From positions 1 through 64,000 of the forward strand of contig QHYE01000003.1 in assembly GCA_003224055.1 (NCBI GenBank): a stretch of 64,000 bases of DNA, read 5' to 3'. Numbering within the stretch: the stretch's first letter is position 1; every line of letters starts with the position of its first letter. The notes under the pieces are model-generated. The model did no database searches. It was given only the letters and a program-made list of their open reading frames with translations, and was not told where the DNA came from. Shown here in pieces: positions 1 to 64,000 of this stretch. The stretch comes from Acidobacteriota bacterium. Its GTDB lineage: Bacteria > Acidobacteriota > Terriglobia > Acidiferrales > UBA7541. The position numbers and the translations under genes were made by a program.

Positions 1-148
1 CGGCAGGCAGCGAACTGGCGGAAATAGGAAACACTTTGGGTCACCGGGTCCACATCTAGTTGGGGCCTCTGGCGGCACGAAGATTGCCCGAGAGCATCTA
101 ACCTAAGGTAGGCGGCAGAGCGGTACGAGGCGGGCGCAGATCATCAGA

Positions 149-925
149 ATGATGCAGGAAGCAAAATACGTCAACGGTAAGGCCGAAAGCAGCTTGGGAA
201 CGGCAGGCATTGTGCTGGAAACGCGCGACCTGAAAAAAACTTACGGAAGCGGCGAGAAGAGTCTTCCAATCCTGGTGAATGCAAATCTGATTTTGCGGCG
301 AGGGGAGATGGTGGCGATTGTTGCACCATCGGGAGCGGGCAAAAGCACTCTGCTGCATCTGCTGGCTGCGCTAGACACGCCAACGAGCGGTACAGTATAC
401 TTCGCAACGAAAGCCATTGAAACAAATGATGACGTGGCGCTGGCGGAATTCCGGAATCGTGCCGTGGGATTCTTGTGGCAGCGGCACCAATTGCTGCCGG
501 ATTTTACGGCTGCGGAAAACGTAGCCATGCCGCTGCTGTTGCGCGGCGACGATTTTACTTCCGCGCTGGGGACGGCGCGAGAGTGGCTGGCGGAGGTTGG
601 CTTGGGAAACCGGGCGGACCACCGTGTAGGGGAACTCTCCGGAGGGGAACAGCAGCGCGTCGCGATTGCCCGGGCGCTCGTCACCGGGCCGCAGGTGCTG
701 TTGGCCGATGAACCTACCGGAGATTTGGACGAGCAAAATGCCTTAGCCGTGTTTGAGCTGCTGGAACGGCTGCACCGCACGCACAAATTGACGTCGTTGA
801 TCGCGACGCACAATTTGAAGCTCGCCGCGCGATGCGACCGGGTTCTGGGACTGGAACATGGCGTTCTGCGATCTCGCGAGGCTGCGGCCTCCGCGAGCAG
901 GGCCCCAGGGGGAGAAGCGAGCTAA
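149..925 (+). CDS. ABC transporter ATP-binding protein, LolD/MacB-like
   Basis: ATPase subunit of an ABC transporter of the LolD/FtsE/MacB branch, which powers membrane partners that extract lipoproteins or export substrates. Visible motifs: Walker A APSGAGKS at residues 59-66, signature LSGGEQQR at 163-170, Walker B VLLADEPT at 183-190, and a switch His in IATHN. Length (258 aa) is normal for the family. No permease follows; any partner would lie upstream of the window edge. Its TAA stop is one base before the GTG start of clpC, so the two are probably co-transcribed and translationally coupled. The start is uncertain: two adjacent ATG codons (149, 152) and no clear ribosome binding site. 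The exact substrate cannot be told from the sequence. Confidence 0.88.
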   Translation: MMQEAKYVNGKAESSLGTAGIVLETRDLKKTYGSGEKSLPILVNANLILRRGEMVAIVAPSGAGKSTLLHLLAALDTPTSGTVYFATKAIETNDDVALAEFRNRAVGFLWQRHQLLPDFTAAENVAMPLLLRGDDFTSALGTAREWLAEVGLGNRADHRVGELSGGEQQRVAIARALVTGPQVLLADEPTGDLDEQNALAVFELLERLHRTHKLTSLIATHNLKLAARCDRVLGLEHGVLRSREAAASASRAPGGEAS

Positions 926-926
926 C

Positions 927-3353
927 GTGTTCGAACGGTACACAGAGAAAGCGCGTCGGGTCATATTCTTTGCGAGGTACGAAGCCAGCCAATACGGCAG
1001 CCCGTACATCGAGACGGAGCATTTGCTGCTCGGCTTGATGCGCGAGGACAAGGCGCTAGCGAACCGATTTCTGCGGCAGCAGGGGTCGATCGAATCGATT
1101 CGCAAAGAGATCGAAGCGCGCATCACGATTCGCGAACGGATTTCCACTTCGGTGGAAGTGCCGCTGAGCGCGGAGTGCAAGCGCATCCTTAATATGGCGG
1201 CAGAAGAAGCGGAACGGCTCGGCCATAAGCATGTCGGCACCGAGCATTTGCTGCTGGGCATCCTGCGCGAAGAAAAATGTTTTGGCGCGGAAATACTGAT
1301 GGAGCGCGGGCTGCGGCTGTCCACTTTGCGCGAGGAGTTGGCGCGCACTTCAGGAGAAAAAGCGACGGCGGCGCGGCCCAAAGAGACTTCGCTGCTCGCG
1401 GAGTTCAGCCGGGACCTGACGCAAGCGGCGGGCGAAGGCTCGCTTGACCCGCTGGTCGGACGTGAAGGCGAAGTGGAGCGCGTGATTCAGATTCTTTGCC
1501 GGCGGACGAAGAACAATCCGGTGCTGATCGGGGAGCCGGGAGTCGGCAAGACGGCGATCGTGGAAGGTTTAGCGCAGCGGATTTCCGATGGAGACGTGCC
1601 GCCATTTCTGGCGGACAAGCGGATTCTTTCGCTGGATCTTTCCTTGATTGTGGCGGGCACGAAATACCGCGGACAGTTCGAAGAACGGCTGAAGACCATC
1701 ATGAAAGAATTGATGGAAAGCCAGAATGCAATTATTTTCATTGATGAGCTGCACACGCTGGTGGGCGCGGGGTCAGCGGAAGGGTCGCTGGACGCGGCGA
1801 ACATTTTGAAACCGGCGCTTTCGCGGGGCGAGATTCAGTGCATCGGGGCGACGACACCGGGCGAATACCGGAAATCGGTGGAAAAGGATCGCTCGCTGGA
1901 GCGGCGCTTCCAGGCGGTGAAAGTTCCGGCCCCGAACGAAGAAGAAGCGGTATTGGTGATTCAGGGCGTGCGGGAACGGTATGAGAAATTCCACGCGGTC
2001 AGTTACACCGACGAAGCGTTGCGCTACTCGGTTTATCTTTCGAACCGCTACATTCCCGATCGTTTTCTTCCGGACAAGGCCATTGATTTAATTGACGAGG
2101 CCGGAGCGCGCGTGAAGCTGAGGCAGGCCACCGTTCCGGAAGAAGTCGGGGAAGTGCAGAAGCGCGTGAAATTCATCACGCACCGGATGGAAACGGCGAT
2201 CGCCAATCACGAATTTGAAAAGGCGCGTTTCTACTCGGAAGAAGAACGCAAGGAAAAAGAAAACCTGCGCGGGTTGCGCGAGCGTTACAAGCTGGATGAC
2301 GCGTCCACGGGCATCGTGACGCGCGAGGATATCGAAGAAGTGGTTTCGCGCTGGACGGGCGTGGGCGTCACTTCCATTAAGGAAGACGAGCAACAGAAGT
2401 TGCTGCGCATCGAGCCGGAGCTGCACAAGAGGGTGATCAGCCAGGACAAGGCCATCACGGCGCTGGCGCGGGCGATTCGCCGCAGCCGAGCGGGGCTGAA
2501 GTCGCCGCTGCGTCCGGTGGGTTGTTTCTTCTTCCTCGGGCCGACGGGCGTAGGCAAGACCGAAGTAGCGCGGCGCCTGGCGGAATTTTTGTTTGGTTCG
2601 GAGAAGTCGCTGGTGCGATTCGATATGTCGGAGTTCATGGAAAAGCACTCCGTTTCGAAGCTCATCGGCGCGCCTCCAGGGTACGTGGGCTACGAAGAAG
2701 GCGGTCAGTTGACGGAGCGCGTCCGCCGGACTCCTTACTCGGTGATCCTGCTAGATGAAATCGAGAAGGCGCATCCGGACGTCTTTAACATTCTGTTGCA
2801 GGTGTTTGAAGACGGCCAGTTGACGGACGGGCTCGGCAATACCGTGGATTTCCGGAACACGATCATCATCATGACGTCCAATCTGGGTGCGCGGCACTTG
2901 CAGAAGCGCACCACGATGGGCTTCCAGTCCGGCGCGGATGAAGCCGGGCAGAAGAGCATGGAAGACATGGTGATGAACGAAGTAAAGCGGGTGTTCAATC
3001 CGGAGTTCCTCAACCGGTTGGACGAAGTGATCATATTCAATCCGCTCGGCGACGAAGACCTGCTCCGCATCATAGATTTGCTGGTGGGCCAGCTGAACGA
3101 CACGCTGATTCACCGGCAGGTGCAGATCGTGCTGTCGCCGGAAGCACGGCAGTGGATCCTCGAGAAAACGTGCGCGGACCGCAATTATGGCGCGCGTCCG
3201 TTGCGCAGGGCTTTGCAGAAGTATGTAGAGGACCCGCTCTCCGAGGCGCTGATCCAGGGTGGAATCCAAAGGCCCGCGACACTCCAGATTTATGTCGCAG
3301 GGGAAGGCCTTTCGTTCCGGCCCGTCGGTGAGGCAACCCCGGTCGTCCACTAG
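927..3353 (+). CDS. clpC: ATP-dependent Clp protease ATP-binding subunit ClpC
   Basis: Hexameric AAA+ unfoldase that feeds substrates to ClpP. From the GTG at 927 it has 808 aa, the usual ClpC length. Order: two Clp-N repeats (about 1-145), first AAA+ module with Walker A GEPGVGKT at 202-209 and Walker B IIFIDELH, a UVR-type coiled region near 415-450, second AAA+ module with GPTGVGKT at 538-545 and VILLDEIE, then the small C-terminal D2 domain. The start was chosen because the encoded [20 protein letters not shown] matches the canonical ClpC N-terminus and GGGGGAG precedes the GTG; the longer open frame from 858 overlaps the upstream ATPase gene and is not needed. No ctsR or mcsAB genes are adjacent, unlike the Bacillus clpC operon. 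Confidence 0.97.
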
Positions 3354-3461
3354 CGAATCTGACACAACGCACGGGTAATTCCGACCGGGTCGGGATCGAC
3401 GCACGGCCGGCCCATACCGGGTCCGGCGGGAGAAGAACAACTTGGGTTCGGGGGCGCGGCC

Positions 3462-6400
3462 TTGACGACCTCAACGGCCGCTTACAGGAAAGTTTGTTCG
3501 GCGTTTGGGATTTTAGCGGCTCGACTGACGCGAGCAATTGCGATCGTATTCTTTCTTGCGATTGCATCTCCCGGAGCGAGGCCGGAAAATCTCCCCGCGA
3601 ACGCGTCTGCACCTGATACACCCGCAATACTTTTTTCCGCTTCGATCGATTGGAATACCGGGAATGATGTCGTTGAGGATCACTCGACCGCAGCCTCCGC
3701 CGAAGCGCAGCAGGCTGCCGCGCAGCAGCAATACGTGATCGATCGAATCGATTTTGTGGGGAATCGCCGGGTGCGCAGCGACACGCTGAAAGCGCGCATC
3801 TTCAGCCGCGACGGGGACAATTACAACGAAGAGACGCTGCGACGCGATTTTCAAGCGCTGTGGAACACGCAGTTTTTTGAGGACGTGAAACTGCGCGTGG
3901 AAGATTCGCCGAACCGCGTCAACGGGAAAATCATTATTTTCGACGTGAAAGAGCGGCCGCAGATTCGCCGCATCCGTTATGAAGGAATCCACTCGATCTC
4001 CGAATCGGACATTCTGGACCGGTTCAAGGAGCGCAAAGTCGGGCTCAGCGTCGAAAGCCAGTTTGATCCGACGAGGATCAAGAAGGCGGAAGTAGTACTG
4101 AAGGATTTGCTCGGAGAGCACGGGCGGCAGTTCGCGAAGGTGACGCCGCAGTATGAACGGATTGCTTCGAGCAACGCGGTGATTCTAGTTTTCAAGATCG
4201 AGGAAGGGCCCAAGGTAAAAGTCGGGCAGATCAAGTTCAAGGGGAATCACGCGTTCAGCGACCGCAAACTCATCCGGGCGATGAGACATGACCGGCCGTA
4301 TTCGATTCCACTTTATTTCTGGTATATCCCGGTGCTTTCGAAAACCTACGATCGCCAGAAACTGAACGAGGATCTGGAGGTCGGTGTTCGCGGGCTGTAC
4401 CGCGACAACGGATATTTCAAGGTGTCCGTCGGCGATCCGATTCTCGAAAACCTCGACACGCGCAACAACCGCCTGGGAGTTCCGCTGGTGCTGGGACGCA
4501 CGGACGGCAAGGCCGTCAACATCACGATTCAGATCGAAGAAGGCGAGCGCTACCGGATGGGCACGCTGAAAATCGTGAGCGCCGATCCGGACAAGGCGCT
4601 GTCGCTGAAGGTAGATGCGCTCAAGAGCGCGTTTCCGCTCAAACAGGGAGACATCTTCTCCACCGAAAAAGTGCGGAAGGCTCTGGAGAACTACGGGAAA
4701 ATTTACGGCGAGTACGGATTCATCGACTTCACGCCGGAGCCGGACACGGAAATCGACGAAGCCAACAAAGTGATCAACCTTACGATGCGGTTTGACGAGC
4801 AGAAGCAGTACACGGTGAGGCGGATCGATTTCACCGGAAACACCACGACGCGCGACAAGGTCATCCGGCGCGAGCTGCTCATCGACGAAGGCCAGCTCTT
4901 CAACAAGCGATACTGGGAACTGAGTATCCTGCGGCTGAATCAACTCGACTATTTTGACAGGATCGAAGCGGACAAGGCCGCGGAGCTAAAGAAAAACACC
5001 AAGGACGGCACGGTGGACATCACGCTCAAGCTCAAGGAGAAGGGCAAGCAGTCCATCGGCTTGCAGGGCGGGGTAAGCGGGCTGGCCGGAAGTTTCCTCG
5101 GGCTGACCTACCAGACCAACAATTTCCTGGGACTTGGCGAGACGCTCACGTTTTCGGCGCAGTTCGGCGATCTGACGCGCAGCTTCATGTTCGGATTCAC
5201 AGAGCCGTATCTCTTCGACCGGCCGATCTCGACGGGTTTCACGATCTTCTCCAGCCGTTACAAGTTTGACCAGGCGCGGCAGGCGGCGCTTTTCACCGGC
5301 CAGAGCGTCAGCGTCAATCCACAATTCATCCAGAACTACAACCAGGACAGCACGGGGTTCACGGTGTATGCGAGCTATCCGCTGCGCAAATTGTCGTTCA
5401 CCCGAGTGGCCCTCAATTATGGGCTGACGCGCACGAACATCACGGCGTTTAACGATGCTTCGAAATTATTGTTCACGCAATTGCAATTCCGGAGCATCGC
5501 AGGCCCGAGCGCGCTGAACGGAATCGTCTCCAGCACGATCACCCCGACAATTTCCTATAACACGGTGAACCATCCGATAAATCCCACAGGCGGGAAGAGC
5601 TATTACTATTCGCTGGCGTTTTCGGGCGGCCCGCTGGGCGGCAACGTCAAGAGCATCACCAACGTTTTTGATTGGAAGTATTTCCATCCGATCAACAAGA
5701 GGCGAAATGTCCTGAGCTTCCATGCGACGGGAGCATTCACCACGGGATACGGGGGCGGAGAGCCACCGCCCTACAGCCGGTTCTACATGGGCGGAGAGAG
5801 TGATATTCGCGGATTCGACATCCGCTCCATCACTCCGGTGACGTTTATTCCCGTCGCCAGCACGCAACAATTTACCTACCTGTGCGGAACCTGCTTGAAC
5901 GCCTTTGGCCAGCCCACCCAGCGGACTTTCAACGTACCACTGCTGGGCTATACCATTTCCTTCCCCGGCGGCGACACGCAGAGCTACGGGAATTTTGAAT
6001 ATCGCATCCCCATCATCGGCACTACCGTGCAAATAGGGCTTTTCCTGGATGGCGGAACCAACGGCATTCTACGCAAGGGTGCGTTGAGGCTGGATAACAC
6101 TGGCTTCGAGAACCTGAAAACTCAATTCCCGGAGGCGCAGAGTTTGGCGGGATTGTCGCAGCGGCTCTCCATTGCACCGGGAACGAACTTCCGGCTGCGG
6201 GGCTCGACGGGGATCGAATTTGTGGTTCAATTGCCAATCATCCAGGCGCCGTTCCGGGTGTATTACGCCTACAATCTCCACCGGCTGCATACGCAGGTGA
6301 TCGCGCCGCCGGACTACCTCAATCCAAGCGAGATTTGCGATCAGATTGGACCGAACTGTCCGCAAATAGGATTGTTGCCCAGCACGCTGCCGCCGGATGT

Positions 6401-6512
6401 GTGGTTCAACCAGGTCAAACCTACGATCTTGCAGTTGCAGAACAATCCAGGGCGCCTGAACTATTTCGAGCCGGAGCGGACGTTTCGCTTTACGGTCAGC
6501 CGGACGTTCTAG
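3462..6512 (+). CDS. bamA: Outer membrane protein assembly factor BamA (Omp85)
   Basis: Central beta-barrel of the BAM complex that inserts outer-membrane proteins. The N-terminus has a hydrophobic signal segment (about residues 24-40) ending near a small-residue cleavage site. Tandem POTRA domains follow from about residue 92 (IDRIDFVGNRRV), and a surface-antigen barrel occupies roughly residues 545-1016. The last residue is Phe (TVSRTF), as expected for a BAM substrate or barrel. At 1016 aa it is longer than E. coli BamA (about 810 aa), mainly from longer POTRA linkers and extra extracellular loops, including one with two Cys (CGTC near residue 807). The likely start is a TTG at 3462; no ATG is available before the signal peptide, so the start is moderately uncertain. 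It is followed by a lipoprotein gene and skp. Confidence 0.95.
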   Translation: MTTSTAAYRKVCSAFGILAARLTRAIAIVFFLAIASPGARPENLPANASAPDTPAILFSASIDWNTGNDVVEDHSTAASAEAQQAAAQQQYVIDRIDFVGNRRVRSDTLKARIFSRDGDNYNEETLRRDFQALWNTQFFEDVKLRVEDSPNRVNGKIIIFDVKERPQIRRIRYEGIHSISESDILDRFKERKVGLSVESQFDPTRIKKAEVVLKDLLGEHGRQFAKVTPQYERIASSNAVILVFKIEEGPKVKVGQIKFKGNHAFSDRKLIRAMRHDRPYSIPLYFWYIPVLSKTYDRQKLNEDLEVGVRGLYRDNGYFKVSVGDPILENLDTRNNRLGVPLVLGRTDGKAVNITIQIEEGERYRMGTLKIVSADPDKALSLKVDALKSAFPLKQGDIFSTEKVRKALENYGKIYGEYGFIDFTPEPDTEIDEANKVINLTMRFDEQKQYTVRRIDFTGNTTTRDKVIRRELLIDEGQLFNKRYWELSILRLNQLDYFDRIEADKAAELKKNTKDGTVDITLKLKEKGKQSIGLQGGVSGLAGSFLGLTYQTNNFLGLGETLTFSAQFGDLTRSFMFGFTEPYLFDRPISTGFTIFSSRYKFDQARQAALFTGQSVSVNPQFIQNYNQDSTGFTVYASYPLRKLSFTRVALNYGLTRTNITAFNDASKLLFTQLQFRSIAGPSALNGIVSSTITPTISYNTVNHPINPTGGKSYYYSLAFSGGPLGGNVKSITNVFDWKYFHPINKRRNVLSFHATGAFTTGYGGGEPPPYSRFYMGGESDIRGFDIRSITPVTFIPVASTQQFTYLCGTCLNAFGQPTQRTFNVPLLGYTISFPGGDTQSYGNFEYRIPIIGTTVQIGLFLDGGTNGILRKGALRLDNTGFENLKTQFPEAQSLAGLSQRLSIAPGTNFRLRGSTGIEFVVQLPIIQAPFRVYYAYNLHRLHTQVIAPPDYLNPSEICDQIGPNCPQIGLLPSTLPPDVWFNQVKPTILQLQNNPGRLNYFEPERTFRFTVSRTF

Positions 6513-6607
6513 AGTTTGCTTTTTTGAGTTGCGAGACCTTGGGAATTCAGCGATACAGCGTCCGACAATGAAGTGAAAGGCGCGCGAAGGCGGGGGAGAA
6601 AGTGGTT

Positions 6608-9600
6608 ATGAAGTGGCGAAACATTTCAAAGAGCATCCTGTTGGCGGCAGCGGCCGCTTGCCTGTGGGTCAGTGCCTGCGGCGGCGGCAACCAAGCCAAT
6701 CAGGTCGTGGTCCAGGTAAGTCCCGCGGGGGGCACGCTGGTGGTAAAACAGGACGTGACTCTCACTGCGATCGTGACCGGTGCGACCGATGTATCCTCGA
6801 CGTTTGACTGCAGCTTTACTACGACACCCAATGCGACCACGGCGGATCCGAACCCCAAGGCCTCGACGCCCGCTGCGTGCACAAGTGCGAACGGGGAGGT
6901 CGGAACGCTTGGAGATATCCAGAACACCAGTACCACCACGAATTCCACCGCCAAGTACACGGCGCCGGCGACATTTCCTGATCCGACCAAGTACCCCAAT
7001 CTACAGGTGATTATCACCGCTACGGCAAAGGCCGACACGAAGAAGACCGGGAAGTCCACCATCACCATAGATTCGGGCATCCGGATTCAGATGGTGCCCA
7101 CGACGGCGACGCTGGCGACAGGCGAAAAGAAGCAATTTTTTGCGGAAGATTTGATCGGCGTGGTGATCCCGAACACTGATCTGAAATGGGATGTCACCGC
7201 GGACGCTACAGCGACGACGAAAAGCGTGACCTGCACGCCGACCTGCGGCACGGTTGACAACGCGACTGGTATTTACACCGCGCCGGCCACCGTGCCGACA
7301 CAAGCGACCGCGACTATTTTCGCAGTCTCCAAGATTGACCCGACTCGCGGAGCGCAGGCAGCCATTACCATTGTCGCAGCAGGGAATATGACTTTTAGCG
7401 GCATTTCGCCTTCTATCGTGCCGCAGGGAGCGCTTCAGCAGGATATTTTCCTGGCGGCAACCAACGCCACGTCACAGATCGGCGTAACTGTCACCAACCT
7501 TGCGGATAGCACCAATTTATTTATAGCCCCAGAACAAATCAAAGTGGTCTTCCCCGCCGGGAGCAGCACTGCCTCGATCGGCGCTCGGGTTCGCTTGACA
7601 GCGGAGGACCTGCAGACCGCGGGACATTTTCAGATTCAAGTTTCAAGCAGCAACCCTTCGGTCACCGTCACAGGTGGACCATTTCCACTGGACATCATAC
7701 CCAATCGCCCGACGCTCGTCGGAGCCGCGCCTGACAATTTTCAGGAGTCCACGCTGGGCCAGACCAACGGCGTACCGTTCGTGATCGACGGCGGATTCTT
7801 TGGTCCTCCAAGTTCTTCTCTCATCGCCACCAAAGTAAATGGACAACTAATTCTGGCCAACACCAACCCCTCCAGTACGCTTGTTCCTTCGGCGCGACGT
7901 ATTCTCGGCAACCTACCTGTTCCTCTCGGACCCGTTTCTAATGCGGGATTGTTTCCTGTCAGCGTGGAGCACTCGGCGACCGCGACGGGGCCGTTTGGCC
8001 CTCCGACTCCCACCACTGTCTTTACAAATATTGCGGTAATTCCGGATTACGGCGCGTCGAATCGGGCGACTTTATTCTCAACGCTTACGCTCCCCGCAGC
8101 GTCCAAACCCAGCGGAATTGCACTGGATCCCTCGCTCGGGTACGCGATTGTAACGCTTGCCGGCCTGAATACTTCGGGCAGCAACACCAATACACAGAAC
8201 AATGTGCAATTCATCAATTTGGCCGGGGGGACGCCTGCGCTGGGAGTGCTGGCTTCCTCAGGGGGAAATGTCGCGACGGCCGTTGCCGTTGACGATCAAT
8301 TGCACGTGGCTGCGGTCGTGAATTACGGGAGCCGAACTCTTTCCGTGCTGTCCATTCCGTCGGGCGCGCTGGTGGCCACAATCGACCTCAGCGGCGTGAT
8401 TCCGCCGCCAAATCCGATCCCCACGAATCCACCATTCGTGCCGCCGTTCCCCTATTCCGTAGGAGTTGATCCCTTCTCACACCGCGGACTGGTCGCCTTT
8501 GCGTCCACAAACGTAGGCTTGGTGGTCAACCTAGATCCCACTGCCACACCGGCCTGTCTCCCGTTTGCAACGCAGACGACGTACTGCCCGATCGCCTACG
8601 TAACTCTGGCTACGGGTTCGAGTCCCCAGGTTGCATTCGAAGCGGGTGCGCGCCTTGCGTATGTCACGCCGGGAGGTCAGGGGCTTATCTCTGCGGTGAA
8701 TCTCGCCAATCCGTCGACGGGAAGTGTAGGGATTGTCAGCGCGACGCGAGCTTCCAATGTGGTCATGATCAAGACGGCCGCACCCCACAAATTAATCCCA
8801 GGCAATCCTGGAACCGTACTCATCAGCGGATTGCCACCTGGAACCACAAACAGCACAAATTTCAATGGTTCGTTCGCAGTAGGCACTGTACTGGACGCCA
8901 ACAACTTCCAGTACGTCCAGGCCGCGCAAGACGATGTCTCCACGTGCACCACGACATGTCTGGCGAGTTCGGGAGTTCCTTTCTTGACATACACGGTCTC
9001 GCCCTCGATTGCGGGGATTGCCATCAATCCGATAACGCGTTTGGCGGTTTTGGCGGACACCAATACGACCTTCGGCCAGATCGCTTTTCTCGATCCGCAA
9101 AGCCAATCTGTCACCTCGATGACCGTGTTTGCCGGCGCCACCGGCCAAGTAAGTTCGGGCTCTCCGGAATTGGGCGCGACGAACGTTGCGTTCCAGCCGT
9201 TCACCAATACGGCGGTCTCTTTCAATCCTGCGCTCAACCAGGTTTCGCTGCTGGATCCGACGGCCCTGCAGAGATTGGCGATCATCGACACTAATCAGTC
9301 CGCGGCTGCTTCGGTTTGCGCCGCGAATTGCGGGTCGACTACGCCGCCTCCGACAAACGTATCTCTGACGGGAGCGATTGGTGTGGATAGCGTCCACAAC
9401 CTGGCGTTCGCGGTGAATTCCGGCAGCGGCAACATCTCCGTCTTCAAACTTGGGACGATTAAGCCGGTACACATTCAGCAAGTTTTGACTCCGGCGATTG
9501 ATGCACCGACAATTGCTGTTCCCGCGCAACTCTCTCAGGCCGTGAAGATCACGTCCGGCGTGGTGCCGGCGCCGGTGGGGCCGGTGCGAATACTGGGCGC

Positions 9601-10840
9601 GGGATTTACCAATCCCTCGCAAGTGCGGCTGGACGGCGTGGCGCTGCCGGGAGGCGTGACCTTTATCAGCAGCGAGGAACTGGATGTAACGATTCCGGTG
9701 ACGATGCCGAATCCGAGCGGTCCGAATCCCATTGGAATTCTCACGGGACCCCGGCATTTCGCGCTCGACGTGGTGAACAACCTGGGAATTGGATCGAACG
9801 TTATGGACTTCACGGTCGTGGAGGAAGTTCCCATTCCCGATTGTTCCGGCACGGCCGCGGCACCGGGTGGCGTTGCGATTGACGAGCTTCACAACATCGC
9901 ACTCGTGACCAACACCGGGTGCCACCAGGTTTCCGCCATCAGCCTGGACCCCGCAAACAATTTTGGGACGGTGCTAAAAGCGATTCAGACCGGCGGGACT
10001 CCTATAGGCGTGGCGGTTCTGCCGAGGCTCGCGATCAACGGCCAGGCTGCCGGCGCTTCCGGCGTGGCGGTGGTGACCAACAATTCGGCAAACACGGTTA
10101 CGATTCTCGATCTGGCAAGTCTAGCGCCTGTGACGGGTGTGACCGACATCACCGTCGGCACTGCTCCCAGCGGCGTGGCCATCAATCCGGAAACAAACCT
10201 CGCGGTGATCGCAAACACAGGTTCGAACTCGGTTTCGACCCTCGATCTCACTCCCTTGACTAAAAGTCCGATTGGCACTCTCGCACCTGCTACCGTAGCC
10301 GTAAACCAGAATCCCATTGCCGTGGCGATCGATCCTGACCGCGGAACGAACGGGCGTGGACTTGCCGTCGTAACTACCCTGCAGCTTAACGGGGCCTCGA
10401 CACCATTCGGGGCACTTGACGCCATTGACATCGGAGGAACGGTACCGGTCAAATCTTCGTCGGCTTCCATTTCAGGGCTGCTGTCCACGCCGACCGGAAT
10501 CGTGTTCGATCCCGCGGTTTCGCCGGCGCTTTTCTACGCGACGTCTACCCAGGGAAATCAGATTACGGCTTTCAATCCGACTACCGGTGGAGTTTCGTCA
10601 ATCAAAGTGGGGATTAATCCGATGGCGATCGCCTATAACTTCCAGAGCAGCACGATCTTGACGGTGAATGCGCTCAGCAATTCCATCTCGATTGTGGATT
10701 CGCAAACGTTCCGGACCAAGGCGACGCTGGGAATTGGGGGCAATTCGCGCTTTTCAACCGCGATACACACGCTAACGAACCTAGCAGTCATCGCGGACCA
10801 GGCGAACAACCGTGTGCTGCTATTCCCGGTTCCGAAATGA
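6608..10840 (+). CDS. Very large YVTN beta-propeller / IPT-TIG lipoprotein
   Basis: About 1410 aa. A lipobox LWVSAC places a lipidated Cys at about residue 24, so the protein should be membrane-anchored on the periplasmic or outer side. The N-terminal third is rich in Thr/Ala/Val and resembles bacterial Ig-like folds. The rest contains repeated 40-residue YVTN-type blades (for example GVAINPETNLAVIANTGSNS) and an IPT/TIG-like segment (VGPVRILGAGFTNPSQV). Function is unknown. It lies between bamA and the skp-like gene, where acidobacteria and other diderms usually have nothing this large. ATG at 6608 is preceded by GGGGGAG; a GTG two codons upstream (6602) is an alternative. Its own promoter is not obvious, so it may read through from bamA. 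Confidence 0.85.
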   Translation: MKWRNISKSILLAAAAACLWVSACGGGNQANQVVVQVSPAGGTLVVKQDVTLTAIVTGATDVSSTFDCSFTTTPNATTADPNPKASTPAACTSANGEVGTLGDIQNTSTTTNSTAKYTAPATFPDPTKYPNLQVIITATAKADTKKTGKSTITIDSGIRIQMVPTTATLATGEKKQFFAEDLIGVVIPNTDLKWDVTADATATTKSVTCTPTCGTVDNATGIYTAPATVPTQATATIFAVSKIDPTRGAQAAITIVAAGNMTFSGISPSIVPQGALQQDIFLAATNATSQIGVTVTNLADSTNLFIAPEQIKVVFPAGSSTASIGARVRLTAEDLQTAGHFQIQVSSSNPSVTVTGGPFPLDIIPNRPTLVGAAPDNFQESTLGQTNGVPFVIDGGFFGPPSSSLIATKVNGQLILANTNPSSTLVPSARRILGNLPVPLGPVSNAGLFPVSVEHSATATGPFGPPTPTTVFTNIAVIPDYGASNRATLFSTLTLPAASKPSGIALDPSLGYAIVTLAGLNTSGSNTNTQNNVQFINLAGGTPALGVLASSGGNVATAVAVDDQLHVAAVVNYGSRTLSVLSIPSGALVATIDLSGVIPPPNPIPTNPPFVPPFPYSVGVDPFSHRGLVAFASTNVGLVVNLDPTATPACLPFATQTTYCPIAYVTLATGSSPQVAFEAGARLAYVTPGGQGLISAVNLANPSTGSVGIVSATRASNVVMIKTAAPHKLIPGNPGTVLISGLPPGTTNSTNFNGSFAVGTVLDANNFQYVQAAQDDVSTCTTTCLASSGVPFLTYTVSPSIAGIAINPITRLAVLADTNTTFGQIAFLDPQSQSVTSMTVFAGATGQVSSGSPELGATNVAFQPFTNTAVSFNPALNQVSLLDPTALQRLAIIDTNQSAAASVCAANCGSTTPPPTNVSLTGAIGVDSVHNLAFAVNSGSGNISVFKLGTIKPVHIQQVLTPAIDAPTIAVPAQLSQAVKITSGVVPAPVGPVRILGAGFTNPSQVRLDGVALPGGVTFISSEELDVTIPVTMPNPSGPNPIGILTGPRHFALDVVNNLGIGSNVMDFTVVEEVPIPDCSGTAAAPGGVAIDELHNIALVTNTGCHQVSAISLDPANNFGTVLKAIQTGGTPIGVAVLPRLAINGQAAGASGVAVVTNNSANTVTILDLASLAPVTGVTDITVGTAPSGVAINPETNLAVIANTGSNSVSTLDLTPLTKSPIGTLAPATVAVNQNPIAVAIDPDRGTNGRGLAVVTTLQLNGASTPFGALDAIDIGGTVPVKSSSASISGLLSTPTGIVFDPAVSPALFYATSTQGNQITAFNPTTGGVSSIKVGINPMAIAYNFQSSTILTVNALSNSISIVDSQTFRTKATLGIGGNSRFSTAIHTLTNLAVIADQANNRVLLFPVPK

Positions 10841-10875
10841 GGACAGCGTATTGCGAGTGGAACCACGCTTTATGA

Positions 10876-10905
10876 TTGCGGGAGACAAAGCGCGTCGGCT
10901 ATACT
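10876..10905 (+). promoter_or_regulatory. Candidate sigma70 promoter for skp/ompH
   Basis: TTGCGG (10876-10881) and TATACT (10900-10905) separated by 18 bases, about 115 bases upstream of the ompH start. The -10 box sits in TATACTTTA, the same nonamer found in the rimP promoter. Assignment is by match to the consensus only. Confidence 0.5.
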
Positions 10906-11022
10906 TTAAGGTTTGTTGCACACCCACGGAAGCCGCCGGGAGAGTGGAAACAGGTTCGAGCCAAGCTGACTTGGCACAGGTTGGTCCCGGTTTTGCCGGG
11001 ACGGCCACATAAGGAGAAAAAA

Positions 11023-11694
11023 GTGAATTCCAGAATTGCATCGATTCGAACGGCTGCTCTGGCCGCAGCCTGCGTATTGAGCGCAGGAGCCGCCCTGGCA
11101 CAGGGAGCCCCTGCGGCAGGCACCGCCGCATCCGGAAAGGTCGGCGTACTGAACGTGCGCCAGGCCATCCTCAGCACGGCCGAGGGAAAGCTGGCCTCGG
11201 CAGAACTGCAATCCCAGTTTGCTCCCCGGCAGACGGAACTGGAGAATATGAACAAACAGATTAATGATCTGCGGCAACGCCTGGCTGCGTGCGAAGGCAA
11301 GTGCAGCCAGGAAGAGATTGCTCGACTGACGACGCAGGGGCAGAGGCTCGCCCAGCAGCTCCAGCGCAAGCAAGACGAGATGCAGGAAGACGCGAACGCA
11401 GCGCAGGCCGAGGTATTCGAGCGTCTAGGCCGCAAAGTGAACGATGTCCTGGACCGTTACGCGCGGGAGAACGGGTACATCCTGCTCCTGGATTATTCGG
11501 CGCAAAATACGCCAATCGTCAACTTTTCGCCACAGGTCGACGTGACGCAGGAAATCGTGCGCCTCTACGACCAGGCGTACCCAGTTAAGGCCGGCGCAGC
11601 GTCGCAGCCCAAGCCTCCCGCCGCAAAGCCTGCAGCAACCAATCCGCCTGCCGCGAAACCTGCGGGAACGCCACCGCCCACGGCGAAGCCGTAG
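11023..11694 (+). CDS. OmpH/Skp-family periplasmic chaperone
   Basis: Periplasmic holdase that escorts unfolded outer-membrane proteins to BamA. 223 aa from the GTG at 11023, which has a strong AAGGAG seven bases upstream; the reading frame is open further 5' but that part is untranslated leader. A signal peptide spans about residues 1-25 (ending ALAQG), then the Skp core begins at KVGVLNVRQAIL, followed by a long charged coiled-coil (about 65-145). The C-terminus is a low-complexity Pro/Ala/Lys tail made of imperfect KPPAAKPA units, not found in E. coli Skp (161 aa). The position downstream of bamA supports the call. Confidence 0.9.
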   Translation: MNSRIASIRTAALAAACVLSAGAALAQGAPAAGTAASGKVGVLNVRQAILSTAEGKLASAELQSQFAPRQTELENMNKQINDLRQRLAACEGKCSQEEIARLTTQGQRLAQQLQRKQDEMQEDANAAQAEVFERLGRKVNDVLDRYARENGYILLLDYSAQNTPIVNFSPQVDVTQEIVRLYDQAYPVKAGAASQPKPPAAKPAATNPPAAKPAGTPPPTAKP

Positions 11695-11814
11695 CAGTAT
11701 GCGCTGAGAATTACCTCAGCCCGAAGATTGCGTGAACGTTCCGATCCGGTCGGGACGTTTCGCGTAAGGGACAAGTTGCAGCGCGTTCCCGATGGGGCGC
11801 GGAAGGCCCTTATC

Positions 11815-11843
11815 TTGCTTTTGCCGTACAGCCGGAATATACT
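11815..11843 (+). promoter_or_regulatory. Candidate promoter of the rimP-nusA-infB operon
   Basis: TTGCTT (11815-11820), a 17-base spacer and TATACT (11838-11843) give a near-consensus sigma70-type promoter. A start near 11850 would leave a leader of about 100 nt ahead of rimP that includes the hairpin at 11876-11893. Confidence 0.6.
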
Positions 11844-11875
11844 TTAGTTTCGCTCTGAGGCGGGTCGCACGGAGG

Positions 11876-11898
11876 AGTGGGCGCAAGCCCACTTTTTT
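11876..11898 (+). promoter_or_regulatory. rimP leader hairpin with U-run (attenuator-like)
   Basis: AGTGGGC, a GCAA tetraloop and GCCCACT form a 7-bp stem immediately followed by a T-run (11893-11898). It looks like a Rho-independent terminator placed between the promoter and rimP. Hairpins of this type (GUGGGC...GCCCAC plus U-tract) are commonly found ahead of rimP in many bacteria, so it is probably a conserved leader element; an attenuation role is inference. Confidence 0.6.
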
Positions 11899-11950
11899 GT
11901 TGGGCCGGTTGGAGTGCACTAGAGACCGGCTACGGTCGGGGAGTCTCTGC

Positions 11951-12502
11951 TTGGATTTGGAGAAGATCCGGGAAGCCGCCGAACGAGTGGCGCGTTCGGA
12001 AGGCCTGGAAATCGTTGATGTCGAATGGAAGATCGGCAAGCAGCGGTTCCTGCGGGTGTACATCGACCGGGTCCCGAAGCCAGTGGGGGAGACCCTTCGT
12101 AAGGACTCAGGGCAAGTGAGCGATGCTGCGGGAGCGGTAGGGCCGGCGGTGGCGCATGACCCCTACCCGAAGATCAGCCACGCGGACTGCGAGCGCGTCA
12201 GCAAGCAACTGAGCGTGATCGTGGATGTCGAGGAGCTGATACCCGGGCCGGGGTACATCCTGGAGGTCAGCTCGCCAGGGATGGACCGGGCGCTGAACAA
12301 GCCGGCAGATTTCGAGAGGTTCAAAGGGCGTCTGGCGAAAATTACGACCAGCGAGCCGGTGGGCGAGGCGAAATTTTTTGAAGGTCGCCTGGCGGGATTT
12401 GGGGAAGGAAAAGTCCGCATGGAGCTGAAGGGCAAAGAAGCGCGGACAGTGGAGTTGCCGATCGAGATGATCCGCAAGGCGAATCTGGTTGTGGAGTTTT
12501 AG
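11951..12502 (+). CDS. rimP: Ribosome maturation factor RimP
   Basis: Cytoplasmic factor for 30S subunit maturation. The protein has the RimP N-terminal alpha/beta domain (AERVARSEGLEIVDVEW near the start), the LEVSSPGMDR motif and the C-terminal SH3-like domain. I chose the TTG at 11951 because GGGGAG lies seven bases upstream and the product then begins right at the conserved helix; an upstream open frame to 11792 runs through the leader hairpin and is unlikely to be translated. Length 183 aa, slightly long because of an insertion of about 20 residues (KDSGQVSDAAGAVGPAVAHD) before the ISHADCE segment. First gene of a classic translation operon. Confidence 0.93.
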   Translation: MDLEKIREAAERVARSEGLEIVDVEWKIGKQRFLRVYIDRVPKPVGETLRKDSGQVSDAAGAVGPAVAHDPYPKISHADCERVSKQLSVIVDVEELIPGPGYILEVSSPGMDRALNKPADFERFKGRLAKITTSEPVGEAKFFEGRLAGFGEGKVRMELKGKEARTVELPIEMIRKANLVVEF

Positions 12503-12524
12503 GACGGAATTCTAGGAACGCAAC

Positions 12525-14018
12525 ATGGCGAATTTGCTGTACCAACAAATTGAGATGCTGAGCCGCGAGAAGCACATCGAGCCGGAAGTGGTGGTGTCGG
12601 CGATCGAAGACGCGATGGTGGTGGCGGCGCGGAAGTATTACAAGACGGAAGAGGATTTGCGAGCGAAGTTCAACCAGGAAACCGGCCAAGTGGATGTGTT
12701 CTCGGTGCACATGGTTGTCGAAGAAGTGACCGACCCCAAAAAGGAAATCAGCCTGGCGGAAGCGAAGAAAAAGAATCCGGCTGCGGAGGTCGGGACGGAA
12801 ATACTGGCGGCGAAGCCGACGGACGTGCTGGGGCGCATTGCGGCGCAGACGGCGAAGCAAGTGATTCTGCAGAAAGTGCGCGAAGCCGAGCGCGACACGA
12901 TTTTCAACGAGTATCACACCCGTGTGGGCGAGCTGGTGACGGTGATTGTGAAACGCGCCGAAGGGCCGGACCTGATCGTGGACATGGGGCGAACGGAAGC
13001 GCGGCTGCCGAAGCGCGAGCAATCGAAGCTGGAAACTTACAATATTGGCGAGCGGTTGCGCGTGGTGATCAAGGTGGTGGATCGCGCAGCGAAAGGGCCA
13101 CAGGTGATTGTTTCGCGGGCAGATGCCAGCCTGGTGCAGCGATTGTTCGAGATGGAAGTGCCAGAAATTTACGACGGCACGGTACAAATTCGTTTCGCGG
13201 CGCGGGAGGCGGGCGAGCGCACGAAGGTGGCGGTGGCAAGCCGGGACAAGGATGTGGATCCCGTGGGCGCATGCGTGGGCATGAAGGGCATGCGCGTGCA
13301 ATCGATCATTCGCGAGCTGCGCGGCGAAAAGATCGACATCATTCCATACAGCGAAGAGACGGTGGCGTTCGCGCAAAAGGCGCTGAGCCCGGCGAAAGTG
13401 ACGCGCGTGCAGATCACCGATCCGGAGAACAAAAAACTAGAAGTGATTGTGGAAGATTCGCAGCTTTCGCTTGCTATCGGCAAGAAAGGGCAAAATGTCC
13501 GGTTGGCGAGCAAGCTGATCGGCTGGGACATCGACATCAAGAGCGAGGAAGAGAAGCGCCAGGAAATCGAAGAGCAGATGACGGCACTGACCGCGCCTGT
13601 GACGCCGCTGACTTCGCTGGCGGGTGTCGGTGCCAAGACCATCGAGAAGATCGAAGCGGCAGGGATTACCTCCGTCGAGAAGCTCGCGGGAATGACGCCG
13701 GAACAATTGATGGAAATTCCGGGCATCGGCGAAAAGATGGTGGACAAGATTTATCAGGCGGTGAACCGCTTCTACGAAGGCGGCACCGAAGCTGCTGCCG
13801 CGACGGGTGAAGCGGCAGCGAGTACCGAGGCTCCAGCCCAGGAGAGTGAAGCAACGATAGTGGAGGCCGCAGAAACCTCGAAAGCCACAGAAGCTGCGGA
13901 AGCCCCTGAAGCTGCAGGAGCGGCAGAGGAAGCTGCAGCTGCGGAAGACAGTGCAGCAGAGGCTGCGCCCGCAGGTGCGGATAGCGAAGGCGAGCAGGCG
14001 GAAAAGGCGAAGTCGTAA
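12525..14018 (+). CDS. nusA: Transcription termination/antitermination factor NusA
   Basis: RNA-polymerase-binding elongation factor. Domain order: N-terminal polymerase-binding domain (1-125), S1 domain (about 135-200), two KH domains (about 200-350, including SLAIGKKGQNVRLA), then a helix-hairpin-helix region near 370-420 (TSLAGVGAKTIEKIEAAGI, IPGIGEKMV). The last 75 or so residues are an Ala/Glu-rich low-complexity acidic tail, an extension beyond standard NusA. ATG at 12525 is preceded by AGGAACGCAAC. The gene sits between rimP and infB, the conserved order in most bacteria. Confidence 0.97.
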   Translation: MANLLYQQIEMLSREKHIEPEVVVSAIEDAMVVAARKYYKTEEDLRAKFNQETGQVDVFSVHMVVEEVTDPKKEISLAEAKKKNPAAEVGTEILAAKPTDVLGRIAAQTAKQVILQKVREAERDTIFNEYHTRVGELVTVIVKRAEGPDLIVDMGRTEARLPKREQSKLETYNIGERLRVVIKVVDRAAKGPQVIVSRADASLVQRLFEMEVPEIYDGTVQIRFAAREAGERTKVAVASRDKDVDPVGACVGMKGMRVQSIIRELRGEKIDIIPYSEETVAFAQKALSPAKVTRVQITDPENKKLEVIVEDSQLSLAIGKKGQNVRLASKLIGWDIDIKSEEEKRQEIEEQMTALTAPVTPLTSLAGVGAKTIEKIEAAGITSVEKLAGMTPEQLMEIPGIGEKMVDKIYQAVNRFYEGGTEAAAATGEAAASTEAPAQESEATIVEAAETSKATEAAEAPEAAGAAEEAAAAEDSAAEAAPAGADSEGEQAEKAKS

Positions 14019-14026
14019 AAGGACGC

Positions 14027-16885
14027 ATGACCGACGTAAATCAAGTTCGAATTAACGAGCTGGCCCGGGAACTCGAGGTCAAGGCGAAAGCCATCATTGA
14101 CCTGTTGCCGGGGTACGGCGTAACAGAAAAGAAGACGCACTCAAGCTCGATCCCGGCTGACGTCGCGGAAAAAGTTCGCAAGAATATTCTTGGGCACGCC
14201 GAGGAAGAAGCCAAAGCGGAAGCCGCCGCGAAAGCGGAAAAGGAAGCCAAGGAGGCAGCTGCGAAGGCCGCGCGAATGAGGCCTCCGGCCCCGCCCCCGG
14301 CGTCGCCGCAAGCCAGCGTCACGCCTGCCGCCACGAAACCAGTTGCGCCCGCCGCGCCCGTCGCAAAACCGGCTGCCCCGGTGGCTGTGGCTCCGGCGCC
14401 AGTTGTCCCGAAAGCACCAGCTGCTACGCCTGCGGCTAACGCGGCGGCGAAACCTGCCGCAACACCACCTGCCCCTGCGGGAACGCCAATTCGTCCGACA
14501 TCGCCTGCGGTACAGCCTTCTGCAGCGCGGCCTGCCGCTCACACGGGCGCGCGGCCAACCACTGAGCGTCCTGCAGCGGCCGCACCTGGTGCCTCTCCGG
14601 CGCGTCCCGGCGCTGCTGCAAGACCTGGCACTGCAGGCCGACCTCTACCAACAGGGAATCGAGGGCCTTTGCCTACGGGCAATCGAGGGCCGATGCCTGA
14701 CGCGTCGCGAGATTCTCGGCCGAGCGGACCGCGTCCCGGTCAGCCGATGCGTCCGCAGCAACCCGGCCAGGGGCGGCAGTTCACACCGCGCTCCGGAGCG
14801 GGCGGAGCACCAAGTCGGCCTTTTGAGCAACGCCGCGGACCCATGCCGACGGGAACGCGCCCTGGACCACGTGCACCGGGTCGTCCCGGCATGTTGCCGC
14901 CATTTCCGGAGAGGTTACCGCCCAAGGCGGAGCCGGGGAAACCGCTCTATACGAGAAAGCCGCCCCAGCGTCAACGTCCCGTGGTGGACAAGCGGGAACA
15001 GGAGGGCGAGCGCAAGCTGCATCCGACACGTCAGCGCCCCGGAGCGGGACGCGGGGGTGTTGCCGCAGTGATCGCACCGCCGGAGCCCCGGCCCCCGCGC
15101 GATGTCACCATCACCGAAGGCATTACGATTCGTGAACTTGCGGAAAAACTAGATGTGCGCGCAAAAGACCTGTTGAAGAACCTGCTCGATCGCGGCGTGT
15201 TCGCCAGCATCAACCAGGCGCTTGACGTTCCCACGGCCACCACCCTCGCGGAATCGTTTAGCGGTGTGGTTAGCGTCGTCTCTCTCGAAGAAGAGATGGT
15301 GCTGGAGGTTGCCAAGGAAGAAACCAAGGAGAGCCTGAAGCCTCGGCCGCCGGTGGTGACCGTGATGGGCCACGTCGACCATGGCAAGACAAGTTTGCTG
15401 GATGCCATCCGCCAAGCGGACGTGGCGGCCGGCGAAGCAGGCGGCATCACGCAGCACATCGGGGCGTACAAAGTCGTCGTCAACGAACGGGCCGTAGTGT
15501 TTGTTGACACCCCGGGTCACGAGGCATTTACGCGCATGCGCGCGCGCGGCGCAAAGGTGACCGACATCGTGGTGCTTGTGGTAGCCGCCGATGACGGCGT
15601 CATGCCGCAAACCAAGGAAGCGATCGACCACGCCAAGGCCGCCAAGGTGCCGATCATCGTGGCGATCAACAAGATCGACAAGCCGGAAGCGCAGATCGAT
15701 CGCGTCAAGCGCCAGCTCGCCGACGTAGGCCTGATGTCCGCAGACTGGGGCGGCGACACGGAATTTGTGGAAGTTTCAGCGAAACAGAAAAAGGGCATCG
15801 AGAAACTGCTGGAAACCATCCTGCTCGTTGCCGATTTGCGCGAGCTCCGGGCCAATCCGGACGCTCCCGCGACCGGCACGGTGCTCGAATCGCGCGTGGA
15901 TAAGGGCCGTGGCCCGGTGGCTACCATCCTGGTGCAGAACGGCACGCTAAAGTCTGGAGACTTTTTCATCTGCGGATCGGTATTTGGTAAGGTTCGCGCG
16001 ATGTTTGACGATCGCGGCCGGGTGGTAGCGGATGCGCCTCCGTCTACCCCTGTTGAAGTTCTCGGATTGCAAGGAATACCGGACGCGGGCGACCTCTTTC
16101 AGGTCACCGATGAAGCCAAGGCGCGGCACATCGTCGAATACCGACAGGGCAAGCAGCGCGATGCGGCGATGGCGCGCATCAGCGGCTCGCGCATCACGCT
16201 GGACCAACTCCATGAACAGCTCAAGGCCGGCGACGTCAAGGAATTGGGAATTGTGATCAAAGCAGACGTGCAGGGCTCCGCTGAAGTGCTTAGCGAAATG
16301 CTTCCGAAGCTTTCGACCGACCAGGTGAAGCTGAAGATCATCGGTTCAGGCGTTGGCGCGGTGACGGAAAACGACGTGCTGCTAGCCTCCGCATCCGGCG
16401 CGATCGTGATCGCCTTCGGCGTGCGGCCGGACCGCAAGGCTTTGGACCTGGCGCAGCAGGAACATGTGGACATCCGCACGCACACGATCATCTACGAAGT
16501 TTCCGACGAGCTAAAGAAGGCCATGGAAGGCTTGCTCGAGCCAGTTGTCACGGAGACGTACCTGGGACGCGCGGAAGTACGCAATACGTTCCGTGTCAAG
16601 GGAGCGGGCACGGTGGCAGGCTGCTACGTCGTCGACGGGATCCTGAAGCGGGAAGCGCAGGTGCGAGTGCTGCGCGATGGTGCGGTGATTTACACCTCGA
16701 AGCTCAGCTCGCTAAAGCGCTTCAAGGATGACGCCAGCGAAGTACGCACGGGTTTTGAATGCGGCGCGGGCGTTGCTAATTTCAATGACATCAAGGTCGG
16801 CGACATCCTTGAATGTTTCACGGTCACGAAGATCAGTGCCGCGGAAGCCGCCGGACAGGGCGGCGGGTCCGCCGGTAAGAAATAG
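14027..16885 (+). CDS. infB: Translation initiation factor IF-2
   Basis: GTPase that brings initiator tRNA to the 30S subunit. 952 aa. An IF2-N motif at the N-terminus ([20 protein letters not shown]) is followed by a charged helix, then a very long Pro/Ala/Arg/Gly-rich disordered linker (about 75-350), a second IF2-N motif (about 365-415), and the G domain with G1 GHVDHGKT at 448-455, DTPGHE and NKID. Domains II-IV complete the protein. The stop of nusA is 8 bases upstream; AAAGGA precedes the ATG. The linker, not the catalytic part, explains the length over E. coli IF2 (890 aa). Confidence 0.97.
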
Positions 16886-16913
16886 ACCGCCTAACTGTCC
16901 TCCGGAGCCGCAC

Positions 16914-17195
16914 ATGCCGGTCGGTCTGCTCACCCTCGAGCTGCACATCCCTGACGCGCAATCGTTGAAGGACAAACGGCGGGTTTTGCACAGCTTGAAG
17001 GATAAGCTGCGGCGGGAGTTCAACGTGGCCGTGGCGGAGCTGGAGCATCACGAGGTGTGGCAGCGCTCGGTAGTCGGAATCGTGACGCTCTCGAATGAGG
17101 AGAAGCACGTCAAGGAAGTGCTGCAGAAAGTCTTGGATGAGGCGGATCGCATTCTCGGCTCCTTTTTGATCAACCAGGCCGTCGAAATCATCTAG
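16914..17195 (+). CDS. DUF503 family protein (YlxP-like)
   Basis: 93-aa protein of the DUF503/YlxP family, which is regularly encoded between infB and rbfA. The B. subtilis homologue has been linked to ribosome assembly, but the biochemical role is not settled. Seen here: family-typical LLTLELHIPDAQSLKDKRRV start and the VAVAELEHHEVWQRSVVGI core. ATG at 16914 has TCCGGAG upstream; the frame is open further 5' but that part overlaps the end of infB in another phase and is not needed. Confidence 0.88.
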   Translation: MPVGLLTLELHIPDAQSLKDKRRVLHSLKDKLRREFNVAVAELEHHEVWQRSVVGIVTLSNEEKHVKEVLQKVLDEADRILGSFLINQAVEII

Positions 17196-17215
17196 AAAGT
17201 GCGTCAGAGAAGACG

Positions 17216-17590
17216 ATGAGTCCAGCAAGTCACCGGCACGAACGCGTGGGCGAGGAGATCGCTCACGAGATCAACGCGATGCTCGCGGGTGAACTGAAAG
17301 ATCCGCGGCTTGAAGGTAGCGTGATCGCCAGCGAAGTACGGGTGCAGCCGGACATGAAGCACGCGCGGGTTTTCATCAACGTGCAGGGAACGAACAAGGA
17401 ACAATCCGACGCCATCAAGGCGCTGGAACATGCTTCCGGATACATCCGGCGGGAGCTCGTCGAGCGGCTGCAGCTTCGCCGCGTGCCGGAGCTGCACTTT
17501 ACGCTGGACCTCTCGCAGGAGCATGTGGAGCGCATCGAACGGCTTCTGAAAGAAATGAAAAAGGACAAGCCCTCCGCAGCAGAACAGTAG
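17216..17590 (+). CDS. rbfA: 30S ribosome-binding factor RbfA
   Basis: Small KH-like factor (124 aa, normal length) for late 16S rRNA 5'-end maturation. The start HERVGEEIAHEINAML and the core VTVS-like strand region with HARVFINVQG and VERLQLRRVPELHFTLD are family hallmarks. It follows ylxP by 20 bases in the same operon. No strong Shine-Dalgarno is seen (AGAAGA before the ATG). Confidence 0.93.
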   Translation: MSPASHRHERVGEEIAHEINAMLAGELKDPRLEGSVIASEVRVQPDMKHARVFINVQGTNKEQSDAIKALEHASGYIRRELVERLQLRRVPELHFTLDLSQEHVERIERLLKEMKKDKPSAAEQ

Positions 17591-17778
17591 TGAGCTTTTA
17601 GTTTCTCAGTCGTGAGTAAGAAACTTTGCCAGAATGCGCTCCGTGGGATCGGCCTTGTTTTTTCTCCGGCCTATCGAAAGTTTGTTCTAGCTAGATGTCT
17701 TCGTGGCCACACGTTCATGGCATCCTCTTTCTGAATTTTGTGCTTGAAACTCAAAATTTATGACTGACAACCAATAGA

Positions 17779-18753
17779 ATGCCACGCCAGCCACAGCCGG
17801 CGCCGTTTGACGGCGCACTCGTAATCAATAAGCCGAAGGGAAAGACGTCGCACGACGTTGTGGATGCGGTGCGGCATCTGGCAGGCTTCCGGCAAATCGG
17901 GCACCTGGGCACACTCGATCCGCTGGCGACAGGCGTCCTGGTGCTGCTGCTGGGGCGCGCAACGCGGCTGGTGCAGTTTTACAGCGGGCGCCGCAAGCGC
18001 TACTCGGCAGGTTTTCGCTTCGGTTTTGCGACGGATACCTATGATTCCGAGGGCGAAGCGCAGGGGCCGGATAGCGTACCGTTGCTGGATGCGGCCGTGT
18101 TGGAACGGCTAGCCGCGGAGCGCATCGGACGATTCGAACAGATGCCACCCTCGTTTTCCGCGAAAAAAGTGCATGGGCGTCCCGCCTACGAACTGGCGCG
18201 CAAGAAGCAGCCGGTCGAGCTGAAGGCTGTCGAAGTCGAGCTTTTCGAATACAAGCTGCTCGAAATGGAAGGCAGCATCGCGCGTTTCGTCATCGAGTGT
18301 TCGTCGGGCACTTATATTCGTTCGCTGGCGCACGAGATGGGGCAAAAGCTCGGATGCGGCGCGCATCTCGCGGAAATTACGCGGACTGCCGTCGGAGAAT
18401 TTTCACTGGAGCAGGCCATCCCGCTCGAAGAGCTTGCGGAGGCGAAGCGGGCGGGCAAATTCGCGGATTGCCTGATCCGCCTGGAAAATCTCCTGCCAAA
18501 TTTTCCGCGCGCAAACGTTCTTCCGGTAATTGAGAAGCGTGTGCGCCACGGCTCCAAGTTCAATGTTTCGATCGCGCAGATTCAACCGGGCCGCGCTGAG
18601 CCGCCGCCAGGCGCTACGATGCAGTTGGATGGCGGCGAGCCAAAGGCGCCGCGGCTGCGCGTTTTCGGCCAGCAGGACAAGCTTATCGCCATAGCGGAAG
18701 CCGTCGTGCCCCGCACGTACCAGCCCATTGTGGTTTTCGAACCGCTGCCGTAG
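17779..18753 (+). CDS. truB: tRNA pseudouridine(55) synthase TruB
   Basis: Makes pseudouridine at position 55 of the tRNA T-loop. Catalytic Asp is D47 in GHLGTLDPLATG; KxxGxTSHD precedes it, and the YIRSLAHEMG motif follows around residue 175. 324 aa, with a C-terminal extension of PUA-like character (about 240-324). The gene lies 188 bases after rbfA, a longer gap than within the rest of the cluster, so it may have its own promoter. The ATG at 17779 lacks a good ribosome binding site. Confidence 0.95.
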   Translation: MPRQPQPAPFDGALVINKPKGKTSHDVVDAVRHLAGFRQIGHLGTLDPLATGVLVLLLGRATRLVQFYSGRRKRYSAGFRFGFATDTYDSEGEAQGPDSVPLLDAAVLERLAAERIGRFEQMPPSFSAKKVHGRPAYELARKKQPVELKAVEVELFEYKLLEMEGSIARFVIECSSGTYIRSLAHEMGQKLGCGAHLAEITRTAVGEFSLEQAIPLEELAEAKRAGKFADCLIRLENLLPNFPRANVLPVIEKRVRHGSKFNVSIAQIQPGRAEPPPGATMQLDGGEPKAPRLRVFGQQDKLIAIAEAVVPRTYQPIVVFEPLP

Positions 18754-18840
18754 AAATTTTGCCAAATCACAGGTCTTCATCCGGATAGAGATTCGCATTT
18801 TTGTTTAAGGGGTACTCGCGAAACTCAGTTTGTCACTTGA

Positions 18841-21800
18841 TTATGGTTGAGGCTGTGGAGAGGGAGACTGAAGTGTGCTGGGACCGGCGGTTCTGCCACC
18901 AGTCGCACCGCCCCGGCCGGCAAAAATCGTTCGCGTAAAATGGTCCGCCGCGCGCAATCTGCGCGGCGTGATGAGAATCAGGAGTTCGGTGTCCTGCCGT
19001 GAATTGTTCCTCTGCCCGAAGGCATAGCCCGCGCCCGGTATTTCCGCGAAGCCCGGCAAGCCGGTGATGGCGCGCGTCTCTTCCGTATCGGTGAGCCCGC
19101 CGAGCAGCGTCGGTTCGTCTTCTTTGACGCGCACGGTTTGCGTCAGTGTGCGGTTGGAAATAATTGGAATACCGTTCACGCTGCTGCCGGAGAGCGCCCG
19201 AATTTCAAATTCGAGCTGCAGGGTCACTTCATGGTTGGGATGCATCGCAGGCGTGGCCTTCACTTTTACGCCGAGGTCGATATATTCGGAAGCGGGATAG
19301 GGCTGCTGGGTCAATCCGGAACTTGAAAACAGACTCGCCGGGCTCAAGACAACGGTGACGTCGCCTGCGGCGCCGGACACATTGTTGGTGATGGCTACAT
19401 CGGGAAAGCCGCCGCTTACCAGTTGTGCCGTCACGATCGCCGTGGGAGTAGACCCTGATGGGCCCGCGGGCGGCTCAAACCCGAGTGTGAAGAGACCTGC
19501 AGCGACTCCAAAAAAAACTCGAAACGTGTTCGTGTCTCCACCCGTGACCGCGAAATCCGCGTGGCCGTCTTGATTGAAGTCCGCGATGGCAATACCCGTG
19601 GGATTTGTAGCGGTACTAACCGGCGAGTTCGGGCCGGCAACAAAAGTGGCGTCGCCGTTGTTCAGGAGTACGGTGACGGAATTGTCCGTCTTGTTCACGA
19701 CAGCGAGGTCAGCGCTGGCGTTTCCATCGAGATCCCCGGAGGCAATCGCGACGGGATTTTGCCCCACAGCAATTGGTGAGCCGGGAAACTGGGTGAAAGT
19801 TCCATCGCCATTGCCCTGGAGCACCACTACATTGCCTTGCGCCACGGAGGGATTGGCGAGCGTAGTTTGATTGACGATGGCGATATCAGGCTTGCCGTCG
19901 GCATTGAAATCAGCAACGGTCATGGCCACGGGGCCGCTGATATTTGCGGGGAGAGCAAAGGGAGAGCCTGCCACCGGGGTGAAAGTGGAGTTTCCGTTCG
20001 TGTCAACGCCTCCCAGAAAAACGGAGAGTGTGCTGTCCGCAAAATTGGCCACAGCGAAATCCTGGTGGCCGTCGCCGTCGAAGTCCGCGGTGACGATGGC
20101 GCTCGGCTGAGTGCCAACCGGGATCGACGTGGCAGGCGTTTTAAAGGTGTCGTCACCATTGCTGAAAAGAATCTTGACGTCGTTTGCGGTAGGGTCGGTG
20201 ATAAGGAGATCGTGAAAGCCGCTGGACGTGAGCACTGCGGATGCGATGGCAGGCGCGCTCGCCGGAACCGTGGTGCGCATCGCACCCAGCGAAATGGGAG
20301 AATTCGTGGCCTCGACAAATGTCCCCGGGCTGCCGCTCTGATTCACCAGGATAGTCACGGAATTGTCCAGCTGGTTCACCGCGGCAATATCGAGTATGCC
20401 GTTGTTCTGAAAATCGGCCGCGATGAGGGCTACCGGGCCAACGCCCACCGCATAGGAAGTGCTAGGGAAGGGATTGCTCGCGCCGCCCGGATTTGCCAGG
20501 GCGCTCGAGGTACCAAGGCTGCCGGAGAGCAACGCGAGCGTAACGGGGAAACGATCGCCCACGAAGAATGTTGCCGGCTTGCCGTCCTGAGCGCGGAGCA
20601 GAACTTGCCGCCCGCTGTGCACCAGCGAAAGAGCATTGGAAAAATCTAACGCAGCTCCGGGCAGCGTCAGAAGAAACGTGGTCTTGCCGCCACCCACGGC
20701 AATCAGCGGTGGGATCAGTGAACTGACCGATGTTGCCCCCGCGTTTACAGCCGTACCGAAGATGCCAGCGAGGAGCGTTTGTAGCTCCGAAAGATTGTTG
20801 GCCTGCGTCAACCGGCTGATCAAATTGGGCGGGATGGTGAAGAGCTGCGCCTTTGAGGGCGTTTGAACGCCGAGTTTCCGAGCAGTGTCGCGATCCACTT
20901 CAAGGAGCTCAATCTCCAGCATCACCTCGCCACGCGCTTTTTCCACTTGCCGGATCAACTCTCCGGCAACGGCCAGACGCTCCGGCGTGTCGCGAATGGT
21001 AATGGTGCGGCTGCGCGTGTCCAGCTCGATGTGGGTGGCCCCGGTCATCTCCCGCAGAACGCGGAGCATCTCCGTCACGTCTTCCGGGCTGGCGGCGCCG
21101 GAAAGCGGAAAAGTCTGCTGGGCTTCAGGGGCATATTGCCGGCGCTTCTCCAGGGTGTCCGGCGCGACGAAGATGAGAGTCGGATTCACCGGGCGCCAGA
21201 ACGTCGCCGTTTGTGCGCTCAGGATCGAAACGGCCGTGAAAAAATCCATATCGTCGAGGCGAAGGCGTACCGTTCGCGGACTTAAGTCCGGATCGAAAAC
21301 GGCCTTGATGCCGAACGCGGCGGCTGCCTGTTCGTAGACCGTCTTCGTGTCGCCGCGCAGGTCCAGGTTGTGTTTTTCGGGCAGAGGCTGGAGCTTTGGC
21401 AGGCCGGAGATTTCCGTCGCTCGCTTTGCAGGTGGCTCGTCTGCCATCGTTTTCATTTGGGCGAGGCGCTCCGCAACGATGGTATCTCCCGGATCGATCC
21501 GCAGGGCGGCTGCTAACTCCTCCGTGGCCTGATCCATGTGCCCCGCCAGGGCGTCACGCTCGGCGGCCTCGGTATGTACACGCACCAGCTTGGAGCGTAG
21601 CGCCGCTGCGCGTTCTACGATGGCCGTATCCTGCGGCGCCAGCAGCGCGGCCTCTTGATAGGCCGCTAGCGCTTCCTCGAGGCGTCCAGCCGCTTCGGCT
21701 TTGGCCCCGCGCTCTGATGCCTTCGGTGCTCGCTTGGGATTGGGTTGTTCCAAGGCTGCCGGGGACTGTGTGGTTGTTGGCGCTTGCGCACGCATCGGAG

Positions 21801-21855
21801 TGCATAGGAGCAGGCCGGCAGAGAAGACGGAGGCAGCTTGGCGAAGGGTGCGCAT
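18841..21855 (-). CDS. Secretin-family outer membrane protein with inserted FG-GAP repeats
   Basis: About 1004 aa. Order: signal peptide (MRTLRQAASVFSAGLLL...), TPR-like helices (about 50-140), an STN/N-domain region (about 165-320, LDLRGDTKTVYEQAAAAFG), then the start of the secretin beta domain (LLRAQDGKPATFFVGDRFPVT). At about residue 447 the secretin is interrupted by some 400 residues of FG-GAP/VCBS repeats containing DFDGDGHQD, DFNADGKPD and DFNQDGHAD Ca-binding-like loops. The secretin resumes near residue 852 at YIDLGVKVKATPAMHPN and ends with GLPGFAEIPGAGYAFG and LLILITPR. Type II/III/IV secretion channels are the known family; a system partner is not adjacent. ATG at 21855 starts a clean signal peptide; a TTG at 21903 would add 16 residues. 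Confidence 0.85.
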   Translation of the reverse strand: MRTLRQAASVFSAGLLLCTPMRAQAPTTTQSPAALEQPNPKRAPKASERGAKAEAAGRLEEALAAYQEAALLAPQDTAIVERAAALRSKLVRVHTEAAERDALAGHMDQATEELAAALRIDPGDTIVAERLAQMKTMADEPPAKRATEISGLPKLQPLPEKHNLDLRGDTKTVYEQAAAAFGIKAVFDPDLSPRTVRLRLDDMDFFTAVSILSAQTATFWRPVNPTLIFVAPDTLEKRRQYAPEAQQTFPLSGAASPEDVTEMLRVLREMTGATHIELDTRSRTITIRDTPERLAVAGELIRQVEKARGEVMLEIELLEVDRDTARKLGVQTPSKAQLFTIPPNLISRLTQANNLSELQTLLAGIFGTAVNAGATSVSSLIPPLIAVGGGKTTFLLTLPGAALDFSNALSLVHSGRQVLLRAQDGKPATFFVGDRFPVTLALLSGSLGTSSALANPGGASNPFPSTSYAVGVGPVALIAADFQNNGILDIAAVNQLDNSVTILVNQSGSPGTFVEATNSPISLGAMRTTVPASAPAIASAVLTSSGFHDLLITDPTANDVKILFSNGDDTFKTPATSIPVGTQPSAIVTADFDGDGHQDFAVANFADSTLSVFLGGVDTNGNSTFTPVAGSPFALPANISGPVAMTVADFNADGKPDIAIVNQTTLANPSVAQGNVVVLQGNGDGTFTQFPGSPIAVGQNPVAIASGDLDGNASADLAVVNKTDNSVTVLLNNGDATFVAGPNSPVSTATNPTGIAIADFNQDGHADFAVTGGDTNTFRVFFGVAAGLFTLGFEPPAGPSGSTPTAIVTAQLVSGGFPDVAITNNVSGAAGDVTVVLSPASLFSSSGLTQQPYPASEYIDLGVKVKATPAMHPNHEVTLQLEFEIRALSGSSVNGIPIISNRTLTQTVRVKEDEPTLLGGLTDTEETRAITGLPGFAEIPGAGYAFGQRNNSRQDTELLILITPRRLRAADHFTRTIFAGRGGATGGRTAGPSTLQSPSPQPQP

Positions 21856-21913
21856 GAGCAGCGAACAGGATAACCTATTCGTGACCGGATGAAAGCGGAC
21901 CAACTTGGTCCGG

Positions 21914-21942
21914 TTGACGGAAGGCTATGGCTGCGGTACACT
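21914..21942 (+). promoter_or_regulatory. Candidate promoter of the iron-uptake operon
   Basis: TTGACG (21914-21919) and TACACT (21937-21942) with a 17-base spacer, close to the sigma70 consensus. The predicted transcription start (about 21949) falls just before the palindrome at 21952-21970. Confidence 0.6.
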
Positions 21943-21951
21943 TAAAACGCT

Positions 21952-21970
21952 GTTGCAAATGATTTACAAC
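21952..21970 (+). promoter_or_regulatory. Fur-like palindromic operator candidate
   Basis: GTTGCAAATGATTTACAAC is a 19-bp inverted repeat with 8 of 9 base pairs around a central G. Its 15-bp core matches the Fur 7-1-7 consensus TGATAATnATTATCA at 10 of 14 positions. It lies just downstream of the predicted start site and 10 bases before the GTG of the FTR1 gene, a position where a bound repressor would block transcription. Assigning it to Fur, or to the fused DtxR-like protein of this operon, is inference. Confidence 0.5.
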
Positions 21971-21980
21971 TGGAGTTCTC

Positions 21981-23243
21981 GTGCTCTCGGCCTTTCTTCT
22001 TGCCCTTCGCGAAGGTGTTGAAGCCTCTCTCGTTGTCGGCATCATCCTAGTCTACCTCTCCCGGACGGGACGCGGGCAGCTGGCGCGCTTTGCCTGGTAC
22101 GGCGTGACGGCGGCTGCGGCTCTCAGCCTTGGAGTTGCGGTAGCCCTGGAACGCTTCCGAATCAGCGAAGACGGATTCGAAGGGCTGCTGCTCCTTGTGG
22201 CTTCCGTGTTCGTGGTTACGATGATCGTATGGATGAACCGCGTTGCGCGACACCTGAAAAAAGAAATTGAGCAAAAAGTCGAGGAGTATGCCGGACGCAC
22301 GGGGAGCGCCGCGGGCTGGGGGATTTTTCTATTCGTGTTCCTGATGGTCTTGCGCGAGGGCGCCGAACTGGCGCTGATCCTGCGTGCGGTGGAACTCTCG
22401 AGCGAGGGGTTGCAAACCTGGATCGGGACGATTGTGGGCATAGGGGCGGCCGTGGCTGTCGGTGTGTTTTTCTTCAAGGGCACTTTGCGTATTCCGCTCC
22501 ATCGGTTTTTTGCTGCGACGAGCGTCATTCTGATGCTGGTGGCATTTCAGCTCGCGCTGACGGGATTGCATGAGCTTAGCGAGGCCCGCTGGCTGCCTTC
22601 GAGCAAGCAAGAAATGGCGCTGATCGGTCCCATCGTGCGCAATGAGCTGTTTTTCTTTGTCCTTATTTTTGGGGCGGCGGCGCTGCTGGTACTGCGGGAG
22701 TGGCAGTCTGAGTCACACGCCAGGGCAGCGAAAGAAGCTGCCGGCGAGGCGGAGAAGAGATTGCTCGAGGCACAGAATCGCCGCCAGCAGCGGTGGATGA
22801 TTGCTGCGGCAAGCGCGTGCCTGGTGGTGATTCTGGTGCTGACCGCGGACTTTATTTATACGCGCGCAAACTCCGCTCCGCCCACTGCACGGGCGGTTGT
22901 GGCGGTGGGCAATGAGGTGCGCATCCCGATCAGTGAAGTGCAGGACGGCACTCTGCACCTGTACACGGTCAACGCCGGGAATCAATCGCTTCGTTTCCTG
23001 ATCATCAAGAAACCGAACGGCTATGGCACGGCTCTGGACGCTTGCCGGATTTGCGGCGCGGAAGGGTATCGCCAGGACGGGCAAAATGTCATTTGCCGGC
23101 ACTGCGGCTCGGCGATCTATGTGCCATCGGTAGGAGATCACGGTGGTTGCAACCCGATCAGTGTTCCGTCGCACGTGGAGGGTAGCGAGCTGACCATCGA
23201 TATTTTGTCATTAACGCAAGCTGCGAAGGAGATTCCTCTGTAG
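21981..23243 (+). CDS. FTR1-family iron permease fused to a DUF2318 domain
   Basis: Inner-membrane iron importer. The FTR1 part (about 1-240, seven predicted membrane helices) has both REXXE iron-binding motifs: REGVE at 10-14 and REGAE at 125-129. A charged linker (about 240-275) leads to one more membrane helix (about 277-295) and a periplasmic DUF2318 domain with Cys pairs C355/C358 and C372/C375 plus C390 (GGCNP). In Campylobacter-type systems the permease and the DUF2318 protein are separate genes; here they are one polypeptide. GTG start with TGGAG five bases before it. First gene of a five-gene operon; iron specificity is from family knowledge. Confidence 0.92.
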   Translation: MLSAFLLALREGVEASLVVGIILVYLSRTGRGQLARFAWYGVTAAAALSLGVAVALERFRISEDGFEGLLLLVASVFVVTMIVWMNRVARHLKKEIEQKVEEYAGRTGSAAGWGIFLFVFLMVLREGAELALILRAVELSSEGLQTWIGTIVGIGAAVAVGVFFFKGTLRIPLHRFFAATSVILMLVAFQLALTGLHELSEARWLPSSKQEMALIGPIVRNELFFFVLIFGAAALLVLREWQSESHARAAKEAAGEAEKRLLEAQNRRQQRWMIAAASACLVVILVLTADFIYTRANSAPPTARAVVAVGNEVRIPISEVQDGTLHLYTVNAGNQSLRFLIIKKPNGYGTALDACRICGAEGYRQDGQNVICRHCGSAIYVPSVGDHGGCNPISVPSHVEGSELTIDILSLTQAAKEIPL

Positions 23244-23271
23244 GGCACAATCGATTTATCGTGCCCCTACA
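23239..23271. repeat. Intra-operon inverted repeat at the FTR1 stop codon
   Basis: TGTAGGGCAC (23239-23248) pairs with GTGCCCCTACA (23261-23271) across a 12-base loop, with one bulged base. The left arm contains the TAG stop of the FTR1 gene. The sequence resembles a GTAGGGGCAC-type palindrome that I recall as a common dispersed intergenic repeat; it could also stabilise the 3' end of the first cistron. Confidence 0.6.
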
Positions 23272-23289
23272 CGGACTGCCGCGAACCCC

Positions 23290-24606
23290 ATGTTCCTGCG
23301 ACTTGTTGCCGATTCCTTTGGACGACGCCCGCGCCACAAGCTTCTCACTGGGGCGGCGCTGGCTCTCGGTATGGGCGTAGCCACGGCGGCGCTGAGTGTA
23401 TCGCTGGATGTGGGGGACCGGCTGGCGAAGGAGTTCCGCAGCTTGGGAGCGAATCTTCTCGTTACGCCGCAGGCCGATTCGCTGCCGCTCGAAATCGGCG
23501 GGGTCGACTATCGCCCTGCGAACGCTGGCGCGTACCTCCCCGAATCCGACCTGCCAAAACTCAAGACCATCTTCTGGCATAACAACATCATGGCTTTCGC
23601 GCCAATCCTTGAAGTTAGAGTCAAATCTTGGACTCCACAGTCTTCCCCTGCTTCCGCTGCCTTCGTGGAACCTGAGGGGAGCGGCGACGCTACTCTGATC
23701 GGCACTTGGTCAAATCACTCGCTAATCTTGCCGAACGGCGAAACCTTTATCACAGGGATTCAACAAGCGAGTCCATGGTGGCATCTTGACGGATCTTGGT
23801 TTCAGGATGGAGAGGGCGAGTGCATTGTGGGCAAAGCCTTCGCAGATAGGAACGCATTGAAGATCGGGAGTCCCCTCTACCTTGCCACACCCTTATCAGA
23901 GGGACTGCTATTGAAGGTCACCGGAATCTTTGCCAGCGGTGGCTCGGAGGACAATGCAGTAGTCACCTCCCTTTCGATAGTGCAGCAATATGTCGGGATA
24001 TCTGCCCAATACAGAAAGCTGTATGTGAGCGCGCTGACGAAGCCGGAAGACGATTTTGCGCGGCGCGATCCGAAGACCATGAAGCCAGATGAGTTCGAAA
24101 GTTGGTCCTGTAGCCCGTACGTCTCGTCCATTGCGTATTCAATCCAGCAGGTTTTGCCAGGGGCCGATGTGCGCGTGATTCGCCGCGTTGCGGAGGGCGA
24201 AGGCCAATTCCTCATGCGCGTCCGGATGCTGCTGTGGCTGGTCACCGGCGCGGCGCTGCTGGCAGCGGCACTGGCTGTTGGCGCGTCGGCGGCCGCGTCT
24301 GTGATTGAGCGGCGCACGGAGATCGGCTTGATGAAAGCGCTTGGCGCAGGCTGCGGCACGGTGGGCTTTCTGCTCGCGGCGGAACAGCTCTTGCTCGCGT
24401 TTGTCGGTGGCGGCATCGGCTATGCGCTCGGAATTATTCTGGCACGCCTGCTCGGGCAGAAGATCTTTGGGGCTGCACCGGAGCCTTCGCTCATTGTTTT
24501 TCTTGTGGTGATCGCGCTCGCTGCCGGTGTCACGCTGCTCGGCAGCGCTTTGCCGTTGCGCCGTGCTTCGCGTTACCAGCCGGCGCCCATCCTGCGTGGC
24601 GAATGA
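23290..24606 (+). CDS. ABC transporter permease, FtsX/MacB-like (first of pair)
   Basis: 438 aa. An N-terminal membrane helix (about 15-38), a large periplasmic MacB-PCD-like domain, and three C-terminal FtsX helices (about 315-425) form the type VII ABC permease fold. This superfamily moves substrates or force across the periplasm rather than through a pore. Neighbours (FTR1, second permease, ATPase) match the order of the Campylobacter Cj1658-Cj1663 iron-uptake locus, so a role in periplasmic iron handling is likely. It lies 46 bases after the FTR1 gene and overlaps the next permease by four bases (ATGA). Confidence 0.87.
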   Translation: MFLRLVADSFGRRPRHKLLTGAALALGMGVATAALSVSLDVGDRLAKEFRSLGANLLVTPQADSLPLEIGGVDYRPANAGAYLPESDLPKLKTIFWHNNIMAFAPILEVRVKSWTPQSSPASAAFVEPEGSGDATLIGTWSNHSLILPNGETFITGIQQASPWWHLDGSWFQDGEGECIVGKAFADRNALKIGSPLYLATPLSEGLLLKVTGIFASGGSEDNAVVTSLSIVQQYVGISAQYRKLYVSALTKPEDDFARRDPKTMKPDEFESWSCSPYVSSIAYSIQQVLPGADVRVIRRVAEGEGQFLMRVRMLLWLVTGAALLAAALAVGASAAASVIERRTEIGLMKALGAGCGTVGFLLAAEQLLLAFVGGGIGYALGIILARLLGQKIFGAAPEPSLIVFLVVIALAAGVTLLGSALPLRRASRYQPAPILRGE

Positions 24607-25805
24607 TGGCTAGCTACCTCACGGCCAATCGAGCCATGTTCTGGCGCATCCTCCGCCGGCTTCTCGGCGCCAACCGCGGCCGCCTGTTCGTCATCCTTCT
24701 AGCACTCGGGGCGGGCGCTGCCGTCACGGCAGCGCTCCTTAATCTACAGGTTGACGCCAAACGCCGCCTGACAACTGAATTCCGCAGTTTCGGAGCAAAC
24801 GTCATCATCGCGCCGGCTGGTACTAGTCACGGTTCAGGCTCGGCGACAATCTCTGAAACTCTGTTGGACCACTTTCCAAACCAAACATCCCTCAGTTCGA
24901 TTCCTAGGGCAACGTTTCTCTATGCCATTGCAGATGTCACAGCTTTCAGTGGCGAAGGAACGGACGGCACCAAGCTCGGGACCGCACTTGTTGTCATTAC
25001 CGGTTACCGTTTTCTGGCCGACGATCTAAAGCAAATAGTCCCCCATCATGTGATCGAAGGCGACAATGTGGTCATTCTTGATTCGGAAACATGTGAAATC
25101 GGGGAAAAAGTCGCTTCGCAATTTCATCTTCACGTCTCAGGCGTATTGAAATTGAAGACTGAGAAAGCTGAGGTAAGTTGCGTGGTTTCGCAGATTAGGA
25201 GTTTTGGAGGTGTTGAAGACAGTCAGATTTTCATGCCAATGAAAACAGTTCAGCGTCTTGCTGGGTTGCCGCAGAGAGTCAGCTTGATTCAGGCAGTCGT
25301 GCCCGGCACCCCAGCTCAGATCGAGGACTATCTAGACGACCTTCGAAATCAATTCCCCGACGCTGAGGTACGCCCAATTCGACAATTCACGGAGGGCGAA
25401 GCGAAAATCTACAACCAGATCAGCGGGTTGTTGACAGCGACGGTGGGGATTGTGCTACTGCTGACCGGGCTTTGCGTGATGGCGGCGATGACGAACGTGG
25501 CGATGGAACGGAAGATGGACGTGGGCTTGATGAAGGCTATGGGCGGTTCGGTGCGTCGCGTGCTGCGGCTATTCCTGACGGAGGTAGCGCTGCTCGGCCT
25601 TGTAGGCGGTCTGATTGGCGCCGCGTTAGGAATTATTCTTTCGATGGGATTGGGGAAAGCCGTTTTTGGCGTGGCGGCGCGTCCCCGGCTGATTGTGTAT
25701 CCTGTAGCTGTGGCGCTGACAATTATGATTGCCATTTTCAGTGCTTTTCCGCTGCGGCGGTTGGCGAGCATTCGGCCCGCTTCCGTGTTTCGAGGTGAAG
25801 CGTGA
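24603..25805 (+). CDS. ABC transporter permease, FtsX/MacB-like (second of pair)
   Basis: 400 aa, same architecture as the preceding permease: N-terminal helix (about 22-42), periplasmic domain, FtsX region with three helices at the C-terminus and the MERKMDVGLMKAMGGS coupling segment that contacts the ATPase. The two are diverged paralogues and probably form a heterodimer. The start overlaps the stop of the first permease (ATGA) and its stop overlaps the GTG of the ATPase gene (GTGA), so all three should be made in fixed ratio. Confidence 0.88.
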   Translation: MMASYLTANRAMFWRILRRLLGANRGRLFVILLALGAGAAVTAALLNLQVDAKRRLTTEFRSFGANVIIAPAGTSHGSGSATISETLLDHFPNQTSLSSIPRATFLYAIADVTAFSGEGTDGTKLGTALVVITGYRFLADDLKQIVPHHVIEGDNVVILDSETCEIGEKVASQFHLHVSGVLKLKTEKAEVSCVVSQIRSFGGVEDSQIFMPMKTVQRLAGLPQRVSLIQAVVPGTPAQIEDYLDDLRNQFPDAEVRPIRQFTEGEAKIYNQISGLLTATVGIVLLLTGLCVMAAMTNVAMERKMDVGLMKAMGGSVRRVLRLFLTEVALLGLVGGLIGAALGIILSMGLGKAVFGVAARPRLIVYPVAVALTIMIAIFSAFPLRRLASIRPASVFRGEA

Positions 25806-27007
25806 GTTCCCTGATTCAGGCGCAGGCTCTCCCCGGGTCGTCCCAGGTGGTCATCGAGAACCTGACCAAGCAGTACGGCACGCTCCGCGCGCTTGGTGGC
25901 GTCAGCTTTGACGTAAACACCGGCGAATGGGTCGCGCTCATGGGCCCTTCGGGCTCCGGGAAAACTACGCTCATCAATATTCTTGGTGGCTTGGACACGC
26001 TGACCTCCGGCCGCGTGGTCGTGGACGGCGTTGACCTCTCCAACCTCAGAGAAAGTGAATTGGTTCGTTACCGCGCAGAGAAAGTTGGTTTCGTTTTCCA
26101 GCAGTTTCACCTCGTGCCGTATCTCACTGCCGTCGAAAATGTCATGCTGGCGCAGTATTTCCACAGCGTCACGGATGAAAAACAGGCCGCGGAAGCGCTC
26201 AAGCGCGTCGGCTTGGGCGACCGCCTAACCCATCTTCCCGCGCAGCTTTCCGGCGGCGAGGGGCAACGCGTGGCCATCGCGCGTGCACTCATCAATCAGC
26301 CGAAGCTGATTCTGGCCGACGAGCCGACCGGCAATCTTGACGAAGCCAACGAAGACGTGGTGCTTCAGATTTTCCGAGAACTGCACAACGCGGGCCACAC
26401 GATCTTAATGGTGACGCACGATCCAGACATTGCGCGTCAGGCGGACCGCCGCATCGAACTGGCCCACGGACATCTGCATTTCGATACGTTGCAGCACGGC
26501 CCGAGCCATCCGCTGAACTGTCCTCTCGCGGACACGGCGGACTGCTGCACTCCCGTTTCGACCGATGACGAAATCCGCTTCGATCACCTGCTCGAACAAA
26601 TTTGGGTTTGCGGCGAGGAAGGGAAGCCGGCGGAAGCCGAACGACTCCATGCCTCGGGGCCGGCCGGGAAACTCCCTGTCGTCACAGAAGAGCCCGCTAC
26701 CCGCGTGCTCTCCCGCATGTCGGATCTGCATTTGGTACAGATGGAAAACGGCGAAGTGCAGCTCACCCCCGTGGGCAGCCAGCGCGCGCGCGACGTTATT
26801 CGCCGCCACCGCCTGGCCGAGCGTCTCTTCAAGGACACGTTTTCCATCGAGGACTCCGAAGCGCACACGCAAGCCTGCAAGTTCGAACACATCATCAGCC
26901 CGGAGCTAGACCAGCGCATCTGCACATTCCTCGGCCATCCGAAGACCTGCCCCCACGGGAATCCCATTCCGCCGGGCGATTGCTGCAACGGCAAGTCCAA
27001 GAGCTGA
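25802..27007 (+). CDS. ABC ATPase fused to a DtxR-like metal-sensing module
   Basis: 401 aa. Residues 1-230 are a LolD/MacB-type ATPase: Walker A GPSGSGKT 48-55, signature LSGGEGQR 149-156, Walker B LILADEPT 169-176, MVTHD. A Cys-rich linker (C240, C248, C249) leads to a C-terminal region (about 255-390) that aligns with the whole of DtxR/MntR repressors: a winged-helix part ending LTPVGSQRARDVIRRH and a dimerisation/metal part. H336, E340, H355, C359, E362 and H363 reproduce DtxR H79, E83, H98, C102, E105, H106 with identical spacing; the Met10 equivalent is not evident. The ATPase energises the two upstream permeases; the fused sensor probably gates it by metal, or lets it act as a repressor. 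GTG start, overlapping the previous gene. Confidence 0.9.
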   Translation: MSSLIQAQALPGSSQVVIENLTKQYGTLRALGGVSFDVNTGEWVALMGPSGSGKTTLINILGGLDTLTSGRVVVDGVDLSNLRESELVRYRAEKVGFVFQQFHLVPYLTAVENVMLAQYFHSVTDEKQAAEALKRVGLGDRLTHLPAQLSGGEGQRVAIARALINQPKLILADEPTGNLDEANEDVVLQIFRELHNAGHTILMVTHDPDIARQADRRIELAHGHLHFDTLQHGPSHPLNCPLADTADCCTPVSTDDEIRFDHLLEQIWVCGEEGKPAEAERLHASGPAGKLPVVTEEPATRVLSRMSDLHLVQMENGEVQLTPVGSQRARDVIRRHRLAERLFKDTFSIEDSEAHTQACKFEHIISPELDQRICTFLGHPKTCPHGNPIPPGDCCNGKSKS

Positions 27008-27022
27008 TTGCGTAAGCCAACA

Positions 27023-27415
27023 ATGCCAACTCCACTGGACCCGCGCAAAAAACCGAGCAGCATCAAAGTGCACGTCTCGAGCGGCGCCGGTGTGGATATC
27101 ACCTGGGCCGACGGGCACTCCAGCCACTACGAGTTCACGTATTTGCGCGAAGAATGCCCCTGCGCGACATGCAACGACCTACGCGAAAAGAAGCAGTCTC
27201 TTGACGCGACCGCGCCAACTCTCACGTCATCACCTGCCCTACCGATGTTCAAGCCGAAGCCCAGGGCCAAAGCCGCCACACAGGTGGGCAATTACGCGAT
27301 TCAACTTAGCTTCTCCGACGGCCATTCCACCGGCATTTATAGCTACGACCATCTCCGCAATATTTGCCCTTGCGCAGAATGCGCCAAAGCTTTCCGCACG
27401 GCGTTCGCTGGCTAA
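27023..27415 (+). CDS. DUF971 (GBBH-like) domain protein
   Basis: 130 aa with the DUF971 pattern in two halves: ITWADGHSSHYEFTYLREECPC-type and LSFSDGHSTGIYSYDHLR then CPCAEC. The fold is known from gamma-butyrobetaine hydroxylase N-terminal zinc domains and from proteins linked to Fe-S metabolism (for example next to ApbC/Mrp). It carries four Cys in two CPCAxC motifs, suited to binding a metal. Last gene of the iron operon, 15 bases after the ATPase-DtxR gene. ATG at 27023 is preferred over a TTG at 27008; neither has a strong ribosome binding site. Confidence 0.8.
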   Translation: MPTPLDPRKKPSSIKVHVSSGAGVDITWADGHSSHYEFTYLREECPCATCNDLREKKQSLDATAPTLTSSPALPMFKPKPRAKAATQVGNYAIQLSFSDGHSTGIYSYDHLRNICPCAECAKAFRTAFAG

Positions 27416-27586
27416 TATTTCATAGCTCGCCCAGATTGGACCAGCTATCCTCTAGCATTTTCATCTTTGTTCCCGCTGAAAACGTGTCATCAACCCTTAT
27501 TACACTCCGGTGGTTGTTTCTTTCCTCGTTTTTGTGGAATCCTCTGGACAGATTTGCGTGTTCCTTTTTGCCAAACGAGGTGGCCC

Positions 27587-28447
27587 ATGGCCTGCGACCT
27601 TCAAGAATTGAAGCACGTTCCGCTTTTTGCACTTCTGGATGACGAGGAAGCTGCTGTTCTCGCGAGCCAAGTCGAAATGAGACGATTTGCTCCGCGCCAA
27701 CGCATCTACAAGATGGGCGATCCCAGTGGGCTAGCTTACGTGATGATCTCCGGCCGGGTTCGAGTCTCAACCGTCGACGAAGATCATCAAGAGGTCATCG
27801 TCGATGAGCCGTCACATGGCGAGTTTTTCGGGTTCGCCTCTATGCTTGAAAAGACTCCTCATCAAACCGACGCGATTGCACTCGAGGAAACGACGTGTCT
27901 CGAAGTTTCCCGCGACGACATCGCCGTTCTGCTTCAGCGCAAGCCTCTTGCGGGCATGGACATGCTCACAGTCCTCGGCAAGCAATTTCACGCCTCCCAG
28001 CAACTAGTGCGCCTCCGGGCCAATCGCCATCCCAACGAAATCATCGAAGAGGAGGCTACCTTTGGAGAACGCGTCGCCGATTCGGTCAGTCAATTCGGCG
28101 GCTCGTGGACGTTTATCATCACGTTTGCAGTCGTGGGCAGCGTCTATACGGGGGTGAACATACTCTTGGGAAAAACCGCTTGGGATCCCTATCCCTTCAT
28201 TCTTCTCAATCTCTTTCTTTCGTTACTGGCCGCCATCCAGGCGCCCGTCATCATGATGAGCCAGAATCGCCAGGATACGAAGGATCGCCTGCGCGGTGAA
28301 CTCGATTTCGACGTGAACCGACGCGCCGCTTCCGACATTCAAGGCCTAGCTCGAAAGCTCAATCTCCTCGGCGACAAGATCGGCGACATCGAAGACCTGC
28401 TTCGCGAAAAACACTCCGGTAATGTGCTTCCTGGCCCCACCATCTAG
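27587..28447 (+). CDS. Cyclic-nucleotide-binding domain / DUF1003 membrane protein
   Basis: 286 aa. A cNMP-binding-type beta-roll (about 10-125, with FAPRQRIYKMGDPSGLAYVM and GEFFGFASML) is joined to a DUF1003 membrane module with two helices (about 170-225, SWTFIITFAVVGSV, PFILLNLFLSLLAAIQAPVIMMSQNRQ). No helix-turn-helix is present, so it is not a Crp-type transcription factor. DUF1003 has no established function. ATG at 27587 is preceded by ACGAGG; an upstream open stretch to 27467 has no coding signs. Ligand binding cannot be confirmed: the phosphate-binding cassette here reads GEFFGFASML rather than the canonical GELALL. Confidence 0.85.
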   Translation: MACDLQELKHVPLFALLDDEEAAVLASQVEMRRFAPRQRIYKMGDPSGLAYVMISGRVRVSTVDEDHQEVIVDEPSHGEFFGFASMLEKTPHQTDAIALEETTCLEVSRDDIAVLLQRKPLAGMDMLTVLGKQFHASQQLVRLRANRHPNEIIEEEATFGERVADSVSQFGGSWTFIITFAVVGSVYTGVNILLGKTAWDPYPFILLNLFLSLLAAIQAPVIMMSQNRQDTKDRLRGELDFDVNRRAASDIQGLARKLNLLGDKIGDIEDLLREKHSGNVLPGPTI

Positions 28448-28549
28448 GCTGGAGCTGGTGAGATTTTCGGAGGGTCCGCAGTGCCTCCAGCTAGACTTCG
28501 CTCTTCAAAAATGCGACGATTTCAACCTGCAAGGTAACGATACCCATAC

Positions 28550-30820
28550 ATGAGCAGCACTCCTAAGAGCCCTGCCGCAGCAGGCAGCCGGGGCAATGGT
28601 ATTCCGCGCGTCATCGTCGCCACCACAGCCCTCCTGACCTTCATTTCCTTCTGGCGAGCGGCAGCGATTGTCCTGAACGACCTGGCCTCCTCGGCTTACT
28701 ATGCAGGGGGCGAGGCCGAAGGATACATCGGCAAGACCGCTCCGTGGTTCATCCTCGCCATCATGCTGTTTTCGTACGCCGTGCGCGCGGTGTACGTAGA
28801 AAGCTGCAGCATGTTCGTGCGCGGTGGCGTCTATCGCGCCGTGAAAATGGCTCTCGGCGGTACCTTAGCGAAATTCAGCGTCTCCGCGCTCATGTTTGAC
28901 TACATCCTGACCGGGCCGATCAGCGGCGTCGCGGCCGGCCAATATCTAGCCGGGCTCATCAATGATCTCTTGCAGTATTTCCACGTGAGCGGCCCGCTCT
29001 CTGCGGGCAGTGTCGATTTCATCGCAGCGAGCTTTGCCATTGTCGTCACGCTTTATTTATGGTGGCAGAACACCAAGGGGGTTGCCGAGTCCAGCGAAAA
29101 AGCCCTGCACATCATGAAGCTGGTCACAGTGATGGTAGTGTTTCTCATCGCCTGGTGCATCTACACAGTGGCTGTGCGCCATTCCGCATTGCCTCCCCTG
29201 CCTCACCCGCGCAACTTGAGGCTGAGCGCCAGCGCGCTCGGATGGCTCGCGCACAGCAGCCTTCCTCACATGTTTGGCATCCTCGCCATTTTCATCGCCC
29301 TGGGCCATTCCGTGCTGGCCATGAGCGGCGAGGAATCGCTCGCGCAGGTCTACCGCGAAATTGAAAGCCCCAAGCTGCCGAACCTCAAGAAGGCCGGGCT
29401 GGTCATCTTCATCTACAGTCTGGTCTTCACCTCTCTCGTCTCCTTCTTTGCCGTGATGATCATTCCGGACGATGTCCGCCAGCACTTTCTCGAGAACTTG
29501 ATTGGCGGACTGGCTATGAATCTCGAAGGGCCCTTAATCGCCCGTCTGATTTTTCACGCCTTCGTCGTTGTGGTCGGAACCTTAATCCTGGCGGGCGCTG
29601 TAAACACCGCTATCGTCGGCTCGAACGGTGTGCTCAACCGCGTTTCCGAAGACGGAGTGCTCAGCTCCTGGTTTCGCCAGCCGCACCGGCGCTTTGGCAC
29701 CAGCTATCGCATCATCAACATCGTCGTGGCTCTGCAGGTCATCACCATCATCATCAGCCACGGCGATGTGACTTTCCTCGCGAACCTCTATGCGTTCGGT
29801 GTGATCTGGAGTTTTGCGATGAATGGGCTCGCCGTCCTCGTTCTCCGCTACACCAGTCCCGGCCAGCGAGAATTTCAAGTTCCGTTTAATTTCACGATTC
29901 GCGGCGTGCAGATACCTGTTGGGCTCGGGCTCATCACGATGACGCTGTTCTTGATCGCCATCGTAAACCTGTTCACCAAGCCCGTCGCCACGATGGCCGG
30001 CGGCGCTTTTTCCATTCTCCTCTACATCGTGTTCACAATCTCGGAACGCCGTGGCAAACGTGGCGGTGCGGCTCACGTCGAGATGGACCAGTTCAATCTC
30101 GAGTTGGAAGGGGAATTAACGCCCGAGGCTGTGGGTGCGCGCCCCGGCAATATCCTCGTCCCGATCAGCAATCACTACGCGCTCTATCACCTTGGGAACG
30201 TGCTGGACCGCATCAAGCCTGGCCGCCGCGACGTGGTTGTGCTCCACGTCCGGCTCCTGCGCCGCTCCGCTTCCGGAGAAAACGAACTGGACGCCGATCA
30301 GCTTTTCGGCAGCATCGAGCAGCACCTCTTCTCCCAGGCCCTGTCCATGGCGGAAAAACGTGGCAAATCCATCCGCCTCGCGGTGGTCGCGGCCAACGAT
30401 TTGTGGGATGGTATTTTGCGCGCCGCGACATCCTTGCAATCCAGCACCATTGTTGTGGGGCGTTCGACAAAAGAATCAAATGAAGAGCAAGCGCGGCAGA
30501 TCGGGGAAGCTTGGGAAAAGCTTGGAGACCCCAAGCCGCAATTCAACCTCGAAATCCATTTGCCCAACGGCGACAAGCTTTACAAAGTCCTCGGACCGCA
30601 CGCGCCGAACCTCACGGCCAACGAAGTGAATCTTCTCCACCGGCTTTGGTTGCGTTTCAGCGATGCCGTCGCGCCCCTGGAGATCCATCATCACGACGTT
30701 GTTCACTTCGCCCTGGAAGAAGTGCAAAAAGAGGTGGACGAGGGACACGAGGACATCGTCGTCAATCGCCTGCGGGCGCATCTTGAAGCCAACCAGAAGA
30801 AGAAAGCTCCGAAGGCCTGA
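28550..30820 (+). CDS. APC-superfamily amino acid permease with C-terminal UspA-like domain
   Basis: 756 aa. Residues 1-500 are an APC transporter with about 12 membrane helices (family-typical VIVATTALLTFISFWRAAAI at the start, GHSVLAMSGEESLAQVYREI in the middle). Residues about 523-650 form a universal-stress-protein-like cytoplasmic domain starting GNILVPISNHYALYHLGNVL. The remaining 100 residues are a soluble tail. Substrate is unknown; APC-UspA fusions are known in several phyla. ATG at 28550 lies after a weak AAGG. It is flanked by a cNMP-DUF1003 gene and, convergent, mscL. Confidence 0.88.
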   Translation: MSSTPKSPAAAGSRGNGIPRVIVATTALLTFISFWRAAAIVLNDLASSAYYAGGEAEGYIGKTAPWFILAIMLFSYAVRAVYVESCSMFVRGGVYRAVKMALGGTLAKFSVSALMFDYILTGPISGVAAGQYLAGLINDLLQYFHVSGPLSAGSVDFIAASFAIVVTLYLWWQNTKGVAESSEKALHIMKLVTVMVVFLIAWCIYTVAVRHSALPPLPHPRNLRLSASALGWLAHSSLPHMFGILAIFIALGHSVLAMSGEESLAQVYREIESPKLPNLKKAGLVIFIYSLVFTSLVSFFAVMIIPDDVRQHFLENLIGGLAMNLEGPLIARLIFHAFVVVVGTLILAGAVNTAIVGSNGVLNRVSEDGVLSSWFRQPHRRFGTSYRIINIVVALQVITIIISHGDVTFLANLYAFGVIWSFAMNGLAVLVLRYTSPGQREFQVPFNFTIRGVQIPVGLGLITMTLFLIAIVNLFTKPVATMAGGAFSILLYIVFTISERRGKRGGAAHVEMDQFNLELEGELTPEAVGARPGNILVPISNHYALYHLGNVLDRIKPGRRDVVVLHVRLLRRSASGENELDADQLFGSIEQHLFSQALSMAEKRGKSIRLAVVAANDLWDGILRAATSLQSSTIVVGRSTKESNEEQARQIGEAWEKLGDPKPQFNLEIHLPNGDKLYKVLGPHAPNLTANEVNLLHRLWLRFSDAVAPLEIHHHDVVHFALEEVQKEVDEGHEDIVVNRLRAHLEANQKKKAPKA

Positions 30821-30838
30821 CAATTTGCGTTGGCGGCC

Positions 30839-31273
30839 TCAAGCCAGCTGTGACGTGCAATGTCCGCAGCGTTTGGCCGCGATGGGAATCGTCATGGCGC
30901 ACTGCGGGCAGTCTTTTGTCGTGGCCGCCGCCGGGGCCTCCGGCTTTTTGGTCCAGCGGTTCACCTGGTGCACCACGAGAAATACCGCAAAGGCGACGAT
31001 GAGGAAATTGATCACGGTGTTCAGAAAGAGTCCGTAGTTGAGCGTCGCCGCGCTGTGGGCCTTTGCGTCCGCCAGCGATTTGTAAGTTTCGCCGCTCAGG
31101 TTGATGTACAAATCAGAAAAATTCACATGGCCGAGCAACTTCCCGATCGGCGGCATGATCACATCTTCCACCAAAGACGAAATGATCTTACCGAAAGCTG
31201 CGCCGATAATGACGCCGACCGCCAAGTCCATGACGTTTCCACGCATCGCAAACTCTTTGAATTCTTTCAGCAC
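30839..31273 (-). CDS. mscL: Large-conductance mechanosensitive channel MscL with zinc-ribbon tail
   Basis: Emergency-release channel in the inner membrane. The N-terminus [23 protein letters not shown] and TM1, periplasmic loop and TM2 ([15 protein letters not shown]) are diagnostic. The C-terminal helix bundle of E. coli MscL is replaced by a short linker and a CPQC...CGHC zinc-ribbon-like end. 144 aa from the GTG at 31273, chosen because AAGGAG stands seven bases upstream; an ATG at 31291 has no ribosome binding site. Convergent with the APC permease, 18 bases apart. Confidence 0.94.
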
Positions 31274-31413
31274 AGTTTTTCTCCTTTGCATTTCAATTAA
31301 GGCAAGTGACAGCCTTGAGCGAATACCGGATTTCGGGAGGGCAGTTGTTGCGCGGATCATATTAGAAGCGAACTGAAAACCAATGGCGAAAAGAAAGGGC
31401 GCGATTTGCGCTG

Positions 31414-31788
31414 CTACTTAGGCCGAAAGATCAAAGCGGAGCCGATGACGCCCCGCAGCACCAATAGCCCACCTGCAATGGCAAGCAACGGCCTCACCCA
31501 AGAGAACGGCACCCGAGAAATGACCAGCATCAGGATTCCTAGAAGAGCGAGGGAAAGCCCGCGCGTCCAGTTCTCCCAACGCAACCACCACAGCCCCGGC
31601 TTGTAGAGAGCGCGAAGACCCCACAGAATGAGCGCGACGCTAAGGATCACCCAACTGATGCTGTGCCGGTCGACGGTCCGGCCGTAAAGGGGGCCCGCAA
31701 AGCCGAACCATATCAACAAACCGCCAAGCAGTATGAAGATAAGTTCGATCACCAACCGCAGGAGGCGCTCAGGTGTGAGCATGGGCAT
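31414..31788 (-). CDS. Small membrane protein of unknown function
   Basis: 124 aa with four probable membrane helices (about 10-30, 43-62, 77-92, 98-116) and few charged residues. No family recognised. It ends 9 bases before the stop of the cyclophilin gene on the same strand, so it may be its downstream partner. The ATG at 31788 is preceded by GCCCGAAGC, weak. The reading frame is complete and codon use looks like its neighbours. Confidence 0.6.
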
Positions 31789-31797
31789 GCTTCGGGC

Positions 31798-32328
31798 TTA
31801 CGACGGGATGCGCTCGATGCGCACCTTCTGCAGCGCTACAGGCGTGCGCGGACGATCGTTCGAATCTCGCGGCACGTTTGAAATCTTATCCGCCACATCA
31901 TGTCCTTCTACGACTTCGCCGAAAATCGTGTGCCGGTTGTCCAGCCAGGGTGTCGCCGCCACGGTGATGAAAAATTGGCTGCCGTTCGTTCCCGGTCCGG
32001 AATTCGCCATCGAAAGCTTTCCCGCTTTCGAATGCTTCAGCGAGGGATGAAATTCGTCGGCGAATTTGTATCCCGGTCCGCCCATTCCTGAGCCCTGCGG
32101 GCAACCGCCTTGAATCATGAATTGCGGAATCACGCGATGGAAAATCAGGCCGTCATAGAACGGTTTCTTTTCCTTCTGGCCGGTTTTTTCGTTCGTGAAT
32201 TCCTTGGTTCCCTCGGCGAGTCCAACGAAATTGGCCACGGTCTTCGGTGCTTCCGCTTCGAGCAGGCGCACCACAATATTCCCTTGGGAAGTTTCGAATA
32301 TGGCGTACGTTCCTGCCGATCGGCTCAT
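31798..32328 (-). CDS. Peptidyl-prolyl cis-trans isomerase, cyclophilin type
   Basis: 176 aa, the size of PpiB-type cyclophilins. Catalytic-site motifs [27 protein letters not shown] and [14 protein letters not shown] are present. No signal peptide, so it should be cytoplasmic. ATG at 32328 has AAGGAG five bases upstream; the frame extends to 32382 but that part is upstream of the ribosome binding site. The gene likely shares a transcript with the small membrane protein at 31414-31788. Confidence 0.94.
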
Positions 32329-32445
32329 GCGGTCTCCTTGTGCACCGCATAATCCTACACGACGGTGAGGACGCCGCGCCACTTCGGGCGGCGGAACAAA
32401 AAGGTAGGCGAGGTGCTCGAGCTCGCTTATTTCGGTGACGCGGGC

Positions 32446-32967
32446 CTACCAGCCCTTCTGTTTGCGAAGCTCCGTGATATGCGCTGTGTGATGTCTGCCG
32501 TGCCATTCGTAGAGGAAGAGCAGCCAATCCACGCTGCGTTCGCCATGTTCCGGGTGAACCAGCGCTCTGGCGAACTGCTCCGGCTTCATGGATCGCCAGA
32601 GACGATCCCAGCGATCATGCACGGTGCTTAGAAGTGTGAGCGAAACTTCAATGGGGGTCGACTTCGAATCAGCCAAATTTGCCCAGGCCTCCTGGTCGTA
32701 CGGTTTAATCGTTGGTTTCTCTTCCGTAAGGGCGAGCTTCAATCGCACATAGGCATTCAGGTGGCTGTCCGGAACGTGGTGGACCACTTGGCGCACGGTC
32801 CAGCCTCCTTCGCGGTAAGGAGTGTCGAGCTGCGATTCGCTCAGCCCTTTTGCCGCGGCCCGCAATTTCGCTGGCGTTGCCGCAAGTTCATCAATCGCCT
32901 GCTGGCGCTGGGACGCTGTCACCTGCGCGGGCATTTCAAACGTTCCAACGGGATAGCGCGGATCCAT
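32446..32967 (-). CDS. DinB/YfiT-family metal-dependent protein
   Basis: 173 aa, four-helix DinB fold like B. subtilis YfiT. The metal triad appears as H (VRQVVHHVPDSH, near residue 70) and the HxxxH of YEWHGRHHTAHI near the C-terminus. Relatives are putative metal-dependent hydrolases or thiol transferases (bacillithiol/mycothiol S-transferases); the substrate is unknown here. ATG at 32967 with AAGGAG nine bases upstream is preferred to the in-frame codon at 32988. Single gene, 117 bases upstream of the cyclophilin start on the same strand. Confidence 0.85.
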   Translation of the reverse strand: MDPRYPVGTFEMPAQVTASQRQQAIDELAATPAKLRAAAKGLSESQLDTPYREGGWTVRQVVHHVPDSHLNAYVRLKLALTEEKPTIKPYDQEAWANLADSKSTPIEVSLTLLSTVHDRWDRLWRSMKPEQFARALVHPEHGERSVDWLLFLYEWHGRHHTAHITELRKQKGW

Positions 32968-33167
32968 CGTGACTTTCTCCTTGGGCAACCTGATATTTCT
33001 TTGAAACTATAGCCGCGGCTATTCGCCCCGGTCAACGCACCTCAAGTCAAATCATTTTCCAAATTGGATGCACCCTCTTCCGAAACGTAATGGAGGGAAT
33101 GCTACAATACCGGCTCTGTTGTATCCAGCGGGCCCTGTGCCGAATCTAATGTTTGGAGAAAGATTGA

Positions 33168-34088
33168 ATGCACAACGTCATCATCATTGGCAGCGGCTGC
33201 GCCGGCCTTACTGCTGCGATTTATGCCGGTCGCGCAAATTTGAAGCCGCTGGTCCTCGACGGGCACGAGCCTGGCGGGCAACTTTCTCTCACGACGCACG
33301 TTGAGAATTATCCCGGCTTCCCCGACGGCATTATGGGGCCGGAGCTCATCGAGAACATGCGCAAACAGGCGAAAAAATTTGGCGCGGAGTTTAAGGCCGG
33401 AGCGGTCACGGAGGTCGAGGTCAGCAAGCGCCCGTTCAAGATCATCGCTGGAAAAGATACCTACGAAGCACAAGCTTTGATCGTTGCCGCGGGCGCCTCA
33501 GCGCGTCTGCTGGGTCTGGAGGGTGAAAAAGAACTGATCGGCCACGGCGTTTCCACTTGCGCGACCTGCGACGGTTATTTTTTCCGCGGCAAGCCCATCG
33601 CCGTGGTCGGTGGCGGTGACTCCGCCATGGAAGAGGCCAATTTTCTGTCCCGCTACGCCAGCAAGGTCCATCTGATTCACCGGCGGAACGAGTTTCGCGC
33701 TTCCAAGATCATGATTGACCGCGCCAGGGCCAACGAGAAAGTCGAATTCGTTACTCCAGCCATCGTTGATGAGATTCTCGCCCCTCAAGGGCACGTTGAA
33801 GGTGTGCGCATCCGCAATCCGCAAACAAAAGAATTAGGGACGATTCCTCTCGATGGAGTATTCGTCGCCATTGGTCACGATCCAAACACCATCATCTTCA
33901 AGGGAAAGCTCGAAATGGATTCCAACGGCTATCTGCTCGCCAAGCACGGCAGCCTGACGGCTGTTCCAGGAGTATTTATTGCCGGCGACGTACAGGATCA
34001 CCGCTATCGCCAGGCGGTTACCGCTGCGGGCTCCGGTTGCATGGCCGCCATCGACGCGGAAAAGTTTCTGGAAGAGCACAAGCACTAG
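33168..34088 (+). CDS. trxB: Thioredoxin reductase
   Basis: NADPH-dependent flavoprotein that reduces thioredoxin. 306 aa (usual about 315). FAD-binding GSGCAG at residues 8-13, redox-active CATC at 131-134, NADPH-binding GGGDSAMEEA after it, and the C-terminal GVFIAGDVQDHRYRQA FAD motif. ATG at 33168 is preceded by GGAGAAAG. A proline dehydrogenase gene starts 35 bases after its stop on the same strand, so co-transcription is plausible. Confidence 0.95.
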   Translation: MHNVIIIGSGCAGLTAAIYAGRANLKPLVLDGHEPGGQLSLTTHVENYPGFPDGIMGPELIENMRKQAKKFGAEFKAGAVTEVEVSKRPFKIIAGKDTYEAQALIVAAGASARLLGLEGEKELIGHGVSTCATCDGYFFRGKPIAVVGGGDSAMEEANFLSRYASKVHLIHRRNEFRASKIMIDRARANEKVEFVTPAIVDEILAPQGHVEGVRIRNPQTKELGTIPLDGVFVAIGHDPNTIIFKGKLEMDSNGYLLAKHGSLTAVPGVFIAGDVQDHRYRQAVTAAGSGCMAAIDAEKFLEEHKH

Positions 34089-34123
34089 TTTCAGGCATTC
34101 TAGACTGCCATAATTACTCCCGC

Positions 34124-35035
34124 ATGCTCCGTTCGACACTCCTTAAGCTCTCTGAAAGCAAAGGTTTCGCCAACTGGGTCACTTCCAATGGCACCACGCG
34201 CCGCATGGCACGCCGCTTCGTTGCAGGCGAGACGCTCGATGAAGCCATTGCAGCCGCCCGTGCATGCAACGACGCCGGTATGGCTGCAAGTCTTGACTAT
34301 CTTGGTGAGAACGTTTCCAGCACGGGAGACGCCCAGCATTCGCGCGACGCTTATTTGGAGATTTACGAGCGCATCGCCCAGGAAAAACTGAACGCCAACG
34401 TTTCCTGCAAACTCACCCAGCTCGGGCTCGATCTCAACGTGGATTTTTGCCTGGGCTTGGTCTTCTCCATTGTGGAGCTTGCGGCTCGTTTCGACAATTT
34501 CCTGCGCGTGGACATGGAAGGCTCGGTCTACACCCAGCGCACCATCGATCTGGTCAAGCGCGTGCGCGCCCGCAACCCGGCTATCGGCACCGTGATTCAG
34601 TCTTATCTTTATCGCAGCGAGACGGATGTCACGGATTTACTCTCCTACGGTTGCCGCATACGCTTGTGCAAAGGGGCTTACAAGGAGTTGCCCGAAGTTG
34701 CGTACGCTAGCAAAGCCGATGTTGATGCGAACTACGTCCGTCTAATGAAAATGCTGCTCTCCAGCGGTTTCTATCACGGCATTGCCACGCACGATCCGCG
34801 CATGATCGCGGCAACCATTCGCCATGCTGCTGCCATGCAGATTTCCAAAGATGATTTCGAGTTTCAGATGCTCTACGGCGTACGCACCGACCTGCAGCGC
34901 CGCCTGGTCCGCGACGGCTATCGCGTCCGCATCTACATCCCTTTCGGCCAGGACTGGTTCCCTTACTTCATGCGCCGCCTCGCCGAGCGTCCCGCCAACG
35001 TCGGCTTCCTTGTGCGCAATTTTTTCCGCGGATAA
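34124..35035 (+). CDS. Proline dehydrogenase (monofunctional)
   Basis: FAD enzyme that oxidises proline to pyrroline-5-carboxylate. 303 aa, the size of small monofunctional ProDHs (B. subtilis/Thermus type). Motifs seen: CKLTQLGLD, the VDMEGS strand, RLCKGAYKE and the C-terminal MLYGVRTDLQRRLV with YIPFG. No P5C dehydrogenase is nearby. ATG at 34124 chosen because the protein starts at a ProDH-typical helix; the frame is open 5' into trxB. Ends 13 bases before the convergent methyltransferase gene. Confidence 0.92.
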   Translation: MLRSTLLKLSESKGFANWVTSNGTTRRMARRFVAGETLDEAIAAARACNDAGMAASLDYLGENVSSTGDAQHSRDAYLEIYERIAQEKLNANVSCKLTQLGLDLNVDFCLGLVFSIVELAARFDNFLRVDMEGSVYTQRTIDLVKRVRARNPAIGTVIQSYLYRSETDVTDLLSYGCRIRLCKGAYKELPEVAYASKADVDANYVRLMKMLLSSGFYHGIATHDPRMIAATIRHAAAMQISKDDFEFQMLYGVRTDLQRRLVRDGYRVRIYIPFGQDWFPYFMRRLAERPANVGFLVRNFFRG

Positions 35036-35048
35036 GATCGCGCAAGGT

Positions 35049-35705
35049 CTACAGCTTTTGGCAGACGGTGACGCCGTCACGCAACGGGATCAGTACGGGA
35101 TAGAGCTTCTTCGAAGCATAGACCAACCGGTTGAATTCCTGGACGCCTTGCGTATGCACATCATCGGGGAGCGCCGGCCTCGCCGCTTTTCCGGACCAAA
35201 GCGTATTATCCGTGATGAACAGCCCGCCGCGCCGCAGCTTCGGCAGCGCCGCGTGCAGAGCGTCCGGGTACTGGTGCTTGTCCACGTCATTGAAAATCAA
35301 ATCGAATGTGCCCGACGCTTTCTTGACCAGCTCCAGCGCATTTCCCACGAGAATCTCGATCCGCTTGGCCACACCCGCGCGCCGAAAATAATCCCTGGCC
35401 CGCCGGGCCTTTTCCGGATCGCCATCCGTGTAAACAACCTTACCCTTCGGCCCTGCCGCCCGCGCCAGCCAGATTGTGGAGTAGCCGATGGCCGAGCCCA
35501 TTTCAAAGATTCGCTTCGCTCCCGACACCTGCACGAAAAGCGCCAGCATACGTGCCACCGCCGGCCCGATGATGGGGATGTCGTTCTCCGCCGCATACTT
35601 TTCCATCTCAGCAACGACTTCATCGCGCGCCGGCAACAGCTTGTAAAGGTAATCGTCAATGTCATCCTGCATGAATGCACTGCGCAAATTGTCGGTTCGA
35701 GTCAC
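35049..35705 (-). CDS. Class I SAM-dependent O-methyltransferase
   Basis: 218 aa of the catechol/caffeoyl-CoA O-methyltransferase family (Methyltransf_3). SAM-binding motif FEMGSAIGYSTIWLA, then acidic VVYTDGDPEKA and the metal-binding NDVDKHQYPDAL and DNTLWSG. The GTG at 35705 overlaps the TGA of the upstream hydrolase gene (GTGA) and has GGGGAG five bases ahead, so the two are translationally coupled. The substrate is unknown. The longer open frame to 36035 overlaps the hydrolase gene and is not coding. Confidence 0.9.
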   Translation of the reverse strand: MTRTDNLRSAFMQDDIDDYLYKLLPARDEVVAEMEKYAAENDIPIIGPAVARMLALFVQVSGAKRIFEMGSAIGYSTIWLARAAGPKGKVVYTDGDPEKARRARDYFRRAGVAKRIEILVGNALELVKKASGTFDLIFNDVDKHQYPDALHAALPKLRRGGLFITDNTLWSGKAARPALPDDVHTQGVQEFNRLVYASKKLYPVLIPLRDGVTVCQKL

Positions 35706-36415
35706 AGTATCTCCCCGGGCTTCAGTGCGTGAATCTGGAGCCCTTCGATATTTTTGGTCTCTTCCCGCAATGCTTGCACGGTGCCGGTCAGGAAGGGAAA
35801 CGTCGCGTAATCCATGGGAACGACATGTTTCACTCCGAGCAGTCGGATGGCATACGCCGCTTCGCGCGGGCCCATCGTGAACAGATCGCCGATTGGCAGC
35901 ATGGCAACATCCGGCTTGTACAGATCCCCGATTAGTTTCATATCGCCAAAGAGCGCGGTGTCTCCCGCATGATACACGCTGAATCCTCCGGGCATTCGAA
36001 TCACGTAGCCTGCCGGTTCCCCGCCATAGAGCCACAGGCCTTCGTCGCTGATCGAATTCGAATGAAACGCATGTGTCATCGTGACGTCGAACTCGCCCAC
36101 CTTCTGCGAGCCGCCTTTGCCCATCGGGCAGGTCTCCTCTTCGAAGTCCTTACTCTCGATCCACAGGCAGGTCTCGAAGATCGCCACGATTTTCGGCCGG
36201 TGCTGTTTCGCCAGCGCAAGCAAGTCACCCAAGTGATCGGTGTGCGCGTGGGTAAGGAAAATCGTATCCAGCCGCCCGACAGTCTTCAGCGCCGGCGGGC
36301 AGGCCGGATTGGTCATCACCCACGGATCAATCAAAGCGACTTGCCCCGAAGGTGTCGTCAATGAAAACGTGCTGTGACCGAAATAAGTGATTCGATTGCC
36401 CGTGGTGTTGAGCAT
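35702..36415 (-). CDS. UPF0173 metal-dependent hydrolase
   Basis: 237-aa metallo-beta-lactamase-fold protein. Motif THAHTDHLGD is the dinuclear metal site; GHSTF near the start and YHAGDTALFGDMK are UPF0173 signatures (E. coli UlaG-like group). Likely a cytoplasmic hydrolase of unknown substrate. ATG at 36415 with GGGGGA seven bases upstream. Coupled with the O-methyltransferase downstream. Confidence 0.9.
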   Translation of the reverse strand: MLNTTGNRITYFGHSTFSLTTPSGQVALIDPWVMTNPACPPALKTVGRLDTIFLTHAHTDHLGDLLALAKQHRPKIVAIFETCLWIESKDFEEETCPMGKGGSQKVGEFDVTMTHAFHSNSISDEGLWLYGGEPAGYVIRMPGGFSVYHAGDTALFGDMKLIGDLYKPDVAMLPIGDLFTMGPREAAYAIRLLGVKHVVPMDYATFPFLTGTVQALREETKNIEGLQIHALKPGEIL

Positions 36416-36478
36416 CTGCAATTCCCCCGGCAAATTATTGTTTCCAAACTTAGCTTTCTCGCCGGCGGGCAGTGCGCT

Positions 36479-37003
36479 CTAATTTGCTCCCGCAGCCAAA
36501 AGCGAGCGAATTGCCGTCTCGTACGTTTCCCGCGATCCTTCGCCAAGTACATGACCGACCTGCCGCCCATCTTTTGCATATAACACGGAAGCGGGCAGCG
36601 CGCCGGTCCAACCAGCCAGCGCCGCTTGCCGGAACGCCTCTTCTCCACCAGCTTGTTTCCGGTAGTTGGGAAAGACCGGTTTGTAGCGGGCAAGAAATCT
36701 CCGCATCAGGATCAAATCCCCATCGTCGTCGAGGCTCACTCCCACAACTTTAAGTCCTTGCGGCGCGTATTGCTTCGCCAGCTGATTCAGCATCGGGTAT
36801 TCATGCCGGCAGGGCTCGCACCACGTAGCCCAAAAATTCACCAGCAGCGGTTTCCCGCGGTATTGCTCCACGAGTTTTTGGTAGCCCTGCGCGTCGATGA
36901 GTTCCGGGTCGCGCGGCGCTGCGCCCTTGAGAGCTTGTGGCCCAACGAACGCCGTCATCGCGGCCAGCATCACAAATACGGCAAATACAGTCCGGTTTCT
37001 CAT
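36479..37003 (-). CDS. TlpA/ResA-like periplasmic thioredoxin
   Basis: 174 aa. A signal/anchor segment (about 5-20) is followed by an AhpC/TSA-thioredoxin fold with WCEPC (Cys62, Cys65) in FWATWCEPCRHEYPML and a cis-Pro segment GALPASVLY. Such proteins reduce disulfides for cytochrome c maturation or other envelope targets. ATG preceded by GGAAGGGATGAC. The hydrolase gene lies 63 bases downstream on the same strand. Confidence 0.92.
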   Translation of the reverse strand: MRNRTVFAVFVMLAAMTAFVGPQALKGAAPRDPELIDAQGYQKLVEQYRGKPLLVNFWATWCEPCRHEYPMLNQLAKQYAPQGLKVVGVSLDDDGDLILMRRFLARYKPVFPNYRKQAGGEEAFRQAALAGWTGALPASVLYAKDGRQVGHVLGEGSRETYETAIRSLLAAGAN

Positions 37004-37085
37004 GTCATCCCTTCCGTCTTCATTCTATCCATACCCTTGCCGGTTGAGAAACCCCTTCCCGCCGCGTACAATTCAAGTGTGCTGC

Positions 37086-37115
37086 TTGCCGCGTCCAGCG
37101 GGCGCGTGGTATAAG
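37086..37115 (+). promoter_or_regulatory. Candidate promoter of the ferredoxin gene
   Basis: TTGCCG (37086-37091) and TATAAG (37110-37115), spacer 18 bases, 71 bases before the ferredoxin ATG. Consensus match only. Confidence 0.45.
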
Positions 37116-37185
37116 GATTTTTCGCCGGTCGTGCCGCTATGTTCCACGCACCTCCGGACGGTTGTCCGAACAAAGGAGATCGTTA

Positions 37186-37455
37186 ATGGCCTACGTGATT
37201 GCCGAGCCGTGCATCGGCACAAAAGACACTGCTTGCGTGGATGTTTGCCCGGTGGACTGCATCCATCCCCGCAAGGACGAACCGGCTTTCGAGGCGGAAA
37301 CGCAGCTCTACATCCACCCGACCGAATGCATTGATTGTGGCGCCTGCGTACCCGTTTGCCCGGTAACCGCTATTTTCGCGCTCGAAGATCTCCCGGAAAA
37401 GTGGAATAGCTTCACCCCGATCAACGCCGATTGGTACGCAAAACAAGGGAAGTAG
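37186..37455 (+). CDS. Ferredoxin, 3Fe-4S/4Fe-4S (FdxA-like)
   Basis: 89 aa electron carrier. First cluster motif C9-x7-C17-x3-C21-x3-C25 ([17 protein letters not shown]) and second C48-x2-C51-x2-C54-x3-C58 ([12 protein letters not shown]). The long spacing in the first motif is typical of seven-iron ferredoxins (mycobacterial FdxA). AAGGAG lies eight bases before the ATG. Monocistronic: its own promoter candidate upstream and a strong terminator downstream. Confidence 0.94.
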
Positions 37456-37492
37456 CTGGTCCCGCCGGGGACTCACAGCTTTTAGAAACTCA

Positions 37493-37521
37493 AGCGGCAC
37501 GCTTCGGCGTGCCGCTTTTTT
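37493..37521 (+). terminator. Rho-independent terminator after the ferredoxin gene
   Basis: Perfect 10-bp stem AGCGGCACGC / GCGTGCCGCT with a TTCG tetraloop followed by six T (37516-37521). It ends the ferredoxin transcript and separates it from the GH57 gene. Confidence 0.92.
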
Positions 37522-37615
37522 CATCCACTTCGGCTGCCTGGCGCGTCCTGCCGACGTGAGTACTTGGCTCACGGGCGCCACGGCTTGAATTCATAAATTC
37601 ACCCGGCTTGTTATC

Positions 37616-39781
37616 ATGGTCAGGGAGAAAAAAACTGTCCCCATGCCCCAGAGTTTCCATCTTGCTCTGCTCATTCACGCCCATCAACCCTGCGGCAATT
37701 TCGAGCATGTCCTCGAGAAAGCCTACGACACTTCATATCTCCCGTTCATCGAAGAGCTCGAAAAACATCCCGGCGTTCATCTCGGCCTTCACTATTCCGG
37801 TCCGCTTCTCAACTGGATCGAAGAACACCGTCCCGAGTATTTTCTCCGCCTGAAAAAACTGGTCAGGATCGACCAGGTGGAACTCGTGGGCGGCGGATTT
37901 TACGAACCCATTCTCATCTCCATTCCGACGGAAGATCAACACGAACAAATCACGCGCCTTGCCGCCTATCTCGATGAGCACTTCGGCCGTCGTCCAACCG
38001 GCGCGTGGCTCGCCGAGCGCGTCTGGGAGCCACAGCTTCCATCCACCCTTGCTGCCGCAAACGTTGCTTACACGCTTGTGGATGACATCCACTTTCTCTC
38101 CGCGGGATTTGAGCCTGAAGAACTTTTCGGCGCCTACATTGCAGAAGACCGCGGCCAGTGCGTCTGGCTCTATCCCGGCCAGAAAAAACTCCGCTACCTC
38201 ATTCCGTTCGGCAAAGTCGAGGAGGTCATCACCTATCTTCGCGAAGCGGCAAGCCTTCATCCCGGCGGTGTCGCCGCGATGGGCGATGACATGGAAAAGT
38301 TCGGAGTCTGGCCCGGAACAAACGAGCACTGCTACAAGAACGGCTGGCTCGCCGATTTTTTTGCCGCCCTTGAGAAGAATTCCGCCTGGCTGAAGGTGTC
38401 CACCCCCGGCGAATATCTGGCTGCGCACGCGCCACTCGGGCGTGCTGATCTCCCTACCGCTTCTTATACCGAAATGATGGAGTGGGTTTTGCCGACGCGC
38501 GTCCGCCAGCGCTATCACGCCGTCCTCAAGGAATTCAGCGCCCGCCCGGAGGTGCTCGCCTTCCTTCGCGGTGGTTCCTGGCGCGGTTTTTTCCGCAAAT
38601 ATCCGGAATCAAATCTGCTCCACAAAAAGATGCTGCGCGTTTCTGCTCGTATTGCTGCCGCTCCCTTACGGCCCGTTGGAACAAAGGCCGCACAGGACCT
38701 GCTGAAAGCGCGTAATCTGCTGCTGCGGGCACAGTGCAACGACGCTTTTTGGCACGGCATATTCGGCGGGATCTATGCTCCGCATCTCCGCACCGATCCG
38801 TGGCGTAATCTCATTCGCGCCGAATCCCTTGCCGACCTTCACACGCCCGGCGCACTCATGGCTCGTGTCGAGCTGCTCGATTACGACGCGGATGGCGCCG
38901 GCGAATTGCTCTTCACCGCGCCCGAATACCAGGCACTGTTGAAGCCCAATGACGGTGGGACCATCGCCGCGCTCGACTTCCGGCCTGCTGCTGCGACGCT
39001 CGTAAACTCCATTCTGCGCCGGCCCGAGTCGTACCACACGACCTTGCGCGAGGCTGCGGGAAAGTCTGCCACGGGTGAGGTTGCTTCCATTCACGAGCAG
39101 ACCCGTGTCAAGGAGCCCGGCCTCGAGCGCTTCCTCCGCTATGACCGCTGGCCACGGCACGCATTTCGCGCTTTGCTTTTCGATCCATCTCGCACGCACG
39201 CCGATTACGAAGCTCTCGAGCTGCAGGAAGATGCTGGTTTTGCGGGCGGCCCCTTTGCCGTTAAGAATTCCGATCCTCACAATGCCGAGCTTTTCCGTTC
39301 AGACTCGATGACTTTGCATGGCAAGGCGGAAGCTTCGACGCCAAAACTGCTGCTCATCAAGCAATACTCCTTCGGTCCGGCGCCGAATGGTTGTGAAGTG
39401 GCTTGCGAGATCAACGTGAAGCTCAAGGAGCCGCTCAAGAAGCCGGTCGCCATAGGAATTGAGTCGATCATCAATCTTCTTGCCCCGGCGGAGCCCGACC
39501 GCTTCTTCGAAACGCCCACCGGCCAAGTAAATCTGCGCTTCAGCGGAGAGCTGCCCGGGCCGATCCTGCGCATGGAAGATGGCTGGCAGCGGGTGCGCGT
39601 CTCCCTGCACGCGCCATTAGCGGAAGAGTTTTGGGTTGCGCCGATTGAGACGGTTTCCGAGTCCGAGGAAGGTTTCGAACGCGTCTACCAGGGTTCCCAG
39701 ATTCTCGCCATCTGGCGTCCTGACCTCACCACCCAAAAATCCTGGTCCGCCCGCCTTGTCTGGCGCCTCCAATCTTTCTAA
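37616..39781 (+). CDS. Glycoside hydrolase family 57 (alpha-amylase / 4-alpha-glucanotransferase)
   Basis: 721 aa, cytoplasmic (no signal peptide). The GH57 barrel has motif 1 HQP at 23-25, the catalytic-nucleophile region WLAERVWEP (E134) and the acid/base region MGDDMEKFG (D224/D225). Two beta-sandwich domains of DUF1925/DUF1926 type follow (about 300-721), as in Thermococcus 4-alpha-glucanotransferase. Role: alpha-glucan remodelling, probably glycogen/maltodextrin. The start could also be the ATG at 37643, which has AGGGAG 13-15 bases upstream. Convergent with the Ser/Thr kinase gene. Confidence 0.92.
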   Translation: MVREKKTVPMPQSFHLALLIHAHQPCGNFEHVLEKAYDTSYLPFIEELEKHPGVHLGLHYSGPLLNWIEEHRPEYFLRLKKLVRIDQVELVGGGFYEPILISIPTEDQHEQITRLAAYLDEHFGRRPTGAWLAERVWEPQLPSTLAAANVAYTLVDDIHFLSAGFEPEELFGAYIAEDRGQCVWLYPGQKKLRYLIPFGKVEEVITYLREAASLHPGGVAAMGDDMEKFGVWPGTNEHCYKNGWLADFFAALEKNSAWLKVSTPGEYLAAHAPLGRADLPTASYTEMMEWVLPTRVRQRYHAVLKEFSARPEVLAFLRGGSWRGFFRKYPESNLLHKKMLRVSARIAAAPLRPVGTKAAQDLLKARNLLLRAQCNDAFWHGIFGGIYAPHLRTDPWRNLIRAESLADLHTPGALMARVELLDYDADGAGELLFTAPEYQALLKPNDGGTIAALDFRPAAATLVNSILRRPESYHTTLREAAGKSATGEVASIHEQTRVKEPGLERFLRYDRWPRHAFRALLFDPSRTHADYEALELQEDAGFAGGPFAVKNSDPHNAELFRSDSMTLHGKAEASTPKLLLIKQYSFGPAPNGCEVACEINVKLKEPLKKPVAIGIESIINLLAPAEPDRFFETPTGQVNLRFSGELPGPILRMEDGWQRVRVSLHAPLAEEFWVAPIETVSESEEGFERVYQGSQILAIWRPDLTTQKSWSARLVWRLQSF

Positions 39782-39800
39782 GCTCCTGCAGCCGTTCCAT

Positions 39801-41186
39801 TCACTTCGTGTCCATCGTTCGCCGAGCCAAAAATACAGACGACCGCCCGCCGCTGCGCCCATACGCCGAATAGAGCAGTGTTCGTTGGGAAAGAGGCAGA
39901 AAAGCAAGCGCACCGGCACATAGTAGGACCATTCCCTGCAACTGCCCGAGAAACAGCAACGGTACCGCCGACCATAACAAGTCCATCAGGAATAGGAACG
40001 GAAACACCAGGCGAAACTGACGGCCAATATCCGCGAAATCAAAACTAAGTGCAGTAGAAAAATAAATGCGAACCGGGACACCGATCGTGGCGACCAGCAA
40101 AAGCGACGCGCCCAGAATCGCTGATCCGTACAACTCATGGCTGACCCGGAGCACGTCATGGAATTTGTAAAGCGCCGCGCCATACATTCCCAGATACCCC
40201 AGCTGGATCGCCACGAATAAAGCGCGTGCCAAATGCCGGGGGATAAAGAGAGCAGGAGAGGGACTGGCTGGAGCGCTGTCATTGGTCCGCGTTCCCAAAT
40301 TCTCCCGCGAATTGCTTTGGAGACTCACGAGGTCCTCGAGCAGTATGCCCGCAGAAGGATAGCGTTCCGGCGGGCTTTTTCGAAGGCACCGATGTACGAT
40401 TCGTTCGAGTTCTTGGGGAATCAAGGCATTTCTTTGGGCAACAGGTCGTGGCTCGTCCTTCAGGATATTGGCGATCGTGGACGTGGGCGTGTGGCCCATA
40501 AAGGGATGCGTTCCCGTCGCCATCTCGTAGAGCACCATGCCCAGCGCAAAGATATCGGTGCGTTGATCCATGCTGCCGCCTTGCAACTGCTCCGGCGCCA
40601 TGTATTCAACGGTGCCGATGAGAAAACCAGAAGCCGTTGAGACCGGCGCTGTTTCTCCACCGCTCATGCCGCCTCTTGCCACCGTTTGAGAGATTGGAGA
40701 TATCAACTTGGCCAAGCCGAAATCCAGGAGCTTGGCGTCTCCCCGCAGCGTGACAAAAATATTCCCGGGCTTGATGTCGCGGTGAACGATCCCCTTCGAA
40801 TGCGTCGCATCCAGCGCGTCAGTAATCTGGATCACCAGTTCCAGCACACGATCAAAGGGCAGCAAGCCGTCAGCAATGCGATGTTTGAGAGTCTGCCCTT
40901 CGACGTACTCCAAGACCATGTAGGCCTGGTTTCCGTGTTTTCCGATCTCATGAACCGTGCAGATGTTGGGATGATTGAGAGACGATGCCGCCCTTGCTTC
41001 ACGTCGAAAACGATCAAGCGCGTTGGGGTCCCTCGCAAGGTCATCATGCAAAAACTTCAAGGCGACAAGGCGCCCTAATTCTGTGTCTTCTGCCTTATAC
41101 ACCACACCCATCCCGCCACCACCCAGCTTCGCCACGATTCGGCAATGCGAGATGGTCTGGCCAATCAGGAATTGGGACTCCGTCAT
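39801..41186 (-). CDS. Serine/threonine protein kinase with membrane tail
   Basis: 461 aa. A complete Hanks-type kinase domain (about 15-280): GGGGMG loop, Lys44, HRDIKPGN with D137, DFG at 155-157, and an activation loop with [11 protein letters not shown] Ser/Pro linker follows, then four membrane helices (about 315-450) instead of the usual extracellular PASTA or WD40 sensor. The target and signal are unknown. ATG with weak upstream purines (GGCTAATGACGGAG overlap). Such kinases are abundant in acidobacteria. Confidence 0.93.
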
Positions 41187-41297
41187 TAGCCGGCAATATT
41201 AGGTTGTGCTACAGACCAAGTCAATGAACGCGCGATTCCGCGCAACGAGCCAAGGGTCATGACTCGTTACATTCTCAAAACGCAGCTGCCACCCATT

Positions 41298-42266
41298 TCA
41301 CTTCGCCACTAACAAATTTTGCGCGAAGGGCCACTCTTCATCGATCCACTGTGCGTCGCACCGGAATCCCGCGCGCTCTGCCATGCCGGGAATTTCCTCG
41401 ATTTTGTACTTGTGCGAGCTTTCCGTCCAGATGGTCTCGTCTTCGTCCAACATGAGCCGCAGGTTAGCGGCCGGGATCTGCACGGTTTGCCGGCAGTTCG
41501 AGCGCAGATGCATTTCGATGCGCCGCTCCGCACTGTTCCAGCGCGCTTCGTGCCGGAAGCAACTCAAGTCAAAATCCGCGCCCAGCTCCCGGTTCATCCG
41601 CGCCAGCAGATTCAGATTGAACGCAGCCGTCACTCCCGCCGGATCGTCGTACGCCTGCAATTGCAGCGCGACGCTCTTCTCCAAATCGGTTCCGAGCAGC
41701 AGCGCATCGCCCGGGCGAAGGATCGCCCGCATCTCCCACAAAAAGTCCTCCCCAGCATCGCGATCAAAATTGCCAATCGTGCTCCCGAGAAAAAGCACCA
41801 GCAGATGATCCTGCTCCCCACGCCCCTCGGCCACGGTACGCAACCCCTCCAGATACGGCTGTTCATGGCCGACGATACTCACCAGATCAATCTGTCCCAG
41901 CTCTTTCGCGCATGCAGCCAGCGCCGAAGGTGAAATCTCGATCGGGTAGTAATACGTTTTCTGCCGCCGCGAAAGCTCTTCCAGGATCCACCGCGTCTTT
42001 TTTCCCGAGCCGCTTCCAAGCTCTGCCACTCGAATCGGCGAGGGCAGCCTTCCCACAATTTCTCCCGCATGTCTTTCCAGCAGCCGTGCGTCCGCTCGCG
42101 TCAATCCGTACTCCGGCAGGACGCAGATGGCTTCAAACAGAGCCGAGCCCACTTCGTCATACAAATATTTCGAGGGAAGTTCTCTTTGGCCGCATTTCGT
42201 TAGGCTCGCGCGCACGTCAGCCGCGAATTCAGACACCTGCCGTACGGGAAGGGAAGAAGTCAGCAT
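41298..42266 (-). CDS. egtD: L-histidine N(alpha)-methyltransferase EgtD
   Basis: Makes hercynine (trimethylhistidine), the first step of ergothioneine synthesis. 322 aa, as expected. SAM-binding ELGSGSGKKTRWIL, YYPIEISPSAL and FLGSTIGNFDRDAG are EgtD motifs. ATG at 42266 with CGGGAG five bases upstream; the open frame continues 5' into egtB but is not used. It follows egtB by 23 bases on the same strand. Confidence 0.95.
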   Translation of the reverse strand: MLTSSLPVRQVSEFAADVRASLTKCGQRELPSKYLYDEVGSALFEAICVLPEYGLTRADARLLERHAGEIVGRLPSPIRVAELGSGSGKKTRWILEELSRRQKTYYYPIEISPSALAACAKELGQIDLVSIVGHEQPYLEGLRTVAEGRGEQDHLLVLFLGSTIGNFDRDAGEDFLWEMRAILRPGDALLLGTDLEKSVALQLQAYDDPAGVTAAFNLNLLARMNRELGADFDLSCFRHEARWNSAERRIEMHLRSNCRQTVQIPAANLRLMLDEDETIWTESSHKYKIEEIPGMAERAGFRCDAQWIDEEWPFAQNLLVAK

Positions 42267-42289
42267 GGAATCTCCCGGAGTTGGTCTCG

Positions 42290-43621
42290 TCAATCCTCGA
42301 CGCAACGGAACGTCGCGTAGACGTACGGATAATGGGGCTGAAACCAGTTTCGAAACGACCGTCGCAGCATGCACGCTGCGGTGCGCGGCGAGCCACCTTT
42401 CATCACGTAGTGCTTGCCGTCGAAGAAATTGGCAGAGTAACCCGCATAGAAGGGCATAGGCGTGAAACCCGGAAATGGCGCAAACTCCGTCCGCGTCCAT
42501 TCCCATCCGTTTCCAACCAGATCGTGCACGCCGAATGCGCTGGCGCCACCGGGATGCGCGCCAACCGGAGAGGGATCCCACGATTGAAAATCAAAATTTC
42601 CCTTGTTTGCGCTCGGAGCTTCTTCGCCCCAGGGGTAGAGGCGTTCCTTTCGGCCCTCAGGCGTCCCGTACGCCGCGCGATGAAACTGCGCTTCTGTCGG
42701 GAGTTTTCGCCCAAGCCATCTCGCGTACGCGTTGGCTTCGGCGTGGCTCGCGTAAACCGGCCATTCCTGCGGCAAGCGAACCTCGCCAAACATGGTCCGA
42801 TACAACCAGAGGTCGCCATCGCGTCTCCAGAAAATCGGATGCTCGATGTTTTCCTTCTTCTTCCAGTCCCAACCTTCCTTACTCCAAAGGGAACGGTTCT
42901 CGTAACCACCCGCTTGGATAAACCGCAGGAATTCGTGGTTCGTCACGTTGTGCTTTTCAATCGCAAATCCCGGCGTCTCTACCACGCGGGATTCAAATTC
43001 ATTGTCCCACCCGAATTCATCCCCGTGAATTCGTTCCAGCCCCAGCGTCGCCCGACCTGCCGGTATGTCCACTAGATGGGACTTCACCCGAAGTGCTTTC
43101 CACGCGGCGCGCTCTGGCCCGCAAATTTTTCTCTCGCTCGGCATCCGGTGTAGCATATAAGCGAGCGTCTCCGCATGCATTAGGCGATGCTCGATTGCCA
43201 CTTCCAGCATCGAGATCAAACTTGGATGCCCTTCCGCAGGCCGCGCCAGCGCTTGCTCGATCGCACGATCCAGTTCCTCGCGCAGACGCCGGTTGTAGCT
43301 CTCCACTTCCTCGCTCGCGGGCCAATCTGCTGGCGTGTCCGACGGCAAGCCGCCCCCCACTGGATCAATCCCGAATGCAAATAGCTGGTTAAAGGTCCGC
43401 TGAAAAGATCGCAATCCGAACGCGCGGTCCCCCAGCAAATTCCAATCGAATGCCTCCACATGCCCAACATAGAAAATAATGCGGTGCCTTTCGGGAATTG
43501 GCCGGTCATACATGGCTTCTTCCCGGACGACGCGAAATAACTCGTCGGTTCGCAAGCGCGCATCGAGCAGGCGGGTGTGAAGGTCGTGCCGGATGCGGGC
43601 AGGTGTGGCGAGTGCTCCCAT
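42290..43621 (-). CDS. egtB: Ergothioneine biosynthesis sulfoxide synthase EgtB
   Basis: Non-heme iron enzyme that joins hercynine to a thiol with O2. 443 aa. N-terminal DinB domain with iron ligands H54 (YVGHVEAFDW) and H145/H149 (EHRLMHAE), then the FGE-sulfatase-like C-terminal domain (about 190-443, WDNEFESRVVETPGF, GNGWEWT, MKGGSPRTAACMLRRSFRNW). No egtA, egtC or egtE is adjacent, so free cysteine is a possible sulfur donor, as reported for the Chloracidobacterium thermophilum enzyme; this is inference. Start ATG preceded by AAGGGG. Operon egtB-egtD. Confidence 0.94.
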   Translation of the reverse strand: MGALATPARIRHDLHTRLLDARLRTDELFRVVREEAMYDRPIPERHRIIFYVGHVEAFDWNLLGDRAFGLRSFQRTFNQLFAFGIDPVGGGLPSDTPADWPASEEVESYNRRLREELDRAIEQALARPAEGHPSLISMLEVAIEHRLMHAETLAYMLHRMPSERKICGPERAAWKALRVKSHLVDIPAGRATLGLERIHGDEFGWDNEFESRVVETPGFAIEKHNVTNHEFLRFIQAGGYENRSLWSKEGWDWKKKENIEHPIFWRRDGDLWLYRTMFGEVRLPQEWPVYASHAEANAYARWLGRKLPTEAQFHRAAYGTPEGRKERLYPWGEEAPSANKGNFDFQSWDPSPVGAHPGGASAFGVHDLVGNGWEWTRTEFAPFPGFTPMPFYAGYSANFFDGKHYVMKGGSPRTAACMLRRSFRNWFQPHYPYVYATFRCVED

Positions 43622-43736
43622 GGCGTTTTCCCCTTCCGTTGGATGCAGCTTCCGCGCGAAGGATGCGCCAAAATTCGGCGTCGGGAGGCTAGGTGCATTA
43701 AGATATTCCCGCCAGGTTTTGTGGCCGTCAATCGAA

Positions 43737-44519
43737 ATGAATGCGAAACCCGCAAGTATTTCAGAAAATTTGATTGAATTTCGCGATGTGGCATATCACA
43801 TAAACGATATTCCTACGCGAATGATCGTTTCTGATATTTCCCTAAGAATCCCACGGGGTGAGACCCTGGTCCTCCTCGGCCGCAGCGGCAGTGGCAAAAC
43901 CACCCTTCTCAAGTTGATTAACGGCATGTTACTTCCCCCCAAAGGAGTAGTCCTCGTCCAGAATTGCGCCACGACAGAATGGAACCCCATTCGCCTCCGC
44001 CGCGGCATCGGTTATGTCATCCAGGAGGCCGGCCTCTTTCCCCATTTCACGGTTGCGGAGAACGTCGCCCTCGTTCCCACTTTGGAAAACTGGGATGCCC
44101 CTCGCACGGCCGCCCGCGTACAAGAAATGCTTCATCTCGTCGGCCTTGATCCGCGCGACTTTGCGCATCGCCTCCCCCGCGAACTTTCCGGCGGCCAGCG
44201 TCAGCGCGTGGGGGTCGCACGCGCCCTCGCCGCTGATCCTCCGATACTACTGATGGACGAGCCTTTCGGAGCTCTCGATCCCGTTACCCGCGCCGAACTT
44301 CAGCGCGAATTCAGCGCCCTCGTCCGCCGCCTGGACAAAACCATCGTATTCGTCACCCACGATCTGCGTGAAGCACTCCTGCTCGCCTCGCGCATCGTCT
44401 TGCTCCAGGCCGGTCGCATTGTGGCCAGCGCCACGCCGCAGGAATTTCTTCGCCTCGACCACGCCGAAGTTCGCGCCTTCACTTCATCCCTTTCCGTGTC
44501 TCCGGGAGCTTTCGTATGA
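43737..44519 (+). CDS. Osmolyte/quaternary amine ABC transporter ATPase (OpuCA/ProV-like)
   Basis: 260 aa. Walker A GRSGSGKT 48-55, signature LSGGQRQR, Walker B LLMDEPF, switch VFVTHD. The C-terminal CBS domains of OpuCA are absent, so osmosensing by CBS is not available. ATG at 43737 is the first good start before the ATPase fold; the frame is open further upstream into the egtB 5' end. It overlaps the permease by four bases (ATGA). Divergent from egtB (115-base gap with no confident promoter boxes). Confidence 0.9.
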   Translation: MNAKPASISENLIEFRDVAYHINDIPTRMIVSDISLRIPRGETLVLLGRSGSGKTTLLKLINGMLLPPKGVVLVQNCATTEWNPIRLRRGIGYVIQEAGLFPHFTVAENVALVPTLENWDAPRTAARVQEMLHLVGLDPRDFAHRLPRELSGGQRQRVGVARALAADPPILLMDEPFGALDPVTRAELQREFSALVRRLDKTIVFVTHDLREALLLASRIVLLQAGRIVASATPQEFLRLDHAEVRAFTSSLSVSPGAFV

Positions 44520-45148
44520 GCCCTTGGACCTTTATCTTGGACCATCGTGGCGAAATCCTCAGCGCCACGCTGGATCACTTCACACTTGTAGTCATCGCCA
44601 TGGCCATCGCCATTCTCATCGGCGTCCCGCTTGGCATGTTCATCGTGCAGCGTCCCACTCTGCGAACCATCGCCCTCGGTATCGCCAGCATCTTCCAAAC
44701 CATCCCCAGCCTCGCTCTCTTCGGATTTCTCATTCCCATTCCATTCATCGGCGGCATCGGTAAGCGCACTGCCATCGTCGCACTCGTCCTCTACGCGCTT
44801 CTTCCAATCCTCCGCAACACTTACGTCGGCCTTACCGGTATCGACCCTGCCGTCTTGGAATCCGCCGAAGCTATGGGCATGACGCGCTCGCAAATCCTTT
44901 TCCGCGTCAGGCTCCCACTTGCGCTTGCTGTCATCCTTGCGGGCATTCGAACGGCAACCATCATCACCATCGGCGTCGCCACCATCGCTGCAGCTATCGG
45001 TGCCGGTGGCCTCGGTACCTTCATCTTCCGCGGCGTGGCCCTCGTCAGCGATGCCCTCATCCTCGCCGGCGCCATCCCTGCCGCACTGCTCGCCCTTATC
45101 GCCGATTTCCTCCTCGGCTTCCTCGAGCGCCGCCTCCGCATCTCCTAA
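44516..45148 (+). CDS. Osmolyte ABC transporter permease (OpuCB/ProW-like)
   Basis: 210 aa with five to six membrane helices and the BPD-type coupling motif (EAMGMTRSQILFRVRLPLA). Matches the OpuCB/OpuBB branch for glycine betaine, choline or carnitine uptake. Partner of the upstream ATPase (overlapping start) and of the downstream binding lipoprotein. Only one permease is present, so it should homodimerise. Confidence 0.9.
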   Translation: MSPWTFILDHRGEILSATLDHFTLVVIAMAIAILIGVPLGMFIVQRPTLRTIALGIASIFQTIPSLALFGFLIPIPFIGGIGKRTAIVALVLYALLPILRNTYVGLTGIDPAVLESAEAMGMTRSQILFRVRLPLALAVILAGIRTATIITIGVATIAAAIGAGGLGTFIFRGVALVSDALILAGAIPAALLALIADFLLGFLERRLRIS

Positions 45149-45160
45149 CCTTATGTAGCA

Positions 45161-45178
45161 GCCGGGCTTCAGCCCGGC
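45161..45178. repeat. Perfect GC-rich hairpin in the osmolyte operon
   Basis: GCCGGGC, TTCA loop, GCCCGGC: 7-bp perfect stem in the 121-base gap between permease and binding-protein genes. There is no T-run after it (CCTCTCGC), so it is not a canonical terminator. It may be a dispersed intergenic repeat or an mRNA-stability element. Confidence 0.6.
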
Positions 45179-45192
45179 CCTCTCGCTTCTTT

Positions 45193-45228
45193 CTCTGTGT
45201 CCTCTGGGCTCTCTGCGACCTCTGTGTT
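45193..45228. repeat. Four tandem 9-bp units CTCTGnGny
   Basis: CTCTGTGTC, CTCTGGGCT, CTCTGCGAC and CTCTGTGTT follow head to tail. The array lies in the same intergenic gap as the 45161 hairpin. Similar CTCTGTG arrays occur as intergenic repeats in many environmental bacterial genomes (recollection). Read in the reverse direction it would encode a TQRSQRAQRTQRKK-type peptide, a known source of spurious proteins. Confidence 0.7.
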
Positions 45229-45269
45229 AGATTCTTTCCTTTCTTCCCCGATGAGTACCTCCACCTAAC

Positions 45270-46166
45270 ATGCGCCGCGCTACCCTCCGATTCCTTTACT
45301 TCCTCTATCTCCTGAACCTCCTCTGCTTCCTTTCCGCCTGTCACAAACTCCCTCAATCTAAAATCACCATCGGTTCCAAGTTTTTCACCGAGCAAGTCAT
45401 CCTCGCCGAGCTTCTCGCCCAGCACATCGAAGCTAAAACCGGCATCCCCGTCGAGCGCAAGACCAACCTCGGCGGCACGCTCCTCGTCCACAAAGCCCTC
45501 GAAGCAGGCCAACTCGACCTCTACGTCGAATACACCGGCACCGCCCTCACTGCCGTCCTGAATGAATCACCACAAGGCGATTCCGCCGCCGTCTACCACC
45601 GCGTCAGGCAGCTCTATTCCGAGCGCTTCCATTTCGAAGTCACCGAGCCCCTCGGCTTCGAAAACACTTTCGCCATGGTCATCCGCGGTGACGACGCGAG
45701 AAATCTTCATCTCCAAAAAATCTCCGACATCGCGCCCCTCGCACCCAAATGGCGCGTCGCTGTCGGCTACGAATTTCTCGAGCGTCCCGACGGCTTCCCC
45801 GGCTGGAGCGGCCGCTACAATCTCCATTTCGCCGAAACGCCCAAAGTCATGGACCTCGGCCTCATCTACCGCGCTCTCGTCGATCATCAAGTTGACATCG
45901 TCGCCGGCAACTCCACGGATGGCCTCATCGATTCCCTCGGACTCGTCGCCCTCGAAGACGACCGACGCTACTTCCCGCCCTACGACGCCGTCCCCATCGT
46001 CCGCCAATCCACTCTCGCGCGATTCCCCCAGCTTCGTGCCGCCCTCGCCGATCTCGCCGGTAAACTCACCGCCTCCGACATCCGCCGCCTCAACTACGCG
46101 GTCGACGCCCAGCACCAGGACGCCGCTGCCGTCGTTCGCGCCTTCCGCGCCACCCGCGGCATCTAG
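45270..46166 (+). CDS. Osmolyte-binding lipoprotein (OpuCC/OsmF/ProX-like)
   Basis: 298 aa. Lipobox FLSAC gives a lipidated Cys near residue 24, then a type II periplasmic-binding fold of the OpuAC family (ITIGSKFFTEQVILAELLAQ, YVEYTGTALTAVL, VAGNSTDGLI). It captures the quaternary amine outside the cytoplasmic membrane for the ATPase/permease pair upstream. The gap to the permease gene is 121 bases and holds a hairpin and tandem repeats. Confidence 0.92.
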   Translation: MRRATLRFLYFLYLLNLLCFLSACHKLPQSKITIGSKFFTEQVILAELLAQHIEAKTGIPVERKTNLGGTLLVHKALEAGQLDLYVEYTGTALTAVLNESPQGDSAAVYHRVRQLYSERFHFEVTEPLGFENTFAMVIRGDDARNLHLQKISDIAPLAPKWRVAVGYEFLERPDGFPGWSGRYNLHFAETPKVMDLGLIYRALVDHQVDIVAGNSTDGLIDSLGLVALEDDRRYFPPYDAVPIVRQSTLARFPQLRAALADLAGKLTASDIRRLNYAVDAQHQDAAAVVRAFRATRGI

Positions 46167-46313
46167 CAGCCAAGGGCCTCGCTCGTTTCAAAATTATTTG
46201 CCGTCCCAAAACCGAATTGGCTGAACCAGAATGGAACAAAGGACCCAGCGAACCCTCTAATTCTGCGCCTTTTAGGAGGAACCCCACTGGTTTGAGAATT
46301 GCTCCATCCTTAG

Positions 46314-47540
46314 ATGGCGCCAAGCGAAGTCTGTCCGCCCGCCCATAAACTGGAGATTCGCGGAATGCTCAGCTCTGACAAAGTCCTGACTCCGGCAGCG
46401 GAAGCACTGACCGCCCAAGCCCCAGTTACGCGCTCACCAACCGCCCGCGTTCTTATCGTTGATGATGAGCCCGCTGCCTGCAAGCTGCTGGCCTTGCTGT
46501 TGTCCGAGACAGATTTTGAATGTAAGACCGCGCTCAGTGGTGCTGAAGCTCTACGCCTTCTGGAAAAGGACAATCGCGACGCCATCGTCTGCGACCTCAA
46601 CATGCCGGGGATGACCGGTATGGAGCTCCTTGCGGAAGTTCGCCGCCGGAGCCCTCAGGTAGCCTTTCTAGTCGCCACCGGCCTCGACGATGTGCGTGCG
46701 GGCATACTGGCCATGAAGTCCGGAGCAGACGACTATCTGGTGAAGCCGCTTCATGCGGACCTGGTGATTGCCAGCCTTCACCGCGCCCTGCAGAAGAAAC
46801 GCCTGGAACAGGAAGTGGAAGGCTATCGCTTGCATCTCGAGGAGATGGTCGCCGAACGCACCAAGCAGATGGAAGCCGCGCTCAAACTTGTGGAGCGCAG
46901 CTATGAAGACACTCTCGAAGCCCTCGGGGCCGCCATCGATCTTCGCGACGCCGCAACCGAAGGCCACTCCCGGCGCGTTTGCCGCTTTGCGTTGGAAATG
47001 GCCAAGGCCATGGGCCTCTCCGAAGCTCAGCACAAAACGATTGCCATGGGCGCATACCCTCATGACATTGGGAAGCTCGCTCTCCCCGACGGCATACTCC
47101 TCAAACCAGGTCCCCTCACCGCGGAAGAGCGCGTGTTCATGCAGCAGCACGCGCAAACGGGATATGATCTGGTCAAGCAAATCCCCTTTCTCGCGGACGC
47201 CGCGGAGCTGATCCGGACGCATCATGAACGTTACGATGGCAGCGGTTATCTGCGCGGCCTGAAGGCAGAACAAATTCCCATTGGCGCCAGGATCTTCGAG
47301 GTGGCGGATACCCTCGACGCCATCACTTCCGACAGACCCTATCGGAGGGCTCTTCCTTTCGAGGATGCATTCAGGGTCATCCAGACCGAGTCAGGACGCT
47401 TGTACGATCCACAGGTCTCCACCGCATTTTTCAGTCTGCCCAAGGAAACCTGGCCCACGATTGCCAGGATGCAACACCAAGTCACTTCTCTCCCGTCCTG
47501 GCTGCGCAGCGGCGGCGCCGGCTCTCTTGGTTCCTCCTGA
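46314..47540 (+). CDS. Response regulator with HD-GYP domain
   Basis: 408 aa. Receiver domain (about 44-160) with D50/D51, phospho-acceptor D94 (VCDLNMPGM) and KP pair, a coiled-coil linker (about 163-200), then an HD-GYP phosphodiesterase domain (about 205-375): YPHDIGKLALPDGIL, MQQHAQTGYDL, HHERYDGSGYLRGL. The signature GYP is GYL here. Known HD-GYP proteins hydrolyse cyclic di-GMP or related dinucleotides; activity of this variant is unproven. No histidine kinase is adjacent. Start may be ATG 46314 or the internal ATG at 46365. Confidence 0.92.
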   Translation: MAPSEVCPPAHKLEIRGMLSSDKVLTPAAEALTAQAPVTRSPTARVLIVDDEPAACKLLALLLSETDFECKTALSGAEALRLLEKDNRDAIVCDLNMPGMTGMELLAEVRRRSPQVAFLVATGLDDVRAGILAMKSGADDYLVKPLHADLVIASLHRALQKKRLEQEVEGYRLHLEEMVAERTKQMEAALKLVERSYEDTLEALGAAIDLRDAATEGHSRRVCRFALEMAKAMGLSEAQHKTIAMGAYPHDIGKLALPDGILLKPGPLTAEERVFMQQHAQTGYDLVKQIPFLADAAELIRTHHERYDGSGYLRGLKAEQIPIGARIFEVADTLDAITSDRPYRRALPFEDAFRVIQTESGRLYDPQVSTAFFSLPKETWPTIARMQHQVTSLPSWLRSGGAGSLGSS

Positions 47541-47579
47541 TCTGCCTATGGCTTCATCATCCTGATTCGCTGCCCGTGC

Positions 47580-47607
47580 AGGCGGCCGGACTATAGTCCC
47601 GCCGCCT
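47580..47607. repeat. 28-bp near-perfect palindrome
   Basis: Arms AGGCGGC and GCCGCCT flank a central self-complementary GGACTATAGTCC, with one C/C mismatch on each side of the centre. It lies 40 bases after the HD-GYP stop. There is no T-run, so it is not a typical intrinsic terminator. Possible protein-binding site or dispersed palindrome. Confidence 0.6.
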
Positions 47608-47727
47608 CGTTCTTATCGCACCGCATCCGGTGGCGATGTTCTAGCTCGCCGGAGTTGACGTCCCGTGCAATCCTAAGCACCATCCTTACTGCATAACCTC
47701 TTCGCAAAACCATTCGAAGGAGCCGCC

Positions 47728-48498
47728 ATGACAGAATATCCTCGCTTCGATCTCAGCGGCCAGGTCGCTCTCGTCACTGGGGCGGCGCGTGGGCTGGGCC
47801 GCGCGATCTCCTTGGCGCTGGCTCAGGCCGGTTCCGATGTCGCGCTCGGTTTGCGCGACGTCAAAACTGCCGGCGACCTTGTGCGCGAAATTCAAACCCT
47901 CGGCCGCCAGGCGTTGCCCCTGCAAATGGATGTGACTCGCTTGGACCAAATCTTCCGCGCCGTTCAGCACACTGCCTCTCACTTCGGCCGCCTCGATCTC
48001 CTTGTCAACAACGCCGGTGTTGCACCCGAAAATCTCGCCGAAAATTACGCCGAAGAAGATTTCGACCTCACGCTGGCCGTGAACCTCAAGGGCACTTTCT
48101 TTACTAGCCAAGCCGCCGGGCGAATTATGATTCGCCAGAAAAGTGGCCGCATCATCAATTTGAGTTCCCAAGCCGGTTTTGCCGCCTTGCCCGGAGAGTC
48201 CGTCTACTGCATGACCAAAGCCGCCATCTCTCACCTCACCAAATGCTTTGCCATCGAGTGGGGAAAACACAACATCACTGTGAACGCCGTCGCGCCCACG
48301 TTCATCTCCACGCCCGGCACCGACGCCGCTCTCGCCGACCCCGCCTTCCGCGCCGACGTCCTCGAGCGCATCGCCGGCCTTCACCGTATCGGCGTGCCCA
48401 TGGACGTTGCCGGTGCCGTCGTCTTCCTCGCCTCCCCAGCCTCCTCCCTCATCACCGGCCACACCCTCCTCATCGACGGCGGCTGGACTGCCCGCTAG
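47728..48498 (+). CDS. Short-chain dehydrogenase/reductase
   Basis: 256 aa classical SDR: NAD(P)-binding TGAARGLG at 17-24, NNAG, catalytic Ser in INLSSQAGF, Tyr160 and Lys164 (YCMTK). FabG-like fold; the substrate is not predictable. ATG at 47728 has AAGGAG six bases upstream. Single gene, no clear partner. Confidence 0.93.
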   Translation: MTEYPRFDLSGQVALVTGAARGLGRAISLALAQAGSDVALGLRDVKTAGDLVREIQTLGRQALPLQMDVTRLDQIFRAVQHTASHFGRLDLLVNNAGVAPENLAENYAEEDFDLTLAVNLKGTFFTSQAAGRIMIRQKSGRIINLSSQAGFAALPGESVYCMTKAAISHLTKCFAIEWGKHNITVNAVAPTFISTPGTDAALADPAFRADVLERIAGLHRIGVPMDVAGAVVFLASPASSLITGHTLLIDGGWTAR

Positions 48499-48907
48499 CC
48501 CAACTCCGTTCCGCGTCTGTTCCCACACGAACCCCTACGCGGGCTTTGCGCACAGGAATTCTGATTTTGAGCAAGATGTTGATGAAACTTAGAGAAACTA
48601 GCCGAGATCGGAAGTTGTAACGCTCTACTCTATGACTGGATCACTCTGGCCCTTGGGGTTATTCGCTTATAGTTGGAACTGGGGCCAAAGTGACCGCAGC
48701 CATTGTGAACTGTAAGACAAGCATTCTGCTGTCGGCGCAGAAATCGCAGTTTGCTTGGGATACCGACCAGGCTTCCCGCGGAGCCATGTGCGTGGAGCAT
48801 CCTTAGGCCGGATGCTGTCTTTGCTGTGCGTGCAAGGGTCTTGATTTTCAAAAAGAAATATCAAAAAGTCTTCAGGCCAATCCGTCAGCAAGAGGGGCCC
48901 TAATTCT
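48499..48907. other. Intergenic stretch with no recognisable feature
   Basis: 409 bases between the SDR gene and the 3' end of the hypothetical gene on the minus strand. Short open frames exist on both strands but none has a ribosome binding site or family resemblance. No hairpin terminator or RNA gene was recognised. Confidence 0.6.
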
Positions 48908-49858
48908 CTATCGTTTGCTTTCCAGCAGCGCGCAATTGGCGACGCATCTTGCTGCCAGCATCTCAATTTCCGCCTTCTTGTGATTCGGGACGCGCGCGCT
49001 GGCTTCCGGCACAACGATGAGCGACTGCGGGCCATCGGCTACGTCAAACTTGCACTCGAACTGCAAAGACTGAACGCCCCGCTGCTGGCAGCCATTTTTC
49101 TCCAGCGCAGACTCAAACATCTCCGGCCTCGTGTGCAGCTGGTTCGCGACTTGCGACGGCAGCATCGCCACGACCATCGGCACGGGAGATTTGATTTTGA
49201 TGCTTACCTGTTCGCCGTCATGGTCCGGCGTGAACCCGCCATACACCTTCAAGAAGGACGTCAGCTGGTACTTCTCTTTGATCTGCCGCGTCCATTGGTA
49301 CTCCGGTTGAATGCAGTTTTCTACGCAATCCCAGCGGTAGTATTGGATGTGGACGTCATTGGGAGAAACAAATCGCCGCGTGACCGATCCCTGCCCCGTC
49401 AATATCGTCGCAATTCCCACTCCCACCGCTTGATCTACCTTGCTATTGGGCTTTAACACGGCGCCGAGTCCCGCGAACACCGCCGCATCCGGGTTGTTTC
49501 GCTCGTCTTGGATAACCAGTGTCAGCGCTCCGGGAGGCATGTCGCAGACGTACGTCGTCTCCACCACATGTTCCCGCAGGCAGATGCGTCGCAGGTTCAC
49601 GATGCTCTCGGGATGCTGCAGCGCCAGGTTCCAGTCCTCCGCTGGCGTCATGAAAATCGTGATCGGCTTTTGCGCCTTGATGTCCACATGATTGTTCCCG
49701 CCATCCGGCCCCGGCCGATAAGTCCGCGCCGTGTGGAAGTACGCAGGGTCCAGGCGCACGCTTTCGTCATTGGCAGGCAGCCAATTAAACACTCGTTGCT
49801 GTCCAAACGACGGCCCAGCAAACGTGCAGATCAGCAACATTGCGAAAGGGACTCGCAT
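48908..49858 (-). CDS. Secreted protein of unknown function
   Basis: About 316 aa with a signal peptide (MRVPFAMLLICTFAGPSFGQ). The mature part has several Cys in probable pairs (CLREHV..., YVCDMPP, WDCVENC, NGCQQRG, FECKFD, RCVANC). No family recognised. ATG at 49858 gives the best signal peptide; an ATG five codons upstream (49873) is possible. Monocistronic; the nearest gene upstream on the same strand is 240 bases away. Likely periplasmic. Confidence 0.7.
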   Translation of the reverse strand: MRVPFAMLLICTFAGPSFGQQRVFNWLPANDESVRLDPAYFHTARTYRPGPDGGNNHVDIKAQKPITIFMTPAEDWNLALQHPESIVNLRRICLREHVVETTYVCDMPPGALTLVIQDERNNPDAAVFAGLGAVLKPNSKVDQAVGVGIATILTGQGSVTRRFVSPNDVHIQYYRWDCVENCIQPEYQWTRQIKEKYQLTSFLKVYGGFTPDHDGEQVSIKIKSPVPMVVAMLPSQVANQLHTRPEMFESALEKNGCQQRGVQSLQFECKFDVADGPQSLIVVPEASARVPNHKKAEIEMLAARCVANCALLESKR

Positions 49859-50097
49859 TTTGGCGTTTCTCATAGTAATTCCATTGAAACGCGAAGGCCT
49901 TTCGCTCGCAAGGATTTAGCTCGAAACTGTCTCCTTGAAGTATCCTGACCATTAGTACAGCTAAGCTGGCATTCCCTACTTTAGATTAAAAAAGGCGGGA
50001 TGCCCGGACATGAGAGGAAGGGAAAGGGAAAGTCTGTAGGCCCCGCTCTTGATGTCCTCCGGGCAGAGCCAGAGCCTAGGGCGCGCGGTCTGCGCAC

Positions 50098-50706
50098 TCA
50101 GTACGTCAGCGACCAGCCGACCACCGTCATCGTCAGCACCAGCAAAAGTATCCCTGTGCTGACCATGCTCAGCGTTCTGCCGTGCCCCAGCAAATAGTCG
50201 CGCGATTCGGGGTCAATGCAGAGCAGTATAGTCACAACCAGCACCACGCCCCAGGCGAGCAGTATAGGAACGCCTTGATGCCGCCCAATCATCTCGAAGA
50301 ATTGCGACGGAGGCTGCCCCGCCGGAATCCACCACGGCAGCAGCGGCGCCACCCCTGCCGCGAGAGAAAACGTCAGCAGCTTCCGCGTGAACCAGCCCTT
50401 GACCTTGGGCCGGGCGTCTTTCCAGACGAAATAGTCCCAGGCCAGCAAGCCGATCGCCAGCGGCACCCATCCATACATCGCCGCTTTCAGATCGAACCAC
50501 CACCACGCGCGAAACAGCGCCCTCCCGTGGTTCGCCATCGCCAACCGCGGCAGCAGGAATACTCCCAGCAGCGAGTTACAGAGCACGGCGGCGAATATCG
50601 TCACCAGACTCATGAATTGAAACCAGTACCGCGTCGGCACTCTTTTGCAGCGAGTGCAAACGGACTGTTTGGGCAGGAAATTCAGTCCACAGCGGTCGCA
50701 ATACAC
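50098..50706 (-). CDS. Zinc-ribbon membrane protein of unknown function
   Basis: 202 aa. A CxxC...CxxC zinc ribbon at the N-terminus (CDRCGLNF, CTRCKRVP) is followed by about five membrane helices (around 30-53, 76-92, 110-130, 146-164, 177-199). No known family. Zinc ribbons at the start of small membrane proteins are common in this phylum. The ATG at 50706 lacks a clear ribosome binding site. Confidence 0.7.
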   Translation of the reverse strand: MYCDRCGLNFLPKQSVCTRCKRVPTRYWFQFMSLVTIFAAVLCNSLLGVFLLPRLAMANHGRALFRAWWWFDLKAAMYGWVPLAIGLLAWDYFVWKDARPKVKGWFTRKLLTFSLAAGVAPLLPWWIPAGQPPSQFFEMIGRHQGVPILLAWGVVLVVTILLCIDPESRDYLLGHGRTLSMVSTGILLLVLTMTVVGWSLTY

Positions 50707-50918
50707 GGGTGCTCTCCCTGAGCAGGGAACGACGAACCTGCAATCGCTGTCAGGTTACTGCGAAAGTCGTTCCAAAAACTACTGGCCCGACGGTCAGTTT
50801 TGGTCTCGGTCTTTTTTCCTGCACAAAAGTTTCGAGGGCCAGATGCCTTCGCGCGTCTCTTCCCGCCGCGTAGCCCCACGCTGCGTTTTTCCCGCTTTGG
50901 TTCGTGCTCCGCGCGCCC

Positions 50919-51551
50919 TCAGCGGAACCACGCCGGCTCGGCTCCCGCTTTCCGCCCTTCTTCCTGCAACTGGTCCACTTTTCTCTCGAGGTCCGCTTTT
51001 TTTCTCTCCAGATCTTTTACCTGGCCATTCCAATCCTCAATGTACGCAACGTTGTCTTTCATTCCCGTGGTCACGTCAAATCCGCCGGTCCCGTACTTCT
51101 TCATGTCGTCCTTCAATTTCGCAATCTGCTGTTCGGTTGCGGCTATCTGATCCAGCAGCACACGGGCCTTCCCGCGCCAATATGCCTCGTCCCGTCCGGA
51201 CTTCGGCACCACGCCCGTCTTCGGTTTTCCAGTGGCCTTCTTCGCCCCTGCCGCGCCGCCGCCCGCTGGTTTTTCATCCCCCACGATGGAGACGCCATTG
51301 CCGCGCATTCCGGACAAATCGTCTTCGGTATATACCTTTTTCGGCTTGGCTTTTTCCTTCTCCGATTTCTTCGTCGCGTCTCCCCCAGCTTCGCTTTTCT
51401 TCGGTTCCGTCTGCGATTGTGTTTGCGAAGAAGGTTGCTGCGAAGACTGCGAAGTATCCTGCTGCGACTGGCCAAAAGCAGCTGCCGTCAGCCACAATAC
51501 GGCCAGAAAAGCCCAGAAAATCTTTTTGCACAGCCGATCGCCCTTTTTCAT
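50919..51551 (-). CDS. Secreted coiled-coil protein of unknown function
   Basis: 210 aa. Signal peptide (MKKGDRLCKKIFWAFLAVLWL...FGQ), a low-complexity Ser/Gln/Lys region (about 28-110), then a C-terminal helical coiled coil (RGKARVLLDQIAATEQQIAKLK, LERKKADLERKVDQLQEE). No domain recognised. ATG at 51551 is placed directly before the signal peptide; an upstream in-frame stretch to 51602 would hide it. Ribosome binding site weak. Confidence 0.7.
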   Translation of the reverse strand: MKKGDRLCKKIFWAFLAVLWLTAAAFGQSQQDTSQSSQQPSSQTQSQTEPKKSEAGGDATKKSEKEKAKPKKVYTEDDLSGMRGNGVSIVGDEKPAGGGAAGAKKATGKPKTGVVPKSGRDEAYWRGKARVLLDQIAATEQQIAKLKDDMKKYGTGGFDVTTGMKDNVAYIEDWNGQVKDLERKKADLERKVDQLQEEGRKAGAEPAWFR

Positions 51552-51751
51552 GGAAAATCTCACGCGGGAGAATGCAATTTTGAACGCTACGCCCGCTTCC
51601 AAAGACGGTCAAGCCGAATCCATTTGTTGCAACCCAGAGAGCGCCCGTACTTCGCAGCTATTTCCGGCAGTCGGTTGCCCGCGTTACACGCCCTTTGATA
51701 CAGTGCCAGATTGCTCGGCGTCCAATGGTTTCATCCCTGACGGAGGCACAC

Positions 51752-51925
51752 ATGCCCATTTCCAAGGAACTTCTCGACATTCTCGTTTGTCCCGTTTGCA
51801 AGGAGCCGGTGAAACTGCTCGCCGATGGCTCGGGCCTGAAATGCGGAGCGTGCCGCCGTGTCTATCCGGTGCGCGACGATATTCCCGTGATGCTGAGCGA
51901 AGAAGCGACGATCGCTCCAGAGTAG
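51752..51925 (+). CDS. Trm112/UPF0434-like small zinc protein
   Basis: 57 aa. LDILVCPVCKEPVKLLADG and LKCGACRRVYPVRDDIPVML match the Trm112/YcaR family; four Cys in two CxxC pairs should bind zinc. Homologues activate methyltransferases or lie in LPS-related operons (E. coli ycaR lies near lpxK and kdsB). GGAGG is six bases before the ATG at 51752. The heptose kinase gene starts 25 bases after its stop. Confidence 0.9.
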   Translation: MPISKELLDILVCPVCKEPVKLLADGSGLKCGACRRVYPVRDDIPVMLSEEATIAPE

Positions 51926-51950
51926 CTCCGGGAGGGTTAGAAAAAAACGA

Positions 51951-53024
51951 ATGGCCCGCATGTCCAGCAACATCTCCCATTCCGTTCCTCGCCTGAAACG
52001 ATGGCTCCCCCGCCTGCGCGGCAAGCGCATCGGCGTCCTCGGAGACTTAATGCTCGATCGCTACCTCTGGGGGACGGCCTCGCGCCTTTCGCCGGAAGCG
52101 GCGGTTCCCGTCGTTGACTTCGTCGAGCAAAGTGAATGCCTTGGCGGCGCGGGAAATGTCGCCGTAAACATCGCCGCACTCGGAGGAGAGGTCGAAGCGT
52201 TTGGTGTGATTGGAAGTGACGAAGCCGGTCGAGCTCTGGACCGATGCCTGCGAGTTGCAGGCATCACGCACAAAGGAGTTGTAAGCGATTCGAAGCGCGT
52301 CACCACGATAAAAACTCGCATCATTGCTCGCCACCAGCAGGTTGTTCGCGTGGATCACGAACGCCGCGAACCGCTCCGCCCGGAAACCCAGGAAAGACTC
52401 TTGCGTCTGCTTTTTTCCGCACTCAGGCATCTCGACACGCTCGTGCTTTCCGACTACGACAAAGGTCTCATCACCGACGACTTCGCCGACCGCGTCCTCA
52501 GCGCCGCGCATCAATTGAAAGTTCCCGTTTTCGTGAAGCCGAAAACGTCGCGCCTTTATGCGTATCGTGGCGCGCGCGCCATCGTCTGCAACGCTAAGGA
52601 AGCCGGCTTCTACGTCACGCGTTCCCTCGCCGACGAAAAATCCGTCGAAGAAGCCGGCCGCGCCTTGCTCGCGCATTTCGGCTGCAGCGCCGTGGTCATC
52701 ACCCGTGGTGAAAAGGGAATGAGCATCTTCGAAGAAACGTCGGCCCGTCATCTCCATGTTCCCGCGACAAGCTTTGAAGTCACCTACGCACGTGTGGGCC
52801 AGCCCGGCATCGAGCGCAGTGCCACCGGCCGCCAGGTCTTCGACGTCACCGGCGCCGGCGACACGGTTCTCAGCACTCTCGCGCTCGCTGCCGCCGCAGG
52901 CGCACCCCTCGCGGACGCCGCCATGCTCGCGAACACCGCCGCCGGCGTCGTCGTCGGCAAACTCGGCACCGCCAGCGTCACCCGGCAGGAACTCCTCCAC
53001 GCCCTCGACGATATCCGCGGGTGA
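51951..53024 (+). CDS. D-beta-D-heptose-7-phosphate kinase (RfaE1/HldA-like)
   Basis: 357 aa PfkB-family sugar kinase. GDLMLDRYLWG at the start, GGAGNVAVNIAALGG, and the C-terminal VTGAGDTVLS with the catalytic Asp match the RfaE kinase domain. Makes heptose-1,7-bisphosphate for LPS inner core. The second (nucleotidyltransferase) domain of E. coli HldE is missing, so a separate HldC/RfaE2 gene is expected elsewhere. It follows the Trm112-like gene by 25 bases; the two are probably co-transcribed. Confidence 0.9.
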   Translation: MARMSSNISHSVPRLKRWLPRLRGKRIGVLGDLMLDRYLWGTASRLSPEAAVPVVDFVEQSECLGGAGNVAVNIAALGGEVEAFGVIGSDEAGRALDRCLRVAGITHKGVVSDSKRVTTIKTRIIARHQQVVRVDHERREPLRPETQERLLRLLFSALRHLDTLVLSDYDKGLITDDFADRVLSAAHQLKVPVFVKPKTSRLYAYRGARAIVCNAKEAGFYVTRSLADEKSVEEAGRALLAHFGCSAVVITRGEKGMSIFEETSARHLHVPATSFEVTYARVGQPGIERSATGRQVFDVTGAGDTVLSTLALAAAAGAPLADAAMLANTAAGVVVGKLGTASVTRQELLHALDDIRG

Positions 53025-53058
53025 CTTTTTCTGAGAAGCGCTTGGCGAAAGAAAATGA

Positions 53059-53502
53059 CTACGGTGGAAAACTGAAGGACTTGTCTCTTGGGAGAATCCA
53101 AACTTCCACGACGCGCGTCTTGCGGCTCTTTTCCGCATCGCTCGCGTCCGGCATCGGCGAATAGGGGCTGACTCTCACCGTGACGGCCACGCTGGTCGAA
53201 CCTCGTGGACTTCTGAGGCGTTCGATCGCGTAGCTCTTCACCGGCCCGTAGTAACCCTGAGGCCCCCAGTCCGCGAGAAAATCATTCATCGTGTAGCTCG
53301 CGCTGGGCTTCCAGAGCTGATACGCCTGAGCCATATCGCCCGCGACCACCGCATTGAAGAAACGCTCCGCTACTTTTTTTTCCGGATAGTAGCGGAACGT
53401 GAACCACAGCACCACGACCGTGACGAGCGTCAGCGCCGCAATCGTAAACGCCATGGCCCGTGATTTTTCCGGTTTTGCAGCAGGTGGATCGAGAAGTGAC
53501 AT
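53059..53502 (-). CDS. Membrane-anchored protein of unknown function
   Basis: 147 aa. One membrane helix (about 18-36, FTIAALTLVTVVVLWF) then a soluble domain that resembles small NTF2/DUF4878-like folds (AERFFNAVVAGDMAQAYQL) in appearance. No confident family. ATG at 53502 with AGGAG eight bases upstream; the longer frame to 53568 is not needed. Convergent with the heptose kinase gene. Confidence 0.75.
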   Translation of the reverse strand: MSLLDPPAAKPEKSRAMAFTIAALTLVTVVVLWFTFRYYPEKKVAERFFNAVVAGDMAQAYQLWKPSASYTMNDFLADWGPQGYYGPVKSYAIERLRSPRGSTSVAVTVRVSPYSPMPDASDAEKSRKTRVVEVWILPRDKSFSFPP

Positions 53503-53833
53503 TCCGAAGTCTCCTGCCCCGCGAGCGTCAGATTCAAACTTGCAGTTGCTTCGGTGCCATCCCCGCACTTCGCAGCAACAACCAAAATCGTAGCAGAGTC
53601 TGTGTCTCCGAGTAAAAGGCGTGGATCGCGCCGACCCGGTCTTGGGTCACTTTCGCAATCAGTAGCGACATTTGTCAGGCCACAAGCAAGAAATGTGCCA
53701 AATCCACGCCCTCCTGTTCCGCTGCGAAAATCGGGATTCGAAACTGCTAGTAACCCTCCCGGAGCAATCGACTCCAAAACTGGAAATTCAGGACGCCGTG
53801 TGGTTACGATGGAACATTGTCAGGGAGGTGTGT

Positions 53834-55162
53834 ATGCATCGCGTGTGGGGGCGGCTTGCCCTGGTTCTACTTTTGCCGATGTGCGCTGCGGCTCAGAGTG
53901 CGTCAACAAACGAGCGTGACCAAGAAATGCAGGAGATGCGCGCTCGGATTGAAAGACTTGAAAAGCTCGTCGCCGAACTGCAGAAAGAAAAAGAATCCAA
54001 GAACGCCGTCACAACTGCGCAAGCGGCCGGCGAACCGATTCCGCCGCCGTCCACTCCCGCCGTTCCTTCGGCGCAGCACGAGGACACTGTCGCCTCCATG
54101 GATCATTCCGGCGGACAGGGCGGAGCGCCGAATGGCACGGAGCGGAAGTTTCCGGCCCTTCATTTCCGAGGTTTCGGAGACGTGGATTTTGCCGCGACCG
54201 ACGATAAGACCACCCACAGCGGTTTCAACATGGGGCAGTTCATACTTCATCTTTCCTCGCCTCTCTCCGAGAAGGTCTCCGTCTTCGGAGAGACCAGCTT
54301 CACCGCGCAGACGACGCCCACGGCGACCGTCTATAACGTCGACGTCGAGCGGTTGCTGATCCGCTACGATTACAACGACTTTTTCAAGCTCTCCTTTGGC
54401 CGCTATCACACTCCGATCAACTACTGGAATACCGCCTTTCACCACGGCCTGTGGCTGCAAACTACCATCGCTCGCCCGGAGATGATCCGCTTTGGTGGAC
54501 GCTTCCAGCCGGTGCACTTCGTCGGCATGCAGGCTGAGGGCAATATTCCTTCCGGACCGCTCGGGTTGGGATACACGGCCGGCCTCGGAAATGGCAGGTC
54601 TGGCAATATCGCCCGGCCTGGCGATGGCGGCGATGTCAACAACAACCGGGCTTGGTTTGCGAACCTCTTCGCACGCCCGGCGGCGCTGAACGGCTTGCAA
54701 GTGGGCGGCGCGGTTTACGGCGATTTGGCAACGCCTTCGCCGGCGCTGACCGGCACTCCCCAATTCCGCGAACTGATCACCTCGGCACACGTTGTTTGGA
54801 CCAAGGAGACTCCCGAGTTTTTGGCGGAGTTTGCGCACGTCCGTCACCGCAACACGGTGACCCAACAGGAATTCAACAGCAGTTCGGCCTACGTGCAGGT
54901 TGCTTACCGCCTGCCCGGAGAAGCGCGCAAGTGGAAGCCGTATTACCGCTTCGAATGGTCGAACATAAACCCCAGCGATCCATTGTTCACTACCACCACC
55001 CAGCCCGCGCCCCTGGTGAATGCCCTGACGGGCTCGACCGTAGGTGTTCGCTACGACATAACCAACTTTGCCGTGTTCAAGGCCGAATACCGCCACACAG
55101 AGCGCAGAGCCACGGACCCCGTCGTCAACGGGTTCTTCCTGCAAACCTGTTTCACCTTCTGA
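53834..55162 (+). CDS. Outer membrane porin, phosphate-selective O/P-like
   Basis: 442 aa. Signal peptide (MHRVWGRLALVLLLPMCAAAQ), a coiled-coil (about 25-58, RARIERLEKLVAELQKEK), then a beta-barrel with alternating aromatic strands ending in a terminal Phe (FLQTCFTF). The coiled-coil plus barrel is OprP/OprO-like. ATG at 53834 with AGGGAGG upstream; the open frame before it is leader. It is directly followed by a small phosphate-binding-like protein gene. Confidence 0.85.
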   Translation: MHRVWGRLALVLLLPMCAAAQSASTNERDQEMQEMRARIERLEKLVAELQKEKESKNAVTTAQAAGEPIPPPSTPAVPSAQHEDTVASMDHSGGQGGAPNGTERKFPALHFRGFGDVDFAATDDKTTHSGFNMGQFILHLSSPLSEKVSVFGETSFTAQTTPTATVYNVDVERLLIRYDYNDFFKLSFGRYHTPINYWNTAFHHGLWLQTTIARPEMIRFGGRFQPVHFVGMQAEGNIPSGPLGLGYTAGLGNGRSGNIARPGDGGDVNNNRAWFANLFARPAALNGLQVGGAVYGDLATPSPALTGTPQFRELITSAHVVWTKETPEFLAEFAHVRHRNTVTQQEFNSSSAYVQVAYRLPGEARKWKPYYRFEWSNINPSDPLFTTTTQPAPLVNALTGSTVGVRYDITNFAVFKAEYRHTERRATDPVVNGFFLQTCFTF

Positions 55163-55171
55163 GGGATGACC

Positions 55172-55666
55172 ATGAGAACACACCTACAGCTGCGGATTTC
55201 CCTCGTGCTTGGTTGCCTGGTGGTCTTCTCGCTGATTTCCTTCCGGGCGGCCGGAACACCAGCCGGCACCGATGTCGCCATTGTCGTGAATTCGACCAAT
55301 CCTGTGAGCAACTTGACTCTGTCCGAACTGCGGAAAATCTACTTCGGTGACCGGCAGTATTGGAAGGGCAATTTGCCTGTACTCGTGCTCATGCGCTCGC
55401 GCGGAGCGCCCGAGCGGGAAGTCGTTCTTCGGGTCGTCTTCGAGATGACGGAAGAGCGATACACGAAATACTGGGTCGCGAAAGTGATGCGCGCGGAGGT
55501 ATCGGATCCGCCCGCGTCTCTCTACTCCTTCGGTATCTTGCAAGAAGGAGTGAAAGGCAATCCCGGCGCCATCGGTTACGTCAATGCCGGCGACCTGCGG
55601 CCCGGCGTTAAGGTCCTCCGCGTCGACGGCTTACTCCCCGGCGAATCCGGCTATCCATTGCGCTGA
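55172..55666 (+). CDS. PstS-like small substrate-binding protein
   Basis: 164 aa. Signal peptide (1-30) then a short PBP-like fold (NLTLSELRKIYFGDRQYWKG, GAIGYVNAGD) like the minimal PBP domains seen in phosphate-binding or porin-associated proteins. Much shorter than PstS (about 320 aa), and no pstABC is nearby. The start may be either of two ATG codons (55166, 55172); the porin TGA lies at 55160. Likely cooperates with the porin. Confidence 0.8.
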   Translation: MRTHLQLRISLVLGCLVVFSLISFRAAGTPAGTDVAIVVNSTNPVSNLTLSELRKIYFGDRQYWKGNLPVLVLMRSRGAPEREVVLRVVFEMTEERYTKYWVAKVMRAEVSDPPASLYSFGILQEGVKGNPGAIGYVNAGDLRPGVKVLRVDGLLPGESGYPLR

Positions 55667-55717
55667 TTTGTGAGTTGACAGCGCAATTCGTCGCGCGGAA
55701 TTTGAATTCGTAGAGAA

Positions 55718-56851
55718 TTAGGCTTCGAGCGCGCCGCCGGCGCCTTCCGGTAGTTCGATCTGATATTTTGTGCGGGCCTTCTCGGCGTGCTGCTCAAGTG
55801 CGAGGTCAATTAATCTGTCGATCAGTTCACGGAAGGGGATGCCGCTGGCTTCCCAGAGCTTTGGATACATGCTGATCGAAGTGAAACCCGGGATCGTGTT
55901 CACTTCGTTAAGATAGATCTTGCCGCCTTTTTTCTCCAGGAAAAAATCCACGCGTGCCATTCCGCTCAGCTCCAGCGCGCGGAACGCATCCACCGCGCAC
56001 TTCTGAATTTTCTTCACTTGAGCCGGTTTCAGCTTTGCCGGGATCAGCAGTTGCGTGCCTTCCTCCAGATATTTTGCCGAGTAATCGTAAAATTCGCGGT
56101 GCGGCACAATCTCGCCGGGAACCGAAGCCTTCGGATCGTGGTTCCCGAGCACGGAAACTTCAATTTCCCGCGCGACTACGCAACGCTCGGCCAGGATTTT
56201 CGTCGCGAATTCCGCCGCGAGATCGAGCGCCGGCCCGAGCTCCGCTTTCGAATGCGCTTTCGACATTCCCACCGACGAACCGAGCGTCGCCGGCTTCACG
56301 AACACCGGATACTTGAATTTCTTTTCGATCGCCGTTCGAATCGCCTTCGGATCGCGCTCCCATTCCACGCGCTGCACGGTGATCCACGGCACGACCGGAA
56401 TCTTTGCCACCTGCAAGAGCCGCTTCGAAACGTCCTTGTCCATGCCAACGGCAGAGCCAAGAACACCCGCCCCCACAAACGGCAATCCCGCCAGCTCCAG
56501 CAGCCCCTGAATCGTTCCATCCTCGCCAAACGTTCCGTGCATCACCGGGAAGACGACGTCGACCCGTTGTCCCCCGCCGCTGCCGTCCAGGCGCACCAGC
56601 GCGGCATCCGAAGGGTCCGCCGTCATCATCACGCGCCGCCCGCCCTTCAACACCTCCGGCAGCATCTTTTGCGCGCCCGCCCCGACGAGCCAGTGCCCTT
56701 CCTTCGTGATTCCAATGGGCACCGCTTCATACTTGTCCGGGTCCATCCCGCGAATCACGGAAGCCGCTGATGCGAGCGAAACTTCGTGCTCGCCGGAGCG
56801 TCCGCCAAATAAAACTCCAACTCTAAGTCGTTTCTTGTTGTCAGGGGTCAC
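55718..56851 (-). CDS. ddl: D-alanine--D-alanine ligase
   Basis: ATP-grasp ligase for the peptidoglycan stem dipeptide. 377 aa. N-terminal VLFGGRSGEHEVSLASA, central HGTFGEDGTIQGLLEL, then FVKPATLGSSVGMSKA and EVNTIPGFTSISMYPKLW are Ddl hallmarks. VanA/DdlA-type length. ATG at 56851. No mur genes adjacent. Confidence 0.95.
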   Translation of the reverse strand: MTPDNKKRLRVGVLFGGRSGEHEVSLASAASVIRGMDPDKYEAVPIGITKEGHWLVGAGAQKMLPEVLKGGRRVMMTADPSDAALVRLDGSGGGQRVDVVFPVMHGTFGEDGTIQGLLELAGLPFVGAGVLGSAVGMDKDVSKRLLQVAKIPVVPWITVQRVEWERDPKAIRTAIEKKFKYPVFVKPATLGSSVGMSKAHSKAELGPALDLAAEFATKILAERCVVAREIEVSVLGNHDPKASVPGEIVPHREFYDYSAKYLEEGTQLLIPAKLKPAQVKKIQKCAVDAFRALELSGMARVDFFLEKKGGKIYLNEVNTIPGFTSISMYPKLWEASGIPFRELIDRLIDLALEQHAEKARTKYQIELPEGAGGALEA

Positions 56852-57067
56852 GAGTCGGTCTCATTCCGCCGGGCTGTGCAGCTGTTCGATTTGCTCAGTT
56901 TTCAGTTATAAGTGAAAAAAGAGGATTGGTGCGTGGATGTTTTCCATCCCGTTCTGAACTGACAACGGAGGGCAAGCGGAAGTGGACAATAAATCGTAGC
57001 AGTCTAAGGGGGAAAAGCGACAAATCTACGACTCGCACTGCTTCAGTCACAGGCGGCTCAAAAATTC

Positions 57068-57625
57068 TCAAGGGCGTATCTCAACCGGGGTGCCGACGGA
57101 CACCGGTCGCCAGATCTCTTCGATCTCAGAGTTGGTCACGGCAATGCACCCATCTGTCCAGTCTACTTGACGATGCAGTCCTCCAACCCAGGCGAGTTTA
57201 CTGTCGAGGCCGTGAATCTCGATGTTCCCTCCAGGCCTCACACCCAGTTTGCGTGCATGTTCCCGGTCTGCAGTGTTTGGATAGGAGAGATGCAGGGCAA
57301 GATGAAAGCGGCTGCGGGAATTCTTCACGTCAACCACATACTGACCTTCAGGAACTTTGTGATCTCCTTCCCGCTCCTTTGGTCCCACAGGGACGCGGCT
57401 CAAGGCGACTTTGTATGTTTTCAGCACTTTGCCATCCCGTAGCAGACTCATGACGCGTTCGGCCTTGCGAACCTCGATACGATCCGCCTTTTCCACTGTG
57501 CCGGTGCTTCCCCTAAGGATTCTGCAAGGACAAGTGAACAACAGAAGAGAAAGTCCGAGAACGATTGCGATTCTATTTGTAGCAGCTCTATCGCCGGAAG
57601 CGTTGGCGCGGAGAAAGCCAGACAT
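57068..57625 (-). CDS. L,D-transpeptidase (YkuD domain)
   Basis: 185 aa. N-terminal membrane/signal segment (about 20-40) then a YkuD catalytic domain with the HG and TDGCIAVTN motifs (catalytic His and Cys). Crosslinks or edits peptidoglycan in the periplasm. Minimal size, no LysM. ATG at 57625, ribosome binding site weak. Same strand as ddl but 216 bases apart, so linkage is loose. Confidence 0.9.
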   Translation of the reverse strand: MSGFLRANASGDRAATNRIAIVLGLSLLLFTCPCRILRGSTGTVEKADRIEVRKAERVMSLLRDGKVLKTYKVALSRVPVGPKEREGDHKVPEGQYVVDVKNSRSRFHLALHLSYPNTADREHARKLGVRPGGNIEIHGLDSKLAWVGGLHRQVDWTDGCIAVTNSEIEEIWRPVSVGTPVEIRP

Positions 57626-57684
57626 GGATTGAGTATACCATTCGACTAAACGGTCTCTGCGCTACGTGTATGGTGCAAGATGCG

Positions 57685-58596
57685 CTACAGGATTTTCTGG
57701 CCGAGGCCGGAAAGGACGAGCTCTACGCCCAGTAGCGCAGTGCGGTTGTGCTCGTCGAGAATGGGATTGATCTCGACGACTTCGAGCGAAACCATCGACT
57801 CCGTATCTGCGATCATCTCCATGGCCAGATGCGCTTCGCGGTAGGTGACGCCGCCGCGCACGGGTGTGCCAACACCGGGAGCGTCGGAAGGATCGACGAA
57901 GTCCATATCAAGGCTGACGGCAATGCCCGCCGTATCGTCCATCGCATATTTCAACGCGTCGGACATCACTTCGCGCATGCCGCGTTCGTCAATGTCGCGC
58001 ATGGTGAAGACGTGGATGCCGGACTTTTTTACGATTTTGCGTTCCTGCGCGTCCAGATCGCGCGCGCCCACGATGACGATGTTGCCGGGCTCGGCTTTGG
58101 GCTTGAAACCGAGCAGGTCGACGAGCTCCGGCGCCCCGTAACCCATGATGGCCGCGAGCGGCATGCCGTGCACGTTTCCCGAGGGCGAAGACTCCGGCGT
58201 ATTCATGTCGCCATGCGCATCCAGCCAGAGGTACCCGATCTGTTTTTTCTCTTTGCGAAAATGGTTGGCGACACCGGCGGCGACGCCCGCCGCTATGGAG
58301 TGATCACCGCCAAGAACCAGCGGAAGAAAACCCTCGCTCAATGCTTTTTCAGCAGCAGCCGCGACATCGCCGCAGGTCTCGGCAATCTCTTGCATATATT
58401 TGGCGCGCTTTTCGCCGATCGGCATTTCTTCCGGCTGCTTCACCGAAAGATTGCCGATGTCTTCCACCTGAAGACCCAGCTTCTTGATGCTGGTTTGCAG
58501 CCCCGCGCCACGAAGCGCGGAAGGGCCCATATCGACGCCCCGGCGGCTTTGCCCCAGATCCATCGGTACCCCGATGATGCGAACTTTTTGCGCCAT
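57685..58596 (-). CDS. rocF: Arginase
   Basis: 303 aa manganese enzyme hydrolysing arginine to ornithine and urea. Motifs GGDHSIA, DAHGDMN and [14 protein letters not shown] hold the metal ligands. Length and motifs match Bacillus-type arginases (rocF). The leader upstream (58597-58703) holds a long inverted repeat. No other arginine genes adjacent. Confidence 0.94.
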
Positions 58597-58603
58597 GTCC
58601 TAT

Positions 58604-58685
58604 CCGTGACTCGTTGTTCGTGACTCGTGAGCAGGCGATGGAGCGACCCGTCCTTTTTTCACGAGTCACAAGTCACGAGTCACGG
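58604..58685. repeat. Imperfect inverted repeat made of GAGTCAC units
   Basis: Two 27-base arms (58604-58630 and 58659-58685) with 22 of 27 matches separated by 28 bases. Each arm contains two copies of TGACTCGT-type units. It occupies the gap between asnS and rocF, ahead of rocF. It could be a dispersed repeat or a large hairpin in the rocF leader. Confidence 0.7.
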
Positions 58686-58703
58686 TGCAGCATTTAGCGA
58701 AAT

Positions 58704-60005
58704 CTAAGGGTATACCCGGTAAATCATGCGCGGGAAGGGAATCACTTCCCGGATGTGCTCCGTCCCGCAAATCCAGGCGACCGTGCGCTCCAGGCCCATT
58801 CCAAAGCCGGAATGCGGCACGCTGCCATAGCGTCGCAAATCCAGATACCACTGAAAAGACTCTTCCGGCAGATTGTGCTCGCGCAGGCGCTTCAGCAGCA
58901 AATCGTAATCGTGGATGCGCTGGCTGCCGCCGATGATTTCGCCATAGCCTTCCGGAGCGATCATGTCGAAAGCCAGCGCCAGTTCCGGCCGCTGGGCATC
59001 GGGCTGCATATAAAAAGCCTTCATCGCCGACGGGTAATGATGAATCAGCACGGGACGGTCAAACTCTTTCGAGATGATTGTCTCTTCGTCGCCGCCGAAA
59101 TCGTCGCCGAACTTGGCGGGATTGCCGTTTTTCTGCAAAACCCCGATCGCGTCTTCATAGCTGATGCGCGGGAAAGGCGGCCTCACGTTTTCGAGCTTCG
59201 TGGTGTCACGCTTCAGCATTTCCAGCTCGCGCGGCTTGTCTTTCAGCACGGACTGTACGATGGCGGTGACCAGTCCCTCGGCGAGCTCCATCGCTTCGTC
59301 CATCTCGACGTAAGCCGCTTCCGGCTCCAGCATCCAGAATTCCGTCAGGTGGCGCCGCGTTTTTGATTTCTCCGCGCGAAACGTCGGCCCGAACGTATAT
59401 ACCTTGCCCAGCGCCATGGCCGTCGCTTCAATGTAGAGCTGGCCGCTCTGCGTCAGGTATGCCTTTTGGTCATCAATGTAATTCACTTCGAAAAGAGTCG
59501 AGGTCCCTTCGCAAGCCGCGGGAGTAAACATCGGTGCATCCGTCAGCGTGTAACCTTGCCCGTCCATGTACTCGCGCGCCGCGCGAATGGCCTCCGCGCG
59601 AATCCGCAGTATCGCCGCCTGCCTCGGAGTTCGAATCCAAAGGTGGCGGTGATCCAGCAGAAAATCGACACCGTGTTCCTTCAGTTGAATGGGGAACGGA
59701 GTGCTCTCCGGAACTTTCTGCACGATTTGAATTTTTGTGACGCCGATTTCAAAACCGCCGGGCGCGCGTTTCTCCGCGCGTATCTTGCCGGTAACGATGA
59801 CGCTCGACTCCTGCGTCAACCCCTTCAGCGATTCGAACGCCTCCGGATTTTCCCTCAGCGCACAAACGCCCTGAATAATTCCCGTGCCATCCCGAAAAAT
59901 CGGAAACAGCAATTTCCCCGACTCCCGCAGGTTGTAAAGCCACCCCTTCAGCGTGACTTCCTGCCCGTCGTACTTTCCCGCCTGCTCAATCGTGATCGTC
60001 GTCAT
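58704..60005 (-). CDS. asnS: Asparagine--tRNA ligase
   Basis: 433 aa class II aminoacyl-tRNA synthetase. N-terminal OB fold (VTLKGWLYNLRESGKLLF), motif 2 FRAEKSKTRRHLTEFWMLEPE and motif 3 GMGLERTVAWICG. The motif set fits AsnRS rather than AspRS, including the absence of the AspRS GAD insertion. ATG at 60005. Same strand as rocF but separated by the repeat. Confidence 0.95.
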   Translation of the reverse strand: MTTITIEQAGKYDGQEVTLKGWLYNLRESGKLLFPIFRDGTGIIQGVCALRENPEAFESLKGLTQESSVIVTGKIRAEKRAPGGFEIGVTKIQIVQKVPESTPFPIQLKEHGVDFLLDHRHLWIRTPRQAAILRIRAEAIRAAREYMDGQGYTLTDAPMFTPAACEGTSTLFEVNYIDDQKAYLTQSGQLYIEATAMALGKVYTFGPTFRAEKSKTRRHLTEFWMLEPEAAYVEMDEAMELAEGLVTAIVQSVLKDKPRELEMLKRDTTKLENVRPPFPRISYEDAIGVLQKNGNPAKFGDDFGGDEETIISKEFDRPVLIHHYPSAMKAFYMQPDAQRPELALAFDMIAPEGYGEIIGGSQRIHDYDLLLKRLREHNLPEESFQWYLDLRRYGSVPHSGFGMGLERTVAWICGTEHIREVIPFPRMIYRVYP

Positions 60006-60186
60006 AGTGAGATTCTTTGGCTAAATGCCAAATCGACAGTTTACCAGAGGCCGTCTGCCGCTACCCCACGGCCGGCCCGTGATCAAACGCGCTGCTCAGC
60101 GCTTGACCGACGTCCCGGTGCACCCGGCACCGCCAATCTCTTGAAGGCTTGGCTATATGGAAACTCTACTGATCGCGCTTGCCGCC

Positions 60187-61047
60187 CTAACCCCATGCTT
60201 TTTCAAAGCGATCCATGGCTTTTCGCGCGGCGGCCAACTGTTCCGCAGCCCCTGGCGCATCGGGCCCCGTCTTTTCCTTCAACTCCAACACAATCGGCAA
60301 ACTAGTTTGCGGCGCAGACTTCAGGAGTTTGATGGCTGCGGGCCACTCAATCGAGCCGTCGTAGGGCACGAGATGCTCGTCCTTTTCGCCGTGGATGTCA
60401 TGGAGATGCACGGAGGAGACGAGTTCGCGCAAGGGCGCGAAACTTTTTTCAATGCGCTCTCCCTCGGGGCCGTCGGCGAGGTGCGCGTGGCCAATATCAA
60501 AATTGAAGCGTAGGCCCGTCAGCCGCGTTTCGTCCACAAAAGCGCGAAGATACGCGGGTTCGCCCATTTCGCTGGTGGTGTTTTCCACGCAAATCGTTAC
60601 GCCCGCGTGATGCGCGTGCAAGACCAGGTGTTCGAGCGTGCTGAAAGCCGCATCGCGCTTCCGCAGATCGGCGGTTTCCCGCGAGCCGCCCATGTGCAGA
60701 ATCAACCGCGCGTACGGCAAATCATCGGCGACGTCGATCACGCGCTTCAATTCGTCCATTGCTTCGATGCGCCGCACCCGCTCGACCTCGCAGATGGAGA
60801 GCGGCGTGCCGCTCTCTCGCGTGGCGCTCAGGTCGCGGCTCGTCGGTCCATGCAAAGAAACCAGCCTTAATCGATGCGCTTCGAGAGCGCCGGCCATCGC
60901 CTGGACTTCCGCCTTTGCCGCGTATTCGAAGTGGCTGCGCGCGCAAAAAATCTCCACGCCCTGGAATTTGGCATCGGAAATCTGCCCCAGAAGTTCGGGC
61001 GTCAATTTTCGCGATACGAATAAATAGGTCGAAAGTAATCTTTGCAT
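60187..61047 (-). CDS. Sugar phosphate isomerase/epimerase-like TIM barrel (AP endonuclease 2 family)
   Basis: 286 aa. Barrel with metal-site motifs VSLHGP, ICVENT, NFDIGHAHL and VHLHDIHGEKDEHL, and a closing ELK. Members isomerise ketoses or hydrolyse inositol derivatives; the substrate is not known here. ATG at 61047. The ggt gene lies 24 bases upstream on the same strand, so they may be co-transcribed. Confidence 0.85.
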   Translation of the reverse strand: MQRLLSTYLFVSRKLTPELLGQISDAKFQGVEIFCARSHFEYAAKAEVQAMAGALEAHRLRLVSLHGPTSRDLSATRESGTPLSICEVERVRRIEAMDELKRVIDVADDLPYARLILHMGGSRETADLRKRDAAFSTLEHLVLHAHHAGVTICVENTTSEMGEPAYLRAFVDETRLTGLRFNFDIGHAHLADGPEGERIEKSFAPLRELVSSVHLHDIHGEKDEHLVPYDGSIEWPAAIKLLKSAPQTSLPIVLELKEKTGPDAPGAAEQLAAARKAMDRFEKAWG

Positions 61048-61071
61048 GATCGGGTCGAAGAATCTGTTTGT

Positions 61072-62862
61072 TTAGTATCCCACGGCTGCGCCCTCATCGC
61101 GCGGATCGGCGGCGCCCAGCCGTTCCCCGGATTGCGGGTCGATTCCGATGGCGTTCACCAAGCCGATGTGGCCGCGACGTTTGGTTTTATGGCCTCGCGC
61201 ATTCAGGTCATTCTCCAGGCTGGCAGGGAACTCATTCTCCATCAGAATCTGGTCCGGAAGCCACTGGTGATGAAACCTTGGAGCGTTGATGGCCGCCTGC
61301 GGTTCCATTCCCAGACGCATCCAGTTGATCACGCTCAGCAGCGTCGCGGAAATAATCATCGGCCCGCCCGGCGAACCGGTGACAAAGCTCAGCTTTCCGT
61401 CGCGGAGCAAGATCGTCGGCGTCATCGAACTAAGCGGGCGATGCCCCGGCGCGATAGCGTTCGCGTCGGATTGCATCAGACCGTACAGCGCATTCGGCGC
61501 GCCCGGTCGCGTCGTGAAGTCATCCATCTCGTCGTTCAGCAAAAATCCCGCCCAGCTTGTGACGTGCGAGCCGTAGCTGTCATTCAGCGTGTAGGTGCTG
61601 GCCACTGCGTTTCCTGCTGCATCAACGACGGAGAAGTGTGTGGTATGCGGGCCTTCGCCGAGACTGACAATCGTTTGTGGCAAGTTACTGCTGCTCGCTG
61701 ATTTTCCGCAGGCACGAGGATCGCCCGCCTTCACACTTGTGCTCGACGACGCTTTCGCGGGATCGATCGTGGACGCGCGTTCCCTCGCATAGCACGGAGC
61801 CGTCAAGCCTGCGACCGGCACGTCCGAAAAATCAGGATCCGCGAGATACGCCGCGCGGTCGGCAAAAACGCGGCGCATGGTTTCCGCAACCCTGTGGACG
61901 CTCTGCGGATCGTTCCAGCCGTTCAGCGGTACTCCTTCGAGCATGTTCAAGGATTCGATTACTGCGACTCCGCCGGAACTGGGTGGCGGAGCGGTCAGCA
62001 ATTCCCAGTCGTGCCCCCCATTCTTGTATTTGGCATGCAAGACTTCGCGAACTTTCACTTTGTAGTTTGCAAGATCCTCCAGCGTAATCAGTCCGCCGTT
62101 CTTCGTCATTTCATCCACGAGCATTCGCGCCGTTTCACCGCGATAAAATTCCGATGCGCCATTCTTGGCGATGCGCTTCAGCGTCGCCGCCAACTCCGGC
62201 TGCTTCAGCGTGTCGCCGGCTTTCCACATTTTTCCGCCGTTCAGGAAAATGCGCTGGCTCGCTGGAAATTGTTCAAGCTCCGGCCGGTGTTCCGCCAGTT
62301 CCTGCGACAATTTTTCGCTGACCGCGAAACCATCTTTCGCAAGCCGAATCGCCGGTGCCATCACGTCTGCAAGTTTCATCGTGCCGTAATTTTTCAGCAC
62401 CAATTCCAATCCAGCGACGGTACCCGGCACGGCCACCGATTGGTAGCCAATCACAGAAGCATTTTCATCGAGCTTGCCATCTTTCCCGATGTACATATCG
62501 CGTGAGGCCTTTCCGGGCGCGACTTCGCGGTAATCGAAGAACGTTGTTTTTCCACCGGCCAGGCGGATCAACATAAATCCTCCACCACCGATGTTTCCTG
62601 CTGCCGGTTCCACGACCGCCAGCGCAAATGCTACGGCCACAGCGGCATCCACGGCGGTGCCGCCGCGCTTCATGATGTCTACGCCAACCTGCGAGCCGAG
62701 AGCCTCGTCGGTAGCAACCATTCCATGCGCACTGCGCACCGCTTCCTGCGGCCACGGCTTCGCGGGAGTCTGCGCGTTTGCCGCTGGCGAAATTTGCGAG
62801 CCGAGCGCGACGAGCACGAGCGCGGCGAAGCAGATTGTTTTTTGAGAAGGGTGAGTGGACAT
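61072..62862 (-). CDS. ggt: Gamma-glutamyltransferase
   Basis: Periplasmic enzyme that cleaves the gamma-glutamyl bond of glutathione-like thiols. 596 aa with signal peptide (about 1-30, ALVLVALGSQISPAANA). Autoprocessing Thr407 in PHTTHFSVVD, then YTLNDSYGS and the GSPGG motif. Ggt precursor of normal length. mqnD lies 16 bases upstream on the same strand. It could recycle gamma-glutamyl thiols related to the egt pathway, which is speculation. Confidence 0.94.
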   Translation of the reverse strand: MSTHPSQKTICFAALVLVALGSQISPAANAQTPAKPWPQEAVRSAHGMVATDEALGSQVGVDIMKRGGTAVDAAVAVAFALAVVEPAAGNIGGGGFMLIRLAGGKTTFFDYREVAPGKASRDMYIGKDGKLDENASVIGYQSVAVPGTVAGLELVLKNYGTMKLADVMAPAIRLAKDGFAVSEKLSQELAEHRPELEQFPASQRIFLNGGKMWKAGDTLKQPELAATLKRIAKNGASEFYRGETARMLVDEMTKNGGLITLEDLANYKVKVREVLHAKYKNGGHDWELLTAPPPSSGGVAVIESLNMLEGVPLNGWNDPQSVHRVAETMRRVFADRAAYLADPDFSDVPVAGLTAPCYARERASTIDPAKASSSTSVKAGDPRACGKSASSSNLPQTIVSLGEGPHTTHFSVVDAAGNAVASTYTLNDSYGSHVTSWAGFLLNDEMDDFTTRPGAPNALYGLMQSDANAIAPGHRPLSSMTPTILLRDGKLSFVTGSPGGPMIISATLLSVINWMRLGMEPQAAINAPRFHHQWLPDQILMENEFPASLENDLNARGHKTKRRGHIGLVNAIGIDPQSGERLGAADPRDEGAAVGY

Positions 62863-62878
62863 AAGTTCGCGGCGATTT

Positions 62879-63751
62879 TTATTCGCTGAGGAATTCCACC
62901 GTTGGCGGGGCGGGGAGCAGGCCGGCTTTGGTGCCGCGCTTGATCAGTTCTTTTACGGCTTGCTGGCCTTTTTCGCCGTAGCCGAGCGTCCAATTGTTGA
63001 CATACATGCCGACAAATTTGTCGGCGAGCTCGGCGTCCATTTCGCGGGCGAATTGCATGGCGTAGTTCAAGGCTTCTTCGCGGTGCTCGAGGCCGTAGGA
63101 GACGCTGTCCCGAATAGTTTTGGCGATCTGGCGGCCAATTTGCGGACCCAACGCGCGGCGCACGGCGTTGCCGCCGAGCGGGAGAGGCAAGCCGGTTTCC
63201 TCCTGCCACCAGACACCGAGATCCACGATGCGGTGCAGTCCGAGTTTCGGGAAGAAGAGCTGGCCTTCGTGAATCAGGAGGCCGGCTTCGACGAGATTGT
63301 TCTGCACGGCGTCAATGATCTTGTCGAAGGGCATAACGACCGGCTCGAAGTCTGATTCGAAGAGTTTCAGCGTGAGATACGCGGAGGTTTTCAGTCCGGG
63401 AACCCCGATGCGCTTGCCGGCAAGCTCAGTGGGCTTCAGGGATTTGTTGGAGACGACGATGGGGCCGTAGCCTTCGCCGAAGCTGGCGCCGCAATCGAGG
63501 AGGATGTACTTGTCGCGCAGCGCGGGATAGGCGGCGAAGCTGATGGCAGTGACATCGTAGGTCTCCGTCAAAGCCGCGTCGTTCAGCGACTGGATATCCG
63601 CGAGGATATGGGTGTACTTAAAGCCGGGCGTGGGGAGCTTGTGGGTGGCCAAAGCGTAAAACATGAAGGCGTCGTCGGAATCCGGCGAGTGCGCCAGCTT
63701 GATCTCCACGGGAGATTTTTCAGTTTTCGAGGCGGTTTGTCGGGCTGCCAT
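62879..63751 (-). CDS. mqnD: 1,4-dihydroxy-6-naphthoate synthase (futalosine pathway)
   Basis: 290 aa. LAHSPDSDDAFMFYALA near the start, GKRIGVPGLKTSAYLTLKLF and the final helices match MqnD rather than MqnA. It forms dihydroxynaphthoate from cyclic de-hypoxanthine futalosine, in menaquinone synthesis. ATG at 63751. No other mqn genes inside the window. The 249 bases after it (to 64000) hold no recognised feature. Confidence 0.9.
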   Translation of the reverse strand: MAARQTASKTEKSPVEIKLAHSPDSDDAFMFYALATHKLPTPGFKYTHILADIQSLNDAALTETYDVTAISFAAYPALRDKYILLDCGASFGEGYGPIVVSNKSLKPTELAGKRIGVPGLKTSAYLTLKLFESDFEPVVMPFDKIIDAVQNNLVEAGLLIHEGQLFFPKLGLHRIVDLGVWWQEETGLPLPLGGNAVRRALGPQIGRQIAKTIRDSVSYGLEHREEALNYAMQFAREMDAELADKFVGMYVNNWTLGYGEKGQQAVKELIKRGTKAGLLPAPPTVEFLSE

Positions 63752-64000
63752 GGGCTGGGTGTTCCCTCGTTCTTAGCTGGGCCTCGTTCTTTCCGGAGAG
63801 ACGTTCAGCTCCAAGGGGGCGCCGCAGGGAGACAAACGGGAAAGGACGTGCGCATCGCTGGGAATTGCGCGGCGCAGGGCCGGACGATTTTTGCAAGGCA
63901 AAGCCTAGCATATCGGCGGCCGGGGGACAAACGGGTGGATAGTCAGAAAGGAACGTTGCAAGGTTAGAAGGTCCCGAAGCTGTATCCGGGATGCCCCGAC

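Follow-up and report, generated by a model that had tools for sequence, protein, structure and literature searches.

The window (the whole stretch of 64,000 nucleotides that was analysed) carries a gene for a TPR-secretin, which runs on the reverse strand from 21855 to 18841 as a single frame of 1004 amino acids, without interruption from its ATG, according to the ORF listing and the sequence. Its neighbours are truB/rbfA/infB/nusA and FTR1/FtsX/ABC genes. No gsp, pil or tad genes adjoin it in this neighbourhood, and the gene is an orphan secretin. Two named families were tried and rejected: the protein scores 90 bits with the GspD model (TIGR02517), against an equivalog cut-off of 351, and lies in no gsp operon; with the PilQ model (TIGR02515) it scores 73 bits against a cut-off of 284, and the PilQ of this genome is a separate protein, encoded on contig C36. 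Besides that PilQ, the genome contains one further secretin, a TPR-secretin with a cohesin on contig C33, and six matches to T2SSE-type ATPases. The cohesin-bearing protein (locus L157 of genome G000, 1253-3565, reverse strand) is a paralogue, with the cohesin at its C terminus and a lipobox by reading of the sequence; its gene is adjoined by two ORFs with a pseudopilin-like N-methylation motif.

A near-perfect 17-bp palindrome, TTGCAAATGATTTACAA, is found at 21953-21969, some 12 bp ahead of the gene for the FTR1-FtrD iron permease (start at 21981, forward strand). Of the related loci with FTR1 next to the secretin, most have it too, with 0-3 mismatches; most of those without an adjacent FTR1 lack it, and there is a single other near match genome-wide, at C100:9118. 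The palindrome looks like the operator of a metal regulator. Iron regulation of the secretin through it is unsupported, given this absence where FTR1 is not adjacent. The gene at 25802-27007 encodes an ABC transporter ATPase that carries an iron-dependent repressor domain (PF02742) as a C-terminal fusion; it apparently shares an operon with FTR1-FtrD and two permeases of the MacB/FtsX type.

The features of the TPR-secretin are given in Table 1. Its N terminus resembles a signal peptide, and the protein is taken as exported. In the AF2 models the TPR-like region is helical between residues 43 and 118, with pLDDT of about 55-80. The following region, for which the Pfam search gave no match over residues 160-235 or so, is provisionally named N0 from the predicted fold. 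The Secretin_N match is slightly below its cut-off (27.5 bits against 28.2, E = 3.6e-6), and the orthologue at locus L118, which has no insert, scores above it. PF00263 matches well (97.7 bits, cut-off 27.5, E = 7.1e-28) over profile positions 51-166 only; it covers the second part of the β-domain alone because the insert splits the domain, and in the insert-less L118 the match extends over positions 17-167 of 169. A profile built from insert-less sequences gave a match in GspD (5zdh) that spans part 1. Within the insert, Pfam finds FG-GAP_3 (PF13517) in four stretches, at 1.9e-33, together with FG-GAP (PF01839), both over the cut-off.

Table 1. Features of the TPR-secretin and its insert; positions are those of the window and residues those of the protein.
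Feature	Positions	Strand	Residues and details	Basis
TPR-secretin with inserted propeller	18841..21855	(-)	1004 aa; ATG at 21855, stop at 18841-18843	ORF list, Pfam, relatives
Signal-peptide-like N terminus	21781..21855	(-)	1-25; MRTLRQAASVFSAGLLLCTPMRAQA	sequence reading
TPR-like region	21454..21732	(-)	42-134	TPR_2, TPR_14 and BTAD matches, all weak
N0/STN-like domain (putative)	21151..21378	(-)	about 160-235	AF2 strands alternating with helices, pLDDT 54-85
Secretin_N (N1/N3-type)	20932..21081	(-)	259-308	PF03958, slightly below the cut-off
Secretin β-domain, part 1	20560..20931	(-)	about 309-432	alignment to insert-less orthologues
Gate 1 pivot glycine 1	20557..20559	(-)	G433 (VGDRFPVT)	alignments
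Inserted segment, Gate 1 loop tip	19323..20508	(-)	about 450-845	absent from insert-less positional orthologues
Predicted seven-bladed β-propeller, integrin/FG-GAP type	19342..20463	(-)	465-838	AF2, Foldseek
Blade 1	20284..20436	(-)	474-524	iterated repeat HMM
Blade 2	20110..20253	(-)	535-582	iterated repeat HMM
Blade 3	19951..20106	(-)	584-635; canonical DFDGDG loop	iterated repeat HMM, sequence
Blade 4	19762..19932	(-)	642-698; canonical DFNADG loop	iterated repeat HMM, sequence
Blade 5	19612..19755	(-)	701-748	iterated repeat HMM
Blade 6	19459..19602	(-)	752-799; canonical DFNQDG loop	iterated repeat HMM, sequence
Blade 7	19330..19446	(-)	804-842; strand 465-470, at the N terminus of the insert, apparently completes it	HMM, AF2
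Gate 1 pivot glycine 2	19270..19272	(-)	G862 (YIDLGVKVKATP)	G in 59/59 carriers and 23/23 insert-less rows
Secretin β-domain, part 2	18961..19272	(-)	862-965	PF00263 at 851-965; PDB secretin matches

The preliminary description had proposed a secretin β-domain interrupted by FG-GAP repeats, with both secretin halves intact, a break near 20520 and a resumption near 19300. This is confirmed: about 395 residues of FG-GAP repeats split the domain as a true internal insertion, insert-less orthologues read across the site, and the two positions were correct to within about 40 bases. In the alignment the insert-less L118 has FFLGERFPVTIGRLTPALVNPSLLPLLGPQLQAPFPAFQFEDLGLRVRATP, where the TPR-secretin has FFVGDRFPVTLALLSG, the insert, and then QQPYPASEYIDLGVKVKATP. 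The gap between the β-domain halves is 364-676 amino acids in the carriers compared to 13-21 in insert-less relatives, and from pivot to pivot the distance is 384-696 residues (median 422) compared to 16-41.

The site of insertion was located by alignment to secretins of known structure. G433 aligns with G439 of Vibrio cholerae PilQ (VcPilQ) and G453 of VcGspD, and is a glycine in all 11 aligned sequences. Alignment of the PilQ from the same genome to VcPilQ (6w6m) gave QGTEIPYLESSSSGASTVAF, the numbering of which matches that in PMC7545093, where G439 is the hinge and L445, S448 and S453 lie in the gate hairpins. The insert falls in the S448-S453 turn of VcPilQ. With ETEC GspD (5zdh), the profile of insert-less sequences covers the insert site, at VGQDVPVLTGSTVGSNNSNPFNTVERKKVG. 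The Gate 1 loop of f1 pIV is bounded by pivot glycines 267 and 297 (PMC8563730), and the central gate of XcpD comprises residues 466-496, of which T477/S480 form the tip (PMC10550240). Alignments to insert-less orthologues, PilQ and GspD, taken with the published pivots, therefore place the insert between the Gate 1 pivots. An insertion at the tip of the central-gate loop, between the conserved G433 and G862, is thus well supported, which sharpens the gate-region location given earlier. About 32 residues link G433 to the start of the propeller at 465, and about 24 link its end at 838 to G862.

The insert is predicted to be one complete, closed, seven-bladed propeller of the integrin type. Seven blades are present over residues 465-838 in both AF2 models, with pLDDT mostly 70-93, and among the best Foldseek matches are CRTAC1, integrin alpha headpieces and the fungal lectin PVL, a likeness to lectins and integrins that is at the level of fold (8-20% identity). 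Blade 7 appears to be where the propeller closes on itself. As strand 465-470 would complete that blade, the two ends of the propeller come to lie side by side, as insertion into a hairpin requires. Structure prediction, one of the checks suggested beforehand, thus gave a closed propeller and not an open array, and left the position of the propeller unsettled: the alignment supplied consisted of five sequences, for which reason the secretin part is unreliable (pLDDT mostly below 50 in both models), and the models are silent on closure of the ring.

The iterated repeat HMM counted exactly seven repeats in all 64 insert loci (59 of them distinct), with insert lengths of 364-676 amino acids. That HMM was seeded with the seven repeats of this same TPR-secretin, and so the result is the constancy of the count and not the count in the seed protein itself. 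The calcium-binding-like DxDxDG loops described earlier hold for blades 3, 4 and 6; the other four of the seven blades are without a canonical D-x-[DN]-x-[DN]-G loop, and across the family the number of such loops is 1-7 per protein. In the longest inserts the extra length consists of nested Ig-like domains, as seen with Pfam and the repeat HMM: two He_PIG domains after blade 3 in one lineage (L010-L012, L110, L112 and L115) and three Big_2 domains after blade 1 in another (L140 and L141). Ig-like additions are common in surface adhesins.

A search for the same insertion in other Acidobacteria had been suggested; the insert is contained in one ORF at 59 distinct loci, and occurs across one GTDB-level family of soil Acidobacteria. 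No relative among the loci examined has the two parts as separate genes, a few of these loci being cut by a contig end or containing a stop. A match at E <= 1e-40 was obtained in 85 of the 89 genomes of the family, including 50 of 50 of good quality, the matching protein being a paralogue in a few of the 85. Among the loci examined, the insert is absent from one genus of the carrier family (g3) and from the two other families of the order; in the class outside the order, the nearest relatives are insert-less and occupy a different genomic slot. Carriers adjoin truB, and usually have FTR1-FtsX-FtsX-ABC genes on the opposite side. The insert-less L118-L120 and L122-L124 also adjoin truB, and L121 adjoins FTR1; since the insert-less relatives from g3 and from the order lie mostly beside truB, they are positional orthologues. 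The g3 loci L118 and L119 have the insert-less version in small genomes, of 2.6-2.8 Mb. No secretin relatives were found in the viral contigs scanned.

The dN/dS ratio (omega) of the insert was 0.05-0.21 in 12 pairs, with the flanking secretin parts much alike, ie purifying selection acts on the insert as strongly as on the rest of the secretin. In a quick tree of the secretin core, from which the insert was left out, g3 is nested among the carriers and two state changes are needed. An AU test did not reject the carriers as a single clade (p = 0.449), which is compatible with a single gain, with or without a loss in g3. The likeliest history, though unproven, is one gain, perhaps followed by a loss in g3.

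Sequence, homologues and prediction all lend good support to the architecture, ie a TPR-secretin in which the tip of Gate 1 has been opened for a closed propeller. The place of the propellers in an assembled channel has to be judged from other secretins. The Gate 1 tips of closed secretins are directed toward the pore axis, and opening is an upward and outward swing of Gate 1 about the two glycines (PMC8563730, PMC10550240). Fifteen inserts would occupy about 789,000 A^3 and 12 about 631,000 A^3, whereas a cylinder of 90 x 96 A, a generous estimate of the lumen from the dimensions of f1 pIV (PMC8563730), holds about 611,000 A^3 at most. The argument from volume is thin at 12 subunits, where the bare propeller cores amount to about 596,000 A^3, just below the bound. 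For carriers with nested Ig domains the figure is 0.9-1.35 million A^3, or 1.5 to 2 times the bound. As 12-15 complete inserts are larger than the bound, the propellers are probably not all in the lumen. The earlier suggestion that one face of the channel bears a large domain is less supported, given the axial Gate 1 tip and the excess of 12-15 inserts over the lumen estimate.

The swing of Gate 1, together with tethers of about 24 and 32 residues, favours propellers at the outer mouth of the channel. The TPR-secretin would oligomerise as other secretins do, with the Gate 1 loops held up or out around the pivot glycines, and the propellers would probably be arranged as a crown around the extracellular mouth. 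Such a crown could act as a lectin- or adhesin-like, multivalent recognition surface, for which adhesion or ligand sensing seems the likeliest role. The propellers may perhaps also cap the pore, standing in for the normal seal of the gate, and ligand binding and pore opening might be coupled. Either the propellers form a crown or the assembly is unlike that of known secretins. The explanation as a whole, a propeller grafted into Gate 1 and forming a crown that serves in recognition, is the best we can offer and has, in our judgement, about an even chance of being correct. Its boldest form, in which the gate is a ring of integrin-like propellers and binding of ligand or Ca2+ moves the Gate 1 loops, making a ligand-gated outer-membrane pore, is speculative and we regard it as doubtful.

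Three other arrangements were weighed. Firstly, the propellers could form a plug inside or just below the pore, at staggered heights on flexible tethers, replacing the Gate 1 seal and being pushed aside by a substrate or pilus. The axial direction of the closed Gate 1 tips suits such a plug, and the length of the tethers would permit the staggering; the volume of 15 inserts, and still more that of the Ig-nested carriers, speaks against it, and Ig-like additions are harder to account for within a pore. We consider it unlikely. Secondly, the Gate 1 loops could hang down into the periplasm, where the propellers would bind inner-membrane or peptidoglycan partners and recruit a machine for the orphan secretin. 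No machine genes are near the gene, and the T2SSE-type ATPases and the two other secretins of the genome would be available for sharing. However, the known hinge motion is outward, and the N-domains enclose the chamber below the gate (PMC8563730, PMC10550240), which makes a periplasmic position rather improbable.

Thirdly, there might be no working channel, the secretin part being a mere outer-membrane anchor for an adhesive propeller, as a monomer or a non-gated oligomer. The failure of PF00263 to match the first half of the β-domain, and the orphan state of the gene, could be read in this way. Against this, both halves are under strong purifying selection with the pivot glycines kept, and in one genus of the family the insert-less orthologues match PF00263 over most of its length, so that an anchor alone is distinctly improbable. 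An artefact or recent neutral fusion (mis-assembly, a frameshift, a transient insertion), a concern in a fragmented draft genome of 136 contigs, is refuted by 59 distinct carriers with the insert in one frame, seven blades in each, the low omega values and conserved synteny, and is given practically no weight.

Secretins and FG-GAP propellers are both known kinds of protein; within the literature searched, their combination and the site of insertion are apparently new. In that literature, with most subscription journals outside reach, we found no description of a secretin fused to FG-GAP, VCBS, a propeller or a cohesin, and no report of any folded domain in a secretin gate, the tip of which is known to be variable in sequence (PMC8563730). 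Here a domain of about 43 kDa is carried on each gate loop and has been retained through a bacterial family, and related secretins, several of them at the same locus, are without it. The propeller-bearing and insert-less secretins thus amount to a natural experiment on the need for closure of the central gate. The presence or absence of the propeller is a built-in handle for gate motion, assembly and the export of a folded luminal domain. If the propellers do form a crown, this would be a new construction of a multivalent adhesin.

Compared to GspD, XcpD, PilQ and f1 pIV (PF00263), the TPR-secretin has the same β-domain, both Gate 1 pivot glycines and a Secretin_N match slightly below the cut-off, and PilQ and GspD can be aligned across the insert site. 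The Gate 1 of XcpD is about 31 residues (466-496, PMC10550240), whereas the TPR-secretin has about 430 from pivot to pivot. It is also far under the cut-offs of the GspD and PilQ models, and differs in its N-terminal TPR and orphan locus. With the integrin alpha head, CRTAC1 and the Psathyrella velutina lectin (PVL) it shares seven FG-GAP-type repeats and some DxDxDG loops. The alpha-I domain of integrins is an extra domain inserted between propeller blades, and in this respect integrin alpha is like the Ig-nested carriers, which also have extra domains between blades. Unlike all three, the TPR-secretin has its propeller grafted by both ends into the loop of a membrane channel. The cap (top) gate of Vibrio-type secretins is likewise an elaboration of the C-module, by which the outer mouth is narrowed or covered (PMC10550240), but it is an apical loop, with pairs of β-strands at the outer rim, and there is no folded domain in Gate 1. 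A further comparison is within the genome itself, where the TPR-secretin-cohesin paralogue has a TPR region and the same secretin core (28-38% identity), but carries its extra domain at the C terminus and not in the gate.

Follow-up and report, generated by a model that had tools for sequence, protein, structure and literature searches.

The canonical Fur box of Escherichia coli, GATAATGATAATCATTATC, is a 7-1-7 inverted repeat, and the operators of IdeR and DtxR follow the consensus TTAGGTTAGSCTAACCTAA. A different box is bound by a FUR-family protein in the actinobacterium Streptomyces coelicolor, where the nickel-responsive Nur box tTGCaa-N5-ttGCAA controls sodF and sodN, according to the available part of the source (PMC3919588). 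The closest described operon is the iron uptake operon CJJ81176_1649-1656 of Campylobacter jejuni, for which the accessible portion of PMC6083913 gives FTR1, p19, ABC and thioredoxin genes under a promoter that carries a Fur box. For IscR, the type-1 site is ATASYYGACTRWWWYAGTCRRSTAT with the core GACTRWWWYAGTC in the excerpt that deals with it (PMC6599224).

The acidobacterial operon studied here resembles that of C. jejuni, as the same portion of the source presents it, in its FTR1 permease, its two ABC permeases, its ATPase and a Fur-type site at the promoter. Unlike the C. jejuni operon described there, it contains no p19 or thioredoxin gene, its FtrD-like domain is fused to FTR1 and its ATPase to a DtxR-like domain, its operator has a different sequence and an IscR-like site is added. 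The proposed operator itself is of a known kind. It shares with the canonical Fur box the 7-1-7 inverted repeat, the family-invariant T-7, G-6 and A-3 with their partners, and a location at iron-uptake promoters, but positions -5 and -4 mostly carry C and A where the canonical box has A and T, and strongly conserved outer AGT/ACT bases extend it to the 21-bp AGTTG-N11-CAACT. The copy in the window agrees with the 19-bp E. coli Fur box at 8 of 19 bases.

On the basis of sequence comparison, we consider it very probable that this palindrome is the operator of the FUR-family repressor of the host genome, accompanied in most of the host genus by a probable IscR site at the -35 element. Among the open-access papers listed by our searches, we recognised none that describes the Fur motif, the 21-bp consensus or the IscR-like pairing for Acidobacteriota. 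The motif and its small predicted regulon offer a testable case in these abundant soil bacteria, and the drift of a FUR-type operator from TGATAAT to TTGCAAAT half-sites in an unchanged frame bears on the divergence of Fur, Nur and Mur operators.

A palindrome at the start of the FTR1 operon

The window, by which we mean the whole stretch of 64,000 nucleotides that was analysed, contains the following features at this locus.

21896..21912, no strand assigned: second palindrome CGGACCAACTTGGTCCG, abutting the -35 hexamer, IscR type-1-like
21914..21919, + strand: -35 hexamer TTGACG, from the promoter scan and retained in relatives
21937..21942, + strand: -10 hexamer TACACT after a 17-bp spacer, from the promoter scan and retained in relatives
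21951..21971, no strand assigned: putative Fur-type operator, the 21-bp palindrome TGTTGCAAATGATTTACAACT, which is the 19-mer plus one base on each side
21981..23243, + strand: FTR1 iron permease fused to an FtrD-like Fe-S domain, GTG start
23290..24606, + strand: MacB/FtsX-like ABC permease A
24603..25805, + strand: MacB/FtsX-like ABC permease B
25802..27007, + strand: ABC ATPase fused to a DtxR/IdeR-like domain, with Fe_dep_repr_C at residues 322-390
27008..27415, + strand: GBBH-like_N (PF06155) protein, the final gene of the conserved block

The first gene is identified as FTR1 by Pfam (E 4.4e-40), and its transcription would start at about 21949-21950. The promoter scan of the window returned 2 promoter-like matches against 2.0 expected and is therefore uninformative by itself. 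A reading made earlier from the sequence alone (the sequence-only reading) had placed a 19-bp palindrome with eight of nine complementary pairs between a TTGACG-17-TACACT promoter and the FTR1 start. We confirmed by reading that the 19-mer GTTGCAAATGATTTACAAC occupies 21952-21970 with 8/9 pairs complementary, between the promoter at 21914-21942 and the GTG at 21981, and it is the sole such 19-mer in the window at up to 3 mismatches. The agreement at 10 of 14 bases with the Fur 7-1-7 core TGATAATNATTATCA, given in the same reading, is also correct, though 14 fifteen-mers of the window match that core equally well or better. Likewise, the window holds 13 palindromes of the 9-1-9 type with at least 8/9 pairs, where five Markov-1 simulations yield 10.4 on average. 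Because symmetry and core match are both near chance in the window, we dropped them as stand-alone evidence and rest the case on comparison: the significance of the putative operator derives from its conservation and its genome-wide rarity.

Conservation of the palindrome at orthologous promoters

Orthologues of FTR1 are present in 78 of the 89 genomes of the host's acidobacterial family and in 12 of its 13 genera; their upstream DNA, minus that of G013, which is cut at the gene start, gave a set of 77 promoters. The sequence-only reading had staked its proposal on the motif recurring in close relatives, and there it was found: AGTTG-N11-CAACT occurs exactly in 59 of the 77 promoters, in 75 if one mismatch is allowed and in 76 if two are, for which a Markov null gives 0.0000, 0.0058 and 0.0805 per promoter, respectively. 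The poor fits are G047 and G051. Across the 76 sites with up to two mismatches, T-7, G-6, A-3, C+6, A+7 and A+8 are invariant and T+3 is kept in 73. These invariant bases coincide with positions of the Fur 7-1-7 repeat, save A+8 just outside it, and G080 retains the canonical half TGATAAT. The genus-weighted information per column is 1.41 bits in the operator, compared with 0.18 across the promoter spacer and 0.17 further upstream.

The distance from the -10 hexamer to the operator is 7-10 nt in 73 of 74 scored promoters, within a spread limited by the search for the -10 at 4-14 nt before the site. The operator lies 28 to 170 nt from the start codon, depending on the promoter. The constant spacing to the -10, beside a variable one to the start codon, ties the element to the start of transcription and not to translation. 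This bears on the possibility that the palindrome acts as a hairpin at the 5' end of the mRNA, influencing stability or translation. The palindrome does sit at the inferred 5' terminus of the mRNA and, in the window copy, immediately precedes the ribosome-binding site. However, the hairpin is missing from the minimum-energy fold of the leader (z -0.55), paired positions that vary are complementary no more often than expected within genera (p 0.80-1.00, 76 sites), copies exist upstream of -35 elements and the start-codon distance is not kept. We regard a role as an RNA hairpin as extremely improbable.

Occurrence in genomes and predicted target genes

A search of the 4.53-Mb host genome with TTGNAAATNATTTNCAA returned two exact matches, one at the FTR1 operon and the other at C100:9118. 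The second precedes a PepSY_TM gene, followed by a 607-aa protein with no Pfam or NCBIfam match and by an FMN_bind/ApbE fusion (L049:4956-9118). The sequence-only reading had suggested scanning the full genome for the motif near other iron genes; the scan did yield one further exact site, but the PepSY_TM/ApbE set behind it includes no textbook iron gene. The gene set resembles a flavin-based reductase set. When mismatches were allowed, the host genome contained 14 places compared with 2 for the reversed control; the 12 places at two mismatches lie mostly inside long ORFs, show no iron theme and were set aside.

In the 89 family genomes, TTGYAANTNANTTRCAA matched 50 sites compared with 1 for the reversed control. 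Reading of the contexts, in part by eye from protein resemblance, assigned 43 of the 50: 17 sites lie at FTR1, 15 at a barrel/cytochrome unit, 7 at a TonB receptor that directly adjoins fur and 4 at other TonB receptors (the other seven are L096, L097, L103, L106, L107, L110 and L111). In the barrel/cytochrome unit (L083:2631-4024 and its equivalents in L082-L095, L109 and L326) the operator precedes two genes, one for a predicted 12-stranded outer-membrane barrel with no Pfam match and one for a c-type cytochrome. The structure models of this barrel and of the DtxR-like domain considered below are weak (mean pLDDT 59.4 and 55.0, respectively), so that the fold matches, to FapF/COG4313-type outer-membrane channels for the modelled barrel and to IdeR/DtxR for the domain, are only hints. 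It is possible that the unit forms a system for iron or for electron transfer. Between fur and the TonB receptor, operator pairs or triplets flank a TTGACA promoter (L098:4001-4094, L102:4001-4088, and L112 with site 1869 and downstream copies), and this presence on both sides of a promoter suits a DNA operator.

A stricter 19-mer was run against 299 genomes of the class, 50 from the family and 249 others. It matched 8 genomes, 3 of the 50 and 5 of the 249, and the control matched none; with so few matches, the reach of the motif beyond the family is thinly tested. Among the five matches outside the family, two precede FTR1 homologues and three lie beside fur, these last being located upstream of a TonB receptor, in the gap from fur to such a receptor, or in front of a barrel/cytochrome unit.

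The FUR-family protein as the probable regulator

In the host genome, a single protein passes the Pfam cut-off for the FUR family, the product of an rseP-linked fur gene (G000:C64). A further match, C132, was rejected as a second FUR protein as it falls below the family cut-off; its ORF presumably encodes a BlaI-like protein. FUR-family proteins are encoded in 82 of the 89 family genomes. FTR1 occurs together with no FUR match in G026, G055, G062, G074 and G086, all of which are incomplete assemblies (71-94%). In G042, G045, G046 and G088, genes for Fur orthologues with 65-69% identity adjoin the sites and a TonB receptor. Near the host fur gene itself, no site was found within two mismatches. 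That sites recur next to fur is the strongest indication that Fur is their regulator, and the suggestion of the sequence-only reading that a genomic Fur could bind the palindrome draws strong support from the comparison, in both the conservation and the fur-adjacent sites. By sequence comparison, the candidate operator is conserved, keeps its spacing to the -10, recurs next to fur and at genes for outer-membrane and iron functions, and is independent of the DtxR domain.

We infer Fur binding, its metal and repression as its sign, and propose that metal-loaded Fur, most likely with Fe2+, would occupy the 21-bp site over the start point of the operon for FTR1-FtrD and the MacB-like ABC transporter. 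At high iron, Fur on its operator would block RNA polymerase; a fall in iron would release Fur and allow the operon to be transcribed.

The regulator could instead be a FUR-family protein that senses manganese, nickel or zinc, with an operator of the Mur, Nur or Zur type. The best PDB relative of the host Fur, the ferric-uptake-regulation entry 5fd6, is what we take to be a Mn-responsive Rhizobium protein. Furthermore, the half-site and spacing of the copies in the host genus are identical to those of the Nur box tTGCaa-N5-ttGCAA, as that box is given in the available part of PMC3919588. In contrast to the Nur box, the sites show no nickel or SOD theme, the assigned contexts being FTR1, TonB-receptor and channel/cytochrome genes (43/50). 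The presence of the FTR1 permease operon and TonB receptors among the targets argues against another metal, as do the NCBIfam Fur models, which outscore the PerR and Zur models, with all scores below the cut-offs. A sensor of one of these other metals is therefore unlikely in our judgement.

A separate MntR/DtxR-like regulator or yet another regulator would also have to be considered, for a stand-alone DtxR-family gene is present in the host genome (G000:C22) and in most of the family. Among the contexts inspected, however, no site adjoined the stand-alone gene; fur, by contrast, has seven sites of the family and three from outside it as neighbours. We find binding by such a regulator very unlikely.

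The DtxR-like domain fused to the ATPase

The sequence-only reading had offered a second candidate, the DtxR-like domain encoded in the operon, which would bind the palindrome and confer autoregulation. The domain is real, of the DtxR type for metal binding and dimerisation, with a Fe_dep_repr_C match at E 4.5e-28 in the ATPase fusion, and its DtxR-type metal ligands are kept: H336, E340, C359, E362 and H363 are invariant in 29 fusions. A fold search with the low-confidence model of the domain returned IdeR and DtxR, and the predicted resemblance included a wing. Against binding by this domain, the winged-helix stretch is its least conserved part in the 29 fusions, variable and in many of them shortened. 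The fusion is found in some genera and the same operon has no such domain in others. In five genomes from four genera (G043, G058, G059, G066 and G084) the site is kept and the domain absent, the ATPase ORFs being 222-277 aa long and matching only fusion residues 13/16-225. In G042 the motif lies beside fur where no FTR1 operon was found, and the site agrees with the IdeR/DtxR consensus TTAGGTTAGSCTAACCTAA, compared by eye, at about 6 of 19 bases. The proposal of autoregulation by the fused domain is thus disfavoured, since five operons that have no domain keep the site and the winged helix is poorly conserved, and we give it hardly any credence. Our guess is that the domain is a metal sensor, perhaps gating the ATPase, and an iron-gated transporter is a possible reading of the ATPase-DtxR fusion.

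A second palindrome at the -35 element

The palindrome at 21896-21912 went unmentioned in the sequence-only reading. It resembles the IscR type-1 site, as given in the excerpt of PMC6599224, in its GACY-N5-RGTC core, which is also found before iscR in the host genus. It differs from that site in its flanks and in that the host copy GACCAACTTGGTC departs from the core GACTRWWWYAGTC at the T/A next to it; GACTGAATTAGTC of several relatives fits the core exactly.

The pattern GGACTNNNNTAGTCYGAW occurs in the family at 12 places in 11 genomes, mostly at channel/cytochrome promoters, compared with 2 places for the reversed control. As it is too strict for the IscR-like site at FTR1, that site was counted on the promoters instead: GGACY-N5-RGTC lies near the FTR1 promoter in 22 of 32 promoters of the host genus, in all three of genus g6 and in none of the 41 from the other ten genera. 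The barrel/cytochrome promoters of the host genus carry both palindromes.

The host genome has a single Rrf2 gene, with GACTGATTCAGTC before it and an iscS-like ORF after it. For the 30 iscR loci given in the host genus, 27 starts were located, and GACY-N5-RGTC is upstream of all 27; the stricter form GACT-N5-AGTC was found by script in 15 of those loci. Scored with NCBIfam models, the host Rrf2 protein reaches 80 for the IscR equivalog (cut-off 207.55) and 113.9 for the SUF regulator (cut-off 110.65). IscR is accordingly a working name here, as the protein passes the cut-off for the SUF regulator but not that for the IscR equivalog.

By its sequence, the second palindrome is probably made for IscR, and we infer that in most of the host genus the site at the -35 would be bound by this protein. 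IscR at the -35 could then provide iron-sulfur status as a second input to the operon. Together, the IscR-like site paired with the operator and the DtxR-like domain of the ATPase suggest that a single importer is under iron control at several levels. Taken furthest, three iron sensors would act on a single import operon, with Fur sensing ferrous iron at the start point, IscR sensing iron-sulfur status at the -35 and the DtxR-type domain, shifted from gene control to the transporter, gating the ABC ATPase on iron binding, a combination that we put forward tentatively and hold to be possible but rather doubtful.

Relatives of the FTR1 locus

Nearly all named relatives that the FTR1 protein retrieved are acidobacterial MAGs of soil and peat origin, and labels among them include several of gp2, Candidatus Acidiferrum or Acidoferrales. 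One record titled Betaproteobacteria (L288, CAJCHZ010000007.1) encodes an FTR1 that is 80% identical, and its upstream DNA looks the same as that of the acidobacterial G032; it may have been mislabelled or misbinned. A further, more distant homologue of FTR1 (43%) carries AATTGCCACTGAGTTGCAACT at L287:5283-5303 with a further GTTGCAAC repeat before it, and these repeats suggest a related operator.
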